Assembly: GCF_003428625.2 (NCBI RefSeq)
Contig: NZ_QVQT02000002.1
Location: 469,026-533,025 of the forward strand
Length of the DNA stretch: 64,000 nt
From: Paracidobacterium acidisoli
GTDB lineage: Bacteria > Acidobacteriota > Terriglobia > Terriglobales > Acidobacteriaceae
Reading direction: 5' to 3'
Below the pieces are notes generated by a model. That model was not told the origin of the DNA. It worked only from the letters and a program-made list of their open reading frames with translations, and did not search any database. Position 1 is the stretch's first letter. Every line of letters starts with the position of its first letter. Made by a program: the position numbers and the translations under genes. Positions 1 to 64,000 of this stretch are shown here, piece by piece.

Positions 1-363
1 GCCGCGCAGCTCATCGACGAGCTTCCCGTTCTCGCCGCCATCGCTCCGTACACGCAGCACGGCATCCGCATCCGCGACGCCAAAGAGCTCCGTATCAAGG
101 AGTCTGACCGCATCGCTCTCGTCGCGCAGAACCTTCGCGCCATGGGTGCCGAAGTCGAAGAGTTCGAGGACGGCCTCGACGTGCCCGGCGGCCAGAAGCT
201 GCACGGAGCCGAGATCGACTCCGGCGACGATCACCGCATCGCCATGGCCTTCTCCATCGCCGCTCTGCGCGCCGAGGGAGAGACCGTCATCCACGGCGCC
301 GAATCCGCCTCCGTCTCCTTCCCCGAGTTCTACGATCTGCTGGACAAGATCGCAGAACGCTAG
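1..363 (+). CDS. aroA: 3-phosphoshikimate 1-carboxyvinyltransferase, C-terminal part (cut by window start)
   Basis: The open frame enters from the window edge and ends with TAG at 361-363, giving the last 120 residues of EPSP synthase. This cytoplasmic enzyme joins phosphoenolpyruvate to shikimate-3-phosphate in the sixth step of aromatic amino-acid synthesis. Visible family marks are LRIKESDRI (about residues 35-43 of the fragment) and [10 protein letters not shown] further on, which are the conserved C-terminal-domain motifs that contact phosphate and PEP. The fragment ends in a normal-looking C-terminus, so only the 5' part is missing because of the window. The next gene, htpX, lies 102 bases downstream and is probably unrelated in function. 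Confidence 0.93.
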
Positions 364-465
364 GGAAACAAGCGAGTTACGCGCATCGCCCCGATTCTTA
401 TAACGATGCACTCACATTTTATGCGAGAATATTCATGAAGGCCTGCTTCAGGGAGGCGGGCTGAC

Positions 466-1341
466 ATGAATACTCTCAAGACTGCGTTTCTCCTGACTGC
501 CCTCACCCTGCTGCTGATCTTCATCGGCGGCCACTTCGGCGGTGAGAACGGCATGATCCTCGCCTTCATCTTTGCGGCGGGGATGAACTTCTTCAGCTAC
601 TTCTACTCCGACAAGCTGGCGCTCAGCATGTATCGCGCGCAGCCGGTCACGCGCGAGCAGCTGCCCCGCGCGTATCAGGTCGTCGAGCGCATGACACAGC
701 GCATGGGCATCCCCATGCCGAAGATGTACGTCATTCCCACCGACTCGCCCAATGCCTTCGCCACCGGCCGCAATCCGCAGCACGCCTCGGTCGCGGTCAC
801 GCACGGCATTCTCAATCTGCTGACCGACGAAGAGCTCGAAGGCGTCCTCGCGCATGAGCTGGGCCACGTCCGCAACCGCGACATCCTCACCAGCTCCATC
901 GCCGCTACCCTCGCCGGAGCCATTACTCTGCTCGCCCGCATGGGCTACTGGGCCTCGCTCTTCGGCGGCTTCGGTGGAGGCGGCCGTGACCGCGAGCGCG
1001 GAGGTGGCGGCATCGGCGCGCTGCTCATGCTCTTCCTCGCGCCCGTCGCAGCCATGCTGATCCAGCTCGCCGTTTCGCGCTCCCGCGAATACGAAGCCGA
1101 CGCCACAGGCGCGCACATCACCGGCAATCCGTACGCTCTTGCCAGCGCGCTCGAAAAGATCGACGCCTACTCGAAGCGCCTGCCGATGGCTGCATCGCCC
1201 TCGACCGCGCATCTGTTCATCGTGCAGCCGCTGCTCAGCCGCGGCGACTTCGCCAGCCTCTTCTCCACTCATCCGCCCATCGCCAAACGGATCGAGCGGC
1301 TGATCGGACGCCCCAGCCTTTACGGCTCGGTCAACCGGTAA
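466..1341 (+). CDS. htpX: Membrane zinc metalloprotease HtpX (M48 family)
   Basis: This 291-residue protein is an integral inner-membrane metalloprotease that helps degrade misfolded membrane proteins, working alongside FtsH. The zinc site is plain: HELGH in the context [14 protein letters not shown] gives two His ligands and the catalytic Glu, and the EYEAD motif about 80 residues later gives the third ligand. Two N-terminal and two central hydrophobic segments match the family topology, and the length is typical (about 290). A purine-rich GGGAGG sequence sits a few bases before the ATG at 466, which fixes the start. A Gly/Arg-rich stretch ([18 protein letters not shown]) lies between the third and fourth hydrophobic segments, as in many HtpX proteins. 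Confidence 0.95.
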
Positions 1342-1357
1342 GGCGGCAGCAAGCCTG

Positions 1358-1378
1358 GGCGGCGGCCATCACGCCGCC
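1358..1378. terminator. Candidate hairpin after htpX
   Basis: A seven-base GC stem, GGCGGCG at 1358-1364 with CGCCGCC at 1372-1378 and a seven-base loop, lies between htpX and the next gene. It has no T tract, so it may only slow polymerase or shield the transcript end. The next start codon is 17 bases away. Confidence 0.35.
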
Positions 1379-1395
1379 GCTATACTGGCAGCACT

Positions 1396-1902
1396 ATGAG
1401 AACTGCGATTCGCGCGCTGGTCTGGCTGCTGCTGGTGTTGTGGCTGGGCGGAGTCATGTTCTTCCCCGTCACCGCCTGGGCTGCCTTCAGCACCGTTGCG
1501 GACACACACATCGCCGGAACAGTGGTGGCCAAATGCCTGCGCGTTCTTCACTATGAAGGACTCTGCGCCGGAACGCTGATCATTGTTCTGCTGCTCGCCG
1601 GATGGCGTGCCCGCGCTTATTCGAAGCTGGTCGCAGCCCCCATCGTTCTCGTTCTGATCATGCTTGGCTTCACAGCGTTTTCGCAGTTTTCCATCATTCC
1701 GCGCATGGAGGGTTACCGCATCGCCGCCGGCGGCTCGGTCGACGCGGTTCCGGAAAACAACCCCGACCGCGTGGCCTTCAACCGGCTGCACCACACCTCG
1801 GTGCTGGTGGAAGAGGGCGTGATGCTGGCCGGCGTGCTGGCCGTGGCCACGCTCGCTCTGCCCGTCTGCGATCCGCGCCAGCGGCCGTCGGCTGCGCTCT
1901 GA
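1396..1902 (+). CDS. DUF4149-type four-helix membrane protein
   Basis: This is a 168-residue protein with about four transmembrane segments (roughly residues 5-27, 50-66, 75-95 and 133-155) and a loop rich in Asn and His (ENNPDRVAFNRLHH) before the last helix. That pattern and length fit the DUF4149 family, whose members are uncharacterised inner-membrane proteins. The N-terminal segment begins with MRTAIRALVWLLLVLW, so it is probably a signal anchor. It is followed 40 bases later by the MetE-like gene on the same strand, but no functional link is known. Family assignment is from pattern recognition only. Confidence 0.7.
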   Translation: MRTAIRALVWLLLVLWLGGVMFFPVTAWAAFSTVADTHIAGTVVAKCLRVLHYEGLCAGTLIIVLLLAGWRARAYSKLVAAPIVLVLIMLGFTAFSQFSIIPRMEGYRIAAGGSVDAVPENNPDRVAFNRLHHTSVLVEEGVMLAGVLAVATLALPVCDPRQRPSAAL

Positions 1903-1942
1903 CCGTTTGCGGTCCGGCGCGCATCCGGCTACACTCCGGCCC

Positions 1943-3010
1943 ATGGCCATCCACACCGAACCGATCGGCAGTATTCCTCGTCCCGCCGCTCTGCTGCAGA
2001 CCATGCAGTCGTTCGCGGCCGGCATGACCACCCGGGAAGCACTGGATTCCGCCTGCGACGACGTCGTGCGCGACACATTGCAGCGGTTCGAAGAGACCGG
2101 CTCGCCCGTCGTTACCGATGGCGAGCAGTGCAAATCGAGCTTCGCCACCTACCCGCTCGACGGCATCGATCATCTGGCGCCCGATGGCGTGATCATTCCC
2201 TTCAGCGACGGACACACGCGCCAGCTTCCACGGCTGACACAGGGACCGTTTCATTACGGCCACAAATCCGGTGAATTCGTTCGGCGCGCCAGGCAGTTTA
2301 CTTCTCTGCCGCTGAAACAGGCCGTCATATCGGCCTCGGCGCTCAGTCTGCTTTATCCGGAAAAGGGTCTTTCCGGCTATCCGCGCGAATCTTTCCTCGA
2401 AGACCTGGTACGCGAGGCCGAAGCGGACATTCGCTCCGCCTTCGATGCCGGAGCCGATATCGTTCAGATCGACTTCACCGAAGGGCGGCTCTCGCTGAAG
2501 CTTGACCCCTCCGGCGGCCTGCTGCGCCAGTTCGTCGCGCTGAATAACCGCGTGCTGGAGCACTTTACCCCCGAAGAGCGCAGGAAAATCGGCGTGCATG
2601 TCTGCCAGGGCAGCGACCGCGATGCCACGCACTCCGCCGATGTGGACTACACGGCACTTCTGCCCGATCTCTTCGAGATGAAAGTCGGAAGGTTTTACCT
2701 CCAGATGGCGAGCGAGCCCGACCGCAGACCGCTTCTGCGGCTGATCAGCCAGCTGGCCGGCAGACAGCACAAGATCTTCATCGGCGTCATCGATCCGATC
2801 TCTCCCATCGTGGAAAAGCCGCAGCAGGTGCGTGATCGCGTGATCGAGGCAGCCTTCTTTCTGCCTCCGGAATGGCAGCTGGGCACGACCGACGACTGCG
2901 GCTTTTCGCCCTTCGCCGATGACGTCTCCACTGCGCGTGAAATCGCCTTCGCCAAAATCGCGGCCCGGGTCAAAGGCACTGCGCTGGCGGCGGAACAACT
3001 GGGCGTGTAA
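1943..3010 (+). CDS. MetE C-terminal-domain-like protein (cobalamin-independent methionine synthase family)
   Basis: The protein has 355 residues with ATG at 1943; an in-frame ATG at 1907 would add 12 unlikely residues. It has the UROD/MetE-like TIM-barrel pattern. The start GSIPRP (residues 9-14) is the signature of the MetE C-terminal half. Candidate zinc ligands are visible: HVC at 219-221 and DDCG around C319, the last placed in TTDDCGFSPF as in MetE. Full MetE is about 750 residues with an N-terminal repeat; this protein has only the catalytic half. Such short versions may use other methyl donors or substrates, as archaeal core MetE does. No riboswitch can fit in the 40-base upstream gap. 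The folate-binding half is missing, so calling it methionine synthase outright would be too strong. Confidence 0.75.
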   Translation: MAIHTEPIGSIPRPAALLQTMQSFAAGMTTREALDSACDDVVRDTLQRFEETGSPVVTDGEQCKSSFATYPLDGIDHLAPDGVIIPFSDGHTRQLPRLTQGPFHYGHKSGEFVRRARQFTSLPLKQAVISASALSLLYPEKGLSGYPRESFLEDLVREAEADIRSAFDAGADIVQIDFTEGRLSLKLDPSGGLLRQFVALNNRVLEHFTPEERRKIGVHVCQGSDRDATHSADVDYTALLPDLFEMKVGRFYLQMASEPDRRPLLRLISQLAGRQHKIFIGVIDPISPIVEKPQQVRDRVIEAAFFLPPEWQLGTTDDCGFSPFADDVSTAREIAFAKIAARVKGTALAAEQLGV

Positions 3011-3238
3011 GCGGCGAGATTGCTGAGTCCCAGGCCTTGACGCTCCAAAGAAACCTTCGCTGAGAACTGATATACAAAGCCTGAAGAAGACCATTCGCTT
3101 TTTGCATTTACCGGCGGCGTGGTCACAGCAAACCAGGCGCCGTAATCCGTCACGACAGCGATGAGTCCGCGCACCATAAATGAAAATCACGGCGGAAAAC
3201 CAGGCGCAGCATGTGCTTTACGAATGCTGAAATCCCGT

Positions 3239-3283
3239 GTTACTGCGCAGTAACTTGACTCTTGACAGTCACAGACTTAGAGT
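3239..3283 (+). promoter_or_regulatory. Candidate nuo operon promoter with a 16-bp perfect palindrome
   Basis: The 320-base gap before nuoA holds no convincing gene. Within it a perfect palindrome, GTTACTGCGCAGTAAC, lies at 3239-3254. It abuts a sigma70-like promoter: TTGACT at 3255-3260, a 17-base spacer, then TAGAGT at 3278-3283. A site touching the -35 box could serve a repressor or an activator. The regulator is unknown. The start point would leave a leader of about 40 bases before nuoA at 3331. Confidence 0.5.
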
Positions 3284-3330
3284 CGAAATGGAGGTTATGT
3301 GCGGTTGCCTCCGGAGAGTGCCTGAGCACC

Positions 3331-3738
3331 ATGCAGACCCATCCTTATACATGGAATTACATTCCCCTGCTGATACAGATTCTGGTCGCAGTGGGCATGG
3401 CGTGCTCGATGACGACCTTTTCCTGGTTCATCGGGCGCCATCGCAATACCAAAGCCAAGCTGGAAGCGTATGAGTGCGGCATCCCCGCCGAGGGTGATGC
3501 GCGCGGACGATTTTCGGTCCGCTTCTACATGGTGGCGATGCTGTTCATTCTCTTCGACGTCGAAGCGGTCTTCATGATTCCCTGGGCGGTGATCTATCGC
3601 CAGCTGCCGCACATCACGGGCTCACCTCTTTTCGGTTTCTGGGAGATGCTGGTGTACCTGGGCTTCGTCGTGGTCGGCGTCTTCTACGTATGGAAGAAGG
3701 GCATTCTCGACTGGGCCACAGACAAGGCGGATATCTAA
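3331..3738 (+). CDS. nuoA: NADH-quinone oxidoreductase subunit A
   Basis: This 135-residue membrane subunit of proton-pumping complex I has three transmembrane helices. The family motif ECGIPAEGDARGRFSVRFY and the following FDVEAVF segment, with its conserved acidic residues near the quinone channel, are clear. The start is placed at ATG 3331, preceded by GGAGAG; an upstream in-frame ATG at 3262 would add 23 residues that lack family similarity and overlap the promoter. It is the first gene of the nuo operon. The next gene starts only eight bases after its stop and is nuoC, so nuoB, which normally sits here, is missing. Confidence 0.93.
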   Translation: MQTHPYTWNYIPLLIQILVAVGMACSMTTFSWFIGRHRNTKAKLEAYECGIPAEGDARGRFSVRFYMVAMLFILFDVEAVFMIPWAVIYRQLPHITGSPLFGFWEMLVYLGFVVVGVFYVWKKGILDWATDKADI

Positions 3739-3746
3739 GGGCAAAT

Positions 3747-4241
3747 ATGGCAGACGCGCTGCATGGTAAAGACGCAGTTTTTGAAGCACACGCGCAGAAC
3801 ACGGCCATCGCCGCACTGCGCGCAGCCCATCCCGAAGCGGTTACCGACGCAAAATTCGATCGCGATGAGCTGACGCTGATCGTGGACAGCGGCCTGATCC
3901 GCACCGTTTGCCGCACCCTGCAGCTGGCCGGATACAACTTTCTCGAAGATGTGACCTGCGTGGACTGGTATCCTCTCGAGCCTCGTTTTCAGGTGACCTA
4001 TCATATTCTTTCGCATCGCCTGAAGGAGCGGGTGCGGCTGCATGTGCGCGTCGGCAGCGACGATCCTTCGGTGGACAGCATTACCAGCATCTGGCCTTCG
4101 GCCAATTACTACGAGCGCGAAGTGTGGGATCTCTTCGGAGTGCGTTTTCACGGCCATCCGTGGCTGCGGCGTATCATGATGCCGGAAGAATGGGAAGGCC
4201 ACCCGCTGCGCAAGGATTATCCGGTGGAGGGCTACCGCTGA
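3747..4241 (+). CDS. nuoC: NADH-quinone oxidoreductase subunit C
   Basis: This 164-residue soluble subunit (30-kDa type) of the complex I hydrophilic arm sits against NuoD near the quinone site. The C-terminal signature HPLRKDYPVEGY is intact, preceded by the typical ANYYEREVWDLFGV segment. The start is ATG 3747, eight bases after nuoA; a longer reading from 3690 would run back into nuoA. NuoC is a separate protein here, not fused to NuoD as in E. coli. Its TGA overlaps the ATG of nuoD by one base, so the two are translationally coupled. Confidence 0.93.
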   Translation: MADALHGKDAVFEAHAQNTAIAALRAAHPEAVTDAKFDRDELTLIVDSGLIRTVCRTLQLAGYNFLEDVTCVDWYPLEPRFQVTYHILSHRLKERVRLHVRVGSDDPSVDSITSIWPSANYYEREVWDLFGVRFHGHPWLRRIMMPEEWEGHPLRKDYPVEGYR

Positions 4242-5473
4242 TGGGAAATCTGCCTGAGTTTGTCGCCACGTCGACGCTGATTACGCCGCGTCCGGAGGAA
4301 GGCTCAAAGGACCGCACGATGGTCCTGAACATGGGGCCGCAGCACCCGTCCACCCACGGCGTGCTGCGTCTGGTCATCGAGATCGATGGCGAGACGGTCA
4401 TCCGGGTCGTTCCTGATATCGGTTATCTGCATACAGGCATCGAGAAGACCTGCGAGGCGAAGTTCTATCAGCAGGTGGTTCCGATGACGGACCGGATCGA
4501 CTATCTGTGTCCGATGACCAATAACCTGGCGTACTGTCTGGCCGTCGAGAAGCTGCTGCAGCTGGAAATTCCCGACCGGGCGCAGTGGATGCGCGTGCTG
4601 CTGAATGAGCTGACGCGGCTGAATTCGCACCTGGTATGGCTGGGCACGCACGCGATGGATATCGGCGCGCTGACGGTTTTTCTCTATACCTTCCGCGAGC
4701 GCGAAGAGATTCTGCGCATCTTCGAAAACATCTCCGGTCAGCGCATGATGACGTCTTATTTCCGCGTGGGCGGACTGGCGCTGGAGTCGACGCTGGATTT
4801 CTTTGACCGCGTGCAGGCGCTGGTCAAAATCCTGCCTGAGAAGATCGACGAATACGAAAACCTGCTGACCGGCAATCCGATCTTCTTCAACCGCCTCAAG
4901 GGCGTGGGACACCTGAGCGCCGAGGATGCGATTGCGCTGGGCGTGACCGGACCGCCGCTGCGCGCCTCGGGCGTGGACTGGGATCTTCGCCGCGACATGC
5001 CCTACTCGGGCTACGACAAGTTCAAATTCAATGTGCCGGTCTCGAATGACTGCGATGTGTGGGCGCGATATATCGTCCGCATCCAGGAGATGCGCGAGTC
5101 GGTGAAGATCTGCCAGCAGGCGCTGGACGGCATGCCGGAGGGCGACATCAAGGCGAATGCGCCGAAGGTGGTGCTGCCGGACCGCGAAAAGATGAAGACC
5201 CAGATGGAATCGCTGATCTATCACTTCAAGATCGTGACCGAAGGGTTTCAGGTGCCGGCGGGCGAGGTCTATCAGGGCGTCGAATCGCCGCGCGGCGAGA
5301 TGGGCTACTACGTAGTCAGCGATGGCACGGCCAAGCCGTACCGCGTGCACATGCGCAACCCTTCGTTTGCCACGCTGCAGGCGCTGGAGACGATGTGCAA
5401 AGGCAAGCTGATCGCGGACGTGGTCGCGGTGATCGGGTCGATCGATATCGTCCTGGGTGAGATCGACCGATGA
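4241..5473 (+). CDS. nuoD: NADH-quinone oxidoreductase subunit D
   Basis: This 410-residue 49-kDa-type subunit forms part of the quinone-binding pocket of complex I. The markers are NMGPQHPSTHGVLR near residue 30, IGYLHTGIEKTCE, and the closing GSIDIVLGEIDR, all typical of NuoD and of related NiFe-hydrogenase large subunits. The start is ATG 4241, overlapping the nuoC stop by one base; the longer open frame upstream lies over nuoC and is a shadow. Length is normal for an unfused NuoD. The stop overlaps the next gene's ATG in an ATGA arrangement. Confidence 0.95.
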   Translation: MGNLPEFVATSTLITPRPEEGSKDRTMVLNMGPQHPSTHGVLRLVIEIDGETVIRVVPDIGYLHTGIEKTCEAKFYQQVVPMTDRIDYLCPMTNNLAYCLAVEKLLQLEIPDRAQWMRVLLNELTRLNSHLVWLGTHAMDIGALTVFLYTFREREEILRIFENISGQRMMTSYFRVGGLALESTLDFFDRVQALVKILPEKIDEYENLLTGNPIFFNRLKGVGHLSAEDAIALGVTGPPLRASGVDWDLRRDMPYSGYDKFKFNVPVSNDCDVWARYIVRIQEMRESVKICQQALDGMPEGDIKANAPKVVLPDREKMKTQMESLIYHFKIVTEGFQVPAGEVYQGVESPRGEMGYYVVSDGTAKPYRVHMRNPSFATLQALETMCKGKLIADVVAVIGSIDIVLGEIDR

Positions 5474-5871
5474 GCACTGGCCGCACGGGCGGACCCGCCT
5501 TCGGCGGAGATGCTTTGGTGTTGCGGGAACTTTGGATTTCCTTTGTTTCTGTTGTTCGATCGTATGTGGCAGCGCATGATATGGCGCGTCCCACAGGCAG
5601 GACGCTGGTGGATGAAGACGCTCTGAAAGATGGAGCGGGGCGTCTGACGCTGCGCAACGGGCAAAAAATTCTGGTGCTTGAGTTTTCCACGGAGAACGGC
5701 GCCGGAACGTGGACACTATATGAGGATGATCCCGGCCCCGAGCGGGTTCTGGAGCGCGGCGAGTATCGCATCGGCGCGGACAGCCTGGTGGCGCTGAGCG
5801 ACCGGCGCGGGACGCTGGAGCTTGAAGTGGCGGCAGAGGCTTTTACCGCCAGGATTTTTGACGAGGAGTAA
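5470..5871 (+). CDS. Unknown small protein inserted in the nuo operon
   Basis: I do not recognise this 133-residue protein. It lies between nuoD and nuoE, with an ATGA overlap at its 5' end and seven bases before nuoE, so it should be co-transcribed. The part from about residue 38 (in-frame ATG at 5581, starting MARPTGRTLVDEDAL) is acidic and beta-rich by eye, with no cysteines or membrane segment. The first 37 codons look different: they contain a GC hairpin (CCGCC at 5495-5499 with GGCGG at 5503-5507) and a T-rich run, more like spacer DNA than coding sequence. The true protein may therefore be the 96-residue form from 5581. It is not a known complex I subunit. Confidence 0.6.
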   Translation: MSTGRTGGPAFGGDALVLRELWISFVSVVRSYVAAHDMARPTGRTLVDEDALKDGAGRLTLRNGQKILVLEFSTENGAGTWTLYEDDPGPERVLERGEYRIGADSLVALSDRRGTLELEVAAEAFTARIFDEE

Positions 5872-5878
5872 GCGGCGG

Positions 5879-6388
5879 ATGGCAGCAGAAAAAACAACGA
5901 TCTTTTCGCCGGAGACGGCGGCGCGCTTCGACAAGCTGGTGACGATTTACCCGGTGAAGCGCTCGGCGCTGGTTCCGATGCTGCTGTATGCGCAGGACGA
6001 CATCGGCTACATCTCGGACGCAGTCGTGGCCGAGATTGCGGAGCGGATCGGGATTACGGAGCTCGATGTGCGCAACGTGCTGAGCTACTACTCGATGCTG
6101 CGGACGAAGCCGGTGGGCAAATATCACGTGCAGGTGTGCACGAACATCAGCTGCATGCTGCGTGATGGATACGCCACTCTGGATCAGTGCAAAAAGAAGC
6201 TCGGCATCGGACACAAGGAGACCACGGCGGACGGTCTCTTCTCGCTCGAGGAAGTGGAGTGCCTGGGCGTATGCTGCTGGGCCCCGGTGGTGCAGGTGAA
6301 TTACGACTTCTACGACCAGCTGACGCCGGAGAAGCTGGACAAGGTTCTGGACGATTACCGCGAAGGACGCGGAAAGGAGACGAAGTAA
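5879..6388 (+). CDS. nuoE: NADH-quinone oxidoreductase subunit E
   Basis: This 169-residue thioredoxin-fold subunit carries the [2Fe-2S] cluster N1a next to NuoF in the NADH-oxidising module. The four ligands are visible as C87 and C92 in CTNISC, and C128 and C132 in CLGVC. ATG 5879 is used because a GAGGAG sequence precedes it; a longer frame from 5822 lies inside the preceding gene. The stop overlaps the nuoF ATG by one base (TAATG). Confidence 0.94.
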   Translation: MAAEKTTIFSPETAARFDKLVTIYPVKRSALVPMLLYAQDDIGYISDAVVAEIAERIGITELDVRNVLSYYSMLRTKPVGKYHVQVCTNISCMLRDGYATLDQCKKKLGIGHKETTADGLFSLEEVECLGVCCWAPVVQVNYDFYDQLTPEKLDKVLDDYREGRGKETK

Positions 6389-7698
6389 TGCCCAGTCTGG
6401 TCTCCCATCCTGATGAAGTGAAGATTCTCTCGCGGCGCTTTGGACAGGGCGCGGCGGATATCGAAAAGTATCTGGAGATGGATGGCTATAAGGCCGTCCA
6501 GGCAGCGATCGAAAAGGGTCCGGACTGGATCATCGCCGAGATGAAGGCATCGGGGCTGCGCGGACGCGGCGGCGCGGGCTTCCCTACCGGCATGAAGTGG
6601 TCCTTCGTTCCCAAGCAGTCGGCAAAGCCCAAGTACGTGCTGGTCAACGGCGATGAGAGCGAGCCGGGAACCTGCAAAGACCACCTGATCTTTCTGCATG
6701 ATCCGCATGCGGTCATCGAAGGCACCATGATCGCCGGTCTGGCGATCGGCTCCAAGCTCGGCTTCATCTATCTGCGCGGCGAATACCGCTATCTGCTGAA
6801 GATCGTCGAGAAGGCCGTCGCGGATGCGTATGCCAAAGGCTTTCTCGGTAAGAACATCTTCGGCACAGGTGTGGACTTCGACATCGTGACGCAGACGGGT
6901 GCGGGCGCATACGAAGTCGGCGAAGAGTCGGCGCTGATGGAGTCGCTCGAAGGCAAGCGCGGCGTGCCGCGCATCAAGCCGCCCTTCCCTGCCGTGGTGG
7001 GACTCTATGGCGGTCCGACAGTCATCAACAATGCGGAGACGATTGCGACTGCGCCGCATATTCTGCTGATGGGCGGCGAGGCTTACGCAAAGGTCGGCTC
7101 GGAGCGTAACGGCGGCACACGGCTCTTTGGTATCTCCGGCCATGTGGAGCGGCCAGGCGTGTATGAGCTGCCGATGGGCTACAACCTGAAGAGGGCCATA
7201 TATGAGGTTGGCGGGGGCATTCGTGGCGGAAAGAAGCTGAAAGCTGTGGTTCCGGGCGGCTCTTCGACGCCGGTACTTCTGCCGGAAGAGATCGACATCG
7301 GCCTCGACTTCGATCAGCTGGGCAAGGCCGGATCGATGCTGGGCTCAGGCGGAATCGTGGTGCTCGATGAGACGGTGAGCATCGTTGAATTCGCACTGCG
7401 CACGATCAGCTTTTATCAGCATGAGAGCTGCGGATGGTGCATCCCCTGCCGTGAGGGTACGGACTGGCTGAAGAAATCGATCGGGCGCATCTATGCCGGC
7501 GGCGGCATGGAAAAAGACATCGATAACATCCGTTATCTGGCGGAGAACATGATGGGCAGAACCTTTTGCCCGCTTGGCGATGCGGCGGCGATGCCGACGC
7601 TGGGGTTCGTGAAGAAGTTCCGGCAGGAGTTTGAGGATTACGTGAACGGGAAAGCTCGGAGCGAGACTCCGCTGCTGCAGATTTCGGGGGCGCACTGA
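6388..7698 (+). CDS. nuoF: NADH-quinone oxidoreductase subunit F
   Basis: This 436-residue flavoprotein accepts hydride from NADH onto FMN and passes electrons to its [4Fe-4S] cluster N3. The glycine-rich nucleotide/FMN motif GRGGAGFPTG lies at residues 59-68. The cluster ligands are in ESCGWCIPC (about 346-354), with the distal Cys in TFCPLGD about 40 residues later. The start is the ATG in TAATG at 6388; longer frames overlap nuoE. The stop overlaps nuoG by one base. Length is typical. Confidence 0.95.
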   Translation: MPSLVSHPDEVKILSRRFGQGAADIEKYLEMDGYKAVQAAIEKGPDWIIAEMKASGLRGRGGAGFPTGMKWSFVPKQSAKPKYVLVNGDESEPGTCKDHLIFLHDPHAVIEGTMIAGLAIGSKLGFIYLRGEYRYLLKIVEKAVADAYAKGFLGKNIFGTGVDFDIVTQTGAGAYEVGEESALMESLEGKRGVPRIKPPFPAVVGLYGGPTVINNAETIATAPHILLMGGEAYAKVGSERNGGTRLFGISGHVERPGVYELPMGYNLKRAIYEVGGGIRGGKKLKAVVPGGSSTPVLLPEEIDIGLDFDQLGKAGSMLGSGGIVVLDETVSIVEFALRTISFYQHESCGWCIPCREGTDWLKKSIGRIYAGGGMEKDIDNIRYLAENMMGRTFCPLGDAAAMPTLGFVKKFRQEFEDYVNGKARSETPLLQISGAH

Positions 7699-10046
7699 TG
7701 GCGGACGTAAGTTTCACAGTCGATGGGAAAAAGCTCACTGCGCCGGCGGGGACGCTGCTGATCGATGCGTGCAGGGCGCATGGGATTGAGATTCCGGCGT
7801 TCTGCTACTATCCGGGACTGTCGCTGCAGGCGGCGTGCCGTATGTGCGTGGTGCGTCAGGAGAAGGTGCCTAAACTGCAGACGGCCTGCACGACTCCCGT
7901 GGCTGAGGGCCTGGTCTTCACCACCGAGAGCCCGGAGATTGCGCAGGCGCGCAAAGCCACCATTGAGCTGCTGCTGGGAAACCATCCGCTGGACTGTCCG
8001 GTGTGCGACGCGGGCGGCGAGTGCGAGCTGCAGGATATGACCTTCCGCTACGGCGCGCACGAATCGAAGTACGTCGAGATCAAGCAGCACCGCGAGGAGC
8101 AGCAGTGGTCGCCGGTGGTCTTCTTCGACCGGCCGCGCTGCATTCTCTGCTACCGCTGCGTGCGCATGTGCGGCGAGGGCATGGACGTCTGGGCGCTCGG
8201 CATTCAGAACCGCGGCGCGGGCGCGGTCATTGCGCCGAACAAGCAGGATCATCTGGAGTGTGAAGAGTGCGGCCAGTGCATCGACGTATGCCCGGTGGGC
8301 GCGCTGACCTCCGGCACGTACCGCTATAAGACCCGGCCGTGGGAGATGAACCACGTGAGCACCGTCTGCGCGCACTGCGGTGACGGCTGCAAGACCACGC
8401 TCGGGCTGAAGCGGGCCGATGACGGCATGGAAATTGTGCGCGGCGACAACCGCGACAAGAGCGGCATCAACGGCGACTTCCTTTGTATCAAGGGCCGTTA
8501 CGCATTCGATTACTCGAACCGCGAAGACCGTCTGACGAAGCCGCTGGTGCGGCAGGCAAATGGCGAGCTGGCTCCGGTGAGCTGGGAAGAGGCTCTGGAG
8601 TTTGCGGGAAAGAAGCTGCGCGAGATTCGCGATGCGAAGGGTGGACGCGCCATCGGCGTGATCGGCTCGAACCGCACGACGAACGAAGAGGCATACCTGC
8701 TGCAGAAGTTTGCGCGCTCGGTGCTGGGGACGAACAATATCGACCACCACCGCACGGCGGATTATGCGACCTTTGCCGCTGCGCTGAAGGGCAATGCCGA
8801 TCGCGAGGCTTCGCTTCGCGACTTTGCGGCGGCTCCGGCGATTCTGCTGCTCGGCGGCGATCCGACCGAAGAGCATCCCGGCCTGGCATGGCAGCTGCGC
8901 AGCGATGTGCGGCTGAACCAGGCGCGGCTGTATGTCGTGAACCATGAGCTGATCAAGCTGCGGCGGCAGGCGAAGGCCTTCCTGGAGATTTCGCAGGACG
9001 GTTATGCGGATCTGGTCTCCTTCCTCAGCGGCAACGGCGGCGCACTGTCGAGCAATGAAAAGGCCGCATCCTTCCGTGAAGACCTGCTGAAGGAAGAATC
9101 GGTGCTGATCGTCTTCGGTCCCGAGTATCGCGGAAAAGATATTGAGGCGCTGGTGAAGTTCGGCATGGGCTTTCCGAAGGCAAAGTTTGCCATCCTGGGC
9201 GATTACGCGAACTCACGCGGCGCCGCGGATATGGGGCTCTTTCCTGATCTGCTGCCAGGCTATGTTCCTGTAACAGCGGCGGGCACGTTTGCCGAAGAGT
9301 ACGGCGAAGCGCTTCCGGCTGCTCCCGGACTCGATCTGGTCGAGATGTTCGACGCGGCGGGCGCAGGCGATCTGGCGGCGCTTTATGTAGTCGGGTCGAA
9401 CCCCGTCTCGCGTTATGGCGTGGATGCCAGCGCGCTGAAGAATGTCTTCCTCGTCGTGCAGGACATGTTCCTGACGGAGACGGCAAAGCTGGCCGATGTG
9501 GTCTTCCCTGCTGCCAATCTGTACGAGAAGGCCGGAACGGTCACCAACACCTTCGGTGATATTCAGCTTGTGAAGAAGGCTGCCGACCGCGCCGGTGTCC
9601 GCTCCGACTTCGAGCTGATCGTCCGTCTTGCGGACCGGATGGGCGCGGATGTGAAGAAGCTCGTTCCCTTCGGCAGGGGCGGCGTACGTGCCGACTTTGG
9701 CCAGACCCGCGGAGCGCAGTCAGGCGAGGCGGACCGCCATCAGGTGTGGCTGACGGCGCACCACATCGAGCTGAAAGCGAGCCCGTTCGATCCGTTTGCC
9801 ATCTTCGATGAAGTGCAGCGGCTGGTTCCGGCATACGACATTCCGCGCATGGATCTTCTCACCGGAAACGATCAGCACATTAAGACCGAGCTGGTGCAGA
9901 TCGAAAACACAGGCAGCCGGCGCGATCTGGTGCTGCCGTCGAAGGACACGCTGTTTACATCGGGCACGCTGGGTAAATACAGCGCGATGCTTCATTCCGT
10001 TATGGAGTCGCACACGCGCAAGACTGCGGAGACCGCAGCCGATTAG
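7698..10046 (+). CDS. nuoG: NADH-quinone oxidoreductase subunit G
   Basis: This 782-residue subunit carries the iron-sulfur wire in the hydrophilic arm. Ligands can be read in order: [2Fe-2S] C36, C47, C50, C64; His-ligated [4Fe-4S] H96, C100, C103, C109; two ferredoxin-type clusters C148, C151, C154, C158 and C188, C191, C194, C198. A further set C224, C227, C231 and C263 matches the extra N7 cluster seen in E. coli and Thermus but absent from mitochondria. The rest is the molybdopterin-oxidoreductase-like domain, which is non-catalytic in NuoG. The ATG overlaps the nuoF stop. A 112-base gap follows, the longest in the operon. Confidence 0.94.
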   Translation: MADVSFTVDGKKLTAPAGTLLIDACRAHGIEIPAFCYYPGLSLQAACRMCVVRQEKVPKLQTACTTPVAEGLVFTTESPEIAQARKATIELLLGNHPLDCPVCDAGGECELQDMTFRYGAHESKYVEIKQHREEQQWSPVVFFDRPRCILCYRCVRMCGEGMDVWALGIQNRGAGAVIAPNKQDHLECEECGQCIDVCPVGALTSGTYRYKTRPWEMNHVSTVCAHCGDGCKTTLGLKRADDGMEIVRGDNRDKSGINGDFLCIKGRYAFDYSNREDRLTKPLVRQANGELAPVSWEEALEFAGKKLREIRDAKGGRAIGVIGSNRTTNEEAYLLQKFARSVLGTNNIDHHRTADYATFAAALKGNADREASLRDFAAAPAILLLGGDPTEEHPGLAWQLRSDVRLNQARLYVVNHELIKLRRQAKAFLEISQDGYADLVSFLSGNGGALSSNEKAASFREDLLKEESVLIVFGPEYRGKDIEALVKFGMGFPKAKFAILGDYANSRGAADMGLFPDLLPGYVPVTAAGTFAEEYGEALPAAPGLDLVEMFDAAGAGDLAALYVVGSNPVSRYGVDASALKNVFLVVQDMFLTETAKLADVVFPAANLYEKAGTVTNTFGDIQLVKKAADRAGVRSDFELIVRLADRMGADVKKLVPFGRGGVRADFGQTRGAQSGEADRHQVWLTAHHIELKASPFDPFAIFDEVQRLVPAYDIPRMDLLTGNDQHIKTELVQIENTGSRRDLVLPSKDTLFTSGTLGKYSAMLHSVMESHTRKTAETAAD

Positions 10047-10093
10047 CGCACCGCTCGCAGCGGCCGAAGCCGCGCGGGTTTTAACGATGGTTT

Positions 10094-10138
10094 GTACGGC
10101 CTGAAAACCGTACCTTTCAGGGCCTGCGGAGCCGCAGG
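10094..10138 (+). repeat. Nested inverted repeats in the nuoG-nuoH gap
   Basis: Three pairings occur in 45 bases. GTACGG (10094-10099) can pair with CCGTAC (10108-10113). CCTGAAA (10100-10106) can pair with TTTCAGG (10115-10121), which would exclude the first pairing. CCTGCGG (10123-10129) pairs with CCGCAGG (10132-10138) around a two-base centre. No T tract follows. It could be a REP-like element, an mRNA processing or stability site, or a partial attenuator splitting the operon into NADH-side and membrane-side halves. Confidence 0.5.
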
Positions 10139-10158
10139 AACAGTTTGAAAGGGTTTGG

Positions 10159-11214
10159 ATGGAGACCGGGTTCTGGTTATTTCTTCTCATCAGCATCATC
10201 AAGATCCTCGTGGTGGTGGTGATTCTGCTGACTGCGGTGGCCTACACGGTATTGCTTGAACGCAAAGTGGTCGGCCGCATTCAGAACCGCTGGGGACCCA
10301 GCCGTGTCGGCCCCTTCGGGCTGCTGCAGCCGCTGGCCGATGGCGCGAAGCTCTTTCTGAAGGAAGATCTGATCCCGGAGTCGGTCTACCGGCCGCTCTA
10401 CATTCTGGCGCCGATCATTGCGCTGAGCTGCGCGCTCATGTCGATTGCGGTGGTGCCCTTTGGCGCGCCGGTCATGTGGCACGGCGTGAACCTCTTCCAG
10501 ATCACCGATGTGAACATCGGTCTGCTGGTGATCCTGGGCATCACGTCTGTCGGCGTCTACGGCATTGCCCTCTCCGGATGGTCCTCGAACAACAAGTACT
10601 CGCTGCTGGGCGCGCTGCGCGCGAGCGCGCAGGTCATCAGCTACGAGCTTGCGCTGGGCCTCGCCGTTGTGGGTGTTGTGATGCGCACCGGCTCTCTGAG
10701 CCTGAAAGACATTGTCAGCGTGCAGGCGACGCATGGCCTGTTGTCCTGGAATTTCTTCGGCGGCTTCCAGTTCGTTGCGTTCTTTATTTACCTGATCGCC
10801 GCGTATGCGGAAACGAATCGCGCTCCCTTCGATCTGCCTGAGGCGGAGAGCGAGCTGACGGCCGGCTATCACACCGAATACAGCTCGATGAAGTTCGCGA
10901 TGTTCTTCATGGCCGAGTACGCGAACATGATTACGGTAAGCTGCGTGGCTACCCTGCTGTTCTTCGGGGGATGGTCGAGCCCCTTCGGCAATCTCATTCC
11001 TGCCGTCGGCGGTGTGGTCGTGCAGGCACTGCTGCCGGTGTTCTGGTTTGTTCTGAAGGTCTTTTTCTTCCTCTTTCTTTACATCTGGGTACGCGGCACG
11101 CTGCCGCGTTTCCGCTACGACCAGCTGATGGGATTAGGCTGGAAATTCCTGGTGCCGGTAGCTATTGCAAATATCGTTGTCACCAGCTTCTGGATGGCTC
11201 TGCGGGCCCGGTAG
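10159..11214 (+). CDS. nuoH: NADH-quinone oxidoreductase subunit H
   Basis: This 351-residue, eight-helix membrane subunit links the quinone site to the proton-pumping arm. Marks include the cytoplasmic loop ERKVVGRIQNRWGPSRVGP and the acidic quinone-channel segment FDLPEAESELTAGYHTEYS. The start ATG 10159 begins with a short hydrophobic helix and is preceded by GAAAGGG. In most operons nuoI follows, but here only 97 bases separate nuoH from nuoJ. Confidence 0.95.
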   Translation: METGFWLFLLISIIKILVVVVILLTAVAYTVLLERKVVGRIQNRWGPSRVGPFGLLQPLADGAKLFLKEDLIPESVYRPLYILAPIIALSCALMSIAVVPFGAPVMWHGVNLFQITDVNIGLLVILGITSVGVYGIALSGWSSNNKYSLLGALRASAQVISYELALGLAVVGVVMRTGSLSLKDIVSVQATHGLLSWNFFGGFQFVAFFIYLIAAYAETNRAPFDLPEAESELTAGYHTEYSSMKFAMFFMAEYANMITVSCVATLLFFGGWSSPFGNLIPAVGGVVVQALLPVFWFVLKVFFFLFLYIWVRGTLPRFRYDQLMGLGWKFLVPVAIANIVVTSFWMALRAR

Positions 11215-11311
11215 CTGTGATTTACAATCACAGTTTCGGACCCCGGAAATTCTTCTTCTGATCTCTGCTGTTATCCGGCTGAACCCTGTTGTTCTGCGAG
11301 CGACTGAAAGC

Positions 11312-11806
11312 ATGCATCTGGTCCTGTTCTTCATCTTCGGCGCGTTGTGTGTGGCGGGAGCGCTGAACCTGCTGCTGCAGCGCCATCCCATCAACAGCGC
11401 CCTGTCGCTGATTGTTGTGATGACGTCGCTGGCAGTGTTGTACCTGCTGCTGGGGGCTGAGTTTCTGGCTGCGGCGCAGGTGATCGTCTACTCCGGCGCC
11501 ATTATGGTGCTGTTCACCTTTGTCATCATGCTGCTGAATGCGGGATCGGAAGAGCGAACCCACGGCAGCAAAATGGCGTATCTCTTCGGCTTTCCCGGCG
11601 TGGCCGCGCTGCTTGGGCTTCTGGCCTTTGTCTTTCTGTCGCGCAGCAGCAGCTTCGGACAGGCGCAGCTTGGCGAATACCTGGTAACAACCGCGGATCT
11701 GAGCAAAGTGCTGTTCCGCGATCTGCTGCTGCCCTTTGAAGTCACCTCGGTGCTGATTCTGATTGCGATTCTCGGCGCAGTGGCGCTGGCCAGGAAGGAG
11801 CACTGA
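11312..11806 (+). CDS. nuoJ: NADH-quinone oxidoreductase subunit J
   Basis: This 164-residue protein with five predicted helices is the complex I membrane subunit containing the pi-bulge helix. Recognisable stretches are HPINSALSLIVVMTSLAVLY and AAAQVIVYSGAIMVLFTFVI. The start is placed at ATG 11312 because family similarity begins at once (MHLVLFFIFG); an in-frame ATG at 11165 lies inside nuoH. The ribosome site is weak. The stop is two bases from nuoK. Confidence 0.93.
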   Translation: MHLVLFFIFGALCVAGALNLLLQRHPINSALSLIVVMTSLAVLYLLLGAEFLAAAQVIVYSGAIMVLFTFVIMLLNAGSEERTHGSKMAYLFGFPGVAALLGLLAFVFLSRSSSFGQAQLGEYLVTTADLSKVLFRDLLLPFEVTSVLILIAILGAVALARKEH

Positions 11807-11808
11807 TC

Positions 11809-12107
11809 ATGGTTCCGGTTTCTTACTACCTTGTGCTCGCGGCCATCCTGTTTTCGATCGGCGTAGCCGCTTTTCTGGTCAAGCGCAACATCATCAGCAT
11901 CTTCATGTCGATTGAGCTGATGCTGAATGCCGTGAACCTGACCTTTGTCGCCTTCGCTCACCAGTGGCATCAGGTGAGCGGGCAGATCTTCGTGTTCTTC
12001 GTCATGGTCGTTGCTGCGGCCGAGGCGGCGGTGGGGCTTGCGATCATCATCGCCATCTTCCGCACGCGCAACACCCTCAATGTCGATCAAGTGGATTTGA
12101 TGAAACT

Positions 12108-12111
<4 letters not shown>
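11809..12111 (+). CDS. nuoK: NADH-quinone oxidoreductase subunit K
   Basis: This 100-residue, three-helix subunit is an Mrp-antiporter-like small component of the proton path. The motifs MSIELMLNAVNL and VVAAAEAAVGLAI carry the conserved membrane glutamates. AAGGAG lies just before the ATG. The gene overlaps nuoL by four bases (ATGA). Confidence 0.95.
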
Positions 12112-14153
<2,042 letters not shown>

Positions 14154-14187
14154 GCCGGAACGGAAGACTTATTTAAGGAAAGGCTTC

Positions 14188-15717
14188 GTGCTGAGCGATT
14201 CGATACTGACGCTGACGACGTTTGTGCCCACTGCGGGCGCGCTGGTCGTCGCTTTGCTGCCGCGGCGGGGACGTGTGATCCAGTGGTGGACGCTGGCAGT
14301 CGCGCTGGCCACTTTTATACTTTCGCTGCATCTGCCGTTTCACTTCGATTACACGCGGCACGGCTTCCAGTTTGAGGAAAATTACGCGTGGATCGCGAGC
14401 CCGGCCATTCGCTACCACCTGGGCGTGGACGGCCTTTCGATGTGGCTGATCCTGCTGACCACCTTCCTCGGCCCTCTGGGCGTGCTGGCTTCGTGGAAAG
14501 CGATTGAGTCGCGAACCAAAGAGTTCTATTTCTTCTTTCTGCTGCAGCAGACAGCGATGATCGGCGTCTTCGTCTCGCTCGACATGTTCCTGTATTACGG
14601 TTTCTGGGAGCTGTCTCTGGTGCCGATGGCGATTCTGATTGCGATGTTCGGCAGAAATCGCGGACCGCAGGCGGCCATCAAGTTTTTCCTGTACACCTTC
14701 CTCACCTCGGCGCTGTTCCTGGTTGCGATTCTGTGGCTCTACTCGAAGGCCGGCACCTTCGACTTCGTGGAGCTGCAGAGCAGACTCGGCGACGGCAGCC
14801 TGGCTCTGGCTCCGAAGGCCCTGTGCTGGGTTTCGCTGGCCTTCCTGGTCGCGTTTGCGGTCAAGGTCCCGGTCTTTCCGCTGCACGGCTGGCTGGCCGA
14901 TGTCATCAGCGAAGCACCTACGGCCATGGCGATGGTGGTCGCAGGCAAGCTGGGACTCTATTCGATCCTGCGCTTCAATCTCGGCCTCTTCCCTGCTCAG
15001 TCGCGTGAGTTTGCGCCCTGGATGATCGCTCTGGCGGTGATCGGACTGCTTTACGGCGCTGCGGTCGCGCTCGCGCAGACTGACATGAAGCGCCTGGTAG
15101 CGTATGCCATGCTCAGCAGTCTCAGCTTCTGCACGCTGGGCATCTTCTGCTTCTCGGTTTCGGGGCTGAACGGCGCTGTCTTCCAGACACTGAACGAAGG
15201 ACTCACCGGCAGCGCGCTGCTGATCCTCGTCGGCATTCTGTATGAGCGCTACGGAACAACGGACCTTACCCAGTTCGGCGGAGCTGCGGCAAAGCTGCCC
15301 TGGATGGCAACACTGTTTGTCGTCACCACGCTGTCGCTGGTGGGTCTGCCGATTCTGAATGGTTTTGTCGGCGAGTTTCTGGTGCTGAGCGGCAGCTTCC
15401 CGGTCAGCCCAGGATGGGTCGCCGCGGCAACGATCGGCGTCATTCTGAGCGCGGCCTACATGTTGTGGATGGTCCAGCGCATCTTCTATGGACCGCAGTC
15501 GGCTCTGGTGGCCGGCAAGGCGGCCGGCGATCTGAATTTCCGTGAGCTGGTTACGCTGTGGCCGATGGCGATACTGATGCTCATCATGGGTGTGGCCTCG
15601 CCTTACTGGATTCGTGCAATCGACGGAGCGGTGAGCAGTCTTGCAAACAGCCAGGTAAATTCTGTAACACACACCGTGACAAATGCGGCGATTCCGGTGG
15701 CGGAGGTGAAGCAGTGA
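14188..15717 (+). CDS. nuoM: NADH-quinone oxidoreductase subunit M
   Basis: This 509-residue antiporter-like proton-pumping subunit starts with GTG at 14188, preceded at good spacing by AAGGAAAGG. Core motifs [13 protein letters not shown] and [20 protein letters not shown] are present, with the conserved membrane Glu and Lys residues. It follows nuoL by 34 bases and overlaps nuoN by four bases (GTGA). Length is normal. Confidence 0.95.
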
Positions 15718-17201
15718 ACGGTCCGGCACAGGTGCTTCGCATTCTGCCTGAGGTCATTCTGACCATTACCGGCGTGCTTATCATGCTGATCGAGCCGCTG
15801 CTCGCTCAGAAGTCCAGCCGCAAACCGCTGGGCTGGCTGGCGGTGCTGGGTACGCTGGCTGCGCTGGCGGCAAGCCTGTGGCAGTATCAGCTGCCTCCGG
15901 GCACGGCATACTTCGGCGTGGTGCAGACGGATGCCTTCAGCGTCTTCTTCCATGTGCTGCTCTGCGGGATCGTACTGGCCTCTCTGCTTGCCGTGCTCGG
16001 TTCCGTGCCTGACACGACGGAGAATCTGGGAGAGCTGTTTGCGCTGATTGTCTTCGGCGCGATCGGCATGCTGCTCATGACCAGCGCCGTCGAGCTGCTG
16101 CTGGTCTTCATCGGCCTCGAGATCTCATCCATCTCGACCTACATCATGGCGGGCTTCCGGAAGAAAAGCGCCAAAGGACCTGAATCCGCCATCAAGTATT
16201 TTCTGCTGGGCTCCTTTGCAACAGCCTTCTTTCTGTACGGCATCGCTCTGCTCTTCGGCGCCACCGGCACGACGCGAATCGGCGACATTGCCGCCGCGCT
16301 GAGCACGGGGCAGGTCTCCGGACTGGTTTACATCGGCCTGGCGATGATTCTGGTCGGCATCAGCTTCAAAGTCTCTGCTGCGCCGTTCCATGTATGGACG
16401 CCGGATGTGTATGAAGGTGCGCCGTCTCCCATCGTCGGGCTGATGTCGACCGCTCCCAAGGCCGCGGCGTTTGCGGTGCTGCTGCGCATTGCCTATGGAG
16501 CGCTTCCCCTGCTGCACGCCCACTGGATTCCGCTGCTGTGGTGGCTGGCGGTCATCTCCATGACGGTGGGTAACCTTGGCGCGCTGCGCCAGCTGAACGT
16601 AAAGCGCATGCTGGCCTATTCGTCGATCGCACATGCCGGATATCTGCTGGTGGCGTTCACGGCGCTGTCTGTGGATGGAATTGCCGCAGCAAGCTTCTAC
16701 GCTGTCTCGTACGCGGCGATGAACGTCGGCATCTTTGCCGTACTGAGCCAGGCGGGCGGATTTGAAGACCGCCTGACCTCGATTCAGGATTACCGTGGTC
16801 TCGCTTACCGGTCTCCGCTTCTCGGCGGGGTAATGGCGTTTTTCCTGATCTCCCTGATCGGAATTCCCTTCACCGGCGGCTTCTTCGGCAAGTTCTATGT
16901 CTTCTCAGCGGCGCTTCACTCAGGCATGGTCTGGCTGGCGATTATCGGCCTGGTCAACAGCGGCATCGCGGCGTTCTACTACCTGCGGGTAATCACGGCG
17001 GTTTATTCCAAACCGGCAGCTACGTCTCCGGTGAATGAAGTGCCTCCGGCATCGGTTCCGCTGATGCTGACGCTCTTCCTCACTGTGGTGACGACACTCA
17101 TCCTCGGCATTGTGCCGGGAAGGGTTCTGGCCGCCGCCAAAGCCGGAGCACAGACCTATGCTTCGGTAAACGGAAACGGAACGACGGTGGCAAGCCGCTG
17201 A
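15714..17201 (+). CDS. nuoN: NADH-quinone oxidoreductase subunit N
   Basis: This is the third antiporter-like subunit, 495 residues when begun at the GTG at 15714, which overlaps the nuoM stop (GTGA). An in-frame ATG at 15558 would add 52 residues that merely read nuoM in another frame. Motifs include [15 protein letters not shown], a [20 protein letters not shown] stretch and the Lys-bearing [19 protein letters not shown]. It is the last gene of the operon and runs into a strong hairpin terminator. Confidence 0.94.
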
Positions 17202-17222
17202 AGTCGCAGCATCCGCAAACAG

Positions 17223-17250
17223 AAAAGCCCGGCCGAAGCCGGGCTTTTTT
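17223..17250. terminator. Bidirectional Rho-independent terminator between nuoN and atpE
   Basis: GCCCGGC (17227-17233) pairs with GCCGGGC (17238-17244) around a CGAA loop. It is flanked by AAAA on the left and TTTTTT on the right, so the hairpin works as an intrinsic terminator on both strands. It ends the nuo operon (plus) and the atpZ-I-B-E operon (minus). Confidence 0.92.
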
Positions 17251-17265
17251 ATTCCTGTAATTCGC

Positions 17266-17571
17266 TTACTTCACCTTGAGGAAGATGATGACCAGGGTAA
17301 ACAGCGTCAGCGACTCGATAAACGCGAGCCCAAGAACCAGCAGAAGCTGAATGCCGGCACGTGCTCCGGGGTTGCGGGCGAGCGCCTCGGTGGCCGATGC
17401 GGTGGCCTTGCCCTGTCCGAGGCCGCAGAGGCCGGCAGCGATGGCCATGCCGATTCCGGCGCCGATGGGAACGAGGCTGGCGGCTCCGCCACCTTCTCCG
17501 GTTTGAGCAAACGCCGGGGTCGCCATGATCAGGGCGGCCAGCGTCATCAGGAAGTATTGCAGCTTGCGCAT
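17266..17571 (-). CDS. atpE: ATP synthase F0 subunit c
   Basis: This 101-residue proteolipid has two hydrophobic helices joined by the polar loop ARNPGA (residues 65-70), like the E. coli RQP loop. The ion-carrying carboxylate is E86 in FIESL. An N-terminal stretch, residues 1-22 ending ATPAFA, looks like a cleavable signal peptide, which E. coli subunit c lacks but some other phyla have. Gln53 and Ser87 occupy positions that help bind sodium in some c rings, but the neighbouring Thr is Leu here, so the ion is uncertain. ATG 17571 has AGGAG eight bases before it; a longer frame from 17622 is not needed. Confidence 0.92.
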   Translation of the reverse strand: MRKLQYFLMTLAALIMATPAFAQTGEGGGAASLVPIGAGIGMAIAAGLCGLGQGKATASATEALARNPGARAGIQLLLVLGLAFIESLTLFTLVIIFLKVK

Positions 17572-17695
17572 GGTGTTACTCCTGCTTCCGAAAATTGCCG
17601 CCAGTGGGTGGTTGAGGCTCACCGTGCTGGCCCCCTCACGCTGAACGGCTTTCTGCCGGGAGTGGAAGCGAGACTCCCGGAGAGATTCTTATTCC

Positions 17696-18433
17696 TCAGT
17701 GCTCGTGCGCGACCGCCTGCGACAGATAGATCAGCGTCAGCAGCATAAACACGTACGCCTGGATCACGGAAACGGCAAAGTGAAGACCGAGGAAGATGAT
17801 CGGAATGCCGATCGGGATCATCGAGAAGAAGACCAGGGTCAGCAGATCGCTGGCGAACATGTTGGCGTAAAGACGAATCGTCAGCGACATGATGCGGGCG
17901 AAGTGCGAGATGATCTCGATGGGGAAAAGCAGAGGCGCGATCCACCATACCGGCCCGGCAAAGTGCTTCAGGTAGCCAATGGGCCCCTGCGCGCGAACGC
18001 CGTTCCAGTGGTAGTAGAGGAAGACTACGAGCGCGACGCCCAGCGGAACCACCGGGTCCGATGTGACCGAATCGATGCCCGGCAGCAGGCCCGTGAAGTT
18101 GCAGCAGAGCAGGAAGACCAGAACGATGGTCGCAATGGCGACGTGCGGCTCGTAGCCGTGGCCGATGATCGCTTCTCCCTGGCTGCAGACAAACTCATGC
18201 ACGATCTCCACCAGATGCTGCGCGCTGCCAGGACGCTCCACGCTCAGCACGGAGCGCACCAGGACAAAAAAGAGCAGCATGAGGAACGCGATGAAGCTCT
18301 CGAGCGCGAGCGCCTGATTGATGGGCGCGGCAGGGTGTACCGGGTGGATGCCGAGCTTCAGCATGGTGGCTGTAATCGGCACGGCAAACAGGTGGTTCAG
18401 GAGTCGTGTCAGGGCTTCAATCAGGCTCAGCAT
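17696..18433 (-). CDS. atpB: ATP synthase F0 subunit a
   Basis: This 245-residue membrane subunit forms the ion half-channels against the c ring. The essential arginine is R187 in SLTIRLYANM, and Gln225 in IQAYVF matches the E. coli position on the last helix. The start is ATG 18433; a longer reading from 18481 overlaps the previous gene and lacks similarity. It is followed by a 124-base gap, then atpE. Ribosome site is weak. Confidence 0.93.
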   Translation of the reverse strand: MLSLIEALTRLLNHLFAVPITATMLKLGIHPVHPAAPINQALALESFIAFLMLLFFVLVRSVLSVERPGSAQHLVEIVHEFVCSQGEAIIGHGYEPHVAIATIVLVFLLCCNFTGLLPGIDSVTSDPVVPLGVALVVFLYYHWNGVRAQGPIGYLKHFAGPVWWIAPLLFPIEIISHFARIMSLTIRLYANMFASDLLTLVFFSMIPIGIPIIFLGLHFAVSVIQAYVFMLLTLIYLSQAVAHEH

Positions 18434-18452
18434 AAAAGTGATTCGATTCTTT

Positions 18453-18866
18453 TCAGGAGCGCACGAGCCGTACGGCCTCAATGGTCAGGGCTGCCACCGC
18501 CAGTGCCAGACCCGCAATCAGCGCGTAAAGCGATCCATGCAAACACTTTAGGGTAGCATACAGAACAACTGCCGCAATACCCAGACGCAGGAAAAACATC
18601 ACCAGCAGAAACCCGGTCGACCGGGGAGTCTTCTGGTTGTCGAGCCGCGCATTGATCAGCGCAACCAGCTGCTGCCACTCATAGAGCCCCACTCCGGAAA
18701 CCGCTGCACCGACAAGCACATAAACGCCGCTCTGCCACCCGGCAATCAGCGCGAAGAGGCTTCCGCCAATCAGGGCGAGGATCACGATGGTGCGCAGGGC
18801 GCGCCGAAAGGCAGCCTGCAGATCCGCATCCGTAAACTGCAGAAAAGAATTAGCTTCAGTCGTCAT
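18453..18866 (-). CDS. atpI: ATP synthase protein I-like membrane protein
   Basis: This 137-residue protein has four predicted hydrophobic segments (about 25-45, 49-66, 86-104 and 111-128). Its position directly ahead of atpB and its size match the ATP-synthase I (UncI) family, an assembly helper for the c ring in several bacteria. Sequence similarity in this family is low, so the call leans on context and topology. It overlaps the upstream atpZ-like gene by four bases (ATGA). Confidence 0.72.
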   Translation of the reverse strand: MTTEANSFLQFTDADLQAAFRRALRTIVILALIGGSLFALIAGWQSGVYVLVGAAVSGVGLYEWQQLVALINARLDNQKTPRSTGFLLVMFFLRLGIAAVVLYATLKCLHGSLYALIAGLALAVAALTIEAVRLVRS

Positions 18867-19123
18867 TTCTTTCCATCGGGCTGGCTTTCACCGGCGCGGA
18901 GAGCCTGGCGCACGGCTTCCACCAGCCCCGCGATCACACCAAAGAGCAGTCCCGGAATGTAAATCCAGTGCTGATGCAGCCAGTGATCGAGCAGCGTGCC
19001 GCCGGCCCAGCCGATGAAGACCGCCGCAGGCAGAACAATCGCAATCTGTACCAGCCGCTCGGCCTGGACCAGACTGTGCAGGGCGTTGTTCCCGTTCCCT
19101 GCGGATTTTGGATCGACCGCCAT
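18863..19123 (-). CDS. atpZ: AtpZ / F0F1-ATPase gene 1 protein
   Basis: This 86-residue protein has two transmembrane helices ([20 protein letters not shown] and [19 protein letters not shown] regions), the pattern of the AtpZ family, which acts with AtpI in ATP synthase assembly and possibly in magnesium or calcium handling. The start is ATG 19123; an in-frame ATG at 19195 lies in the divergent spacer. It is the first gene of a four-gene minus-strand operon, atpZ-atpI-atpB-atpE, divergent from lysS. Confidence 0.75.
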
Positions 19124-19275
19124 GTTCTTCGTCTTTATACACAAATCTGCCTTCCATGCGCACGGCCCCGCGAAACGAACAGCATCCGGGCGCATTGCGA
19201 CCGATCACGGCAGATTCATTCCGCCGCAAAGTTATACTTCAAAGGAACCTTTGCAGGCAGATTGAGGAACTATAC

Positions 19276-20883
19276 GTGTTTGAATCGGATTTCGAGCGCA
19301 ACCTCTTTGCGCTCCGGCAGGAAAAGCTGAAGCAGATTGAGGCGCTGGGACAGGCCGCGTACCCCAACACGTTCAAAGCGCCGGGGGGGTATACGGAGCT
19401 GACCATTCCTCATATTTGGGAGAAGTACGGCAAGGCGACGGGCGAACAGCTCGAGTCAGAGCGCGTGCATGTTGCTGTCGCCGGCCGGCTGATGGCGATT
19501 CGCGGCCAGGGCAAGGCGGGCTTCGCGCATCTGCAGCAGCAGGATGCGCTGTATGCGCAGAAGAATGCCGAGCCTGCGGCCGAAGGTGAGAATAAAACTC
19601 CGAATTACCGTCTGCAGATCTACGTTCGCAAAGACGCCGTCGGCGACGCCGGTTTTGATCTCTATAAACTGCTCGATCTGGGCGACCACATCGGCGTGAC
19701 CGGCTATCTGTTCCGCACGCGGACGGGCGAATTATCGATTCACGTCGAGAGCCTGACCTTCCTGGCGAAGGCCATGCTGGCTCTGCCGGAGAAATATCAT
19801 GGCCTGGCCGATCTGGAGCTGCGCTACCGCCAGCGGTATGTCGATCTCTTTATGAACCCCGAGGTGCGCGAGGTCTTCGTCAAGCGCGCTCAGGTGCTGC
19901 GGGCGATCCGGAAGTTTTTCGATGAGCGCGGGTATGTGGAAGTCGAGACGCCGATGATGCAGCCCATCGCGGGCGGCGCGGCGGCAAAGCCATTCACCAC
20001 GCACCATAATGCGCTCGATCTCGATCTGTTTCTGCGCATCGCACCGGAGCTGTATCTGAAACGGCTGGTGGTCGGCGGGCTGGATCGCGTCTACGAGATC
20101 AACCGGAACTTCCGCAACGAGGGCATCTCGACGCAGCACAATCCCGAGTTCACCATGCTCGAGTTCTATCAGGCCTACGCCAACTATCACGACCTGATGA
20201 ACCTGACCGAAGAGCTGATCCGGTTTGTCGCGCTCGAAGTGAACGGTACGACGAAGACGGTCTTCAATGATGTGGAGATCGATCTGGGCAAGTGGCGGCG
20301 GTTTACGATGCGCGAAGCGATTATTGAATTCTGGCCGGAGGCGGCGGGTGCAAAGCCTTCGATCTCCGATTTCAACGCAAGCGACTGCGTGATCACGGTT
20401 GTCGAGCGGCTACGCGCTGCTAAGATTCACGTGGAATACAAGCCTGGTGAGCCACTCGGCAAGACTATCGCCACTCTCTTCGAAACAGTTGCGGAAGAAC
20501 ATCTGATTCAGCCCACCATCATCTACGAGTTCCCTCTCGCAGTTTCCCCGCTGTCGAAGCAGAAGCCCGACGAGCCGGATTGGGTCGAGCGCTTCGAGTT
20601 CTACATCGGCGGCTTCGAAGTCGGCAATGCCTTCAGCGAGCTGAACGATCCGGAGGAGCAGCGCAGGCGCTTTGAAGATCAGCTAAAGGAGCGCGAGCGC
20701 GGCGATGACGAAGCGCACCAGATGGACGAGGACTACGTCCGCGCGCTGGGCTATGGGCTGCCGCCGACAGGCGGCGAGGGCATCGGCATCGATCGCCTCA
20801 CGATGATCCTGACCGGATCAAAGTCCATTCGGGATGTGATTCTCTTCCCGCTGATGCGGCCACCGCAGAATGCGGACGAATAA
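19276..20883 (+). CDS. lysS: Lysyl-tRNA synthetase, class II
   Basis: This 535-residue enzyme charges tRNA-Lys with lysine using ATP. It has an N-terminal OB-fold anticodon-binding domain (about residues 60-170) and a class II catalytic core with motif 2 [20 protein letters not shown] and motif 3 [15 protein letters not shown]. The start is taken as GTG 19276 with GAGG eight bases upstream, because family-like sequence begins there; an in-frame ATG at 19108 would add 56 unrelated residues over the divergent atpZ promoter region. The OB region includes a short acidic insert, [11 protein letters not shown]. Confidence 0.95.
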
Positions 20884-21019
20884 AGGGGAAAGCAGGTCCT
20901 TCCGCTGCGCGCCTTCGACTCTCCGGCGGGGATTGACAATCTGTGAGAGCATATGATCCCAACTACAGGCAGATGTAAGACGCCTTAACACTTTTTAGAT
21001 GCACCTCAGACGCGATGTT

Positions 21020-21337
21020 TTAACTGGCGCGGCGGCGCTTTTGTTCGGTCTCCACCAACATGGCGGCACGCAGCAGGGCGTTCATTCTGGTCTGATAGCC
21101 GCTTCCCTTCTTTTTCAGCCAGGCGATGATATCGGCATCCAGACGGACGGTTAGCTGCTTTTTGACGGGGCGGTACCAGGGATTCCGGATGGCGTTCCTG
21201 AAGGAATCTTCTGTCAGCTCAGGAATATCGGAAAGGTCGATCTCGCCGTCGGGGCGGGAAGCCAGCTCTTTGAGATGGCGCTTCATCGCCGGAGTTACCT
21301 TAATATCCGTCAGCGTCTTTCGCACAATTTTTCCCAT
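21020..21337 (-). CDS. brnA: BrnA-type antitoxin
   Basis: This 105-residue protein ends with a ribbon-helix-helix-like region, KKQLTVRLDADIIAWLKKKG then GYQTRMNALLRAAM, characteristic of BrnA (DUF4415) antitoxins. BrnA binds and neutralises the BrnT RNase and represses the shared operon through DNA binding. It lies downstream of brnT and overlaps it by 38 bases in another frame, the usual toxin-first order for this type II system. Confidence 0.88.
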   Translation of the reverse strand: MGKIVRKTLTDIKVTPAMKRHLKELASRPDGEIDLSDIPELTEDSFRNAIRNPWYRPVKKQLTVRLDADIIAWLKKKGSGYQTRMNALLRAAMLVETEQKRRRAS

Positions 21338-21614
21338 AAAGAATCCTTTCTCTCCTGGTTGCCGGTCTTGCAGAGATCAGTCGCACGATTTCCTTCGATT
21401 CATTCGGCGCTGCATGCAGGGTATGCGCCACGAGCAGAAGCGTTGTGCCTGCGGCAAATCCGATGACGTGCCATCGAAGCTCCCCGTCAACCATCCGGTC
21501 TTCTACGAAGACGGCATTCGGGTCATCGAAGACAATCATGGCTTCCTCGAAGGTGACGCCGTGCTTGCGGCGGTTGCTTTCGGCCTTTGCCTCATCCCAC
21601 TCGAAGAGGATCAT
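21300..21614 (-). CDS. brnT: BrnT-type ribonuclease toxin
   Basis: This 104-residue protein begins FEWDEAKAESNRRKHGVTFE, the hallmark start of BrnT toxins (RelE-like fold RNases that slow translation under stress). Later family marks are the IGFAAGTTLLLVAHTL strand region and the ISARPATRRER helix near the C-terminus. Length is normal (about 90-105). It is the first gene of the pair and follows ymdB by 43 bases on the same strand, but it has its own promoter with repeats. Confidence 0.88.
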   Translation of the reverse strand: MILFEWDEAKAESNRRKHGVTFEEAMIVFDDPNAVFVEDRMVDGELRWHVIGFAAGTTLLLVAHTLHAAPNESKEIVRLISARPATRRERILYGKNCAKDADGY

Positions 21615-21626
21615 GCGTACAGAAAG

Positions 21627-21655
21627 ATTGTAACTACAAATTTATAGCTACACAA
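21627..21655 (-). promoter_or_regulatory. brnTA promoter with paired operator half-sites
   Basis: On the minus strand TTGTGT (21650-21655), a 17-base spacer and TACAAT (21627-21632) make a sigma70-like promoter ending close to the brnT ATG. Two direct copies of TGTAGYTA lie in it (plus-strand 21645-21652 and 21631-21638), 14 bases apart. This layout suits cooperative repression by BrnA. Confidence 0.55.
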
Positions 21656-21657
21656 AT

Positions 21658-22455
21658 CTATTCGCCGAGCAGCAATCTCTGCGTAGATACAGCCCGCCCG
21701 GTTGCGCCGTCGCATTCAATCAGCGTGGCGCACAGGCGCGGATCGCCCTTTGCCGGCTCGAATTTTCCCGGCATTCCGGTAAGAAACCGCTGCAGCACCA
21801 GCTCTTTTTCCACGCCGATGACGCTGTCCCAGGGGCCGCTCATGCCGACATCGGTCTGATAGGCCGTACCGCCTGGCAGGACGCGGTCATCGGCGGTGGG
21901 AATGTGCGTGTGCGTGCCGAGAACGGCGGTAACGCGTCCATCAAGATACCAGCCCAGCGCAACCTTCTCCGAGGTCGCCTCAGCATGGATATCGACGAGG
22001 ATCACCTTTGCGGTGATCTGCTTCAGAAGATCGTCGGCAACGCGAAAGGGGTCATCGCTTGAACCCATGAAGACTCGCCCCTGCAGATTGATCACGGCAT
22101 AGGCCTGCCCAGTCGGCAGCGATCCCTGATAAAAGCCGTGACCGGGAGTGCCGGCGACATAATTTGCAGGGCGCACAACGCGGCGAGGGCGCTCATGGCT
22201 CTCCGTCGGCACCGACTGCATGTATTCGATAATTTCGCGTTTGTCCCAAACGTGGTTACCCGTAGTAATCACATGAGCGCCAAGGTCGAATATCTCCTCC
22301 GCAATCGCCGGCGTAATACCGAAGCCGCCCGCGGAGTTTTCTCCATTCACGATCACCAGATCGATCTGACGCCCGGTAATGATATGGCCAAGATGCTCAC
22401 GCACAATGCGGCGGCCGGCACTGCCGAAGACGTCTCCGACGAACAAAATACGCAC
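21658..22455 (-). CDS. ymdB: YmdB-family metallophosphoesterase
   Basis: This 265-residue cytoplasmic phosphodiesterase belongs to the YmdB/TIGR00282 family, whose Bacillus member hydrolyses 2',3'-cyclic nucleotides and affects biofilm and motility choice. Metal ligands are visible and numbered as in the family: D8, E39, N40, N67, H68, then H157 in DIHAEATSEK and H182/H184 in GTHTHIPTAD. The start is chosen as GTG 22455, five bases after AGGAG. The open frame continues upstream to 22620, but the added residues are unrelated to the family. Confidence 0.9.
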   Translation of the reverse strand: MRILFVGDVFGSAGRRIVREHLGHIITGRQIDLVIVNGENSAGGFGITPAIAEEIFDLGAHVITTGNHVWDKREIIEYMQSVPTESHERPRRVVRPANYVAGTPGHGFYQGSLPTGQAYAVINLQGRVFMGSSDDPFRVADDLLKQITAKVILVDIHAEATSEKVALGWYLDGRVTAVLGTHTHIPTADDRVLPGGTAYQTDVGMSGPWDSVIGVEKELVLQRFLTGMPGKFEPAKGDPRLCATLIECDGATGRAVSTQRLLLGE

Positions 22456-22584
22456 ACTCACTCCTGCACAAAGCCTGATCGAGAGGATAAAGAAGTTCGA
22501 TGCTAACACGGGATGCGAGCAGGAAAACGCGATTGTTACAATCTCCGCGTATTGATTCCTGCCGACCTGTGGTAGCGTGACAAC

Positions 22585-22995
22585 ATGGCCGTCAATACCC
22601 GATTCGCAACCGGCGTTCATGCCCTGGCTCTGCTTGCTGTCGAACCGGATGTACTGCAGACCTCAGAGGACGTGGCACGTAAACTGAACACGAACCCCGT
22701 AGTCATTCGACGTATCTTTTCGCTGCTTCACCAGGCAGATCTGGTGGAAAGCCAGAAGGGACCGAATGGCGGCTCAAAACTGGCGAAGCCTGCAAAGGAA
22801 ATATCGCTTGAAGATATCTATCGGGCGCTGGACGGCGGCGCGCTCTTCCATGCGGCCGATCTTTCCGGGCCGATGACGGGAAAGGTCAATCCTGTACTCG
22901 CGGGTGTATTCCGGAGCGCAGAAAAGGCGCTGCGGGAAGAGTTATCGAAGACTTCGCTGAATCAGTTAGTGAAGAAATCCATTAAGAAGAAGTAA
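22585..22995 (+). CDS. Rrf2-family transcriptional regulator without Fe-S cysteines
   Basis: This 136-residue winged-helix protein has the Rrf2 pattern: TRFATGVHALALLAV at the start, a recognition helix around NPVVIRRIFSLLHQA, and the wing GPNGGSKLAKP. It contains no cysteine at all, so it cannot hold the [2Fe-2S] cluster of IscR or NsrR; it resembles YwnA-like or CymR-like members that sense by other means. It is divergent from ymdB across a 129-base spacer and may control either neighbour. Confidence 0.85.
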   Translation: MAVNTRFATGVHALALLAVEPDVLQTSEDVARKLNTNPVVIRRIFSLLHQADLVESQKGPNGGSKLAKPAKEISLEDIYRALDGGALFHAADLSGPMTGKVNPVLAGVFRSAEKALREELSKTSLNQLVKKSIKKK

Positions 22996-23038
22996 CGACA
23001 GCAGTCAGTCGACTCTCTCTGGCGGCTCCTGCCGGCGC

Positions 23039-24421
23039 TTACGCGGCGGCGGCGCTTCGTGCATCTGTTCGCCAGCGCGCGCAGAGCAGCAGCGCGATGG
23101 TAATCAGCGCAAATGTGAGCCCGCTCCACAGGCCGGAGAGCCCCCAGCGCAGGCGGAAACAAAGCAGCGCTCCAAGAGGCAGACCAAGAATCCAGTAGCC
23201 GGTCAGATTCATCAGCATGGGAAAGCGCGTCTCACCGAGGCCGCGCAGCGCACCGGTGGAGACGGTCTGTATGCCGTCGAAGATCTGGAAGCCCGCCACG
23301 ATCGCCAGAATGTGCGTGCCAAGGGTGAGCACCTGCCGGTCATGTGTCCAGATTTTCAGAATCGGCTGCGGCACAGCCAGGAAAAGAACCGCCGTGCAGG
23401 CCATAAAGCCCGCGCCGAGTCCGATGGCCAGCCAGCCGGCTCTTCGCGCCTTCGCGCGGTTCCCCGCTCCGACGGCATGGCCCACGGCCACGGCAGCCGC
23501 AGCGGAAACACCCAGCGGGACCATGTAGGTATAAGCGGCGCAGCTCAGCACAATCTCATGCGTGGCCAGTGCAATAGGCGTGAGATGTGCGGAAAGAACC
23601 GTCGCCGCGCCAAAGGCTGCAACTTCAAGCACCACCTGCGAGGCGGCGGGCAATCCCAGCCTCAGAAGTGAGCGAATACTCTTCCAGTCCGGCCCAGGCC
23701 AGTGCGCAAAGAGCGCATGGCCGCGCTTCCTCTCGTGCGCCCAGGCTGCAAAGATAAGCACCGCTGCCATATACAGGCGCGCAACACAGGTGGAGATGGC
23801 GGAGCCACGCACGCCCAGGGCAGGCATACCGAATTTGCCGTAGATGAAGATCCAGTTGCCGGCCACATTGACGAGGTTGGCGGTGATCAGCGCAAAGGTA
23901 ACCGGACCCACCCGGCCGACTCCCTGCAGGTAGCGGCGAAACCCACCATAGAGCAGCAGCGGCAGAGTGCTCCAGTTGAGCACTCCGGTATAGGCGCGGG
24001 TGAGGCTGCCAACAACCGGATCGACGCCGTGCCCGGTAAAAACAATCTCCGCCCCAAAGACGACCAGCATCAGCAGCGGCGTGACGGCAAGAGCGATGTA
24101 GATTCCCTGTGCCAGCGAGCGATGGCAGCCGTCGTAATCACCCGCTCCCCACGACTGCGAAACAAGCGTATCCAGCCCCAGCAAAAGGCCAATGCCGAAC
24201 AGAGAGGGCGCATAATAAACGGCATTGCCGAGACCAACCGCTCCAATGGCATCAGGACCTAGCTTGCCGACCATGATGAGGTCGACGATGGTCATGGTCA
24301 TCCAGCCGATTTCGGACAGTACAACAGGGATGGCCAGCGCCAGAAGCGCACGCAGCTCGGCGCGAAGACTGTACTGTTGCGAGGTCTGCTCGAAAACCTG
24401 AATCTCGGATGCCTGGTCCAT
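23039..24421 (-). CDS. MATE-family efflux transporter
   Basis: This 460-residue protein has twelve predicted membrane helices and the MATE pattern: two homologous halves, with marks such as PVVLSEIGWMTMTIVDLIMV in helix 1-2, GWMT/GWAL-type turns and DTLVSQSWGAGD. MATE proteins of the NorM/DinF group export cationic drugs or metabolites using a Na+ or H+ gradient. The start is ATG 24421 because similarity begins soon after; the longer frame to 24580 reads through the tRNA gene on the other strand and is not real. A pair of direct repeats lies just upstream. Confidence 0.92.
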   Translation of the reverse strand: MDQASEIQVFEQTSQQYSLRAELRALLALAIPVVLSEIGWMTMTIVDLIMVGKLGPDAIGAVGLGNAVYYAPSLFGIGLLLGLDTLVSQSWGAGDYDGCHRSLAQGIYIALAVTPLLMLVVFGAEIVFTGHGVDPVVGSLTRAYTGVLNWSTLPLLLYGGFRRYLQGVGRVGPVTFALITANLVNVAGNWIFIYGKFGMPALGVRGSAISTCVARLYMAAVLIFAAWAHERKRGHALFAHWPGPDWKSIRSLLRLGLPAASQVVLEVAAFGAATVLSAHLTPIALATHEIVLSCAAYTYMVPLGVSAAAAVAVGHAVGAGNRAKARRAGWLAIGLGAGFMACTAVLFLAVPQPILKIWTHDRQVLTLGTHILAIVAGFQIFDGIQTVSTGALRGLGETRFPMLMNLTGYWILGLPLGALLCFRLRWGLSGLWSGLTFALITIALLLCARWRTDARSAAAA

Positions 24422-24424
24422 AGG

Positions 24425-24470
24425 TCTGCACGATGATCGTATCGGGGATCTGCACGATTGTATCGGGCGA
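24425..24470 (-). repeat. Two imperfect direct repeats before the MATE gene
   Basis: Two copies of a 22-24 base unit beginning TCTGCACGAT and ending with ATCGGG plus a purine lie back to back (about 24425-24448 and 24449-24470). They end four bases before the transporter start codon on the minus strand. They may be paired operator sites or a duplicated leader; no regulator can be named. Confidence 0.4.
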
Positions 24471-24526
24471 TGGCTGCGGAAGAGGAGCAGGAGCAGACTG
24501 TGGTAAATTCGATAATGGATAGCGCC

Positions 24527-24614
24527 GGAGAGATGGCCGAGTGGCTGAAGGCGCACGCTTGGAAAGCGTGTATACCGCAAGGTATCCAGGGTTCGAATCC
24601 CTGTCTCTCCGCCA
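24527..24614 (+). tRNA. tRNA-Ser, anticodon GGA
   Basis: A complete class II tRNA of 88 bases with an encoded CCA end. Acceptor GGAGAGA (24527-24533) pairs with TCTCTCC (24604-24610); the discriminator is G at 24611. The anticodon arm CACGC-TTGGAAA-GCGTG gives anticodon GGA, read as serine UCC/UCU. A long variable arm (TATACC...GGTAT) and the T arm with GGTTCGAATCC confirm the serine class. Confidence 0.97.
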
Positions 24615-24622
24615 TAAACAGC

Positions 24623-24650
24623 ATCGGTTGCCCAAACCGATCCTTTTATT
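24623..24650 (+). terminator. Terminator of the tRNA-Ser gene
   Basis: ATCGGTT (24623-24629) pairs with AACCGAT (24635-24641) over a five-base loop and is followed by CCTTTTATTT. It lies nine bases after the tRNA CCA end. Confidence 0.75.
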
Positions 24651-24741
24651 TGTACCTTTCTGAAATCCCGGCTACGCCTTTATATTTGCTTCCTCCGGCG
24701 ATTTTCATTCCTGCACGCCGATCATCTTTTGGATTCCCGCA

Positions 24742-27700
24742 TTATTTCGAGCCACGCACATTGACCGCAAACAAGGCATGATGCGCAAGAATGAACAGCG
24801 TGCGATGATCGCTGCCGCCAAAAATAATATCAATCGGACGCTCAGGCACGTCGATGCGGCCAATCTGCCGGCCGGCAGGGTTGTAAACAAAGATTTGCCC
24901 GTTGGCGATGTACACATTGCCGGCGCCATCGACGGCGACACTTTCGCCGCCTCGTTCGGCAAAGGGCCGCAGATCGCTTAGTGTGCCATCTGCGCCAACC
25001 AGCGCACTATAAGTGCGGTCTTCCGATTCACTGCTGACGTAGACCCGATGCCCCGGCAAGGCACGAAGAAAGCCATAGCTGTCCAGATTGTCAGAGAAGC
25101 GCGTGCCGGTATAGTCCGGTGGCCCCTGCTGAAAGACGCGCGCCGCAGGCAGGAAAAGGCTGCCATCGGGAGAAACATATTCCTTTGCTTTCGGCGTCGA
25201 TACATCCTGTGCGAACATTTCGGCGAGCGTCGTATAGGTGAAGGTGCTGAAGTTGAGCTGATTCGCAAATTCTCCATTGTTCCAGTAATTGACGGGCAGC
25301 AGGGCCATCGCATCGGGATGCGGCCTCATTTCCTGCGGCGCAAGCACCGTAATCTGATCCTCCGGTGATCCGGGACGGAAAGCATACACCGTTCCCTCCG
25401 CGCCCGCGGAAGAGAGCACCAGCATATCGCCCGCCTTATCGAAGGCCAGATTCACCGGATCGAGCGGATTGTCGCGCTCGATCGTTAGCCCTTCGTCTGC
25501 CGACCAGCCATAGATGCGCTGCTGATGGTGATCGACAAAATACAGTTTGCCGGCTGCATCCACGGCCGCGCCGGAGATGGAATAAAAGCCATCCTCCAGC
25601 TTCCTGACCCGGGAATCCGGCGCGAGCACAGCAGAGGCATCGGGCGCAGGCGGCACAGCAGGAGAGGCCGGAACGTCGAGCACAGCGAACCGCCGTTCGC
25701 GCACCTCCAGATGGTGCGTCATATCCTCAATCGCATTCTCATACGGAAACTTGCTTACCCGCAGAAATGTGCCGCAGCCGTTTTCATCGCAGGTAGCAAA
25801 TCCGCTCTCGGCATTCACGAGAACATTGCGGAAGTGGATCTCTGAGGAATGATAAAGACGAACGGCTGCAGGAAATGGCGCCCGAGAGCGCGTAACGCGA
25901 TAGCCATGGTAGTTGGCGACGGTGATGTTCTTCGACCAGTCGAATTCGAGAGACAGAGCTTCGATGCTTTCGCCCGCTTCTTCCTCGGTCTGCGGAGCGT
26001 CGATATCCCAGTTCTCCACATGATCGAACTTAATTTCGTTGCGAACGTGGTGCTCGTTGGATAGCTCATACACATGGCCGGGCGTGGTTGTATCGGAGAC
26101 GTAGAATCCCGCCTGAGCAAAGGTGTCCGGCGTCCAGATATTGGCGAAGGTTCCTCCGCCGCCATGTGTCACCCATAGGCTGGGATACTGTCCGTCCCAC
26201 CTCTTATGCAGATCGGGATCGGCCGTGTGGGTGTTGTTATAAGGATTCATCCCGCTGCCGTGGCCGCCCAGCAGGCGCACATCGTCGGCAAGCGAATCGG
26301 CTCCGGCACACCACAGCACGCCCACCGCACGCGGGTTGATACCTCCGGTGAAGACTCCGAGCCCCTGAACGATGTTCGAGCCATGCTCCGGCGCATAGAT
26401 TACGGCTTTGGGCGCGCCTGTGCCCTGGTAACCCGCCGCGCTGTCAGGAAGATCGAACTGAGCCAGGTAAGGATGCAACCCGATCAGGACCGTCTCCGGT
26501 TTCAGCCTGAGTGTGTCGCTGACGACATAATGGCCGCTCGGAAAATAGAGCACGCGATGCGTATCAATCGCCTTCTGGATCGCAGCGGTGTCATCGGTCG
26601 TGCCATCTCCGATGATGCCCAGCGTATGTACATTCACCCACTCTGCGACAGGCGGCAGAGCCGGAATCGCAGGTGGCAGCGATGCGGGCATGGTGCTGAG
26701 AGCTGCAGCGTCATAGAGCATGCCGATGCTGCCGGTGCTTCCCTCCCCCGGCACAATAAGCCCGTAGTTGAAATTTCTGATCCGGTACATCATGCCTTTG
26801 CCGGGCACCTTTTTCCCGCTTTCGCGGAACTGGGCAAAGGTCGGTACATTCTTCAGAACTGCATTCTCAAATCCGATCTCCGTGAGCGGACTCTTTTCAT
26901 TGCTGATGATGACCGCGGAGCCGGATATATTCTCGAAGCGGCAATCCTTCACCCACAGCTCATCGGAATAGTGCGGATCGATATCAATAGCCGTCGGCAC
27001 ATTGCGGAATGTGTCGCGAATGAGAGTCAGCCCGGCTTCGTGTTCGCGAATCGCTGCTTCGCGCTGCCCTTCAAACGAAGAATCGATCAGCGTGAACTGC
27101 CAGGCCGGCGATGGCTTATCTGTGAGAATTCCATAGCGTCCGCCATAGAAGTGCAGATCCTCGGCCTCATTACCGACTTCGGTCAGTCCCGCCAGGCCCG
27201 AGCCGATATGAAAGTCGATATGGCTAAGCAGGGAGTGCTGCGCGACATGGAACCGGATCGCCACGGCTGCCGGATTGCCATCGCCGATTTCGAAATCGAC
27301 GTTGCTCATCGCTGAATAGAATGTGCCGGGATTGGCGTCGGCAATCGCATCGTTGGGCGGCACGCTGCCAGGAGGAGGAAACGGAATGCGGCGGCTCTGT
27401 GCATGGGGCGTACCTGGGCGTGCGCCGGCAAAGATCACCATGTCACCAATACCCTGCTGAAAGCCCGGCGTGTTGTCCGCCAGCACAAAAACCGGACGCG
27501 TTGCGCCATAGCCGAGAACGCGCACACCCGGCCAGACGTAAATCGTGCGCGTGAGCCGGTAGCGTCCTGAAGGGATGAACACAATTCCGGCGTGATCGGG
27601 TCCCTCAGCCTTGTCGATGGCGGCCTGGATGGCCGCGCTGTCGTCTGCCTGTCCATCGCCCCGCGCGCCAAAGGCCTGCGCTGTGAGATAGACCGCGCCA

Positions 27701-27804
27701 GGATCGTCGAGCCGGGTCGTGATGACGGATGCGGCCAGAGCGGCGGAAGAGAGACCTGCGAACAGCGTGGCGAGCAGCAAAATCTTTTTCATCATTGTGT
27801 TCAT
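24742..27804 (-). CDS. Secreted GH55-like double pectate-lyase-fold protein with beta-propeller tail
   Basis: This 1020-residue protein starts with a clear signal peptide (MKKILLLATLFAGLSSAALA after a short run of possible starts), so it should be exported. Two Pectate_lyase_3-type beta-helix starts are seen: FGARGDGQADDSAAIQAAID near residues 45-64, and GIIGDGTTDDTAAIQKAID near 390. Tandem right-handed helices of this kind are the fold of GH55 exo-beta-1,3-glucanases, although catalytic residues cannot be proved by eye. From about residue 720 the repeats change to NHL/SMP-30-like blades (AAGKLYFVDHHQQRIYGWS, then GAGNVYIANGQIFVYNPAG). The substrate is probably a polysaccharide. It is the last gene of a minus-strand block with a PIG-L deacetylase and a TonB receptor. 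Confidence 0.72.
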   Translation of the reverse strand: MNTMMKKILLLATLFAGLSSAALAASVITTRLDDPGAVYLTAQAFGARGDGQADDSAAIQAAIDKAEGPDHAGIVFIPSGRYRLTRTIYVWPGVRVLGYGATRPVFVLADNTPGFQQGIGDMVIFAGARPGTPHAQSRRIPFPPPGSVPPNDAIADANPGTFYSAMSNVDFEIGDGNPAAVAIRFHVAQHSLLSHIDFHIGSGLAGLTEVGNEAEDLHFYGGRYGILTDKPSPAWQFTLIDSSFEGQREAAIREHEAGLTLIRDTFRNVPTAIDIDPHYSDELWVKDCRFENISGSAVIISNEKSPLTEIGFENAVLKNVPTFAQFRESGKKVPGKGMMYRIRNFNYGLIVPGEGSTGSIGMLYDAAALSTMPASLPPAIPALPPVAEWVNVHTLGIIGDGTTDDTAAIQKAIDTHRVLYFPSGHYVVSDTLRLKPETVLIGLHPYLAQFDLPDSAAGYQGTGAPKAVIYAPEHGSNIVQGLGVFTGGINPRAVGVLWCAGADSLADDVRLLGGHGSGMNPYNNTHTADPDLHKRWDGQYPSLWVTHGGGGTFANIWTPDTFAQAGFYVSDTTTPGHVYELSNEHHVRNEIKFDHVENWDIDAPQTEEEAGESIEALSLEFDWSKNITVANYHGYRVTRSRAPFPAAVRLYHSSEIHFRNVLVNAESGFATCDENGCGTFLRVSKFPYENAIEDMTHHLEVRERRFAVLDVPASPAVPPAPDASAVLAPDSRVRKLEDGFYSISGAAVDAAGKLYFVDHHQQRIYGWSADEGLTIERDNPLDPVNLAFDKAGDMLVLSSAGAEGTVYAFRPGSPEDQITVLAPQEMRPHPDAMALLPVNYWNNGEFANQLNFSTFTYTTLAEMFAQDVSTPKAKEYVSPDGSLFLPAARVFQQGPPDYTGTRFSDNLDSYGFLRALPGHRVYVSSESEDRTYSALVGADGTLSDLRPFAERGGESVAVDGAGNVYIANGQIFVYNPAGRQIGRIDVPERPIDIIFGGSDHRTLFILAHHALFAVNVRGSK

Positions 27805-27911
27805 TGCCGGTTTCTGTTGTACATCACAAGGTCGCTATTTAAGAAACCAGCCGCCACAATCTGAGACAAATACAGTCCGGACCGCTGAACACTTCACTGT
27901 CGATATGCCAT

Positions 27912-30752
27912 TCACTGCTTCCTTTCCGGATTGTCCGGAAGGCTGACCAGGTTCGCAAAGATGCGGAATGCGCCCGGTACGCCAAGGGGCAGCTCACGAT
28001 AAAACGCGTAGGCCGTGTAGACATACATGCCCCTGCCGTAGTGAGCCACCAGGAATCCCCCCTTCTGCGGGTCCTGCCCGGGATCGTGGGTTTCAATCAG
28101 CGGCTGATAGTGCGAATCCCACGACTGCATAAATTTCGATCCGCGCTCTTCGATCCATCCCTGAAAATCCTTTTCCGTGATTCTGTTCGGCCACGAAAGA
28201 ACCGGGCTGGACGGATCGAGAATCGCGACAGGAGAATTTTCATCGGTGACTTCTTCAGGGTCCGAGGTCATCGTGTACGGATAGGGTCCGAAATTGTGAT
28301 CGAATTCCGGAGTCTGATACTGCACGATCACCACTCCTCCGTTTTTCACATAATCGAGCAGGCGCCCATTGTAGGTGCGCAGGTCGTCGCGAACCGCATA
28401 GGCGCGAACACCGACCAGAATGACGTTATATTTGCTCAGATCGGAGCCGGCCAGATCCTGCTGCGTGAGAAAGTGAACATGCACATCCAGATCTTCAAGC
28501 GACTGCGGCACGTCGTCTCCGCTTCCCTCGATGTATCCCACGGAAAGGCCAGGAGCAATTTTTACATCCGCTCCAACTGCCCTGTATGTGGAGGCCTGAT
28601 AGTAAAAATACGGCCTTAGCCCCTGATATCCAGTCTCTGTATAGCCTTCTTTGTACTGGTGGTTCTGATACTCCGCGACCGCGGTCAGCTGATATGCCTG
28701 GTCCGCAATATGCTCCGGAAAGACCTGGAAGGTTACGACCTGCTCTTCCCCGTCCTGCGCGAGTGAAAAGTTATACGTGGCGGGCTCTGATCTCCAGGCG
28801 GGAGGCATCTCCAGATGAAGGCTTCCCTGCGCAGACCCCTTCACATTGCTGTGGATGCGCACACTCACCGGGAATGAGGTCTTCTCAGGCGGGACGACAC
28901 CCGCACTCTGCAGCAATGAAACAGAGATCGCGGGACCGATCGGCATCGGCTGAAATACCAGCCCTGGTCCAACCTGTCTCTGAACGGTCTGCACGGTCTC
29001 CGCCAGCCGTATCTGAACTCCCTGATAGCTCGCTGTCACCCATGCCTCGAGTGGATAGGGAGCAAGGGGCATTCCGCGATACTGTGCATCGCGCAGGTCG
29101 TAGTAAGGCTGCTCCATATCCGGACGCTCAAAGTAGGGCCTTGTATACGCCGCGTCATCCGGAACGTGAACGCCGAAGGATGCGTCGAAGGTGTCGCCTC
29201 CATGAAGCTGAGCAGAGGTGCTTCCGCCGGGCTGGATACTCCATGCGCTCTTCCCCACCGCATGCACTGCAACCTCATCGATCCTTACCGGCGTTGCGCC
29301 TGTTTCTGCCACATGGACCTTCACGCGAAAGTCCTGTCCCGGAATCGCCATCTGAAAGCTGGGCTGAATGCCCATGAAACGGGCGAACGGGCCGGATGGC
29401 TCATGCGCCGGAGCGATGTTGGCGGCAACAGTGATGCCCAGTGACAGGACCAGCGCATCGTTGAACTGTGCCTGCTTCACCTTCAGCTCGTGCACAACAT
29501 CGTACTTTGCGCGCTCAGAGAGCGAGCTGCCGCTGACTTCCGCAATAAGCCCGGTCGTCGCTTTCAGCCCGTCAGCCAGAGCACCGGCTATGCGGCCGGG
29601 CTCGCTCGCGGAATAGTTTGTGATCGCGCCCTCGACAATACCGTTTAACCGCTCAAGCCCTTGCGTCAGAAAAGTGTGGTTCTCTCCTGCGGCGAGATCG
29701 GCAATGCCGGAGAGCGAGATATCGATGCCGTCGAAGAACGATTTCTCCTTGTCTCCTGCGGGGATACGTGAAGCAAAGCGGTGATACGCGGACTCTTCCG
29801 GACCATCCAGCGGAACCTCAGGGCCGCCGTTCTGCGATTTCTGGAAGCCCAGGCCCGTGCGCGCAATCTGCCGATCATCCAGACCGATGAGACTGTTATA
29901 GGTTCCTTCCGGTACGTTGACCGTAGCGCTTACTGCTCCGGGCTCAAATCTGCCGGTGATGTAATTCTGCACGCCGGCCGGCGCCCAGTGATGCGTTGCA
30001 TAGTCATACAGCCCTTTGGGAGAGACATTACCCTGCTCAAGAGAAAACGGAACGCGCGCATACTCCTTCAGAGGGTTCCACGGCTGCAGCCCCTCTTTGA
30101 TCTGATCGGGGAAAACATTCGGATCGCCCGCGGCCCTGAAGACCTCCTGCGCAAAGCGTCCGGCAGCAGCATGGTTTCCATGCCCGTCGGATGGCCCACC
30201 GACAAAGACGGAAGTAATCACAAGAGGCCGGGTGATACGAACCGCGCGGACTACGTCGTAAAAGATGCGGTCATGTCCCCACTTCTGAAGAGCCTCGTCG
30301 AGCGTTTTGGAGAAACCATAATCGGCCGCCACTGAAAAGAACTGTTGAACACAGTAATAGCGATCGGCCTGCAGCAGCTCTTCGGTGCGCACCAGACCCA
30401 GCGGGTCCCACAGATCGGACGACATGACGTTTGCGCCGCCTTCGCCGCGATTCAGCGTCATCAGCGCAACCCGCGCGCCCTCGGTTCGTGACTCATAGGC
30501 AAGCACACCGCCATCCTCATCATCGGGGTGAGCCGTAATCATCATCATGCTGGCACGGGTATGCAGCTTCTGCAGTACCTGCCAAAGAGCGGCTGCGCCG
30601 CGGTCTTCGGGAATGGCAACTGCATCCTGCCGCGCGTCTACCGCCGCTTCACACGGTGCTTCCGCCAGGGACGGTTGCGCGAAAAAACTGAACAGCGCCG
30701 GCACAAGGATGCCGGCCGCTGCCAGGGACATAAGCCTGCGTGAAACGAACAT
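27912..30752 (-). CDS. Large secreted PIG-L family deacetylase with ThuA-like C-terminal domain
   Basis: This 946-residue protein has a signal peptide (residues 1-30, ending PSLAEA) and an N-terminal PIG-L/LmbE zinc-hydrolase domain: AHPDDE at 74-79 and HGNH at 191-194 are the metal and catalytic motifs. PIG-L enzymes remove N-acetyl groups from amino sugars such as N-acetylglucosamine conjugates. The middle has beta-sandwich-like segments. The region around NVILVGVRAYAVRDDLRTY and DYVKNGGVVIVQYQ resembles ThuA/GATase-like domains found in sugar-catabolic clusters. GAGGGG precedes the ATG at good spacing. The gene lies between a TonB receptor upstream (55 bases, with a hairpin) and the GH55-like gene downstream (107 bases). 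Confidence 0.8.
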   Translation of the reverse strand: MFVSRRLMSLAAAGILVPALFSFFAQPSLAEAPCEAAVDARQDAVAIPEDRGAAALWQVLQKLHTRASMMMITAHPDDEDGGVLAYESRTEGARVALMTLNRGEGGANVMSSDLWDPLGLVRTEELLQADRYYCVQQFFSVAADYGFSKTLDEALQKWGHDRIFYDVVRAVRITRPLVITSVFVGGPSDGHGNHAAAGRFAQEVFRAAGDPNVFPDQIKEGLQPWNPLKEYARVPFSLEQGNVSPKGLYDYATHHWAPAGVQNYITGRFEPGAVSATVNVPEGTYNSLIGLDDRQIARTGLGFQKSQNGGPEVPLDGPEESAYHRFASRIPAGDKEKSFFDGIDISLSGIADLAAGENHTFLTQGLERLNGIVEGAITNYSASEPGRIAGALADGLKATTGLIAEVSGSSLSERAKYDVVHELKVKQAQFNDALVLSLGITVAANIAPAHEPSGPFARFMGIQPSFQMAIPGQDFRVKVHVAETGATPVRIDEVAVHAVGKSAWSIQPGGSTSAQLHGGDTFDASFGVHVPDDAAYTRPYFERPDMEQPYYDLRDAQYRGMPLAPYPLEAWVTASYQGVQIRLAETVQTVQRQVGPGLVFQPMPIGPAISVSLLQSAGVVPPEKTSFPVSVRIHSNVKGSAQGSLHLEMPPAWRSEPATYNFSLAQDGEEQVVTFQVFPEHIADQAYQLTAVAEYQNHQYKEGYTETGYQGLRPYFYYQASTYRAVGADVKIAPGLSVGYIEGSGDDVPQSLEDLDVHVHFLTQQDLAGSDLSKYNVILVGVRAYAVRDDLRTYNGRLLDYVKNGGVVIVQYQTPEFDHNFGPYPYTMTSDPEEVTDENSPVAILDPSSPVLSWPNRITEKDFQGWIEERGSKFMQSWDSHYQPLIETHDPGQDPQKGGFLVAHYGRGMYVYTAYAFYRELPLGVPGAFRIFANLVSLPDNPERKQ

Positions 30753-30765
30753 CTCATCCCCTCAG

Positions 30766-30793
30766 AAAAGCAGCCGGCCACGGCACGGCCGGC
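30766..30793 (-). terminator. Hairpin between TonB receptor and PIG-L gene
   Basis: On the minus strand GCCGGCC and GGCCGGC (plus positions 30773-30779 and 30787-30793) form a stem with a seven-base loop, followed by TGCTTTTC. It may be a partial terminator that lowers expression of the downstream genes relative to the receptor. The PIG-L start codon is only 13 bases further. Confidence 0.6.
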
Positions 30794-30806
30794 CGAATTC
30801 GGAATA

Positions 30807-33800
30807 TCAGAAGTAGAATTTTCCCGCGAGCTGGATTTCGCGAGGATCGGTCACCGTTGCACTGCTTTTGCCAAATGCCGCAGGCGGTGAAGACAGGCTC
30901 GCCGCAGGATTGGCAAAGCTTGGATGGTTGAACGAGTTAAAGAATTCGCCGCGAATCTCGATCCGGCGCGCCTCTCCCAGAGAAAAGCTTTTGAACAGAC
31001 TCATGTCCACGTCCTGAATTCCAGGCCCATGAAACATACGCGGACGGCAGTTGCCGAAGTCGCCCTCTGCCGGCACCGCAAATGCCGCGTAGTTGAGAAA
31101 TGCCCCCGTTGCTCCGCTGCCGGCATAATTTTTCGGGTCAGTCGTTGTTCCGGCATAGGGATCACCCACACAGTTCGGATAGGACTGATGGTTCGAGCCG
31201 GTAAAGCTCTCATCCGGCGCCGTAACGTCGAACGGGATTCCGGTCTGGAAGCTGGCAATCACGTTGTATTGCCAGTGTCCAAGCAGACGCGCGGCCATAG
31301 AATCGTGATTCAGTACCCAGCCGCCCTGCCCCACGGGTAACTCCCAGACAGCATTTCCCACAAAGCGATGACGTACATCCTGCGGTGAGTTGCTCATCTC
31401 CTGGCTGTAGTCATAGGCATTCTGCGGAAACGCATTTCCTGTGAGATTGTCGACGTAATTGGCGAGATTGTGCGACCACGTATAGCTGATCTGATAAGCA
31501 AGCCGGTGTGTGAACTGGCGTTTGAGGCTGATTTCCAGGGCCTCATAGTCGGTATTTCCATCATTGGTGCCCAGCTCAAGAAACGCATGCTGCCCCTGCC
31601 CCTTTACAGACTGGGAGATCGTGTTGAGATTGGTATAAGGAAACGTAATGATCGGTTCTGCGCCGCTGAATCCGGTGATTACGCCCTGATTCGCGTTTCT
31701 CAGACGGTTCATTTTACGGCCCCAGTTGCCTACCCAGGTAAGATTCAGCACAGTGTTCTGGCTGAGTTGGAGCTGCGGTCCAAAGCTGGCCTGCTCCACG
31801 TAGCTCGTACGCTCGTTCGGGTCCTGCGCTCTGATTTGCAGCTGCGGAAGGTCGATGCCGAGGGAAGCAAGCTGCTCAGAGGGAAATCCATTCTTCAGCT
31901 GAAATACCGGAGTTGTGCTGCCCAGTTGCTGGGATACGGCATCGTCACGCAAAAATGGTGGATTCAGTTCCAGCATCGCTTCCGATCCGATACGGTTCAC
32001 GAACTGATGGAAGACTCCAAAGCCTCCTCGAAATACCAGCGGCGCAGCAGCATGCCACGCGAACCCAAACCGTGGCGCAAAGTTTGTCCTGTCGGGATGA
32101 ATGAGTGTTCGTCCATACCATCCGCCATTCGAGGTTGCGGATGCGATCTCTCCGCCGTTGGCGGAACTGAAATTCGATAGCTGGTTCTTCCGATCCAGCC
32201 AGAAAGGCGGATACAGCTCGTAGCGGACTCCGTAGTTGATCGTCAGTGTGGGCGAAACGCGCCACGTATCCTGCGCGTAGACAGAGTTGCCGCGCATATA
32301 GTTGTTGACCTCAAGATCCGTTTCATAGATGGCCTCTGTAATATCACCGAGCAGAAAGTCGGCCACGCCAAATCCAGGCGTTTGCGTGTAAACGCCCTCC
32401 GCAAGAATCACGCCCTGCGGCGCTTCGAGATCGAAGAAGTTCAACGAATTCTCGTGATACTCATAGCCGAACTGCAGGCTGTGATTCCCGATCAGCTTAT
32501 AAATGTCATCGGCAAACTGCCATACCTGGGCCACCTGAAACTGCGGTCTGTAAATAGAAGAACCCAGTGTCGTCAGGCCGAAGTCATACATTGGAGGTAA
32601 GCCGGCCGTCTCCGGATTGACAGGAATGCCGGTCAGCCCAAACTGGGGTGCAGCCGATTGTCCGAGGGTCAGTCCCACGGGATCGCTGTGCGAGTAGTCG
32701 CGGAGAAACCCGAAGTGCGCCGAATTCACCAGCGAAGACGACGGTGTATAAACCCAGCCGAGCGCAAGGGACTGGTCATGCAGAATGTACTGCGTCGAGA
32801 AGTCGCCGTTTCCTGCAAGCGGATTGGCTGTCCATAACGGAGACTGATAATCGGACAGATCGTAGCTGTAGCGTCCAAATATCTGATGGTGCCTGTTGAA
32901 TGTGTGGTCGACTCTGCCCGTCACAATTTCGGTGTTATTCGGAACTGACGTTACGTACTGGTAGTTTGGATTGCCCGTAAAATCTGTCGCAAAATTCGGT
33001 CCGTAATTCGGGTCAGGATAGAGCGCCATGAGCTTCGCTCCTACCTGATCGATGCATCCTGGCTGGATCACATCATCAACAATGCAGCCTGACTGGCCAT
33101 TCGCCACGGCATTCAGGTTATAGGTACCGCTCAGTGCGCTGAAATCGCCGCTCTTCATCGCCGCCGTAGGCACAATGGATGTCACCGTCTGTGCTGTGCT
33201 GCTGCGCAGCCCCTGATAGGCACCGAAAAAGAATGTCCTGTCTTTTATGATGGGACCGCCGATCGTTCCACCAAACTGGTTCTGACTGAAATGCCCCTTC
33301 GCTACTCCGCTGTTGTTATTGAACCAGGTATTCGCATCGAGTGCGCTGTTACGCAGATAATCCCAGACATCGCCATGAAACTGATTCGTGCCCGACCTGG
33401 TTGAGGCGTTCACAACCGCGCCTGCTGAAGTTCCAAACTCCGTCGAGTAGGTTCGTGTCTGAATGCGAAACTCCTGGAGCGCATCCGGAGGCGGCACCAC
33501 AGCCTGCGTCGACTGTTCCTGCAGATTTTCGGATCCGGTATTGTTGTCGATACCGTCCAGCGAGAAGTAGTTCTGCAGCTCAAGATTGCCATTCGCGCTG
33601 AAGCGGCCTTCCGCGGGATTTGCAACCTCGGAGTCCGGATTGTGATAAACCCCAGGCTCCAGCAGGGCAAGCTGATCGTAATTGCGTCCATTCAACGGAA
33701 GATCGTTGATCTGTCTGCTTTCAATCACGCCGCCCACATCCGCTGTTTGTGTCTGCAGGACCTGGCTGGCGGAGCTTACCTGTATCTCCTGCTGAACCTG

Positions 33801-34169
33801 GCCGACGCTGAGACTAAAGTCAGCCTGCGCTCTGGTCTGCACGTTGACCCGAATTCCATGCTCCACAGCAGGCGAAAATCCGGCGGCTGTTACCCTGACG
33901 TCGTATGTATCAGGAATGAGAGCAAGTACGACATACGTTCCATCGGAGTTTGTAACAACCGGTGTGACGACATTGGTCGATGTATTGACTACCTCAACCT
34001 TTGCCCCGGGAATCGCGCCTCCGGTTGCGTCACGCACGGTTCCTGTGACAGAGCCTGTATCAATCTGCGCCGATACCTGTATCGACATCAGAAACAAAAG
34101 AATAGACAGCCCGCTCAGAATGCGGCCCGTTTTTCGCATTCCGCCTGTAAACAGTCCGGGAATCTGCAT
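30807..34169 (-). CDS. TonB-dependent receptor, Oar-like with carboxypeptidase-regulatory N-domain
   Basis: This 1120-residue outer-membrane protein has a signal peptide (about residues 1-36, ending QVSAQ), then a CarboxypepD_reg-like beta-sandwich (GTVRDATGGAIPGAKVEVVN onward, about 42-100). A plug region with INDLPLNGRNYDQLALLEPG and YFSLDGIDNNTGSE follows, then a long beta-barrel ending in the aromatic FYF typical of outer-membrane proteins. Such receptors take up large substrates, often oligosaccharides, using TonB energy. The start ATG has GGAGG seven bases before it. The presumed leader contains a hairpin, CAGCAGTT/AACTGCTG (34212-34232), about 40 bases upstream. It heads the minus-strand block with PIG-L and GH55-like genes. 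Confidence 0.92.
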   Translation of the reverse strand: MQIPGLFTGGMRKTGRILSGLSILLFLMSIQVSAQIDTGSVTGTVRDATGGAIPGAKVEVVNTSTNVVTPVVTNSDGTYVVLALIPDTYDVRVTAAGFSPAVEHGIRVNVQTRAQADFSLSVGQVQQEIQVSSASQVLQTQTADVGGVIESRQINDLPLNGRNYDQLALLEPGVYHNPDSEVANPAEGRFSANGNLELQNYFSLDGIDNNTGSENLQEQSTQAVVPPPDALQEFRIQTRTYSTEFGTSAGAVVNASTRSGTNQFHGDVWDYLRNSALDANTWFNNNSGVAKGHFSQNQFGGTIGGPIIKDRTFFFGAYQGLRSSTAQTVTSIVPTAAMKSGDFSALSGTYNLNAVANGQSGCIVDDVIQPGCIDQVGAKLMALYPDPNYGPNFATDFTGNPNYQYVTSVPNNTEIVTGRVDHTFNRHHQIFGRYSYDLSDYQSPLWTANPLAGNGDFSTQYILHDQSLALGWVYTPSSSLVNSAHFGFLRDYSHSDPVGLTLGQSAAPQFGLTGIPVNPETAGLPPMYDFGLTTLGSSIYRPQFQVAQVWQFADDIYKLIGNHSLQFGYEYHENSLNFFDLEAPQGVILAEGVYTQTPGFGVADFLLGDITEAIYETDLEVNNYMRGNSVYAQDTWRVSPTLTINYGVRYELYPPFWLDRKNQLSNFSSANGGEIASATSNGGWYGRTLIHPDRTNFAPRFGFAWHAAAPLVFRGGFGVFHQFVNRIGSEAMLELNPPFLRDDAVSQQLGSTTPVFQLKNGFPSEQLASLGIDLPQLQIRAQDPNERTSYVEQASFGPQLQLSQNTVLNLTWVGNWGRKMNRLRNANQGVITGFSGAEPIITFPYTNLNTISQSVKGQGQHAFLELGTNDGNTDYEALEISLKRQFTHRLAYQISYTWSHNLANYVDNLTGNAFPQNAYDYSQEMSNSPQDVRHRFVGNAVWELPVGQGGWVLNHDSMAARLLGHWQYNVIASFQTGIPFDVTAPDESFTGSNHQSYPNCVGDPYAGTTTDPKNYAGSGATGAFLNYAAFAVPAEGDFGNCRPRMFHGPGIQDVDMSLFKSFSLGEARRIEIRGEFFNSFNHPSFANPAASLSSPPAAFGKSSATVTDPREIQLAGKFYF

Positions 34170-34458
34170 CTACGGCCTCCGCCAGAAAACAAGGTGAATC
34201 ATTTTCAGAAACAGCAGTTTCCTGAACTGCTGATCGAAAAACACAACAAGGGATACTACAGGGATTAATATTGAAAATCAGAAAGTGGGCCCCGCGCTGC
34301 GGCTTTCCTCGCGGCTCAGATACGTCAAAGCATGCAGAGGGGCGATCGCTGAAAGGCGTGCCGGTATGCAGAAATCGATATCGAAGATTCCCTGCTGTAT
34401 ACGCTGCTTTCCGCGTCATGATGACCTCTGCACGACCGGCAAATTGAAAGCAGCAACG

Positions 34459-34488
34459 AAAATACGTTAGCGCTTACGACGTTGGCAA
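34459..34488 (-). promoter_or_regulatory. Candidate receptor promoter with LacI-type operator in the spacer
   Basis: The 529-base divergent gap between the receptor and the permease gene contains no convincing gene and becomes AT-rich. On the minus strand TTGCCA (plus 34483-34488), an 18-base spacer and TATTTT (34459-34464) form a promoter-like pair. The spacer holds CGTTAGCGCTTACG (34465-34478), a 14-base inverted repeat with one mismatched pair around AGCGCT, the centre usual for LacI-family operators. The promoter would give a leader of roughly 280 bases. Confidence 0.5.
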
Positions 34489-34698
34489 GAGAAAATTTTA
34501 ACGAAAGTTCAACATTTGCCGCGATTTTCTGAGCGTGATAGATTCTTCCCTTATCTGAATGGGTTGAGGCGCACCGTCATGCCTTGAATTATGCCGTGCC
34601 AGGCGAAATAAGCCGCGGGCTGCCTGTTCATGACGTAAGCGATGAAGTGATATGCTGGCGGTTTCTGGGGCAGCCATGCAGAACTCTGTGAGTCTCGG

Positions 34699-36087
34699 GT
34701 GAGCGGACCTCGCCCTCCATCGGAAATCGATCTGTCATCGCGGCATGGCTATCGCTCTGCGATGAAGCAGGGTATCGATCTTAAAGGCGCCATTTCAGCC
34801 AACGTGCTGAACATGATCGGGGTTGGTCCTTTTCTTACCATTCCTCTCGCACTGACAGCCATGGGCGGCCCTCAGGCTATGTTCGGGTGGATTCTCGGAG
34901 CACTGATCTCCCTTTGCGATGGACTGGTCTGGGCTGAGCTTGGTTCGGCCATGCCCCGATCCGGAGGCCCTTACTATTACCTTCTTGAAGCCTTCGGCCC
35001 AAACAGTCTGGGACGCCTTGTCAGCTTCCTGTTTCTCTGGCAATCGATGCTGATCGGCCCCATTTCCATCGCCTCGGGAGCCGTCGGCTTTTCCCAGTAC
35101 ACGAAATATATCGCTCCCGGTCTGCACGGCTGGCAGTTGCCCGCACTCGCCGCCCTGGTCTGCCTGCTGAATACAGTTCTGCTTCTGCGCAGAATCGAAT
35201 CCATCAACGGCCTTTCCATTCTGATCGCAGTCGTTGTCTTTGCCACCGGCGGCTGGATTCTTCTCAGCGGTGTGCTGCACTTTCACGCGGCGCTGGCGTT
35301 TGATTTTCCAGCCGGGGCTTTTCATCTTTCACACAGCTTCTGGACAGGCCTCGGAGCCGCGACCCTGATAGCCGTCTACGATTACGGCGGCTATTACAAC
35401 GTCTGCATGATTGGAGAAGAAGTACGATCACCGCGGAAGACCATTCCGCGCTCGATCCTTATCTCCATCTGCCTTGTCGCCGTTCTGTATCTCGCCATGA
35501 ATATCTCAATACTTGGCGTGATTCCCTGGCGTGAGGCAATGCATTCGGAAGCCATTGTCGCGCTCTTTATGGACCACATCTATGGCCTGATCGGAGCACG
35601 CATCGTCTCGGTTCTTATTCTTGTTGCAACCTTCGGCTCGGTCTTCGCCATTCTGCTTGGGTTCTCGCGTGTTCCCTACGCTGCCGCGGCCGATGGACAC
35701 TTCTTCTCGGTGTTCAGCAAGCTGCATCCAAAGGGGAAATACCCTGCGATCGCCGTGATCACCATGGGCACTCTCTCCGCTCTGGCATGCATCTTCAGCC
35801 TGAGCGATCTCATCAGCACCCTGATCGTGGTGCAGACGATGCTGCAGTTCGCTGCGCAGTGCATTGCCGTCATCCTCTTGCGGAAGCGCTTCAAAGACGA
35901 TCCGTCGTGCTTCCACATGCCCCTGTTTCCACTGCCGGCCATCATTGCTTTGTGCGGCTGGGGATATATCGTTATCACCAGCGGTCTTCGATATATCAGC
36001 ATCGGTCTTCTGCTGATGGCGCTGGGAATTGCTGCTTACCTTTTACGATCGTTCAAGGCGCGCGAATGGCCCTTCAGGACAGCATGA
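34699..36087 (+). CDS. APC-superfamily permease
   Basis: This 462-residue protein has about twelve membrane helices. The APC pattern is seen in helix 1 (NVLNMIGVGPFLTIPLAL), the GDLVWAEL-like acidic helix 3 region (DGLVWAELGSAMPRSGGPYYYL) and the cytoplasmic GEEVRSPRKTIPRS loop. Members import amino acids, amines or amino-acid conjugates; the E. coli fructoselysine importer FrlA belongs here. The start is GTG 34699. The stop overlaps the kinase ATG (ATGA), so it is the first gene of a coupled permease-kinase-glycosidase operon. Confidence 0.88.
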   Translation: MSGPRPPSEIDLSSRHGYRSAMKQGIDLKGAISANVLNMIGVGPFLTIPLALTAMGGPQAMFGWILGALISLCDGLVWAELGSAMPRSGGPYYYLLEAFGPNSLGRLVSFLFLWQSMLIGPISIASGAVGFSQYTKYIAPGLHGWQLPALAALVCLLNTVLLLRRIESINGLSILIAVVVFATGGWILLSGVLHFHAALAFDFPAGAFHLSHSFWTGLGAATLIAVYDYGGYYNVCMIGEEVRSPRKTIPRSILISICLVAVLYLAMNISILGVIPWREAMHSEAIVALFMDHIYGLIGARIVSVLILVATFGSVFAILLGFSRVPYAAAADGHFFSVFSKLHPKGKYPAIAVITMGTLSALACIFSLSDLISTLIVVQTMLQFAAQCIAVILLRKRFKDDPSCFHMPLFPLPAIIALCGWGYIVITSGLRYISIGLLLMALGIAAYLLRSFKAREWPFRTA

Positions 36088-36998
36088 CAAAACAATGGGA
36101 CGTTGCCGTCGCCGGTGAAATATTCGCCGATCATATCTTCGCCGGCTTTGAAAAGTGGCCGCAGCCGGGCGAAGAGCTTTTTACTGACAGCTATGCGCGT
36201 GAGGTCGGTGGAGGCGCTGCGATTACAGCCTGTGCGCTGGCACGTCTGGGACGCAGTGCAGCGGTCTTCGGCGTTATTGGGAAGGAAGACGGCTGGATTC
36301 AACATCGCTTTGCCGATTTTGGCGTAGCTTCCGATGGTCTGCGCAGTACGGAAGGTGGCACCGCAGTTACGGTAAGTATCTCCACCCGGGAAGACCGCTC
36401 TTTCTTCACCTGGCCAGGTGCGAATAAAGATCTTCGTGAGTATCTGCGCAGCCCGCAGACCAAAGTACTTCTGGAACGCGCCAGGCACGTCCACTTCGCA
36501 ATGACACTCAGCCGCCCGCTCGCGCTGGAGCTGTTGCCGCCTCTCCGCAGCGCCGGATGCACGATTTCCATCGATCCGGGGCATCATCCCGAATGGCTGA
36601 GAAATCGGGACAACTGGCAGACATGCAGTGAGTGTGATTTTTTTCTGCCCAATGAACTGGAGGGCAGAATTATGACCGGCGAACAGAGCGCAGAAAAGAT
36701 GCTCGCCGTGCTGACTGGTTCCGGCATCCGTGGAAGCGTGATCAAGCTGGGACGCGCCGGAGCTGCCATGATGACAGACGGCCTCGTCTGCCATGCTTCG
36801 GCTCCGGCGGTTGAAGCAGTGGATACCACAGGCGCGGGTGATGCCTTCGACGCCGGATTCATCGATGCATTTCTTGATGGCGCGGCTCCATCGGAAATGA
36901 TCCGCCGCGCCTGCATTTGCGGTTCCCTTTCCACACGCCGTACAGGCGCGCTTGCTGCCCTTCCCGGGCGAGAGGAGCTGAACAGATTTCATGAGTAA
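36084..36998 (+). CDS. PfkB-family carbohydrate kinase
   Basis: This 304-residue ribokinase-like enzyme phosphorylates a sugar or sugar derivative with ATP in the cytoplasm. Motifs are VGGGAAITACALARLG (41-56, substrate site), the Mg-linked N190/E193 in PNELEG, and DTTGAGDAF (247-255) with catalytic D253. The start is placed at ATG 36084 in the ATGA overlap with the permease, with AGGA nearby; an in-frame ATG at 36066 is possible. It overlaps the GH4 gene by eight bases. The permease and GH4 partners suggest it makes the 6-phosphate that GH4 requires. Confidence 0.88.
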   Translation: MTKQWDVAVAGEIFADHIFAGFEKWPQPGEELFTDSYAREVGGGAAITACALARLGRSAAVFGVIGKEDGWIQHRFADFGVASDGLRSTEGGTAVTVSISTREDRSFFTWPGANKDLREYLRSPQTKVLLERARHVHFAMTLSRPLALELLPPLRSAGCTISIDPGHHPEWLRNRDNWQTCSECDFFLPNELEGRIMTGEQSAEKMLAVLTGSGIRGSVIKLGRAGAAMMTDGLVCHASAPAVEAVDTTGAGDAFDAGFIDAFLDGAAPSEMIRRACICGSLSTRRTGALAALPGREELNRFHE

Positions 36999-38385
36999 AG
37001 CAGCCAGCAATAAAATCGCGCTGATCGGCGGAGGAGGAGTACGTACTCCACTCGTCATCTTCGGTATTCAGGAATCGGCTCAGGCCCTGCACGCCGACGA
37101 GCTGGTCCTGTTTGACCCTGATGCCGAGCGCGTCCGCATTATGGCCGATCTTGGCCGAGGCATCGTAGCTCGCGAAGGCGGAAGTCTGCGTATTCGCATT
37201 GCTGCGTCCGCTGAGGACGCCATCGCCGGCGCCGGATTTGTTCTCAGCAGCCTTCGCGTAGGCGGCATTGCCTCTCGCGCGCAGGACGAACGTATCGCTC
37301 TTGCGCATGGCTATCCTGGTCAGGAAACTACCGGCCCCGGCGGCTTTGCCATGGGCCTTCGTACGGTGAATGCATCGATCGGTTATGCGCGTCTGATGGA
37401 AAAGCACAGCCCCGACGGCTGGCTGATCAACTTCACCAATCCCGCCGGTATGATCACGCAGGCAATCTCCCATCACACCGGGGTGAAGGTTGTCGGCATC
37501 TGCGACACTCCGATTGAGTTGTTTCATCGAATCGCAACGGCACTTCAGGCGCCGCCGGAGCGCGTCCGCTGCGATTACATGGGGCTCAATCATCTGGGCT
37601 GGGTGCATCGAATCCGGCTCGATGGGAAAGATGTATTGCAGGATCTGCTTGGAGACAACCGCGCACTGGGAGAGCTCTATCCCGGCAACCTCTTTGATCC
37701 TGATTTATTGAGAAGCCTTCAGATGCTTCCCACCGAATACCTCTATTTCTATTACTGCCGCCGCCGGGCTTTGGCGAATCAGCGCGCGGCTGGCACCACA
37801 CGGGGCGAAGAAGTGGCGCGTCTGAATGAACGGCTTCTGGCTGAGCTGGCGGGATATCTGCAGTCCGGACAGATAAAAGAAGCCATCGCTGCCTATACTG
37901 CCTATCTCAATCAGCGATCAGGCTCTTATATGAAGCTGGAAGCGAGCGCAGGTTCGGCCTTTGACGAAAAAGTTGATCCGGAGCAGGATCCTTTCCGTAC
38001 GGCTACCGGCTACCATCGCATCGCGCTCGATGTTATGAATGCCTTAATCGGTGCAACACCGCGGCGAATCGTGGTCAATGTCCCCAACCGCGGCGCCATT
38101 ACAGATATCGGAGATGAGGACATCGTGGAAGTACCCTGTACGATCTCCGATAACAGCATTCAGCCCGAGGCATGCGGAGCTCTGCCCGAAGCAGCGCGTG
38201 GTCTGGTTCTCTCCGTCAAGGCCTACGAGCGCGCCGTGATTCAGGCGGCGCTGTCAGGCTCCGCATTGACCGCACGGAAGGCCATGCTGCTTTATCCGCC
38301 CATTGGAGAATGGGAGCCGTCTGAGACATTGTTGGAGGACATTCTTAAAGACAGCTCCACCAGACAGAATTTTGGTCATCCCTGA
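36991..38385 (+). CDS. GH4-family 6-phospho-glycosidase (NAD+ and metal dependent)
   Basis: This 464-residue protein has a Rossmann start (IALIGGGGVRTP, residues 9-20) and GH4 marks: GQETTGPGG (110-118), NFTNPAG (148-154), the metal-binding Cys in CDTP (171-174) and GLNHLGW (198-204). GH4 enzymes cleave 6-phospho-glycosides by oxidising C3 with NAD+, eliminating across C1-C2, and reducing again, which allows both anomers and unusual leaving groups. The sequence looks closest to 6-phospho-beta-glucosidases. There is no PTS gene in the window, so the phosphate must come from the adjacent kinase. The ATG overlaps the kinase stop by eight bases. Confidence 0.9.
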   Translation: MSKAASNKIALIGGGGVRTPLVIFGIQESAQALHADELVLFDPDAERVRIMADLGRGIVAREGGSLRIRIAASAEDAIAGAGFVLSSLRVGGIASRAQDERIALAHGYPGQETTGPGGFAMGLRTVNASIGYARLMEKHSPDGWLINFTNPAGMITQAISHHTGVKVVGICDTPIELFHRIATALQAPPERVRCDYMGLNHLGWVHRIRLDGKDVLQDLLGDNRALGELYPGNLFDPDLLRSLQMLPTEYLYFYYCRRRALANQRAAGTTRGEEVARLNERLLAELAGYLQSGQIKEAIAAYTAYLNQRSGSYMKLEASAGSAFDEKVDPEQDPFRTATGYHRIALDVMNALIGATPRRIVVNVPNRGAITDIGDEDIVEVPCTISDNSIQPEACGALPEAARGLVLSVKAYERAVIQAALSGSALTARKAMLLYPPIGEWEPSETLLEDILKDSSTRQNFGHP

Positions 38386-38522
38386 GCCGAAGGAGACTTT
38401 GATACGCACAGGATGCCCGGATTAGTTGCTGTGCTATTCTCCGGATAATTACACGAGCAAACTCCCGTTCTTAACCGCAGACTTTCGTTCAGGAGTTATT
38501 TGTTGCTGAGGGAGCATTCTCC

Positions 38523-39530
38523 ATGCCTGTTCGCCTGAAAGATATCGCCAGAGACCTTGGGGTTTCCGTCGTTACCGTCTCAAAGGTTCTGCGTGGCAGC
38601 AGCGACATCGGAGAAAAGACCCGCAACCGCGTATTGAAGCGCATGCGGGAGCTGGACTATCGGCCGAATCTTATGGCTCGCGGACTCGCCAGCGGCCGTA
38701 CCTATACGGCGGGCCTGGTTGTTCCTGACCTTGTACAACCCTATTTCGCGGAGCTTGCAAAGGCCATCAGCGGCGTTCTTCGTACTGCAGGCCGCGCGCT
38801 CATTTTGACCAGCTCTGAGGATGACCCGCAGATCGAGCATAGTGAGATCCGAACTCTCCTCTCACGCGGAGTCGATGTTTTACTGATTGCTTCCTGCCAG
38901 AGGAACCTCAAAAACTTCTACAGGCTCGGCGATCAGCACGTTCCCTATATATTGCTGGACCGCAACTTCCCGCAGCTAGCCGCGAACTTCGTGGGCATCG
39001 ACGACTTTCGCGCAGGTGAAATTGCCACCGATCATCTGCTCCAGTCCGGCCGCAGACGCATCGCCCACATCGCCGGCACACGCATTCATCCTTCTCTCGA
39101 GCGTCTGCGTGGTTATCGGCAGGCCCTTACAAACTGCAACCTGGCTCCGCCTGAAAGTTATGTGATCATGCACGATCATCTCGAGGAGAAAGGCGACGCG
39201 GTGGGCTATCGGAGCATGCAGGATCTTCTGCGCCTGAAGAAGAAGCCGGACGCGGTCTTTTGTTACAACGACCTCGCCGCCATTGGAGCCATGCAGGCAG
39301 CCGATGAAGCCGGCGTCAGAATCCCCGAAGATATCGCCTTTGTGGGCTGCGGCAACGTCAGCTATTCCACCCATCTCCGCCATCCACTTACCTCAATCGA
39401 TCAGTCGATCCCGGAACTGGGCAGGATCGCCGGCGAACTGGCTCTGTCTCTTGATCAGGATAGCGAGCAGGCCCCGCAGACAGTGTTGCTCGAGCCAAAA
39501 CTGATCGTGCGCAGCTCATCGGCACTTTGA
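38523..39530 (+). CDS. LacI-family transcriptional regulator
   Basis: This 335-residue regulator has an N-terminal helix-turn-helix (RLKDIARDLGVSVVTVSKVL, residues 4-23), the hinge helix YRPNLMARGLASG (47-59) and a periplasmic-binding-protein-like sugar domain. A GAGGGAG ribosome site lies eight bases before ATG. It follows the GH4 gene by 137 bases, probably with its own promoter. Its likely targets are the permease-kinase-GH4 operon and the divergent receptor, where a LacI-type inverted repeat is seen at 34465-34478. Confidence 0.92.
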   Translation: MPVRLKDIARDLGVSVVTVSKVLRGSSDIGEKTRNRVLKRMRELDYRPNLMARGLASGRTYTAGLVVPDLVQPYFAELAKAISGVLRTAGRALILTSSEDDPQIEHSEIRTLLSRGVDVLLIASCQRNLKNFYRLGDQHVPYILLDRNFPQLAANFVGIDDFRAGEIATDHLLQSGRRRIAHIAGTRIHPSLERLRGYRQALTNCNLAPPESYVIMHDHLEEKGDAVGYRSMQDLLRLKKKPDAVFCYNDLAAIGAMQAADEAGVRIPEDIAFVGCGNVSYSTHLRHPLTSIDQSIPELGRIAGELALSLDQDSEQAPQTVLLEPKLIVRSSSAL

Positions 39531-39712
39531 TCCTGTAAATAACAAAAGCCGGGATCTTTCCTTCGCCCTGCTTCCGTGGCATCCCTCTATCTGCAGGCTC
39601 TCCACGCAATACCGCTTTCAGCGGTTGCGCCAACGGCAATCCGGGCCTTACTTCGATGCGTTTGAGCCGGCAGTTTTGCCCGTACCCCTTGTTCAGGCTA
39701 TATTCATAGTGA

Positions 39713-40036
39713 ATGCGTGCACTTTCCACAGTACGGCGGTCACAGTATTCCTGGGCAGGATGGCTCGGGATCTTCTGCATCCTGCTCGTGCTGATGACGG
39801 GTGTGATTCAGGTCACGCATTACCATGCTTCCGGCACCTCCGGTCAGGTCGATCACGATTGCTCGCTGTGCGTTACAGCGCACAACGTGGTACAGGCAGT
39901 CACGCTGATCACTCTGGCTGTCACCTCACAGCCTGTCGCTCCTCTCGTCTCGGAAGCATCCCAGCCGATCCCTCGTCAGCGGCTGATTCTCAAGCTCGCC
40001 AATCGTCCTCCGCCTGTAATTTCTGTTTCCGCATAG
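39713..40036 (+). CDS. Small membrane-anchored His/Cys protein, DUF2946-like
   Basis: This 107-residue protein has one hydrophobic anchor (about residues 14-33) followed directly by THYHASG and then DHDCSLCVTAH. This His/Cys cluster, likely outside the membrane, resembles DUF2946-type proteins often found beside metal-related TonB receptors. The C-terminal 50 residues are Pro-rich and otherwise plain. It lies 47 bases before the receptor gene on the same strand. Metal binding is inference. Confidence 0.6.
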   Translation: MRALSTVRRSQYSWAGWLGIFCILLVLMTGVIQVTHYHASGTSGQVDHDCSLCVTAHNVVQAVTLITLAVTSQPVAPLVSEASQPIPRQRLILKLANRPPPVISVSA

Positions 40037-40083
40037 ACAGAAGTTCAAGTTAGGCCCAATACAACGGATATCGGAGGTCGTAT

Positions 40084-42804
40084 ATGCGCACGTTCGTACG
40101 TGGCGCTGCTTTCTTTCGCTTCTTTTGCCTCTTCTGCGTGGGGTATGCGCTCACGCTTTCTGCTCAGTCCATCAGCAATTCAGGCTCGATCAGCGGTACG
40201 GTAACTGATCCCAGTGGAGCTTTGGTTCCCGGTGCGGCCGTTACCATTCAGAATCCGGTCAGCCAGTATCAGAAAAGCGCCACAACCGACAGCGCAGGAT
40301 ATTTTCAGTTTACGAACGTCCCCTTCAATCCCTATCACCTTACGGTAGTCGCGAAGGGCTTCGGCGCAGCCGTGCAGGACGTCGATGTGCGCTCCGGCGT
40401 GCCGGTGACCGTCCCCATTCACCTCGCGATTTCCGGCGGATCGAGCACGGTGGTGGTCGAAGGCGGCAGCGATCTGGTGGAGAACGATTCCACCATGCAT
40501 ACCGACGTGGATCGAAAGCTGATGGATAAGCTTCCTCTGGAAAGCCAGTCCTCCTCGGTAAGCTCTCTGGTCACGCTCGCATCGCCCGGCGTGGCGGCCG
40601 ACTCGAATGGCATGTTTCACGGGCTGGGAGATCATGCGGAGAACTCGTTCTCTGTCGATGGCCAGCCGATCACCGATCAGCAGAGCAAAGTCTTCTCCAA
40701 TCAGATTCCCTCTTCTTCCATTCAGTCCATTCAGGTCATCGACGGTGCTCCACCTGCTGAGTATGGAGACAAGACGAGCCTGGTCATCCAGGTAACGACT
40801 CGCTCCGGGCAGGGAGTCACCAGGCCAACCGGATCTATCTACAGCTCCTACGGTTCCTTTGGAGCGGCCACGGCCGGCTTCGATCTTAGCTACGGCAAGC
40901 AGAACTGGGGCAATTTCATTGCTCTCGATACCCAGAAGTCCAGCCGGTTTCTCGATCCGCCGGAGTTCACTGTTTTTCATGACAAGGGCAACGAGGAAAA
41001 CGTCTTCGACCGCGTGGACTATCAGGTCCGCCCCGGCGATTCGTTTCACCTGAACCTGAACTATTCGCGATCGTGGTTTCAGACACCCAATACTTATGAC
41101 AATCTGAACATTGGCGTAACCAGTCCAATCGATCCGACACAGTCTGTCGGCGCGACCGATCAGCGGTCGAAGATTGGCACTTTCGATATAGCGCCAAGTT
41201 ATACGAAGCTGCTCAATCAGTACTCGGTACTCAATCTGGGCGTTTTCGTCAGAAAAGATCTGTACAACTACTACCCCAGTGGCAATCCGTTTGCGGACCT
41301 TGGCCCGCCTAACCTTCAGCGGGAAACAATCGGACAGAATCGCTCGCTGCTGAACTATGGTGTTCACGGAGATATCTCCTTCGCAAAGGGTATTCACAAT
41401 GCGAAGGCCGGCGTCATGTATTCGCAGACGCCCCTGCGTGAGAACGACCAGCTCGGCATTGTGGATTACACGCTGAATGCTCCCTGTCTCGATCAGAGCG
41501 GCGCTCCGGTACAGGGTTACAGCTCCCCCTCGCAATGCGCCGGGGCGGGATATGCAGCGAACGGCAGCTTCAATCCCAATCTGCTGCCGTATGACCTCAC
41601 CCGTGGCGGAGGATTGTTCGACTTCAGTGGACGCACAGATGTGAAGGAGCTGGCTCTCTACATCGAGGACCAGATCACCGAAGGAAACTGGCTCTTCAAC
41701 CTGGGCATTCGCGGCGATCTGTATAACGGTCTCACCGTTGCTCGTCAGGCCGAGCCGCGGCTTGGCCTCGCTTACAGCATCAAGCGCACTAACACCGTTC
41801 TGCGCACTTCATACGCGCGTACGCTCGAAACACCGTTCAACGAAAACCTTGTGCTTTCGAATAACGGCTGCAACAGCGACGTACTCGCCCCGCTGCTCGC
41901 CTGCGCCGGTCAGAATAATACGCTGAACCCTGGCTATCGCAATGAGTTCCATGCCGGGTTGCAGCAGGCGCTCGGAAGACACTTCGTCTTCAGTGGCGAT
42001 TACATCTGGAAGTACACACACAACGCCTACGATTTCAGCGTGCTTGGCAATACACCCATTACCTTTCCAATCGAATGGCATAACTCGAAGATTCCCGGAT
42101 TTGCACTGCGGGCTGATCTGACGCAGGTACATAATTTCAGCGCTTATGTGGTGATGTCGTCCGTGGCGGCACGCTTTTTCCCGCCACAGATCGGCGGCGC
42201 GGGCTCTACTGTGGGCGCCAGCGGCCTGCCGTTCCGTATCGATCACGACGAGCGCTACAACGAAACGACTCACATGCAGTATCAGCTGCCTGGAAGATAC
42301 AGCCCCTGGTACAGCTTCAACTGGCGATTCGACAGCGGCCTGGTTGCCGGGTCCGTTCCCTGCTACAACGTCACCGATTCCAACACCAGCTGCGCAGGCA
42401 CGTCAACGACGCTCAATGGAGCGCCGGCGATTGATCTGAGCGGACTGACTGCGGATCAGGAGTTCGAAGCAGGCCTGATGTGTAACGGTATCCGCGCCAC
42501 GCCTACGCAGGCTTTGCCAACTCCCTGCCCTGCGTCTGAGCTGACCTCGAATCTGGTCAAGGTTCCCGCGCCGAATACGGAGGACGACGATAAAAATCCT
42601 CCGCGTATTCAGCCGCGAGATCTGTTTGACATGGCTCTCGGCGAAGACAATCTCTTCCACGGGGACCGCTACAAATGGGGCGCGCGTGTGACGGCCATCA
42701 ACGTAACCAATAAATACGCGCTCTATAACTTCCTTTCCACGTTCAGCGGCACGCATTATGTAACACCGCGCGCCATTACCGGGCAAATTACTTTCTCATT
42801 CTGA
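40084..42804 (+). CDS. TonB-dependent receptor with carboxypeptidase-regulatory N-domain
   Basis: This 906-residue receptor has a signal peptide ending TLSAQ (about residue 28), a CarboxypepD_reg-like domain (GTVTDPSGALVPGAAVTIQN, about 39-100), then a plug: the segment with FSVDGQPITDQQS and IPSSSIQSIQVIDGAPPAEY is a typical plug end. The barrel ends with GQITFSF, a C-terminal aromatic. It is shorter than the Oar-like receptors in this window and its plug differs, so its substrate may differ. The neighbour pattern (His/Cys protein before, tiny membrane protein after) suggests a metal or metallophore, but this is inference. Confidence 0.9.
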   Translation: MRTFVRGAAFFRFFCLFCVGYALTLSAQSISNSGSISGTVTDPSGALVPGAAVTIQNPVSQYQKSATTDSAGYFQFTNVPFNPYHLTVVAKGFGAAVQDVDVRSGVPVTVPIHLAISGGSSTVVVEGGSDLVENDSTMHTDVDRKLMDKLPLESQSSSVSSLVTLASPGVAADSNGMFHGLGDHAENSFSVDGQPITDQQSKVFSNQIPSSSIQSIQVIDGAPPAEYGDKTSLVIQVTTRSGQGVTRPTGSIYSSYGSFGAATAGFDLSYGKQNWGNFIALDTQKSSRFLDPPEFTVFHDKGNEENVFDRVDYQVRPGDSFHLNLNYSRSWFQTPNTYDNLNIGVTSPIDPTQSVGATDQRSKIGTFDIAPSYTKLLNQYSVLNLGVFVRKDLYNYYPSGNPFADLGPPNLQRETIGQNRSLLNYGVHGDISFAKGIHNAKAGVMYSQTPLRENDQLGIVDYTLNAPCLDQSGAPVQGYSSPSQCAGAGYAANGSFNPNLLPYDLTRGGGLFDFSGRTDVKELALYIEDQITEGNWLFNLGIRGDLYNGLTVARQAEPRLGLAYSIKRTNTVLRTSYARTLETPFNENLVLSNNGCNSDVLAPLLACAGQNNTLNPGYRNEFHAGLQQALGRHFVFSGDYIWKYTHNAYDFSVLGNTPITFPIEWHNSKIPGFALRADLTQVHNFSAYVVMSSVAARFFPPQIGGAGSTVGASGLPFRIDHDERYNETTHMQYQLPGRYSPWYSFNWRFDSGLVAGSVPCYNVTDSNTSCAGTSTTLNGAPAIDLSGLTADQEFEAGLMCNGIRATPTQALPTPCPASELTSNLVKVPAPNTEDDDKNPPRIQPRDLFDMALGEDNLFHGDRYKWGARVTAINVTNKYALYNFLSTFSGTHYVTPRAITGQITFSF

Positions 42805-42808
42805 GCTG

Positions 42809-42842
42809 GAGCCGGAGCGGCGCTCGCCGTCTCCGGCTCTTT
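42809..42842 (+). terminator. Terminator after the TonB receptor
   Basis: GAGCCGGAG-type arm at 42809-42817 pairs with CTCCGGCTC at 42831-42839, with inner CGGCG/CGCCG pairing, then TTTC. The stem is long and GC-rich; the T run is short. Confidence 0.6.
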
Positions 42843-42854
42843 CATGCAAACTGT

Positions 42855-43013
42855 ATGGCCAAAGTAAAGATGCTGCACCTGGGCAGTCGAAAACGGCTGC
42901 GGCAGATTCGCTGGAAACGTCCTGAGATCATCCATGCTCTTCTGCTGGCACTTGTGCTGGCCGCCTTCTGCACCTGGCTGGTGTGGTGGGTACAGAAGCT
43001 GCACTTCGACTAA
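42855..43013 (+). CDS. Predicted 52-residue single-helix membrane protein
   Basis: An open frame of 53 codons from ATG 42855 to TAA encodes a basic N-terminus (several Lys/Arg up to about residue 23) and one hydrophobic helix (IIHALLLALVLAAFCTWLVW), then QKLHFD. The positive-inside pattern fits a small inner-membrane protein. No good ribosome site is visible and a terminator-like hairpin precedes it, so expression is uncertain. It sits between the receptor and the convergent permease gene. Confidence 0.45.
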   Translation: MAKVKMLHLGSRKRLRQIRWKRPEIIHALLLALVLAAFCTWLVWWVQKLHFD

Positions 43014-43035
43014 GAAACCATCGCGCTGACTGGGA

Positions 43036-43962
43036 TCAGTCCCGAATGCGTGGATTCACGACCATATAGAGGACATCCGTGAAGAGGTTGACCAGCACAT
43101 AGGTCAGTCCGACAGCAAGGATACATCCCTGAAGAAGCGGGTAATCCCGATTGGAGATGGCCGATACCGTAAGGCGTCCGATGCCCGGCCAGCTGAAGAT
43201 AGTCTCCGTAACAATAGCTCCCGCCAGCAGAGCGCCGAACTGAAGGCCGACCAGCGTAACGATCGGAATCAGCGCGTTATGCAGAGCGTGCTTATACACG
43301 ACCGTGCGCTCCGGTAATCCCTTGGCGCGCGCCGTGCGAATGTAGTCCTGCCCCAGTTCTTCCAGCATTGCAGTGCGCACCATGCGAGTCAGAATGGCCG
43401 CAAGCGCAGTCCCCATCGTAATTGTGGGCAAAATCAGATGCGACAGATCGCCTGCTCCGCTGACCGGCAGCCATCCCAGTTTGATGGAGATGAGCAGAAT
43501 AAGGATCGGTCCCGATGCAAAGCCTGGTATGGACAGCCCAAGCAGGCTCACCACTCCGATGCTCTGGTCCTGCCATCGATTACGGCGCAGCGCCGCAGCG
43601 ACTCCGGCAGGAATGGAAAGCAGCATCCCCAGCAGCACAGAAGCTGCCGTCAGCTCCGCCGTATAAGGATAGCGCGTCAGCACGAGGTGAGCGACAGAGT
43701 CGTTGAGCCGGATCGAGCGGCCGAAATCGCCGTGAAGAACCCGCATCCAGTAATGCACGTACTGGTGGCCCAAAGGCTGATCCAGCCCGTATGCATGACG
43801 CAGCGCGGCAATGTCCGTGGTGCGCGCACCTTCGCCCAGCATCTGCTCGACCGGATCACCAGGGACAAGATGAATCAGCAGAAACACGACGGACACCACA
43901 AGCCAGAGCACAGGCAGGGTCCAGGCAAGGCGCTGCAGCAGCGCTTTAAGAAGCTTTGGCAT
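43036..43962 (-). CDS. DppB/OppB-type ABC transporter permease
   Basis: This 308-residue protein has six membrane helices and the classic DppB pattern: an N-terminal helix with HLVPGDPVEQMLG, LHGDFGRSI, the EAA-type coupling loop around ARAKGLPERTVVYKHALHNA, and FSWPGIGRLTVSAI near the end. Such permeases pair with a DppC partner, two ATPases and a binding protein to import peptides or nickel. None of those partners lies in the window. It is coupled to the upstream CNNM/CorC gene by a one-base TGATG overlap. Confidence 0.88.
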   Translation of the reverse strand: MPKLLKALLQRLAWTLPVLWLVVSVVFLLIHLVPGDPVEQMLGEGARTTDIAALRHAYGLDQPLGHQYVHYWMRVLHGDFGRSIRLNDSVAHLVLTRYPYTAELTAASVLLGMLLSIPAGVAAALRRNRWQDQSIGVVSLLGLSIPGFASGPILILLISIKLGWLPVSGAGDLSHLILPTITMGTALAAILTRMVRTAMLEELGQDYIRTARAKGLPERTVVYKHALHNALIPIVTLVGLQFGALLAGAIVTETIFSWPGIGRLTVSAISNRDYPLLQGCILAVGLTYVLVNLFTDVLYMVVNPRIRD

Positions 43963-45326
43963 CAGCCGGCTTTCTCCGTCACCGACTGCGTCGCCAGGTT
44001 TTCGATGCGTACTTTGCTGATACGATGGCCGCTCATTTCGAGCACAGTGAGCCGCCGGCCATCGTACTCAATGCTCTCGCCGCCTTCAGGAATGCGTCCG
44101 AGACAGGTCAGCAGAAATCCCGCCAGCGTTTCGACGCCGCTTTCTCGCGGAAGATGCCAGCGCATCTGCGTCTCCAGATCGCGCAGGTTCACGCTGCCAT
44201 CCAGCACCATGCCGCCGCCGGCTGTCGTAAGAACGGTGCGCGCAGCAATATCGAACTCATCCTCTACCTCGCCAATCAGCTGCTCGATGGCGTCCTCTAC
44301 GGTGACCAGGCCAACCGTCGAACCAAACTCATCGACGACGATTGCAAGATGACGGCGGCGCTGCTGAAATTCATGCAGCAGGTCCGGCACCGGCTTCGTT
44401 TCAGGAACCACGAGGATTTCGCGCATCACCTGATTCAGGCGTATGTCGCTGAAGGGCGCGCTGGCGAAGCGGGTTTTGGCGGAGGCCCGGAAGTGCATCA
44501 GACGGCTGACATCCTTGGAATAGACCACGCCGATAATGTACTCAGGACCACGAGCCGGATCATAAACAGGAATGCGGGAGTGAAGCTCCTCGACAATGCG
44601 GGCGCTGGCTTCTTCGACCAGCATATCAATCGGCAGCGAGAAGATACGCCGGCGCGGCGTCATAATCTCGCGCACCACTACGTGATTGATCTCGACGGCT
44701 CGATGAATGAGCGCTTCCTGAAATTCGGGAAGAATACCCATGCGGCGCGCGGCGGTGGCCATCAGTTTCAGCTCTTCCGGGGAGTGCACGGCATTTTCGT
44801 AAGCCATAGGAGCACGAAAAATGCGCAATACCAGCTCCGCTGAGCGATTCATTAAGCGAACGATGGGCCGGGTAAGACGAATGAACGCATCCATCGGGCC
44901 CGAGATGCCCACTGCCATCTGCTCTGCACGGCGCAGCGCCAGGGATTTCGGCACCAGCTCGCCAAGCAGAACGTGAAAGTATGTGATGAACGCAAACGCA
45001 ACCACAACCGCCGCCAGATGCGCGTAGACACGCGAGTGCGGCAGCACGCGCAGCCAGGGCTCAAAGATCTCCGCAACCACCGGCTCGCCGATCCAGCCAA
45101 GAGCAAGGCTGCACAGCGTTACCCCAAGCTGAACCGCGGGAAGAAAGTCGCCAAGATTCTCCTGGAGCCGGCGCACGGCGCGCGCCCCAGGATGGCGCTG
45201 CGCAATCAGCTGCTCGATCCGGGTCTCCCGCACGCTGACCAGCGCGAACTCGGCCGCCACGAAGAAGCCATTGGCCAGAATGAGCACCACGATGGCAACG
45301 CCATGAAAGAGAAGAAATTCCGACAT
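43962..45326 (-). CDS. CNNM/CorC-family membrane protein with CBS domains
   Basis: This 454-residue protein has a DUF21 (CNNM) membrane domain in about residues 1-180, two CBS domains (about 205-330, around REIMTPRRRIF and LAIVVDEFGSTVGLVTVEDA) and a C-terminal CorC_HlyC domain. Family members are magnesium/cobalt efflux or sensing proteins; the name hemolysin for this family is historical. The start is ATG 45326 (MSEF); a TTG at 45335 in frame is less likely. The stop overlaps the DppB gene start. Confidence 0.9.
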   Translation of the reverse strand: MSEFLLFHGVAIVVLILANGFFVAAEFALVSVRETRIEQLIAQRHPGARAVRRLQENLGDFLPAVQLGVTLCSLALGWIGEPVVAEIFEPWLRVLPHSRVYAHLAAVVVAFAFITYFHVLLGELVPKSLALRRAEQMAVGISGPMDAFIRLTRPIVRLMNRSAELVLRIFRAPMAYENAVHSPEELKLMATAARRMGILPEFQEALIHRAVEINHVVVREIMTPRRRIFSLPIDMLVEEASARIVEELHSRIPVYDPARGPEYIIGVVYSKDVSRLMHFRASAKTRFASAPFSDIRLNQVMREILVVPETKPVPDLLHEFQQRRRHLAIVVDEFGSTVGLVTVEDAIEQLIGEVEDEFDIAARTVLTTAGGGMVLDGSVNLRDLETQMRWHLPRESGVETLAGFLLTCLGRIPEGGESIEYDGRRLTVLEMSGHRISKVRIENLATQSVTEKAG

Positions 45327-45484
45327 GTGCTTCAAAGTCTAGAGCATTTCCTGACTCTGGCGCATCGGGTTATTCCATATATGCGTTCAGAAAAGCAGGG
45401 GAAACGTTGCTCAGAAGACCATATCTGTGCGGAATGGCAGTGCGGCTGTAGAAAAGCCGGGAGGAATGTACTACGGGAAAGCTG

Positions 45485-45517
45485 CTCCCTGGCTCTCTGT
45501 GCCGGAGAACCAGGGAG
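45485..45517 (-). terminator. Hairpin downstream of the glycerophosphodiesterase gene
   Basis: CTCCCTGG (45485-45492) pairs with CCAGGGAG (45510-45517), extended by inner TCTC/GAGA pairing. On the minus strand it is followed by CAGCTTTCCC, a weak T tract. It lies 20 bases after the gene end. Confidence 0.5.
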
Positions 45518-45536
45518 TTTCGCTCCTTGAACAGGT

Positions 45537-46355
45537 TTAGTGCGTCGCCATGTTATGTGCACGCAGGTATGTCACTAATTCGGCAGGCAGGTTGGTCTGA
45601 ATTCCGTTTGCCCCCTCATCAATGGCCTTCTGCCACGTCTCCGGGTTGTCGGCATCACCCAGCCGGTCGACAAAGATCTGCGCGCCGGCTTGTTTCGCGC
45701 AGTCGATAGCTCCGTCTTTGAAATCGCCCGCATCGAAGGCCAGCACCTTCAGCTGCAGGGCGCGGACAAAGAATTTGCAGGTTTCCGGACTGCCCGCCTC
45801 GGGCATGATCTTCAGGGCGGGATTGATCTTGTGCACGTCATACAGGAAGAAGGGATTTCCGTAGATCACCACATGATCCTGCATGTCGTGACGCTCGATG
45901 GTGTCTATAAGCTGCTGCGCGTCCGCATGCTTCGTATCGACATAGACATTGATCTTTCCATGGGCAAGATCGAATGCCTCATCGAGTGTCGGCACTTTGG
46001 TTCCGGCAAATGCAGGAGAGAACTTACTGCCTGCATCCAGTGCCCGAATCTGGTCGAAAGTCATATCATGCACCGCACCGGTTCCATTGGTGGTTCGATC
46101 GACCGTGCTGTCATGCATCAGAACCAGCTTGCCGTCGGAGGTGGTGCGCACATCGAGCTCGAAATAGTCCGCACCGGCATCGACCGCAGCCTGAAACGCA
46201 GGCAGAGTGTTCTCCGGATGCTTCAGGTGCTCGCCCCGGTGAGCGATCACCATAATTTTCCTGGGACTGCTTCCTGTTGCAGGCCCTGCCTGCGCGAATC
46301 CGCACAGGCTCGCAAAAGTCGTGCCGATCAACAGCGTCAGAATAGCTTTATTCAT
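45537..46355 (-). CDS. Periplasmic glycerophosphodiester phosphodiesterase
   Basis: This 272-residue enzyme hydrolyses glycerophosphodiesters to glycerol-3-phosphate and an alcohol. A signal peptide (residues 1-23, ending GFAQA) implies export. GDPD motifs are AHRGEHLKHPENTLPAF (H39, R40, E48), FELDVRTTSDGKLVLMHD (E66, D68, H81) and a C-terminal GANGIQTNLPAEL. ATG 46355 begins the signal peptide; an in-frame ATG at 46421 would add 22 hydrophilic residues and overlap the receptor gene. It follows the TonB receptor by 46 bases, so the two are probably co-transcribed. Confidence 0.92.
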   Translation of the reverse strand: MNKAILTLLIGTTFASLCGFAQAGPATGSSPRKIMVIAHRGEHLKHPENTLPAFQAAVDAGADYFELDVRTTSDGKLVLMHDSTVDRTTNGTGAVHDMTFDQIRALDAGSKFSPAFAGTKVPTLDEAFDLAHGKINVYVDTKHADAQQLIDTIERHDMQDHVVIYGNPFFLYDVHKINPALKIMPEAGSPETCKFFVRALQLKVLAFDAGDFKDGAIDCAKQAGAQIFVDRLGDADNPETWQKAIDEGANGIQTNLPAELVTYLRAHNMATH

Positions 46356-46401
46356 CTCTTTGAATGCCCTCTTTTGTATGTTTGAAAGTTTTACCGGAAC
46401 G

Positions 46402-49400
46402 TCAGAACCGGAGACGTCCAATCAGAAGCACCGACCGCGGGTCCTGAGCGCCCGTGACTGTGCCAAACGTGGTGTCGGTGATGGTCATATCCAGACCGGA
46501 GAACTGCGGATGGTTAAAGGCATTGTGCGCATCCACCCGGAAGGTGAACGTTGCACGCTCTCTCAGTGGCACATCGCGCATCAGGCTGATGTCCCACACA
46601 TTCTGTCCCGGCCCGTAGAGCGCTGCACGCGGTGCATTGCCGAGCATATCCTGCGGCGTGACCTGAAAGGCTGCGGTGTTAAACCACTTCTCTCTCGTGC
46701 GGGACGATCGCGAAATATCGGGATCTCCAACTTTGGTCGCGTATTGTCCTCCGGAAAAGAGGCCGAGGGTGTTCTGCTGCGTGACGAAGTATGGATATCC
46801 CTTCTGGAACTGCGCAACGGTGCTGACCTTCCAGTGTCCGATCACCTGGGAGACAACAGGCGTCTGAGACATCCACCTGCCGCCTGCTCCAAAGGGCAGC
46901 TCATAGACCGCCGAGAGCGAAAGCCTCTGCGGAACATTCGTCATCGCTGTTCCCCATTGCGCGTGCAGGTTATACACGTTCTGAATGGGGACGGCATCTG
47001 CGCGTGCCGGAGCATCGACGTCGTCCATTGCTTTGGCCCAGGTATAAGCGGCGCGCATGGAGATACCGTTGTTCCAGCGGTGACTAAGCTGTGCAAGAAG
47101 CGCTGCATACAGAGACGCTCCGCCGTTCGTGTAATTTGTGATGGTAAGAAACTGCGGATATGGCCGAAGAGATTGAGCGTTCTTCACGCCAAAACAGCAG
47201 CCGGTGGAAGGCTGAATCTGATTGATGGGCAGCGAAACCGGCTGGTGCACGCCGTGATTGCCCTCATAATCCACCTCGGCGACCCACCCGTGACCAAGAC
47301 TCTGCTCAACGCTGAGTTGCCACTCCTGAAGATACGGGAGCACCGGATGCTGCTGCAGCTCGGCCACACTCGACGTAGGGTGAGTGAGGCTTGTGGGAAT
47401 CAACGGCAAGCCATCAGGCCCCACATTCGGTGAATAAGGCGGAACGCCCTGCGACAGCTCATAGGGAGGTGTTACTCCGTCAGAGCTCTGAAAGGTGGCA
47501 TTTACGGTTGAAGGGGATGTGAGTCCATTAGAGCCGAAACCAATGCTCGGCAGCTCGTAAACACCGTAGCCGCCGCGTACGACAGTATTCCGGAAAGGAT
47601 GATAATTGAAGCCGATGCGCGGCAGAATGCCGGTATACACATTCGCGATCAGGCTGTGCGGAGCACCGTTATAGCCGGCAAAGCGAATTCCACCCCGCAC
47701 CTGCGTCGTCGGATCGATGATATCCGGGTCGAACGTATACATGTTGTTGTGCTCTTCGGAGAAGGGTCCATCGAACTCCCAGCGCAGTCCGGCGTTCAGC
47801 GTAAGGTTCGGAGTGATTCGATAGTCGTCCTGAATGTAACCGGCAAAGTAGTTCAGGTTTTCGTGGAAGACCGTATTGGTCGTATTGATAGTCGTCGATT
47901 CCGGCAGCCCAAGCTCCAGATCAGCAAGCCCGATGCCTGACTGGCCACCGGCTGAGGTGAATGTTCCCGAAAATGTATATTTTCCGGAAAGCACGCCGGG
48001 CTCGTAATAGCTGTAGGCATAGCGCATAAATTCGCCGCCCATGGAAAGTGTGTGGTTTCTGATCTGCAGAATCAGAGCATCGTTCAGGATGTAGTGCCCG
48101 TCTCTTGTCCGGGCAAAAGAACCGGCGCCAAAATTGGCATATTCATTGGTAGTAACACTCGGAAACTGGGTCAGCGCAACGCCCTTCAGCCCAATCGAAT
48201 CCACGGCTGTCGTGTTGGGAGTGCTGAAGTTTTCTTCGGAGACATATCCGAAACGAGCCTCATTCGAGATACGCGGCGAGAAGATATGGCTCCACGAGAC
48301 CTCATAGTGGTCATCGACCCATCCATTCAGCGCCGACGTATTGGCTGCATTGGGAATGTTGTTAACCGGCTGGTTCGTCGGACCATCGCGCGAGAACTTC
48401 GCCCAGAGATGGTCATAATCAGAGGCGTTGTAATCAATGCGATCGGCATTGTAGAGATAGCTGCTGAGCGACGGCGGATTGACGCAATAGTTGAAGGTTC
48501 CATTGCTGCAGTTCGGCATGGGAAAGAACGCAGCAATGTTCATGCCGACCTGATCGAGACGATCCTTCGGGATAATATTCCCTTCGAATGGAGTACGCAC
48601 CGGTTTGCTGTTCACGATCTTCGTCGACATAGGATCGTAGATCACCGGTGTCGGCGTTCCTTCAGGAGATGGACCCGAAAAATCGCCGTTGCGTTCGGCC
48701 ACAGTTGGCACGTCCGTGTTCAGCTGAGACGCTGCATGCGTGAGCGTATCTTCCCAATCGGTAAAGAAGAAGAGATTGTGCCTGCGACCGTCAAAAAGCT
48801 TCGGAAGCAGAACCGGGCCTCCAACCGATCCACCGAAATAATTGAATACCGAGGCCGGCACAACCGCCCCATGGGCTGTGAAGTATCCCAGAGCATTCAG
48901 ATCCTGCGAGCTGTACGACTCAAATGCGGTGCCATGAAAGTTGCTGGTGCCTGACTTCGTCGTGGTCAGCACGGCGCCGCCGCCGCTCTGCCCGTACTGC
49001 GCTGAAAACGGAGATGTAAGCACCTGCAGCTCTTCGGTCGAATCAGGAGTCGGTACAAGACCGTAGGTGCCGTCGACGCCCATGTTGCTGGGAAGACCGT
49101 CGACAATCAGAGGATTGGTGACCGGCCGCCCTCCGCCCAGCGTGAGGTCATTGACGTTCGAATAATCCTGGCTGGTGCTGGAAACTCCGGCAAAGGTTTT
49201 CGTGATCAGAAACTCATTCGCCCCGTGCGTGCCGGTCACCTCAGGAAGATCGATCAGCTCGCTGCCGCTGAGCTCTCCTCCGACCTGCGGATTCGTCGTG
49301 TTAAGCGAGGATGCCGCCGCACTGACGGTGACGATCTGCGAAGTTGTGCCGATATGCAGAGACCGATCGACAACGATCTCCTGATTCAGCACGATCTTCA

Positions 49401-49749
49401 GCTCATCGGTGACCGCCTGATCGAAGCCATCCTTTGTGAAGCGCACCGTATATCCGCCTGGCTTCAAAAAAGAGACACGATAGCTGCCGCCTTTATCCGT
49501 CTGCGTTTTGTACTCTGTTCCGGTACCGTTTTCATGTACCGTCACAGAAACGCCTGGAAGAACGGCTCCACTGGGGTCCTTAATGACCCCGCTGATCGAG
49601 CCGTAAAAAGTTTGGGCATTGAGGCGGCTGCCGGAAAAAATCAGCACAACCAATAACACAGGAATCCAGGCGCATCGCAGAAACCGACGCACCGTACCGA
49701 CTTGCAGACAACTGGCTGCTAAAGAAAAAGGAAAGCGATCATCAATCAT
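46402..49749 (-). CDS. TonB-dependent receptor, Oar-like
   Basis: This 1115-residue receptor has an unusually long N-terminus; the basic RRFLR at 21-25 and hydrophobic stretch 27-40 ending LNAQ (about 45) look like the signal peptide. A CarboxypepD_reg-like domain follows (GVIKDPSGAVLPGVSVTVHE), then a plug with LIVDGLPSNMGVDG, and a barrel ending RLRF. The start has a GGGG-type site; a later start cannot be excluded. The partner GDPD gene downstream suggests uptake linked to glycerophosphodiesters, as inference. Confidence 0.9.
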   Translation of the reverse strand: MIDDRFPFSLAASCLQVGTVRRFLRCAWIPVLLVVLIFSGSRLNAQTFYGSISGVIKDPSGAVLPGVSVTVHENGTGTEYKTQTDKGGSYRVSFLKPGGYTVRFTKDGFDQAVTDELKIVLNQEIVVDRSLHIGTTSQIVTVSAAASSLNTTNPQVGGELSGSELIDLPEVTGTHGANEFLITKTFAGVSSTSQDYSNVNDLTLGGGRPVTNPLIVDGLPSNMGVDGTYGLVPTPDSTEELQVLTSPFSAQYGQSGGGAVLTTTKSGTSNFHGTAFESYSSQDLNALGYFTAHGAVVPASVFNYFGGSVGGPVLLPKLFDGRRHNLFFFTDWEDTLTHAASQLNTDVPTVAERNGDFSGPSPEGTPTPVIYDPMSTKIVNSKPVRTPFEGNIIPKDRLDQVGMNIAAFFPMPNCSNGTFNYCVNPPSLSSYLYNADRIDYNASDYDHLWAKFSRDGPTNQPVNNIPNAANTSALNGWVDDHYEVSWSHIFSPRISNEARFGYVSEENFSTPNTTAVDSIGLKGVALTQFPSVTTNEYANFGAGSFARTRDGHYILNDALILQIRNHTLSMGGEFMRYAYSYYEPGVLSGKYTFSGTFTSAGGQSGIGLADLELGLPESTTINTTNTVFHENLNYFAGYIQDDYRITPNLTLNAGLRWEFDGPFSEEHNNMYTFDPDIIDPTTQVRGGIRFAGYNGAPHSLIANVYTGILPRIGFNYHPFRNTVVRGGYGVYELPSIGFGSNGLTSPSTVNATFQSSDGVTPPYELSQGVPPYSPNVGPDGLPLIPTSLTHPTSSVAELQQHPVLPYLQEWQLSVEQSLGHGWVAEVDYEGNHGVHQPVSLPINQIQPSTGCCFGVKNAQSLRPYPQFLTITNYTNGGASLYAALLAQLSHRWNNGISMRAAYTWAKAMDDVDAPARADAVPIQNVYNLHAQWGTAMTNVPQRLSLSAVYELPFGAGGRWMSQTPVVSQVIGHWKVSTVAQFQKGYPYFVTQQNTLGLFSGGQYATKVGDPDISRSSRTREKWFNTAAFQVTPQDMLGNAPRAALYGPGQNVWDISLMRDVPLRERATFTFRVDAHNAFNHPQFSGLDMTITDTTFGTVTGAQDPRSVLLIGRLRF

Positions 49750-49964
49750 GGAAACCCCAAAGGTTTAAAGGTCCGTTTTCAAATGGAGCATGCTGTGGGC
49801 TGGTTTTCTGTCTGATCCAGGAACCAGCAAGCGATGATCGAACCGTAACAAGAAGTTGTTAATAAATAACAAACATTCTCGATTAAATGATAAAAATGAT
49901 CATAAGCAGCTTACAAAATCGGATATGACGCTCATTCCCCCAGACGTAAATATCTGCGCAAATC

Positions 49965-49981
49965 ATATAAATCATTGATAT
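49965..49981. promoter_or_regulatory. Palindromic candidate operator before the DeoR gene
   Basis: A 17-base inverted repeat, ATATAAATCATTGATAT, with one mismatched pair, lies 26 bases before the deoR-type start codon. The surrounding 250-base divergent gap (49,750-50,006) is AT-rich with further TGAT/ATCA motifs near 49,887-49,900. It suits autoregulation and control of the divergent receptor. Confidence 0.45.
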
Positions 49982-50006
49982 ATTTGCTGTTTTAGGGAAG
50001 ATACTC

Positions 50007-50768
50007 ATGAACGATGTGACAGAACGATCCCGGCTCAGCTCGATCGTTGAAATGTTAAAAGTGAACACGACTGCCTCTATCGCGGAGATTGCAGAGACCT
50101 TCCGTGTCTCCCAGATGACCATCCGGCGCGACCTTCAGAAGCTTGTGGAGGCGGGACAGGTGATCCGCATTCCCGGTGGAGCGCGCATCGAGTACTGGCG
50201 CGGTGCGGAGCGAACCTTCTTTGAGCGGCTGGAGAAGATGTCGCATGCCAAGAGCAGTATCGGCAGCGCCGCCTCTGCGCTGGTGCGTGATGGCGAATCG
50301 GTCGTGCTCGATTCCGGCACCACCACGCTGCACGTCGCCCGGGCGCTGCGCACCAGGCGCAATGTTGTGGTCTTTACCTTTTCCCTGACCGTGCTGGAAG
50401 AACTGACTTCAGCCGAGCATGTGCGCGTGGAGCTTACCGGAGGAGTCTACCGGCCAAGCAGCCATGATCTGATCGGGCAGGCCGTCGCGAAAAGCCTGTC
50501 CTCTATCTATGCCGACACCGTGATCTTCGGCGCAGCCGCAGTTTCCTTCACCCGGGGAGTCATGGTTCACGATCCCGATGCACAGTGCGAGATGCTGAAT
50601 GCGGGCAAGCGAAAGGTTCTTGTAGTGGACAGCAGCAAGATCGGAACCGAAGCCACCTACCGCCTCTGCGGTATTGAGGACTGCGATCTGATCCTGACCG
50701 ACAACGGCATTTCGCCCGAAACCCTGTCGCGGCTCAGGCAGACGACCCAGGTGCAGGTCGCGGAATAA
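50007..50768 (+). CDS. DeoR/GlpR-family transcriptional regulator
   Basis: This 253-residue repressor has an N-terminal helix-turn-helix (SIAEIAETFRVSQMTIRRDL, about residues 24-43) and the DeoR sensor domain with the phosphosugar-binding DSGTTTLHVARAL loop and the D-SK motif VVDSSKIG. Effectors of this family are phosphorylated sugars. GGGAAG precedes the ATG. It is 48 bases ahead of the GHMP kinase, so the kinase product could be its effector. It is divergent from the receptor-GDPD pair. Confidence 0.92.
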   Translation: MNDVTERSRLSSIVEMLKVNTTASIAEIAETFRVSQMTIRRDLQKLVEAGQVIRIPGGARIEYWRGAERTFFERLEKMSHAKSSIGSAASALVRDGESVVLDSGTTTLHVARALRTRRNVVVFTFSLTVLEELTSAEHVRVELTGGVYRPSSHDLIGQAVAKSLSSIYADTVIFGAAAVSFTRGVMVHDPDAQCEMLNAGKRKVLVVDSSKIGTEATYRLCGIEDCDLILTDNGISPETLSRLRQTTQVQVAE

Positions 50769-50816
50769 ATCTTTGTTAATACTGTATGGATGACGCTCAG
50801 ATAGCCTGCAGAGAGG

Positions 50817-52250
50817 ATGTCTCATTCTGTCAGGAGCCGGCCGGAAGCGGGCTTATTCGACGAGCAGGTCGTTGACGGCATTGCCGCGCATGGCTTCTTT
50901 GCGCCTGCAAAGCCGATTTATGTAGCCCGTGCGCCTGGCCGTCTCGACGTCATGGGAGGCAATGTCGACTATACCGGCGGGCTGGTGCTGCAAAGTCTCC
51001 TGCGTGAATCGACATGGGCCGCGGTACAACGCCGGGCAGACAAGACCATCCGCATCCTCAATCCTGGCGCCTCGCGATTTGGATGGGAGCCATACTTCGA
51101 GCTCTGCGTAGACGACCTCAGCAGTCCGCGGGATCTGCATCGGCTCAGTGAACAAAGCGATTCCCTGCGCTGGAGCTGTTATGTGCTCGGCGCGCTGTAT
51201 TTTCTGAAGGAGCATCACAACTGGGGCGACAGTGGTGGCGCAGATCTCTTCCTCGCATCCGATCTGCCGCCGAATAAAGGCGTGAGCTCGTCGGCGGCGC
51301 TTGAGATAGCGGTGCTCAGGGCAGCCTCAGCCGCATACGGAATCACTCTCGATGGCGTTGCACTCGCAACAGCCGGCCAATGGACGGAAAACGTAGCCGT
51401 CGGCGCAGCATGCGGCATTATGGACCAGGCTGCTATCGTTCTGGGCCGGAAAAATCATCTTCTTCCTCTGCTCTGCCAGCCCTGCCAGCCGTTTACGCCT
51501 GTGACTCTGCCCGAGGGTATCTGCATCTGGGGGATTGATTCCATGGTCTCCCGCTCCACAACCGGTGCCGCCTATGAAACAGCACGCGCAGCCGCCTTCA
51601 TGGGATACAGCCTGATCTGCCGGAAAGATAACCTCGACGTGGTTCCGGATGCGGACTCGCAGATACCCAGATATACAGACCGGCGGTGGAAGGGCTATCT
51701 CTCCAATATTTCTCCATCTGTATTTCGCGCTGAGTATGAACGCTGGCTTCCTGAGCGGCTCAGTGGAGACGAATTTCTGGAGCACGCGGGACCGCACGTC
51801 GATCCATTCACAGGAATCTCTCCGGGCACGGAATATCCGGTTCGTGCGGCCGTTCGTTACGCCGTGGAAGAGCACTTTCGTGTGCAGACCGTATATGCTC
51901 TGCTCAGAACGATCAGCCGCGATAATTTCGAGGATGTGATCCATCTCGTCGGAGAGATCTTCCGCCAGTCCCACATTGCATACGCCGAATGCGGACTTGG
52001 CTCCGATGCCTGCGATGAGCTGGTCTCCCTTGCGCTGCACGCAGGCTTTCCTGGAGCAAAAATGACAGGGGGAGGAGCAGGCGGTGTAGTGGCTGTGCTT
52101 GGCCGGTGCGAGGACAGGCCGCTGCTTCATTCCATCGCGCTGGAATATGCCAGCCGGCGACAGTCAGTGCCTTATATCTTCGAAGGCAGCTCTGACGGTA
52201 CCGACCTGTCCGGAGTCTGCACCATGCACCTGCCTTCGCTCCAAAGTTAG
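50817..52250 (+). CDS. GHMP sugar kinase resembling the kinase domain of plant L-arabinokinase
   Basis: This 477-residue kinase has all GHMP motifs: APGRLDVMGG (39-48), the ATP loop PPNKGVSSSAALE (151-163), catalytic-site GIMDQ (200-204) and KMTGGGAGG (415-423). Galactokinases have GRVNLIGEHTDY in motif 1; here it is GRLDVMGGNVDYTGG. As I recall the Arabidopsis ARA1 C-terminal domain, it shares GRLDVMGG, the VGA-CG-MDQ stretch, LCQP, WGIDS and FEGSS, all seen here. That suggests a kinase making a sugar-1-phosphate, perhaps from L-arabinose or another sugar. GAGAGG precedes ATG. Annotating it simply as galactokinase would be too specific. Confidence 0.85.
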   Translation: MSHSVRSRPEAGLFDEQVVDGIAAHGFFAPAKPIYVARAPGRLDVMGGNVDYTGGLVLQSLLRESTWAAVQRRADKTIRILNPGASRFGWEPYFELCVDDLSSPRDLHRLSEQSDSLRWSCYVLGALYFLKEHHNWGDSGGADLFLASDLPPNKGVSSSAALEIAVLRAASAAYGITLDGVALATAGQWTENVAVGAACGIMDQAAIVLGRKNHLLPLLCQPCQPFTPVTLPEGICIWGIDSMVSRSTTGAAYETARAAAFMGYSLICRKDNLDVVPDADSQIPRYTDRRWKGYLSNISPSVFRAEYERWLPERLSGDEFLEHAGPHVDPFTGISPGTEYPVRAAVRYAVEEHFRVQTVYALLRTISRDNFEDVIHLVGEIFRQSHIAYAECGLGSDACDELVSLALHAGFPGAKMTGGGAGGVVAVLGRCEDRPLLHSIALEYASRRQSVPYIFEGSSDGTDLSGVCTMHLPSLQS

Positions 52251-52330
52251 ATTCTGCTTTCACCATTCAGAAGAACAGCTCCCGCTGAAGGAATCGAGAG
52301 CTGCTCTCTTCGTCCCATCACCGCGTACCG

Positions 52331-55300
52331 CTAGTACGTGACGCGCAGTGAAAACTCCAGTACACGTGGTGTCCCCGTTCCCACAAGGCCTGCGGAGTTC
52401 ACAGTAGAGGTGATCTTGCCAAAACTGGCGGGCACGGTCAGTGTTCGATCACCCGACTTTGTTGTTGTAACGCTCAGCGAGGACGACGGCTGGCCATATT
52501 GCGAGCGGTTGAAGATATTGAATGCCTCTGCACGGAAGATGACATTATTTCGTTCCGTGATGCGGAAATTCTTTTCGACTGCCGAGTCGTCCTGCCACAA
52601 GGGCGGCCCGTTCATCAGATTGCGTCCCGCATTTCCCCAGCTTCCAACCGCAGGCAAAGTAAATGCAGCTGGATTGACCCAGTGCGAGATGCCGCGCCCT
52701 CCGGAAGGATAAAGAGAAATTCCGGAAACCCGATCCGGCCTCTGATCGACGTTATTGCCATCCGGCAGCTCAGTGCTGCTGCGGCTGAGCGTCACATTCA
52801 CCGGCAGCCCCGCTCGCGCGCTCAGCAGAGTATTTACAGACCATCCGCCCGCAATCAGATCTGCCGCAGTTCCGCTCGCCAGATAGCGCTGTCCATGACC
52901 GAAGGGCAGATCGTACACAGCGCTGAATGTGCCGCTGTGCCTTGCATCAAAATCGCTGGTGGCATAATCGCAGCTGAAGCAGGCAATATTCTGGGCAGCA
53001 TCCGCATCACCTGCTCCCACCGATCCATCGTTCAGCGCATGGGAGTACATATAGTTGCCCGCTACAAAGAAGCCATTGTGAAAGCGCCGGTTAAGGCTGA
53101 CCACCAGCGCGTTGAAGTTCGAGCCTCCCTCGTTGTATTTCGTATCGATCTCGCTGGGATACTGCGGGAGAGGGCGAGTATTCGTAGCTGGGTTGATGAG
53201 GTTTGTATATCCACGCCGGAAGAGATGCACGCCATGAGCGCCCAGATAGGTCAGCGTAAAGACCGTCTGCCCAGGAAGCGCCTGTTGTACAGAGGCCGTC
53301 CACTGCTCTACATAGGAGTCCGGATGATGACGCGCCATCGAGCGCGGCGTCAATGCCAGACCGGTAGAGGGAGTCAGAGCGGGTGGCACAGGATAGGAAT
53401 ACTGAACGATGCTTCCGTCTGACTGCACACCACTGGTGAGCAGTGTAGATGGCTCAGTATTTACTACCGGGCTGTCTTCGTCACCGAGCTGAACCTCTCC
53501 ATGATAACTGCCGTATCCGGCCCGAAAGACGGTTTTGCCTTTCAGTGAGGCCGGCGCAAAGGCGATCGAAAGCCGCGGGTCGAAGCTCAGGTAATTCGGG
53601 TGATAAAAAGAGGTACCGACCCCGCAGTAACCGCCGCAGTCGGCAATGTCGAATGGATCTTCGTTGTTGTGTACTTCGTGAAATGGAGAGAAGTAGTTAT
53701 ACCGAAGACCATAATTCAGCGTCAGATTCTCCGTCGCCTTCCATTCATCCTGAGCATAACCGGCGACATGGATCTTGCGCATCCCCTTATCCGGAAGAGC
53801 CGCGGTCGTCTGAAAGGTACTGAGCTGATTGGCGAGAAGGGCCGCCTCATTCAGATAAGCGGCTGTGCCATCGACGGAATTTTGTTCGTTAAACCAGGGA
53901 AACTTAACTTCTGCCCCAAACTTCAGTGTGTGATAGCCCTTCGTCCAGGTGACGGTGTCGTTTGCTGACTCCGACTGCCCCACCTGCTCCTTGGTGTAAT
54001 TTTCGGATAGCGAGGTGAAACCTGTGATCGAAAAGTTGAAAGGCAATCCCGTCTGTTGTGACTGAATATAGGTATTGCGGTTTAAACCGAACTGTACCTC
54101 ATTGATCATGCGGGGATTGATGATATGCGTCTCTTCGAGCACCAGGTTCTGCACGCGCGATGTAACCGTGATGCCCTGTGCCAGCGCATTCAGTGCGCTT
54201 GTGGAAACCCCGTCATCGATGTTGTATCGGACATACGCCGAGTCCTGCTGAGAAAACCTGTGATCGATACGAGCCGTTCCTGCATTTTCGCTGTCCGGAC
54301 TGGGAACCACACCGGTAAATGAGTCCACATTCGGATCGGATGTAGGCGCCTCTCCCTGCGGATAGGCATTCACAATAAATGCCAGCGCCGGCTGAGCTGC
54401 CGTCAGTTCAGACCGGAAAGCAGCGCTGGGAACAAATCCGGTTTGCGGAACACCACCAAGCTGCTGACGAAACCCCTCATAATTTGCAAAGAAGAAAGTA
54501 CGATCTTTAATGACCGGGCCGCCAAGGCTTCCGCCAAACTGGTTCAGCTGGAAAACCGGACGCTTGTTCTTGCTTTGAATCGGGCCGCGGGCATCGAAAT
54601 AATTATTGCGAAGATAGTCAAATACGCTGCCATGAAATGCATTGGTTCCGGTCTTTGAAATGAGACTTACCTGTCCGCCGGCCGATCCACCCGTATCAGC
54701 AGTGTAGGCACCGGAGTCCACTTTGAATTCAGCGATTGCTTCGGTAGAGAACTGCAGACGCAGCGCTGATTTGAGCGAAGCGTGGAACACGCCGCTCGCG
54801 TCCACACCATCAAGCCGAAAATTGTTATCGTCTGTTCCGTTACCGGAAAAGCGAATCGAAGACTGCGCTCCCGACCCGGAATCGATCGCTCCCGGAGCCA
54901 GAAGCTCAAGGTTTGTGATGTTACGGCCATTCAGCGGAATCTTTGAGATCTGTACGGACTGAATCGTCCCTCCAAAAGCTGCATTGCTCTTATCGAGCTG
55001 GGCTCCGCCTGTATCCGCTTCAACGCCGATGGTCTGAGTTATCTCCCCAATCTCAAGCTTTGCATTGACGGTGCGAATGTCGCCGGAGTGCAGATCAAGA
55101 TCGGCGATACGCAGGTCCTTGAATCCATCATGTGTGATGACGACATAAAACCGCCCGATAGGAAGCGAGGACACGACAAACTGCCCATGCCCATCTGTCA
55201 TCACTACCCGGCGCTGGTTGGTCCCTTCCTGGGTCACGGTTACTACGGCATTTCCGACCGTAGCACCGGACTGGTCAGTAATAGTCCCATTCAGCTCGGT

Positions 55301-55378
55301 GCGATCAATTTGTGCTCGAACAAAGACCGGAAACAATATAAGGCTGATAATAATTGCATAGCGCGCAAGCAATTTCAT
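52331..55378 (-). CDS. TonB-dependent receptor, Oar-like
   Basis: This 1015-residue receptor starts at ATG 55378, which has AGGGGG seven bases upstream and begins a signal peptide (MKLLARYAIIISLILFPVFV, ending RAQ). The CarboxypepD_reg-like domain starts ELNGTITDQSGATVGNAVV. The plug carries ISKIPLNGRNITNLELLAPG and NNFRLDGVDASG, and the barrel ends SLRVTY with an aromatic last residue. An in-frame start at 55417 would put 13 polar residues before the signal peptide. It converges on the GHMP kinase gene, with 80 bases between. Confidence 0.93.
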   Translation of the reverse strand: MKLLARYAIIISLILFPVFVRAQIDRTELNGTITDQSGATVGNAVVTVTQEGTNQRRVVMTDGHGQFVVSSLPIGRFYVVITHDGFKDLRIADLDLHSGDIRTVNAKLEIGEITQTIGVEADTGGAQLDKSNAAFGGTIQSVQISKIPLNGRNITNLELLAPGAIDSGSGAQSSIRFSGNGTDDNNFRLDGVDASGVFHASLKSALRLQFSTEAIAEFKVDSGAYTADTGGSAGGQVSLISKTGTNAFHGSVFDYLRNNYFDARGPIQSKNKRPVFQLNQFGGSLGGPVIKDRTFFFANYEGFRQQLGGVPQTGFVPSAAFRSELTAAQPALAFIVNAYPQGEAPTSDPNVDSFTGVVPSPDSENAGTARIDHRFSQQDSAYVRYNIDDGVSTSALNALAQGITVTSRVQNLVLEETHIINPRMINEVQFGLNRNTYIQSQQTGLPFNFSITGFTSLSENYTKEQVGQSESANDTVTWTKGYHTLKFGAEVKFPWFNEQNSVDGTAAYLNEAALLANQLSTFQTTAALPDKGMRKIHVAGYAQDEWKATENLTLNYGLRYNYFSPFHEVHNNEDPFDIADCGGYCGVGTSFYHPNYLSFDPRLSIAFAPASLKGKTVFRAGYGSYHGEVQLGDEDSPVVNTEPSTLLTSGVQSDGSIVQYSYPVPPALTPSTGLALTPRSMARHHPDSYVEQWTASVQQALPGQTVFTLTYLGAHGVHLFRRGYTNLINPATNTRPLPQYPSEIDTKYNEGGSNFNALVVSLNRRFHNGFFVAGNYMYSHALNDGSVGAGDADAAQNIACFSCDYATSDFDARHSGTFSAVYDLPFGHGQRYLASGTAADLIAGGWSVNTLLSARAGLPVNVTLSRSSTELPDGNNVDQRPDRVSGISLYPSGGRGISHWVNPAAFTLPAVGSWGNAGRNLMNGPPLWQDDSAVEKNFRITERNNVIFRAEAFNIFNRSQYGQPSSSLSVTTTKSGDRTLTVPASFGKITSTVNSAGLVGTGTPRVLEFSLRVTY

Positions 55379-55485
55379 ACATGACCCCCTGAAAGAATTA
55401 CGGTGAAGCCCGGACACACCCCGGCTGTACCGAGCCCGGCCGCATGGCAGCCAGGCCCGCGATAACTCTTCAGCTCTTTGTCGGC

Positions 55486-56979
55486 TCAGTTGCCGGTCGG
55501 CGTGGCGAAGAGAGATTCCAGACTGGGAATCTTCTTCTCAACTTCGTCTCGAATGGCCGCCGCCTTCTGAGCGGCATCTTCTTCGCTCGTCGCGAACGTA
55601 CAGGGAATCTCCATAACGAGTATCCCGATCCTGCGGCCCTTTGCATCGGACAGGTACATCTTCATGTTGTAGAACTGGCCGTCTTCAATCTTCGGGCCGT
55701 AGATCTTTCCGCTCTTCACCGCGGCAAAATCTCCCTCCGATGTAGGAATGCCGATACGGGTCGCATTTCCATTCGCGACGATAACCATTGTCCTGCCACC
55801 CGGAGGAATGGCATGCAGACCAAGCTTGCGAAGCATAGGATGTGCCGAAAGCGTCTCGAGGACGATCTTCTCCGCAACAGGTGCGTGGACGGGCTCTTTG
55901 GTTTCGTCAGGCCGCGCCTTCACCGCCGGCAAATGAACGGGTTCGTAGACAAGAATACGTGCATTGCTTTTCTCATCCTGCGGAACCGCCACGAACAGCC
56001 GATTCCATGCCGGCACCAGCTTTGCGGTACGGCCATTCGTGCCGGAAGGTACGGTGCCGAGCGAAGTATAGTGATCGAGATCCGTCTGCTCGAACACATT
56101 CACGACATTACCTGCGGCAGCATAAATCCGCCGTGTTCCAGGATCGTAGATCAGATCATCGATCCCCACTGCAATTGGAAGCGCCTGCAGTTCCCTGCCC
56201 GTGTTGGTATCGAATATAACGATCTGACCGCTTCTGCAACCGATAAACAGTCGCTGATGCTGTTCATCGAGAGCCATGGCTACATTCTGCCTGCCCATTG
56301 TTATAGGCCACTTCGCCACGATGGCATTTCTGAAACGATCCACGACTACGACCTGATTTGTAGCCTTGTCGTTTACATATATGCGAGGACGATAATTATC
56401 GAGAGTCATCGCCTCCAGCGTGTCGCCGTCAATCCGCATGTCCGCTTTTTTGGAGTTCGCCGTTGTATCGATGACGCTCAGCATCGAATACTTCTGACCG
56501 ACATCTCCTCCACCGTTATCGACGTAAAGATACTTCCTTGAAATGTCGTATCCGATCGAGTCTGCGTCTTTGAGCAGAGGAATACGCGCAATCTGACGAT
56601 AGCTGTCTCCGTCATACACTTTGACCGAACCATCCCCGCCATCCGTAATGTAAAGCCGGTCAGAATCGGCACGGTACAAAATGGCATGCGGACGAACCAG
56701 ATCGCCGATTTTGTGGACGATCTCGCCCGTGCTCTCATCGAGAACAAGTACCGCTTTTGAATCTTCCGCAGCAAAAAAGAGACGGTTTCTCTTCAGATCC
56801 ACTTCAAAGTGGTCGAAATGTCCCGTAATCTCTTTGGGCAGCTGCCAGGTCTGCACCAGACTCAGCGGCTCATGGCCAGCCATCGATGACTGATCGGCGC
56901 TTTGACAATAGCCTGCAGCAGCCGGAAGAAACATTGCGCACAACAGGACAGGCTTCAGATACTGAATCGTGAATCTCAA
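55486..56979 (-). CDS. Secreted YncE-like beta-propeller protein with unknown C-terminal domain
   Basis: This 497-residue protein begins with a signal peptide, if the TTG at 56979 is the start; the only nearby ATG (56934) would cut the signal in half. Residues about 40-350 are propeller repeats of the YncE/WD40-like type (RNRLFFAAEDSKAVLVLDES, RPRIYVNDKATNQVVVVDR and similar). From about 370 a separate domain has the run MVIVANGNATRIGIPTSEGD then IGILVMEIPCTF; I do not recognise it with certainty. It lies downstream of one receptor and upstream of another on the same strand. A binding or scaffolding role at the periplasm is possible. Confidence 0.65.
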   Translation of the reverse strand: MRFTIQYLKPVLLCAMFLPAAAGYCQSADQSSMAGHEPLSLVQTWQLPKEITGHFDHFEVDLKRNRLFFAAEDSKAVLVLDESTGEIVHKIGDLVRPHAILYRADSDRLYITDGGDGSVKVYDGDSYRQIARIPLLKDADSIGYDISRKYLYVDNGGGDVGQKYSMLSVIDTTANSKKADMRIDGDTLEAMTLDNYRPRIYVNDKATNQVVVVDRFRNAIVAKWPITMGRQNVAMALDEQHQRLFIGCRSGQIVIFDTNTGRELQALPIAVGIDDLIYDPGTRRIYAAAGNVVNVFEQTDLDHYTSLGTVPSGTNGRTAKLVPAWNRLFVAVPQDEKSNARILVYEPVHLPAVKARPDETKEPVHAPVAEKIVLETLSAHPMLRKLGLHAIPPGGRTMVIVANGNATRIGIPTSEGDFAAVKSGKIYGPKIEDGQFYNMKMYLSDAKGRRIGILVMEIPCTFATSEEDAAQKAAAIRDEVEKKIPSLESLFATPTGN

Positions 56980-57139
56980 AATAAGTGAACACTCGCTCTC
57001 TATAGGTTTCTAACAAGAGCGTAAGAGTGTCCTTATGGAAAAGGGTAACGATGCAGTCAATTTCGGAACAATTGCCCTTCAGTAGAAATTCAGCTTTGCG
57101 AGTCTCGCAGGGATCTCACGAACAAACCATCGGTCCCGG

Positions 57140-59713
57140 TCAGAATTTGATTCTCCCGGTAAACTGCAGCCTTCTGCCTGGCATAGCGGCGGTTGGCTGT
57201 TCAAAGAATGACGACTGCACGTTGCCGACATACGATGTGTAATTCGTTCGGTTTGTGATGTTGAAAGCATCGAAGGCCAGAGAAAATGAAGGCGTTTTGT
57301 CAGAGGATTTACGGTATGACCAAAGCTCATGACTCCACCGAAGATCGAACTCTGCATTGCCACCACTCTCAAGAGTATTTCTGTCTATACCTGCCGGGCG
57401 CGCATTAAGGATGCCGGTGTTGAACGTGTCATTCCCGGATGTCTCCGTGTACGGAGTGCCGGAGTAAAGTTTGGCTGCAATACCAAGGTTCAGCCAGTGA
57501 TCCTCATGGATAGTGCCAAGCAGATTGAAGCGATGCCGCTGATCAAAATCTGCACGCGCATATTCTCCTGCAAAAGAATATTGGTTTGCGGGGAACCACG
57601 TAATGCCTCCCGTGTTGTTATTCGTATGGCTGAAAGTATATTGGGCAAGTCCCGAAAACCATCGATTCGCATTACTGCTCAGAGTGATATCCATTGCATT
57701 GCCCATCTGCCTCCCCTCAGATTCAATCTGCCGAACCACTCCCAGCTCCGGATTGGGTCGCCCCTGATCATAAGGAGGCAGAGGTGCATTGACATCACGC
57801 GACCGGAACATTGCAATGCCGACAGTGCCTCTGTATGTGACGGCGAGTGTAGTGCCCTTCGCCAGTTGCCGCTCGATGCCGGCGCTGTAATTTGTCACGT
57901 AAGGAAGCCGGGTACCGTTCGCCAGCCGTACAAGATTGGTGGGCAGGCTCGCAGGATTGATGCCGGCTGAGTAAGGGACCGGGTAACCAGGATCGAGCAA
58001 CGTGAAGGCGCGGAGTATGACGCCGTTATAACGCTTCAGGTCCGCCATTGGCGGCGCGCCGGAACGGTCATAAAAGATTCCGGCTCCGGCACGCAGGATT
58101 GTTCTGCGATTCGGCATCGCATACGAAAGCGAAAGCCGGGGAGCGAAGTCGTGGATCGACTTGAAATATGTCTGCCAGTCATAACGCAGTCCCACAGAGG
58201 CTTGCAGATTGGGCCGAATCTGAATCTGATCCTGAATAAAAGCACCGATCTCATTCATCCAGAACACTGCTCGCCCAATCCCTGACTGTTGTGTAAAAGA
58301 GTATGGCGTGTTTGCTTCGTAGTCGGCCAGGCTCGAAAAGCTGAAAGTCCCAAGACGATTTGAATCATCCTCCCACGCGCGACGACTCAGATTAGGAATG
58401 TTCACGCCGAACTTCACATAATGATGACTGTGATTCCAGCTCACGATATCGTTGATCTTCAGATTGTTTTCTGTGTTCAGCAAATCGCCCTGCGCGCCGC
58501 CACTGGTAAAGGCGCCATCGACAACGATCTTTTGCGCCGCCACCACACTGCGCGTTGGGTTGTGATCTTTTTCGAAGAACAGCTGTAATTGATTGAGCAG
58601 CGTCGGAGAGATCACAATCCTGTCATTAAAGATGACGTCGTCTTCACGTGCCTGAGCATTCACACCGCCCTGAGCGAGTACCAAACCACCTGCGCCCAGG
58701 TTTTCAGAGACTGTATCTGTGACGTTGTATTGCAGCGAGACGCGATGTACGGTCGAGACGTCATGCGAGATACGAGCTGCGAACTCTGTATCGTGAACAG
58801 GAGTGGGAACATTGGCAGTAACGAGACCCGACGGCGTACCCGCATGGACGATCGACTGGAGATTGTCCTCCTGCCGGCTACCGGAGAGAAGAAAGGTAGT
58901 CTTATTGTCGATATGGACCGGCCCTGTAACAGACCCTTCGTAAATCCGCTTCTGCTCAAATGGTTTGGTCGCTGCAAAATAATTTTTTGCGTCGAAGGCA
59001 GAGTCGCGAAACGTAAAGTTCAGAGTGCCGTGAAGCTTTGAAGATCCAGGCTTCGTAATGATCTCAATCCTTCCCTTCCCCGGCCTGTTTGTTTCTGCGC
59101 TGTACGGATCATTGTTAATGTGTGCCTCGGCAATGGCTGAGGCAGACACTCCTGTTCCCTTCATCTCCACGCCATCGACAATGATGCTTACTCCGCTTGT
59201 TGAAATACCCGTCTGGTCGAGGAATGGCGTAAGAGCCGCAATATAGTCCTGATCGAACACGGGCACTGTCTCAAGCATCCGGGCGTCGGTCGAAATCTGA
59301 TCTCGATTGCTCGACGGGTCCAGAGCGATCTGGTCGACTTCTGAAGCAACAGTCACATTCTGTGTGACGACAGAAGGAGTCAGCTGTACTTGTAGTTCGT
59401 GCAGACCGTGGATCACATGGAGAGACGCATCATACCGTTCGAACCCATATTTCGAAGGAATTTCCAGGTTATATTCTCCTGCTGCAACCTGTGCGAAATG
59501 GAAACGGCCTGCAGCGTCGGTAGTAGTAGACGCCTTCGCATCCATCGCTCCGCTGTTCGACGGACGTAAAAGCACCTCTGCATTTGGTATTGCGGCACCG
59601 TCAGGGTCCTGAACTATACCGGATATATTTACCTGGGCAAGTACAAAGCTGCAATGCATCAGCAGAATGGCAGCCAGATACCATCTCACTCCACGGCGGA
59701 AGAAGCACTTCAT
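57140..59713 (-). CDS. TonB-dependent receptor with carboxypeptidase-regulatory N-domain
   Basis: This 857-residue receptor has a signal peptide (MKCFFRRGVRWYLAAILLMH, ending FVLAQ), a CarboxypepD_reg-like domain (GIVQDPDGAAIPNAEVLLRP), a plug with ISTSGVSIIVDGVEMKGTG and a barrel ending GRIKF. It is the shortest receptor here. It starts 55 bases after the histidine kinase gene on the same strand, so it may belong to the same transcript as the two-component system. The Shine-Dalgarno-like AAGGA abuts the ATG, closer than ideal. Confidence 0.9.
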   Translation of the reverse strand: MKCFFRRGVRWYLAAILLMHCSFVLAQVNISGIVQDPDGAAIPNAEVLLRPSNSGAMDAKASTTTDAAGRFHFAQVAAGEYNLEIPSKYGFERYDASLHVIHGLHELQVQLTPSVVTQNVTVASEVDQIALDPSSNRDQISTDARMLETVPVFDQDYIAALTPFLDQTGISTSGVSIIVDGVEMKGTGVSASAIAEAHINNDPYSAETNRPGKGRIEIITKPGSSKLHGTLNFTFRDSAFDAKNYFAATKPFEQKRIYEGSVTGPVHIDNKTTFLLSGSRQEDNLQSIVHAGTPSGLVTANVPTPVHDTEFAARISHDVSTVHRVSLQYNVTDTVSENLGAGGLVLAQGGVNAQAREDDVIFNDRIVISPTLLNQLQLFFEKDHNPTRSVVAAQKIVVDGAFTSGGAQGDLLNTENNLKINDIVSWNHSHHYVKFGVNIPNLSRRAWEDDSNRLGTFSFSSLADYEANTPYSFTQQSGIGRAVFWMNEIGAFIQDQIQIRPNLQASVGLRYDWQTYFKSIHDFAPRLSLSYAMPNRRTILRAGAGIFYDRSGAPPMADLKRYNGVILRAFTLLDPGYPVPYSAGINPASLPTNLVRLANGTRLPYVTNYSAGIERQLAKGTTLAVTYRGTVGIAMFRSRDVNAPLPPYDQGRPNPELGVVRQIESEGRQMGNAMDITLSSNANRWFSGLAQYTFSHTNNNTGGITWFPANQYSFAGEYARADFDQRHRFNLLGTIHEDHWLNLGIAAKLYSGTPYTETSGNDTFNTGILNARPAGIDRNTLESGGNAEFDLRWSHELWSYRKSSDKTPSFSLAFDAFNITNRTNYTSYVGNVQSSFFEQPTAAMPGRRLQFTGRIKF

Positions 59714-59768
59714 TCCTTATAAGTAACCCGGGATGCCTGAATTTATTCTGAAGGTTTGATGCAGAGCT

Positions 59769-61187
59769 TTAATGAGTTAGTTGATGTTCTGTGGTAACTC
59801 CATGCACAATATCCGCACGCGCGAAAGCGATTTCGAATCTGGCCCCCTCGCCAATTTCGCTTTCAAGCTGAATGGTGCCTTTGTGAATCTCTACAAGGCT
59901 CTTTGCAATGGAAAGGCCAAGGCCCGACCCGCCATCGCGTGGCGTTCGAGCAGAGTCGACGCGGAAGAACCTCTCAAAGATATGCTCGTGGTGGCTCTGT
60001 GCGATGCCAATGCCTGTGTCATGCACAGCAAACCCACAATGTTCTGCAGTGACCCATGTTTCAATCCAGATCCTTCCGCCGGGAGACGTGTATCGCACAG
60101 CGTTATCGATCAGAATCATCAGAATTCGCTCCACCATAGCCTGATTACCAAGCAGCGGAACAACCTGATCCTGTGGAAGGTACTCGAGCTTAATATTACG
60201 CAGCATCGCCTGCGCCCGAGCCCGGTCGAGAATACCGCGAACCGACTCATTCAGCTCCAGCAGCTCCATCGGAATCGATGCATCCTCATTACCGCTCCTG
60301 GCAAGAGTCAGCAAATCGCCGATAAGCCGCGTCATGTATGTGCTTTCGCTCAGAATATCCGCCAGCCCTCTTAACATTCCAGGGCTGCTGCCGGGCTCCA
60401 TCAACAGCAATTCCGCGTTCGAGCGAATAAGCGCCACGGGGGTGCGCAGCTCATGCGATGCATCCGCAGTAAACTGCGCAATGCGCTCGTAAGAGGTTGC
60501 AATGCGGCTGAGCATACGGTTGATTGTCGCTGAAAGACGATCCAGTTCGTCATTTGTGCCCAGCAATGGAAGACGGCGCGAAAGGCTCGGCCCATCGATG
60601 GAATTCGTCGCTTCTGTAATCTGATGGATCGGATAGAGCGCCCGCCCGCTCATCCAGTAACCGGCAGCGGCGGCAAGCAATCCGGCAAGCGGAATGCTCA
60701 AAATCAGTATCCATGCCAGGCCTGTAATAAGCTCTCGATACTCGGTCTGATCGACAGCAACCTGTATCAGAAATGTGTAAGGTCCAACGTCGGCAAATCG
60801 GCTGATGGTCCGCCACGATCTCCCCTGGATAACAAGACTCTCCCTGCGTGACTTACCAGGCGGAGGAGTAATCGACGTGACGCCTGCCATCGCGTCCGGC
60901 TGATAAATAATCACTCCATGAAGATCGCTTACCCTGAACATCTTCCCGCGAGGCAGCAGAGCCGAGTGCTCCCGCAGCTCATCATTCAGATCATTCATCT
61001 GATGGATGGCCAGCTTATGGTGAAGAAATGCAGCTACGCCGTCGATGCCTGAGCTCAGTTCCTGATCGGCCGCCTTTCTAAGTCCCCACGAGGCCGCAAA
61101 AAGAACACTGACGCCGAGAAATGCGAGAATAACGGCGACCAGTGCCGCATACCAGATCGTAAGTCGCGTACGAATGGTCAGGGTCAT
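59769..61187 (-). CDS. Sensor histidine kinase
   Basis: This 472-residue inner-membrane kinase has two helices (about 10-33 and 157-178) around a periplasmic sensor, a HAMP linker, a dimerisation domain with the phospho-accepting H245 in ADASHELRTP, and an ATPase domain with LIDNAVRYTSPGG, DTGIGI and GSGLGLSIAK boxes. The layout is of the CusS/QseC group. It overlaps the response regulator by four bases (ATGA). The sensed signal is unknown. Confidence 0.94.
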   Translation of the reverse strand: MTLTIRTRLTIWYAALVAVILAFLGVSVLFAASWGLRKAADQELSSGIDGVAAFLHHKLAIHQMNDLNDELREHSALLPRGKMFRVSDLHGVIIYQPDAMAGVTSITPPPGKSRRESLVIQGRSWRTISRFADVGPYTFLIQVAVDQTEYRELITGLAWILILSIPLAGLLAAAAGYWMSGRALYPIHQITEATNSIDGPSLSRRLPLLGTNDELDRLSATINRMLSRIATSYERIAQFTADASHELRTPVALIRSNAELLLMEPGSSPGMLRGLADILSESTYMTRLIGDLLTLARSGNEDASIPMELLELNESVRGILDRARAQAMLRNIKLEYLPQDQVVPLLGNQAMVERILMILIDNAVRYTSPGGRIWIETWVTAEHCGFAVHDTGIGIAQSHHEHIFERFFRVDSARTPRDGGSGLGLSIAKSLVEIHKGTIQLESEIGEGARFEIAFARADIVHGVTTEHQLTH

Positions 61188-61864
61188 CGCTCACTGTCCG
61201 TTGTGAGCTTGTATCCGAATCCTCTGACTGTGTGAATAAGCTTCTCCTCATATCCTCCATCGATCTTTGATCGCAATTGCTTCATAAAGGCATCCAGGGT
61301 ATTGTTTTCTACCGTTCGCTCATACCCCCAGACCGCATTGATGATCGAATCGCGCCGCAGAACGACGTGAGGGTTCCGCATCATAAATTCAAGGAGAAGA
61401 AACTCTGTGCGGGTAAGGCTGATCGGCGATCCGGAGCGGGAGGCAGCATGAGTCGTTGGATCAAGCTCCAGATCTGCGAGACGATAAAGGAGAGATGCTG
61501 CGGTCGTTGTTCTGCGGCTAAGAGCGCGCAGACGGGCAAAAAGCTCTTCAAAGGCGAATGGCTTCGTCAGATAGTCGTCAACTCCACTGTCCAGCCCGCG
61601 AACAACATCGCTGGTCGCATCCCTCGCTGTGAGCATAAGAATCGGAGTCGACACTCTCGCGTGGCGCAATGATCGAGCGACAGAGAATCCGTCCATCCCC
61701 GGCAGCATCGCATCCAGAACAATGGCTTCAAACTGGTGGTGAAGTGCAATGTCGAGCCCATCGGAACCTGTCGGGGCGATCACAATCCTGTGAGAACACT
61801 TCTCGAGCGCATCGCGCAGGACAGAAGCCATCTTCGGATCGTCTTCAACAATCAGGACTCTCAT
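61184..61864 (-). CDS. OmpR-family response regulator
   Basis: This 226-residue regulator has a receiver domain with acidic residues EDD (7-9), phospho-acceptor D51 in VLDAMLPGMDG and Lys in DYLTKPF, then a winged-helix DNA-binding domain (LTRTEFLLLEFMMRNPHVVL through RSKIDGGYEEKLIHTVRGFGY). It is the first gene of the two-component pair and likely controls the receptor gene downstream. No clear ribosome site precedes ATG 61864. Confidence 0.95.
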   Translation of the reverse strand: MRVLIVEDDPKMASVLRDALEKCSHRIVIAPTGSDGLDIALHHQFEAIVLDAMLPGMDGFSVARSLRHARVSTPILMLTARDATSDVVRGLDSGVDDYLTKPFAFEELFARLRALSRRTTTAASLLYRLADLELDPTTHAASRSGSPISLTRTEFLLLEFMMRNPHVVLRRDSIINAVWGYERTVENNTLDAFMKQLRSKIDGGYEEKLIHTVRGFGYKLTTDSER

Positions 61865-61952
61865 AACGATAAGGCCGCGATAAAATGCTACCCATCCAGC
61901 CTGAATTTTCCCTGAATGCCATAGCTATACCGGCAGAACAGGCCGTGGACCA

Positions 61953-61982
61953 TATGCGCTCCGGCATTCACCAGAGCGCATA
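61953..61982. terminator. Hairpin between metallophosphatase and response regulator genes
   Basis: TATGCGCTC (61953-61961) pairs perfectly with GAGCGCATA (61974-61982) over a 12-base loop. It lies 15 bases after the end of the upstream gene (minus strand). There is no T tract, so it may be a Rho-dependent end or a stability element. Confidence 0.45.
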
Positions 61983-61997
61983 CGCAGGCTTTGAGAT

Positions 61998-63017
61998 TTA
62001 CTTCGCGTGAATCGTAAACTCGTCCCGATCCTGCCAGGTTGGGGTGTCGGCGTTTACGTCTGCCAGTCTGTACATTGTGGCGTGCAGTGTATCTCCGTCC
62101 AGAACGAACTTGACGTAGTGATAATTCGGAAAATCATTGCTCTGATAAAGATCATCCGGGGCACGATCAACGCGAACGGGAGAAGCTCCGCCTCCTCCAG
62201 AGACCAGATAGGTGACATCCCCTCTTAAAAAGCGTTCGTAATTGTGAATGTGCCCTGCACTCACAATTATTTTCGCGCTCAGCTGTGGAGCTACACTCTC
62301 CAGGTAGTCGCGCAGCGCAATTTCATTGGGCCTGGGGTTATGACTGACGTTGTATCTTGTCTGAAAGTCAGCAACAGGAGGATGGTGCAGGCTGATAAAG
62401 ACAAACTTTGTGCTTTTGGACAATCCCTTCAGCTGTGCATCAAGCCACTTCCGCTGATCACTTTCAGGGAGCAGCGATGTATTGCTGTCGAGAGCGATCG
62501 TATAGATTGCTTTGCTCAGTTCCACCGAATACCACCGGCGGTCCTTCAATTCCGGAAATGCCGCCCACCAGTGATCCAAAGCCTGCTGCGGGTCCCCATG
62601 AAACTCATGGTTTCCTAATGCCGGATAGACATGGATATGTGCATCACGCCAGGGCTTCGACTCGGTTTTGTATACCTCATAATCGTTCACGTGATCGCCA
62701 CTGTAAGGAACATCGCCATTCAGCAGAACCGCATCGGGTTTCTCTTCCGCGATCTTCTGAACCAGCCAGCGCCGTGCCTTCGGGCTGGTCACCTTGGTAT
62801 TTTCAGGATCGGTAAAGCGCTGATCACCATAGACGATCACCGTCGTCGTTTTGCTTACTTTGGATACGCGAAAGCTGGGACCGCTGGTACTGATCAGATT
62901 TGAAGTCGGAAGATCTTCCGGCCTGACCTTCGTCGCCTTTGTCTCCTGTGCTGTCAGAGAGAGCGTTGAGCCCACAAACAGGGCCGCACATAAAAGAATA
63001 CTTTTGCGATTCAACAT
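61998..63017 (-). CDS. Secreted calcineurin-like metallophosphatase
   Basis: This 339-residue protein has a signal peptide (residues 1-23, ending SLTAQ) and the five metallophosphatase motifs in order: VIVYGDQRF, LLNGDVPYSGDH, ALGNHEFHG, ISLHHPPVA and SAGHIHNYER. The GDxxY and GHxHxYER forms recall purple acid phosphatases, which hydrolyse phosphomonoesters outside the cell. GGAG precedes ATG. It follows the PepSY-associated gene by 48 bases and probably shares a transcript with it and the YncE-like gene. Confidence 0.88.
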   Translation of the reverse strand: MLNRKSILLCAALFVGSTLSLTAQETKATKVRPEDLPTSNLISTSGPSFRVSKVSKTTTVIVYGDQRFTDPENTKVTSPKARRWLVQKIAEEKPDAVLLNGDVPYSGDHVNDYEVYKTESKPWRDAHIHVYPALGNHEFHGDPQQALDHWWAAFPELKDRRWYSVELSKAIYTIALDSNTSLLPESDQRKWLDAQLKGLSKSTKFVFISLHHPPVADFQTRYNVSHNPRPNEIALRDYLESVAPQLSAKIIVSAGHIHNYERFLRGDVTYLVSGGGGASPVRVDRAPDDLYQSNDFPNYHYVKFVLDGDTLHATMYRLADVNADTPTWQDRDEFTIHAK

Positions 63018-63065
63018 AAATGTATGCTCCGGTTAACTTGATAGCGGATGGATCGATGCCTGTAG

Positions 63066-63518
63066 CTACAGAAACAGTATGGCAAGTGGAAATAACATTC
63101 CGGCCAGTACGGCCAAACACGTAATCCTGCGGTCTCCGCCGTATAGAAAAGCCATAACAATACCTAGGAGGGTCGTCGCAGCCAGGGCTATCGACATAAC
63201 AAATACAAAACACTGCATTACAAATTTCGACCCTGACTCTTTCGGCTTCCTGGGCATTGGTGCATTTCGAGTATCTCCGGCATCGTCTGCCGGCTTTTGT
63301 GCTTTTGGAGCGGGGAGCGCAAGCGTCTGCTTCTTATGAATCTGCGCCATCTCTACAATCCATCTCGGGGGAACATAGCTGCTTCCGCGAGTCGTCTGAT
63401 GCCAGCCCATAACCTGCATTGCGCCGCTGAAGGCAAAAAAAACAATTGCCGGGGCAAATAACAACCCAAGATATCGATGGGTTACTCTTATCGCTTTTAT
63501 GACTGAACTACGCTGCAT
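63066..63518 (-). CDS. Short PepSY-associated membrane protein
   Basis: This 150-residue protein starts with the segment RVTHRYLGLLFAPAIVFFAF then SGAMQVMGWHQ, the mark of PepSY-associated membrane proteins, which often sit beside TonB receptors. Full PepSY-TM proteins have four helices and about 350-500 residues with large periplasmic loops. Here a short Lys/Pro-rich linker (KKQTLALPAPKAQKPADDAG) joins the first helix to two C-terminal helices, so it is a reduced form. An AGGA lies ten bases before ATG. Confidence 0.7.
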   Translation of the reverse strand: MQRSSVIKAIRVTHRYLGLLFAPAIVFFAFSGAMQVMGWHQTTRGSSYVPPRWIVEMAQIHKKQTLALPAPKAQKPADDAGDTRNAPMPRKPKESGSKFVMQCFVFVMSIALAATTLLGIVMAFLYGGDRRITCLAVLAGMLFPLAILFL

Positions 63519-63575
63519 CGAGATTCATCCTGATAACAATTTTCCCGAGAACGGTGCTGTTATGCGATGATGGCG

Positions 63576-64000
63576 CTATTTGCCGACGACCAGAACGCAG
63601 AAGGTGCCATCGGTGATCGTCTTCTTTGGCTTTTGCGCCGGATCGGCGGATGGAGTCGATACGACAGTCGCCGCAGAAAGAAATATCTTTCCCGTCTTCG
63701 AATCGAATGCCATTGTTTTTGCACTGGGCTGGGTTGTCACCGAGTCTTCCGCGGCATAGTCATTCGCAGACTTCTCCCGAATAACGGTCAGATTACCCTC
63801 ACCGTTCGAGAAAAAGATGAGACGCTTTTTTGCATCAAAGCCGGCGGCGTCGGTACCGGACCCGGTAGGAAGGCTGGCGATTTTCTTGCCGCTTGTCCCA
63901 TCCAGCACCTCCATGGTTTTGTTGTGGCCGCCGACGAAGACCCGATCGCTTTTCGCATCGACCGCGAGGCCCGTGGGCGCTTTCACATCTTCAAGCGGAA
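63576..64000 (-). CDS. YncE-like beta-propeller protein, N-terminus beyond the window
   Basis: The open frame continues past the window end (residues PLEDVKAPTG at the edge) so only the last 140 or so residues are seen. Repeats such as LAVDAKSDRVFVGGHNKTME and AGFDAKKRLIFFSNGEG are YncE/NHL-type propeller blades. It ends TFCVLVVGK. It is 57 bases upstream of the PepSY-associated gene on the same strand. A GTG at 63986 is internal, not the start. Confidence 0.8.
   Translation of the reverse strand, partial: PLEDVKAPTGLAVDAKSDRVFVGGHNKTMEVLDGTSGKKIASLPTGSGTDAAGFDAKKRLIFFSNGEGNLTVIREKSANDYAAEDSVTTQPSAKTMAFDSKTGKIFLSAATVVSTPSADPAQKPKKTITDGTFCVLVVGK

Follow-up and report, generated by a model that had tools for sequence, protein, structure and literature searches.

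The window analysed here, a 64,000-nucleotide stretch of the Paracidobacterium acidisoli genome, contains a cassette encoding an APC-family permease, a PfkB-family kinase and a GH4 glycosidase, which we lean toward reading, on sequence grounds, as a salvage system for an inositol glycoside of an amino sugar, most likely (N-acyl-)glucosaminyl-myo-inositol. The observations are the gene order, its conservation, its linkage to inositol catabolism in relatives and a shared palindrome. The preliminary description of this DNA had proposed a kinase-dependent, PTS-free route to a 6-phospho-glycoside cleaved by GH4, which is supported as a prediction, and its suggestion of amino-sugar conjugates agrees with the inositol glycoside, probably of glucosamine, predicted here.

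Layout and conservation of the cassette

The APC, PfkB, GH4 and LacI genes that had been reported are all present on the plus strand with Pfam matches (Table 1). The APC stop and PfkB start overlap in ATGA (36084-36087) and the last 8 nt of PfkB overlap the beginning of GH4, and these overlaps make the translational coupling already suggested for the three genes plausible. The place of the LacI regulator in the cassette holds for this locus, whereas a homologue occurs in just 8 of 35 related stretches. Two divergent neighbours were absent from the preliminary description: a TonB-dependent receptor-like (TBDT) gene, whose product combines an OMP_b-brl_4 domain with a carboxypeptidase-regulatory domain, and a gene for a large PIG-L deacetylase.

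Table 1. Cassette genes, their divergent neighbours and the candidate operator (positions in the window)
Feature	Position	Strand	Match or context
Large PIG-L (LmbE/Mca-type) deacetylase, 946 aa	27912..30752	-	PF02585 3.7e-12
TonB-dependent receptor-like outer-membrane protein, 1120 aa	30807..34169	-	PF25183 2.5e-219
Candidate LacI-family operator CGTTAGCGCTTACG	34465..34478	.	between divergent TBDT and APC genes
APC-family permease, 462 aa	34699..36087	+	PF13520 1.1e-42
PfkB/ribokinase-family sugar kinase, 304 aa	36084..36998	+	PF00294 1.9e-36
GH4 glycosidase, 464 aa	36991..38385	+	PF02056 2.3e-39, PF11975 2.8e-45
LacI-family regulator, 335 aa	38523..39530	+	PF00356, PF13377

The APC-PfkB-GH4 grouping is not due to chance, since all 38 related stretches, taken from other genomes or records, have PfkB next to GH4 (counting L025, where a single gene, that of myo-inositol oxygenase or MIOX, separates the two) and 31 of the 38 contain an APC homologue. 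The PfkB motif DTTGAGD is invariant in the five rows aligned. The PIG-L and TonB-type receptor genes also belong to the cassette: at least 19 of the 28 family genomes have a PIG-L homologue no more than 17 kb from GH4; at E <= 1e-150, PIG-L homologues occur in 153 of 300 genomes. The order TBDT-PIG-L-APC-PfkB-GH4, with TBDT first, was found in 12 related stretches. PIG-L is present in 23 of 35 related stretches and missing from the other 12, some of them short or ended by a contig edge (L017, L019, L025, L030, L055, L057, L058, L066, L070, L071, L072 and L073; in L066 it lies farther out, beyond the related stretch). Other carbohydrate-related genes also adjoin the cassette in places: a PNGase A-like gene at L018/L055, GH92, GH2 and GH43-like genes at L017 and a GH130-like gene at L021, and genes of the GH92 family are found with L017, L077 and L078.

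Linkage to inositol catabolism and a candidate operator

The aglycone is probably inositol, a well supported reading, because MIOX or iol genes lie inside or flank the cassette in relatives. Of 35 genomes, 14 (nine genera) have MIOX or IolB no more than 20 kb from GH4, against 0.27 expected, a raw co-occurrence that ignores kinship and includes several close relatives. In G291, PfkB, MIOX and GH4 follow one another on one strand; in G342 and G429, MIOX comes directly 3' of GH4 and shares its strand; and in G241, G281, G479 and G523, which are of a single genus, it lies nearby on the opposite strand. In L072, iolD and iolB above cut-off, plus iolG- and iolE-like genes, lie on either side of GH4-PfkB; matches to inositol genes also occur in L065, L066 and L071, iolB in L026 and iolG in L067. 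At genome level, 27 of 28 GH4 genomes in the family sample carry MIOX or IolB as compared to 106 of the 272 others (kinship again ignored), and three of the 35 GH4 genomes (G403, G107 and G191) have neither above cut-off. The linkage is found in both main GH4 clades, with at least three gains or losses of each label on the tree. There is no MIOX or iol match within the window itself; the genome's own MIOX lies on contig C1 and the window on contig C8.

A palindrome appears upstream of both the cassette and this MIOX gene. The window site CGTTAGCGCTTACG differs by one mismatch from the palindrome CGTTAnCGnTAACG, exact copies of which lie 5' of the cassette in 10 related stretches, and an exact CGTTAGCGGTAACG lies 25 nt 5' of the ATG of the genome's own MIOX; the palindrome is a candidate LacI-type operator. 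With mismatches allowed, shuffle controls gave no significant enrichment, either in the window (3 against 1.43 expected, with as many in 15 of 100 shuffles) or in the whole of L075 (9 against 5.13, with as many in 12 of 200 shuffles). The consensus was picked after the sites had been seen and ranked second among permuted palindromes (57 matches at two or fewer mismatches; mean 20.3, best 66), so that the exact copies, of which many belong to close relatives, carry the weight. An initial pattern, GTTAGCGCTTAC, was set aside as not enriched in the window (5 against 2.68, with as many in 12 of 100 shuffles).

Outside the Acidobacteriota, two sphingomonad plasmids hold iolG, C, D and E beside GH92-TBDT-RpiR and APC-PfkB-GH4 sets, one of them also iolB; the N. 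capsulatum plasmid record gave no IolB match, and PIG-L is absent from the annotation of L077 and L078. No iol gene was found in the L017 stretch, and IolB lies on another contig of the same genome. When 385 genomes of the class of the Asticcacaulis MAG were searched at E <= 1e-110, the sphingomonad GH4 used as query matched the MAG itself and no other, leaving three loci (L017, L077 and L078) as the proteobacterial evidence. A more distant set in Sinorhizobium (L079) likewise has adjacent GH4 and PfkB genes, but it differs in its GH4 (37.5% identity, with CDGA where the cassette enzyme has CDTP), in an ABC importer instead of the APC permease and in the lack of an annotated inositol gene for 10 kb around. 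A candidate for the kinase of L079 is SM_b21217 of S. meliloti, inferred in PMC11378808 to be a glucosamine kinase.

The GH4 enzyme and the PIG-L deacetylase

The genome has one GH4 copy, whose two Pfam domains score 135.3 and 155.3 bits (cut-offs 23.2 and 24.1). The GGGGVRTP start, C171 and H201 are all present, the first of which we take to be nucleotide-binding and the other two metal-binding; the further residues are R96..DE...GQETxG, C171-D172 and N200-H201. The signature R..DE...GQETxG occurs in 39 of 39 GH4 rows, in ChbF and in all five solved GH4 sequences compared, and it is lacking in MelA, the sole non-phospho control. It is common to 6-phospho enzymes and points to a 6-phosphate substrate. 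In agreement with the earlier statement that there is no PTS, no EIIC (the component searched) exceeds the curated cut-off in the whole genome, the one match scoring 19.6 bits against 30.7.

By overall similarity, the GH4 is closest to 6-phospho-beta-glucosidases, which are also its best solved relatives, and related genes are currently annotated as 6-phospho-beta-glucosidase or hypothetical. GlcN-Ins, by contrast, is alpha-linked, which counts against it as the substrate. The C-D-x-P motif containing D172 resembles the 6wbt row and presumably also GlvA, yet the overall similarity is to beta enzymes, and the anomer was not called from D172. According to PMC10628242, GlvA and BglT take both anomers given a good leaving group.

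The PIG-L protein belongs to its superfamily by PF02585 (47.3 bits, cut-off 28.2), has AHPDDE and GHGNH motifs in both aligned rows (the window and L016) and is apparently secreted, its N-terminus being signal-peptide-like by eye. Its best NCBIfam model is Mca (TIGR03446), at 39 bits against a cut-off of 277. The genome encodes another large PIG-L, which reaches 36.9 bits with this model as compared to 39.0, and the Mca match was dropped as strong evidence; the likeness to Mca is generic. LnmX, the sole solved PIG-L relative found by sequence (7.6e-5), was uninformative, and a structure predicted for the PIG-L domain on the basis of two aligned rows had a mean pLDDT of 33.5, too low for use. 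NagB-like genes in the genome score below cut-off (135 against 237 bits), a point against the glucosaminyl reading as regards the fate of GlcN-6-P. In mycothiol metabolism, amides of GlcN-Ins are substrates of two PIG-L family enzymes, Mca and MshB (PMC4360819); the cassette protein differs from Mca in its 946 aa, its signal-like N-terminus and its position beside uptake and cleavage genes. Glucosamine as the sugar is moderately supported.

Proposed pathway and alternative substrates

In the predicted route, the TonB-type receptor would carry the compound across the outer membrane and PIG-L would remove the N-acyl group outside the cell (acetyl, or acetyl-cysteine if mycothiol is the source). 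The APC permease would then take up the free-amine pseudodisaccharide, the PfkB kinase would place a phosphate on the sugar O6 and GH4, by NAD-dependent oxidation-elimination, would yield glucosamine-6-phosphate and inositol. We infer here which sugar is involved, where it is phosphorylated, in what order the steps run and what each gene product does. Inositol would pass to glucuronate through MIOX, which in this genome lies on the other contig behind a similar operator, or into the iol pathway in relatives. In relatives, the genes of these routes are physically linked to the cassette; both routes begin at free inositol, which the cassette would supply from a glycoside.

The preliminary description had compared the cassette to the frl system of E. 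coli, in which an APC permease and a PfkB kinase serve a route where the 6-phosphate is made before cleavage. This likeness extends only to the broad transporter and kinase families: the permease scores 86.7 bits with the FrlA model (NF008466, cut-off 800) and the kinase 41.4 bits with the FrlD fructoselysine 6-kinase model (NF007321, cut-off 247). Ten proteins of the window, encoded in and around the cassette, were scanned and none is an FrlB-type deglycase; GH4 stands in the place of FrlB, and the recurring partners are inositol genes. Nothing was found in favour of glycosyl amino acids, the neighbourhoods pointing to an inositol glycoside instead, and such a route seems most improbable. It is also very unlikely that the cassette is a general 6-phospho-glucosidase pathway for aryl and alkyl glucosides with incidental inositol neighbours: the beta-glucosidase relatives and the tolerance of GlvA and BglT for both anomers (PMC10628242) would suit it, but the MIOX/IolB linkage stands at 14 genomes against 0.27 expected and recurs in both GH4 clades with its repeated gains or losses.

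A PTS-free counterpart of the E. coli chb operon, in which chitobiose or a piece of the N-glycan core would be deacetylated by PIG-L, phosphorylated and cleaved by GH4, is quite unlikely. The chb operon also joins a deacetylase (ChbG, encoded by annotation next to the GH4 enzyme ChbF) to cleavage of an amino-sugar 6-phospho-glycoside by a GH4 with the common signature, and the PNGase A-like, GH92/GH2/GH43-like and GH130-like neighbours at L018/L055, L017 and L021 would fit such substrates. Nevertheless, its phosphate comes from a PTS rather than from a PfkB kinase as proposed here, ChbG takes the place of PIG-L, and inositol genes are partners on the cassette side; the MIOX/iol linkage places chitobiose and N-glycan substrates lower, since MIOX and iol genes at or in the operon, and the palindrome at MIOX, would be left unexplained. 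An inositol glycoside without an amino group (galactinol, or mannosyl- or glucosyl-inositol), with PIG-L serving otherwise or deacylating decorated glycans, is an unlikely reading that draws on the inositol linkage being firmer than that of PIG-L, on the 12 stretches and the sphingomonad sets in which PIG-L is missing or unannotated, and on the GH92 family genes at L017, L077 and L078. On the other hand, the proximity of PIG-L to GH4 in most family genomes and its place in the operon line in 12 stretches argue for an amino sugar, and an amino-acid-type permease would fit a charged amine over a neutral sugar.

If the reading as salvage of a glucosaminyl-inositol glycoside is true, it would assign a function to a GH4 group whose present label is 6-phospho-beta-glucosidase or hypothetical, make a pseudodisaccharide the substrate of an APC "amino acid" permease and join the cassette, as a feeder, to the known inositol breakdown route. 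GPI anchors carry a glucosamine-inositol core. Mycothiol carries it as well (PMC4360819). Among the openly licensed PMC papers listed by the literature searches, no title or abstract opening dealt with this core as a nutrient or with a matching GH4 pathway. It is possible, although doubtful, that the Acidobacteriota feed on mycothiol or its conjugates shed by actinobacteria, with a secreted Mca-like PIG-L to cut the amide, APC to take up GlcN-Ins and PfkB-GH4 to yield GlcN-6-P and inositol, and that sphingomonads apply the same central genes to GPI-type glycans trimmed by alpha-mannosidases. The cassette would then serve to break down the glucosaminyl-inositol unit that mycothiol and GPI-type glycans share.

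Gene content and distribution of the cassette

Gene context points, with a probability slightly better than even, to the uptake and cleavage of glucosaminyl-inositol (GlcN-Ins) as the best reading of the cassette. The coordinates and families that the preliminary description gave for the APC permease, PfkB kinase, GH4 and LacI genes were confirmed, as was the overlap of the first three, which makes translational coupling plausible: an ATGA (36084-36087) is common to the APC stop and the PfkB start, and the GH4 start lies 8 nt within the PfkB end. GH4 was found as a single copy in the 5.0-Mb genome. The TBDT (TonB-type receptor) and PIG-L deacetylase half is divergent from the rest in the window and in a sister stretch (L054); the order TBDT, PIG-L, APC, PfkB, GH4 lies on one strand in 12 stretches (L020-L024, L056, L059-L064). 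Additionally, a pectate-lyase/rhamnogalacturonase-like gene may share a transcript with PIG-L, and the region 46402-52250 looks like a separate sugar locus.

GH4 relatives (E <= 1e-30) were found in 13/297 genomes of a phylum sample and 28/300 of a family sample, and named relatives include one Asticcacaulis MAG and two sphingomonad plasmids. The 38 related stretches comprise 35 from GH4 genomes plus L077 and L078 (sphingomonad plasmids) and L079 (Sinorhizobium); G475, where GH4 is a fragment at a contig end, was left out. PfkB adjoins GH4 in all 38, with myo-inositol oxygenase (MIOX) in between in L025, and an APC homologue occurs within 31, the exceptions being L019, L067, L070, L071, L072, L074 and L079 (L070 and L071 are short contigs). 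A LacI homologue is present in 8/35. Inositol-linked members fall in each of the two main clades of the GH4 tree, and the sphingomonad and Asticcacaulis rows are nested within the family's clade; its labels require at least three gains or losses each and are also clustered (12 of 500 shuffles were as low).

Features of the cassette, its own genome (G000) and related stretches
Feature	Location	Strand	Remark
Pectate-lyase/rhamnogalacturonase-like, 1020 aa	window 24742-27804	-	SGL-like end; 107 nt past PIG-L
Candidate CGTTAnCGnTAACG site, one mismatch	window 34465-34478		between divergent genes
TonB-type receptor, DeoR regulator, GHMP (galactokinase-like) kinase	window 46402-52250		
MIOX, own genome	C1:369467-370189		window on C8
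Exact CGTTAnCGnTAACG site	L075:9294-9307		25 nt upstream of own-genome MIOX ATG
Second large PIG-L, own genome	G000:C1:491425-494172 (L076:9252-12179)		next to acyltransferase-3 gene
Further APC permease	L076:6667-8142		neighbour of second PIG-L
Second PIG-L copy, G217	L020:10763-13696		immediately after GH4; 57% to window's
Beta-lactamase-family and amidohydrolase genes, G291	L025:14349-16569		ahead of APC-PfkB-MIOX-GH4
PTS EIIC-like gene	G342:C39:30160-30951		over cut-off
GH4-PfkB-ABC transporter set, Sinorhizobium	L079:9998-16586		next to GntR regulator; distant parallel
Qat anti-phage genes (qatC, qatD annotated)	L077:13683-18299		few kb off sphingomonad cassette, same plasmid

Inositol genes near GH4

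MIOX or IolB is present over cut-off in 32 of the 35 Acidobacteriota GH4 genomes (28 from the family sample and another 7 from the phylum sample), neither being found in G403, G107 and G191. In 14 of the 35, from nine genera, at least one of the two sits no more than 20 kb from GH4, against 0.27 expected by random placement. In the family sample, either gene occurs in 27/28 GH4 genomes versus 106/272 others (Fisher p 1e-9, kinship ignored), MIOX alone in 17/28 versus 81/272 and IolB alone in 10/28 versus 28/272; both together are over cut-off in 0/28, and G291 of the phylum sample has both. In G291, APC, PfkB, MIOX (E 4.8e-112) and GH4 share one strand; in G342 and G429 MIOX comes after GH4 in the same orientation, and in four genomes of one genus (G241, G281, G479, G523) it starts 0.8-2.7 kb from the GH4 start on the opposite strand. 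Neighbours in L072 include iolD (936 bits, cut-off 715) and iolB (292, cut-off 205), with iolG-like (152, cut-off 355) and iolE-like (201, cut-off 290) genes under cut-off; similar inositol genes occur in L065, L066 and L071, and further matches are iolB in L026, iolD at the L029 edge and iolG in L067. On both sphingomonad plasmids, GH92, TBDT, an RpiR-type regulator and APC-PfkB-GH4 are accompanied by iolG, iolC, iolD and iolE, and on one of them by iolB as well.

In the own genome, MIOX has a sugar-transporter-like gene and an alpha-L-rhamnosidase among its neighbours. The palindrome CGTTAnCGnTAACG is exact in 10/37 stretches (642 kb), always 21-117 nt upstream of the cassette TBDT reading frame, and no other exact copy was found anywhere in them. 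A site with one mismatch also precedes the transporter gene in L075, the own-genome MIOX region. Because the palindrome is common to cassette and MIOX, it appears to tie the window's cassette to inositol within its own genome. With mismatches allowed, there was no significant excess over shuffles in the window (3 matches versus 1.43) or L075 (9 versus 5.13). LacI paralogues often share such sites, and therefore a regulator common to both is not necessarily the LacI of the window.

The probable sugar and its proposed deacylation

PIG-L was found in 23/35 related stretches, and in at least 19/28 family genomes it is no more than 17 kb away from GH4; homologues at E <= 1e-150 are common in their own right (153/300 genomes). 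Glucosamine is moderately supported as the sugar because PIG-L is the partner. MshB and Mca have GlcNAc-Ins and mycothiol conjugates as substrates, the latter yielding GlcN-Ins (PMC4360819); the similarity of PIG-L to Mca is weak and generic. In G217 a second copy follows GH4, so that the cassette is flanked by PIG-L on both sides. No PIG-L lies within the G291 stretch, where the beta-lactamase-family and amidohydrolase genes perhaps provide a different deacylating step, and the second own-genome PIG-L with its APC permease is perhaps a related system without GH4. The glucosamine of GPI-type glycans carries no acetyl group, and since the sphingomonad sets have GH92 and no annotated PIG-L, they would suit such glycans.

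As to the phosphate, R..DE...GQETxG is kept in 39/39 GH4 rows, in ChbF and in the solved 6-phospho-glycosidases compared, MelA being without it; C-D-T-P and N-H-L-G-W are kept in 37/39 (exceptions L019 and L079). A 6-phosphate is required by GlvA and BglT (PMC10628242).

Known systems and the predicted pathway

The cassette had been likened to frl, of which it is not a member. The predicted pathway would work like chb, here with another deacetylase and without a PTS; membership in chb was rejected on the differing deacetylase and the lack of a PTS EIIC over cut-off. In line with the reported absence of a PTS, no EIIC in the own genome reached the curated cut-off, and 1 of 9 GH4 genomes searched, G342, has an EIIC-like gene over it, so a PTS is not wholly missing from the group. 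No published account of such a pathway was found in a partial literature search. For Smb21217, galactosamine use was predicted with its neighbours (PMC4961836) and a glucosamine kinase was inferred for the same gene (PMC11378808).

In the proposed GlcN-Ins pathway, TBDT would mediate uptake, de-N-acylation would occur outside the inner membrane, APC would import the product and PfkB would phosphorylate it at position 6 before GH4 cleavage to GlcN-6-P and inositol. NagB-like genes are present, but those of the own genome and of 8 of the 9 genomes searched score below cut-off. The inositol would pass to MIOX or to the inositol catabolism (iol) genes, and GlcN-6-P could possibly enter cell-wall synthesis.
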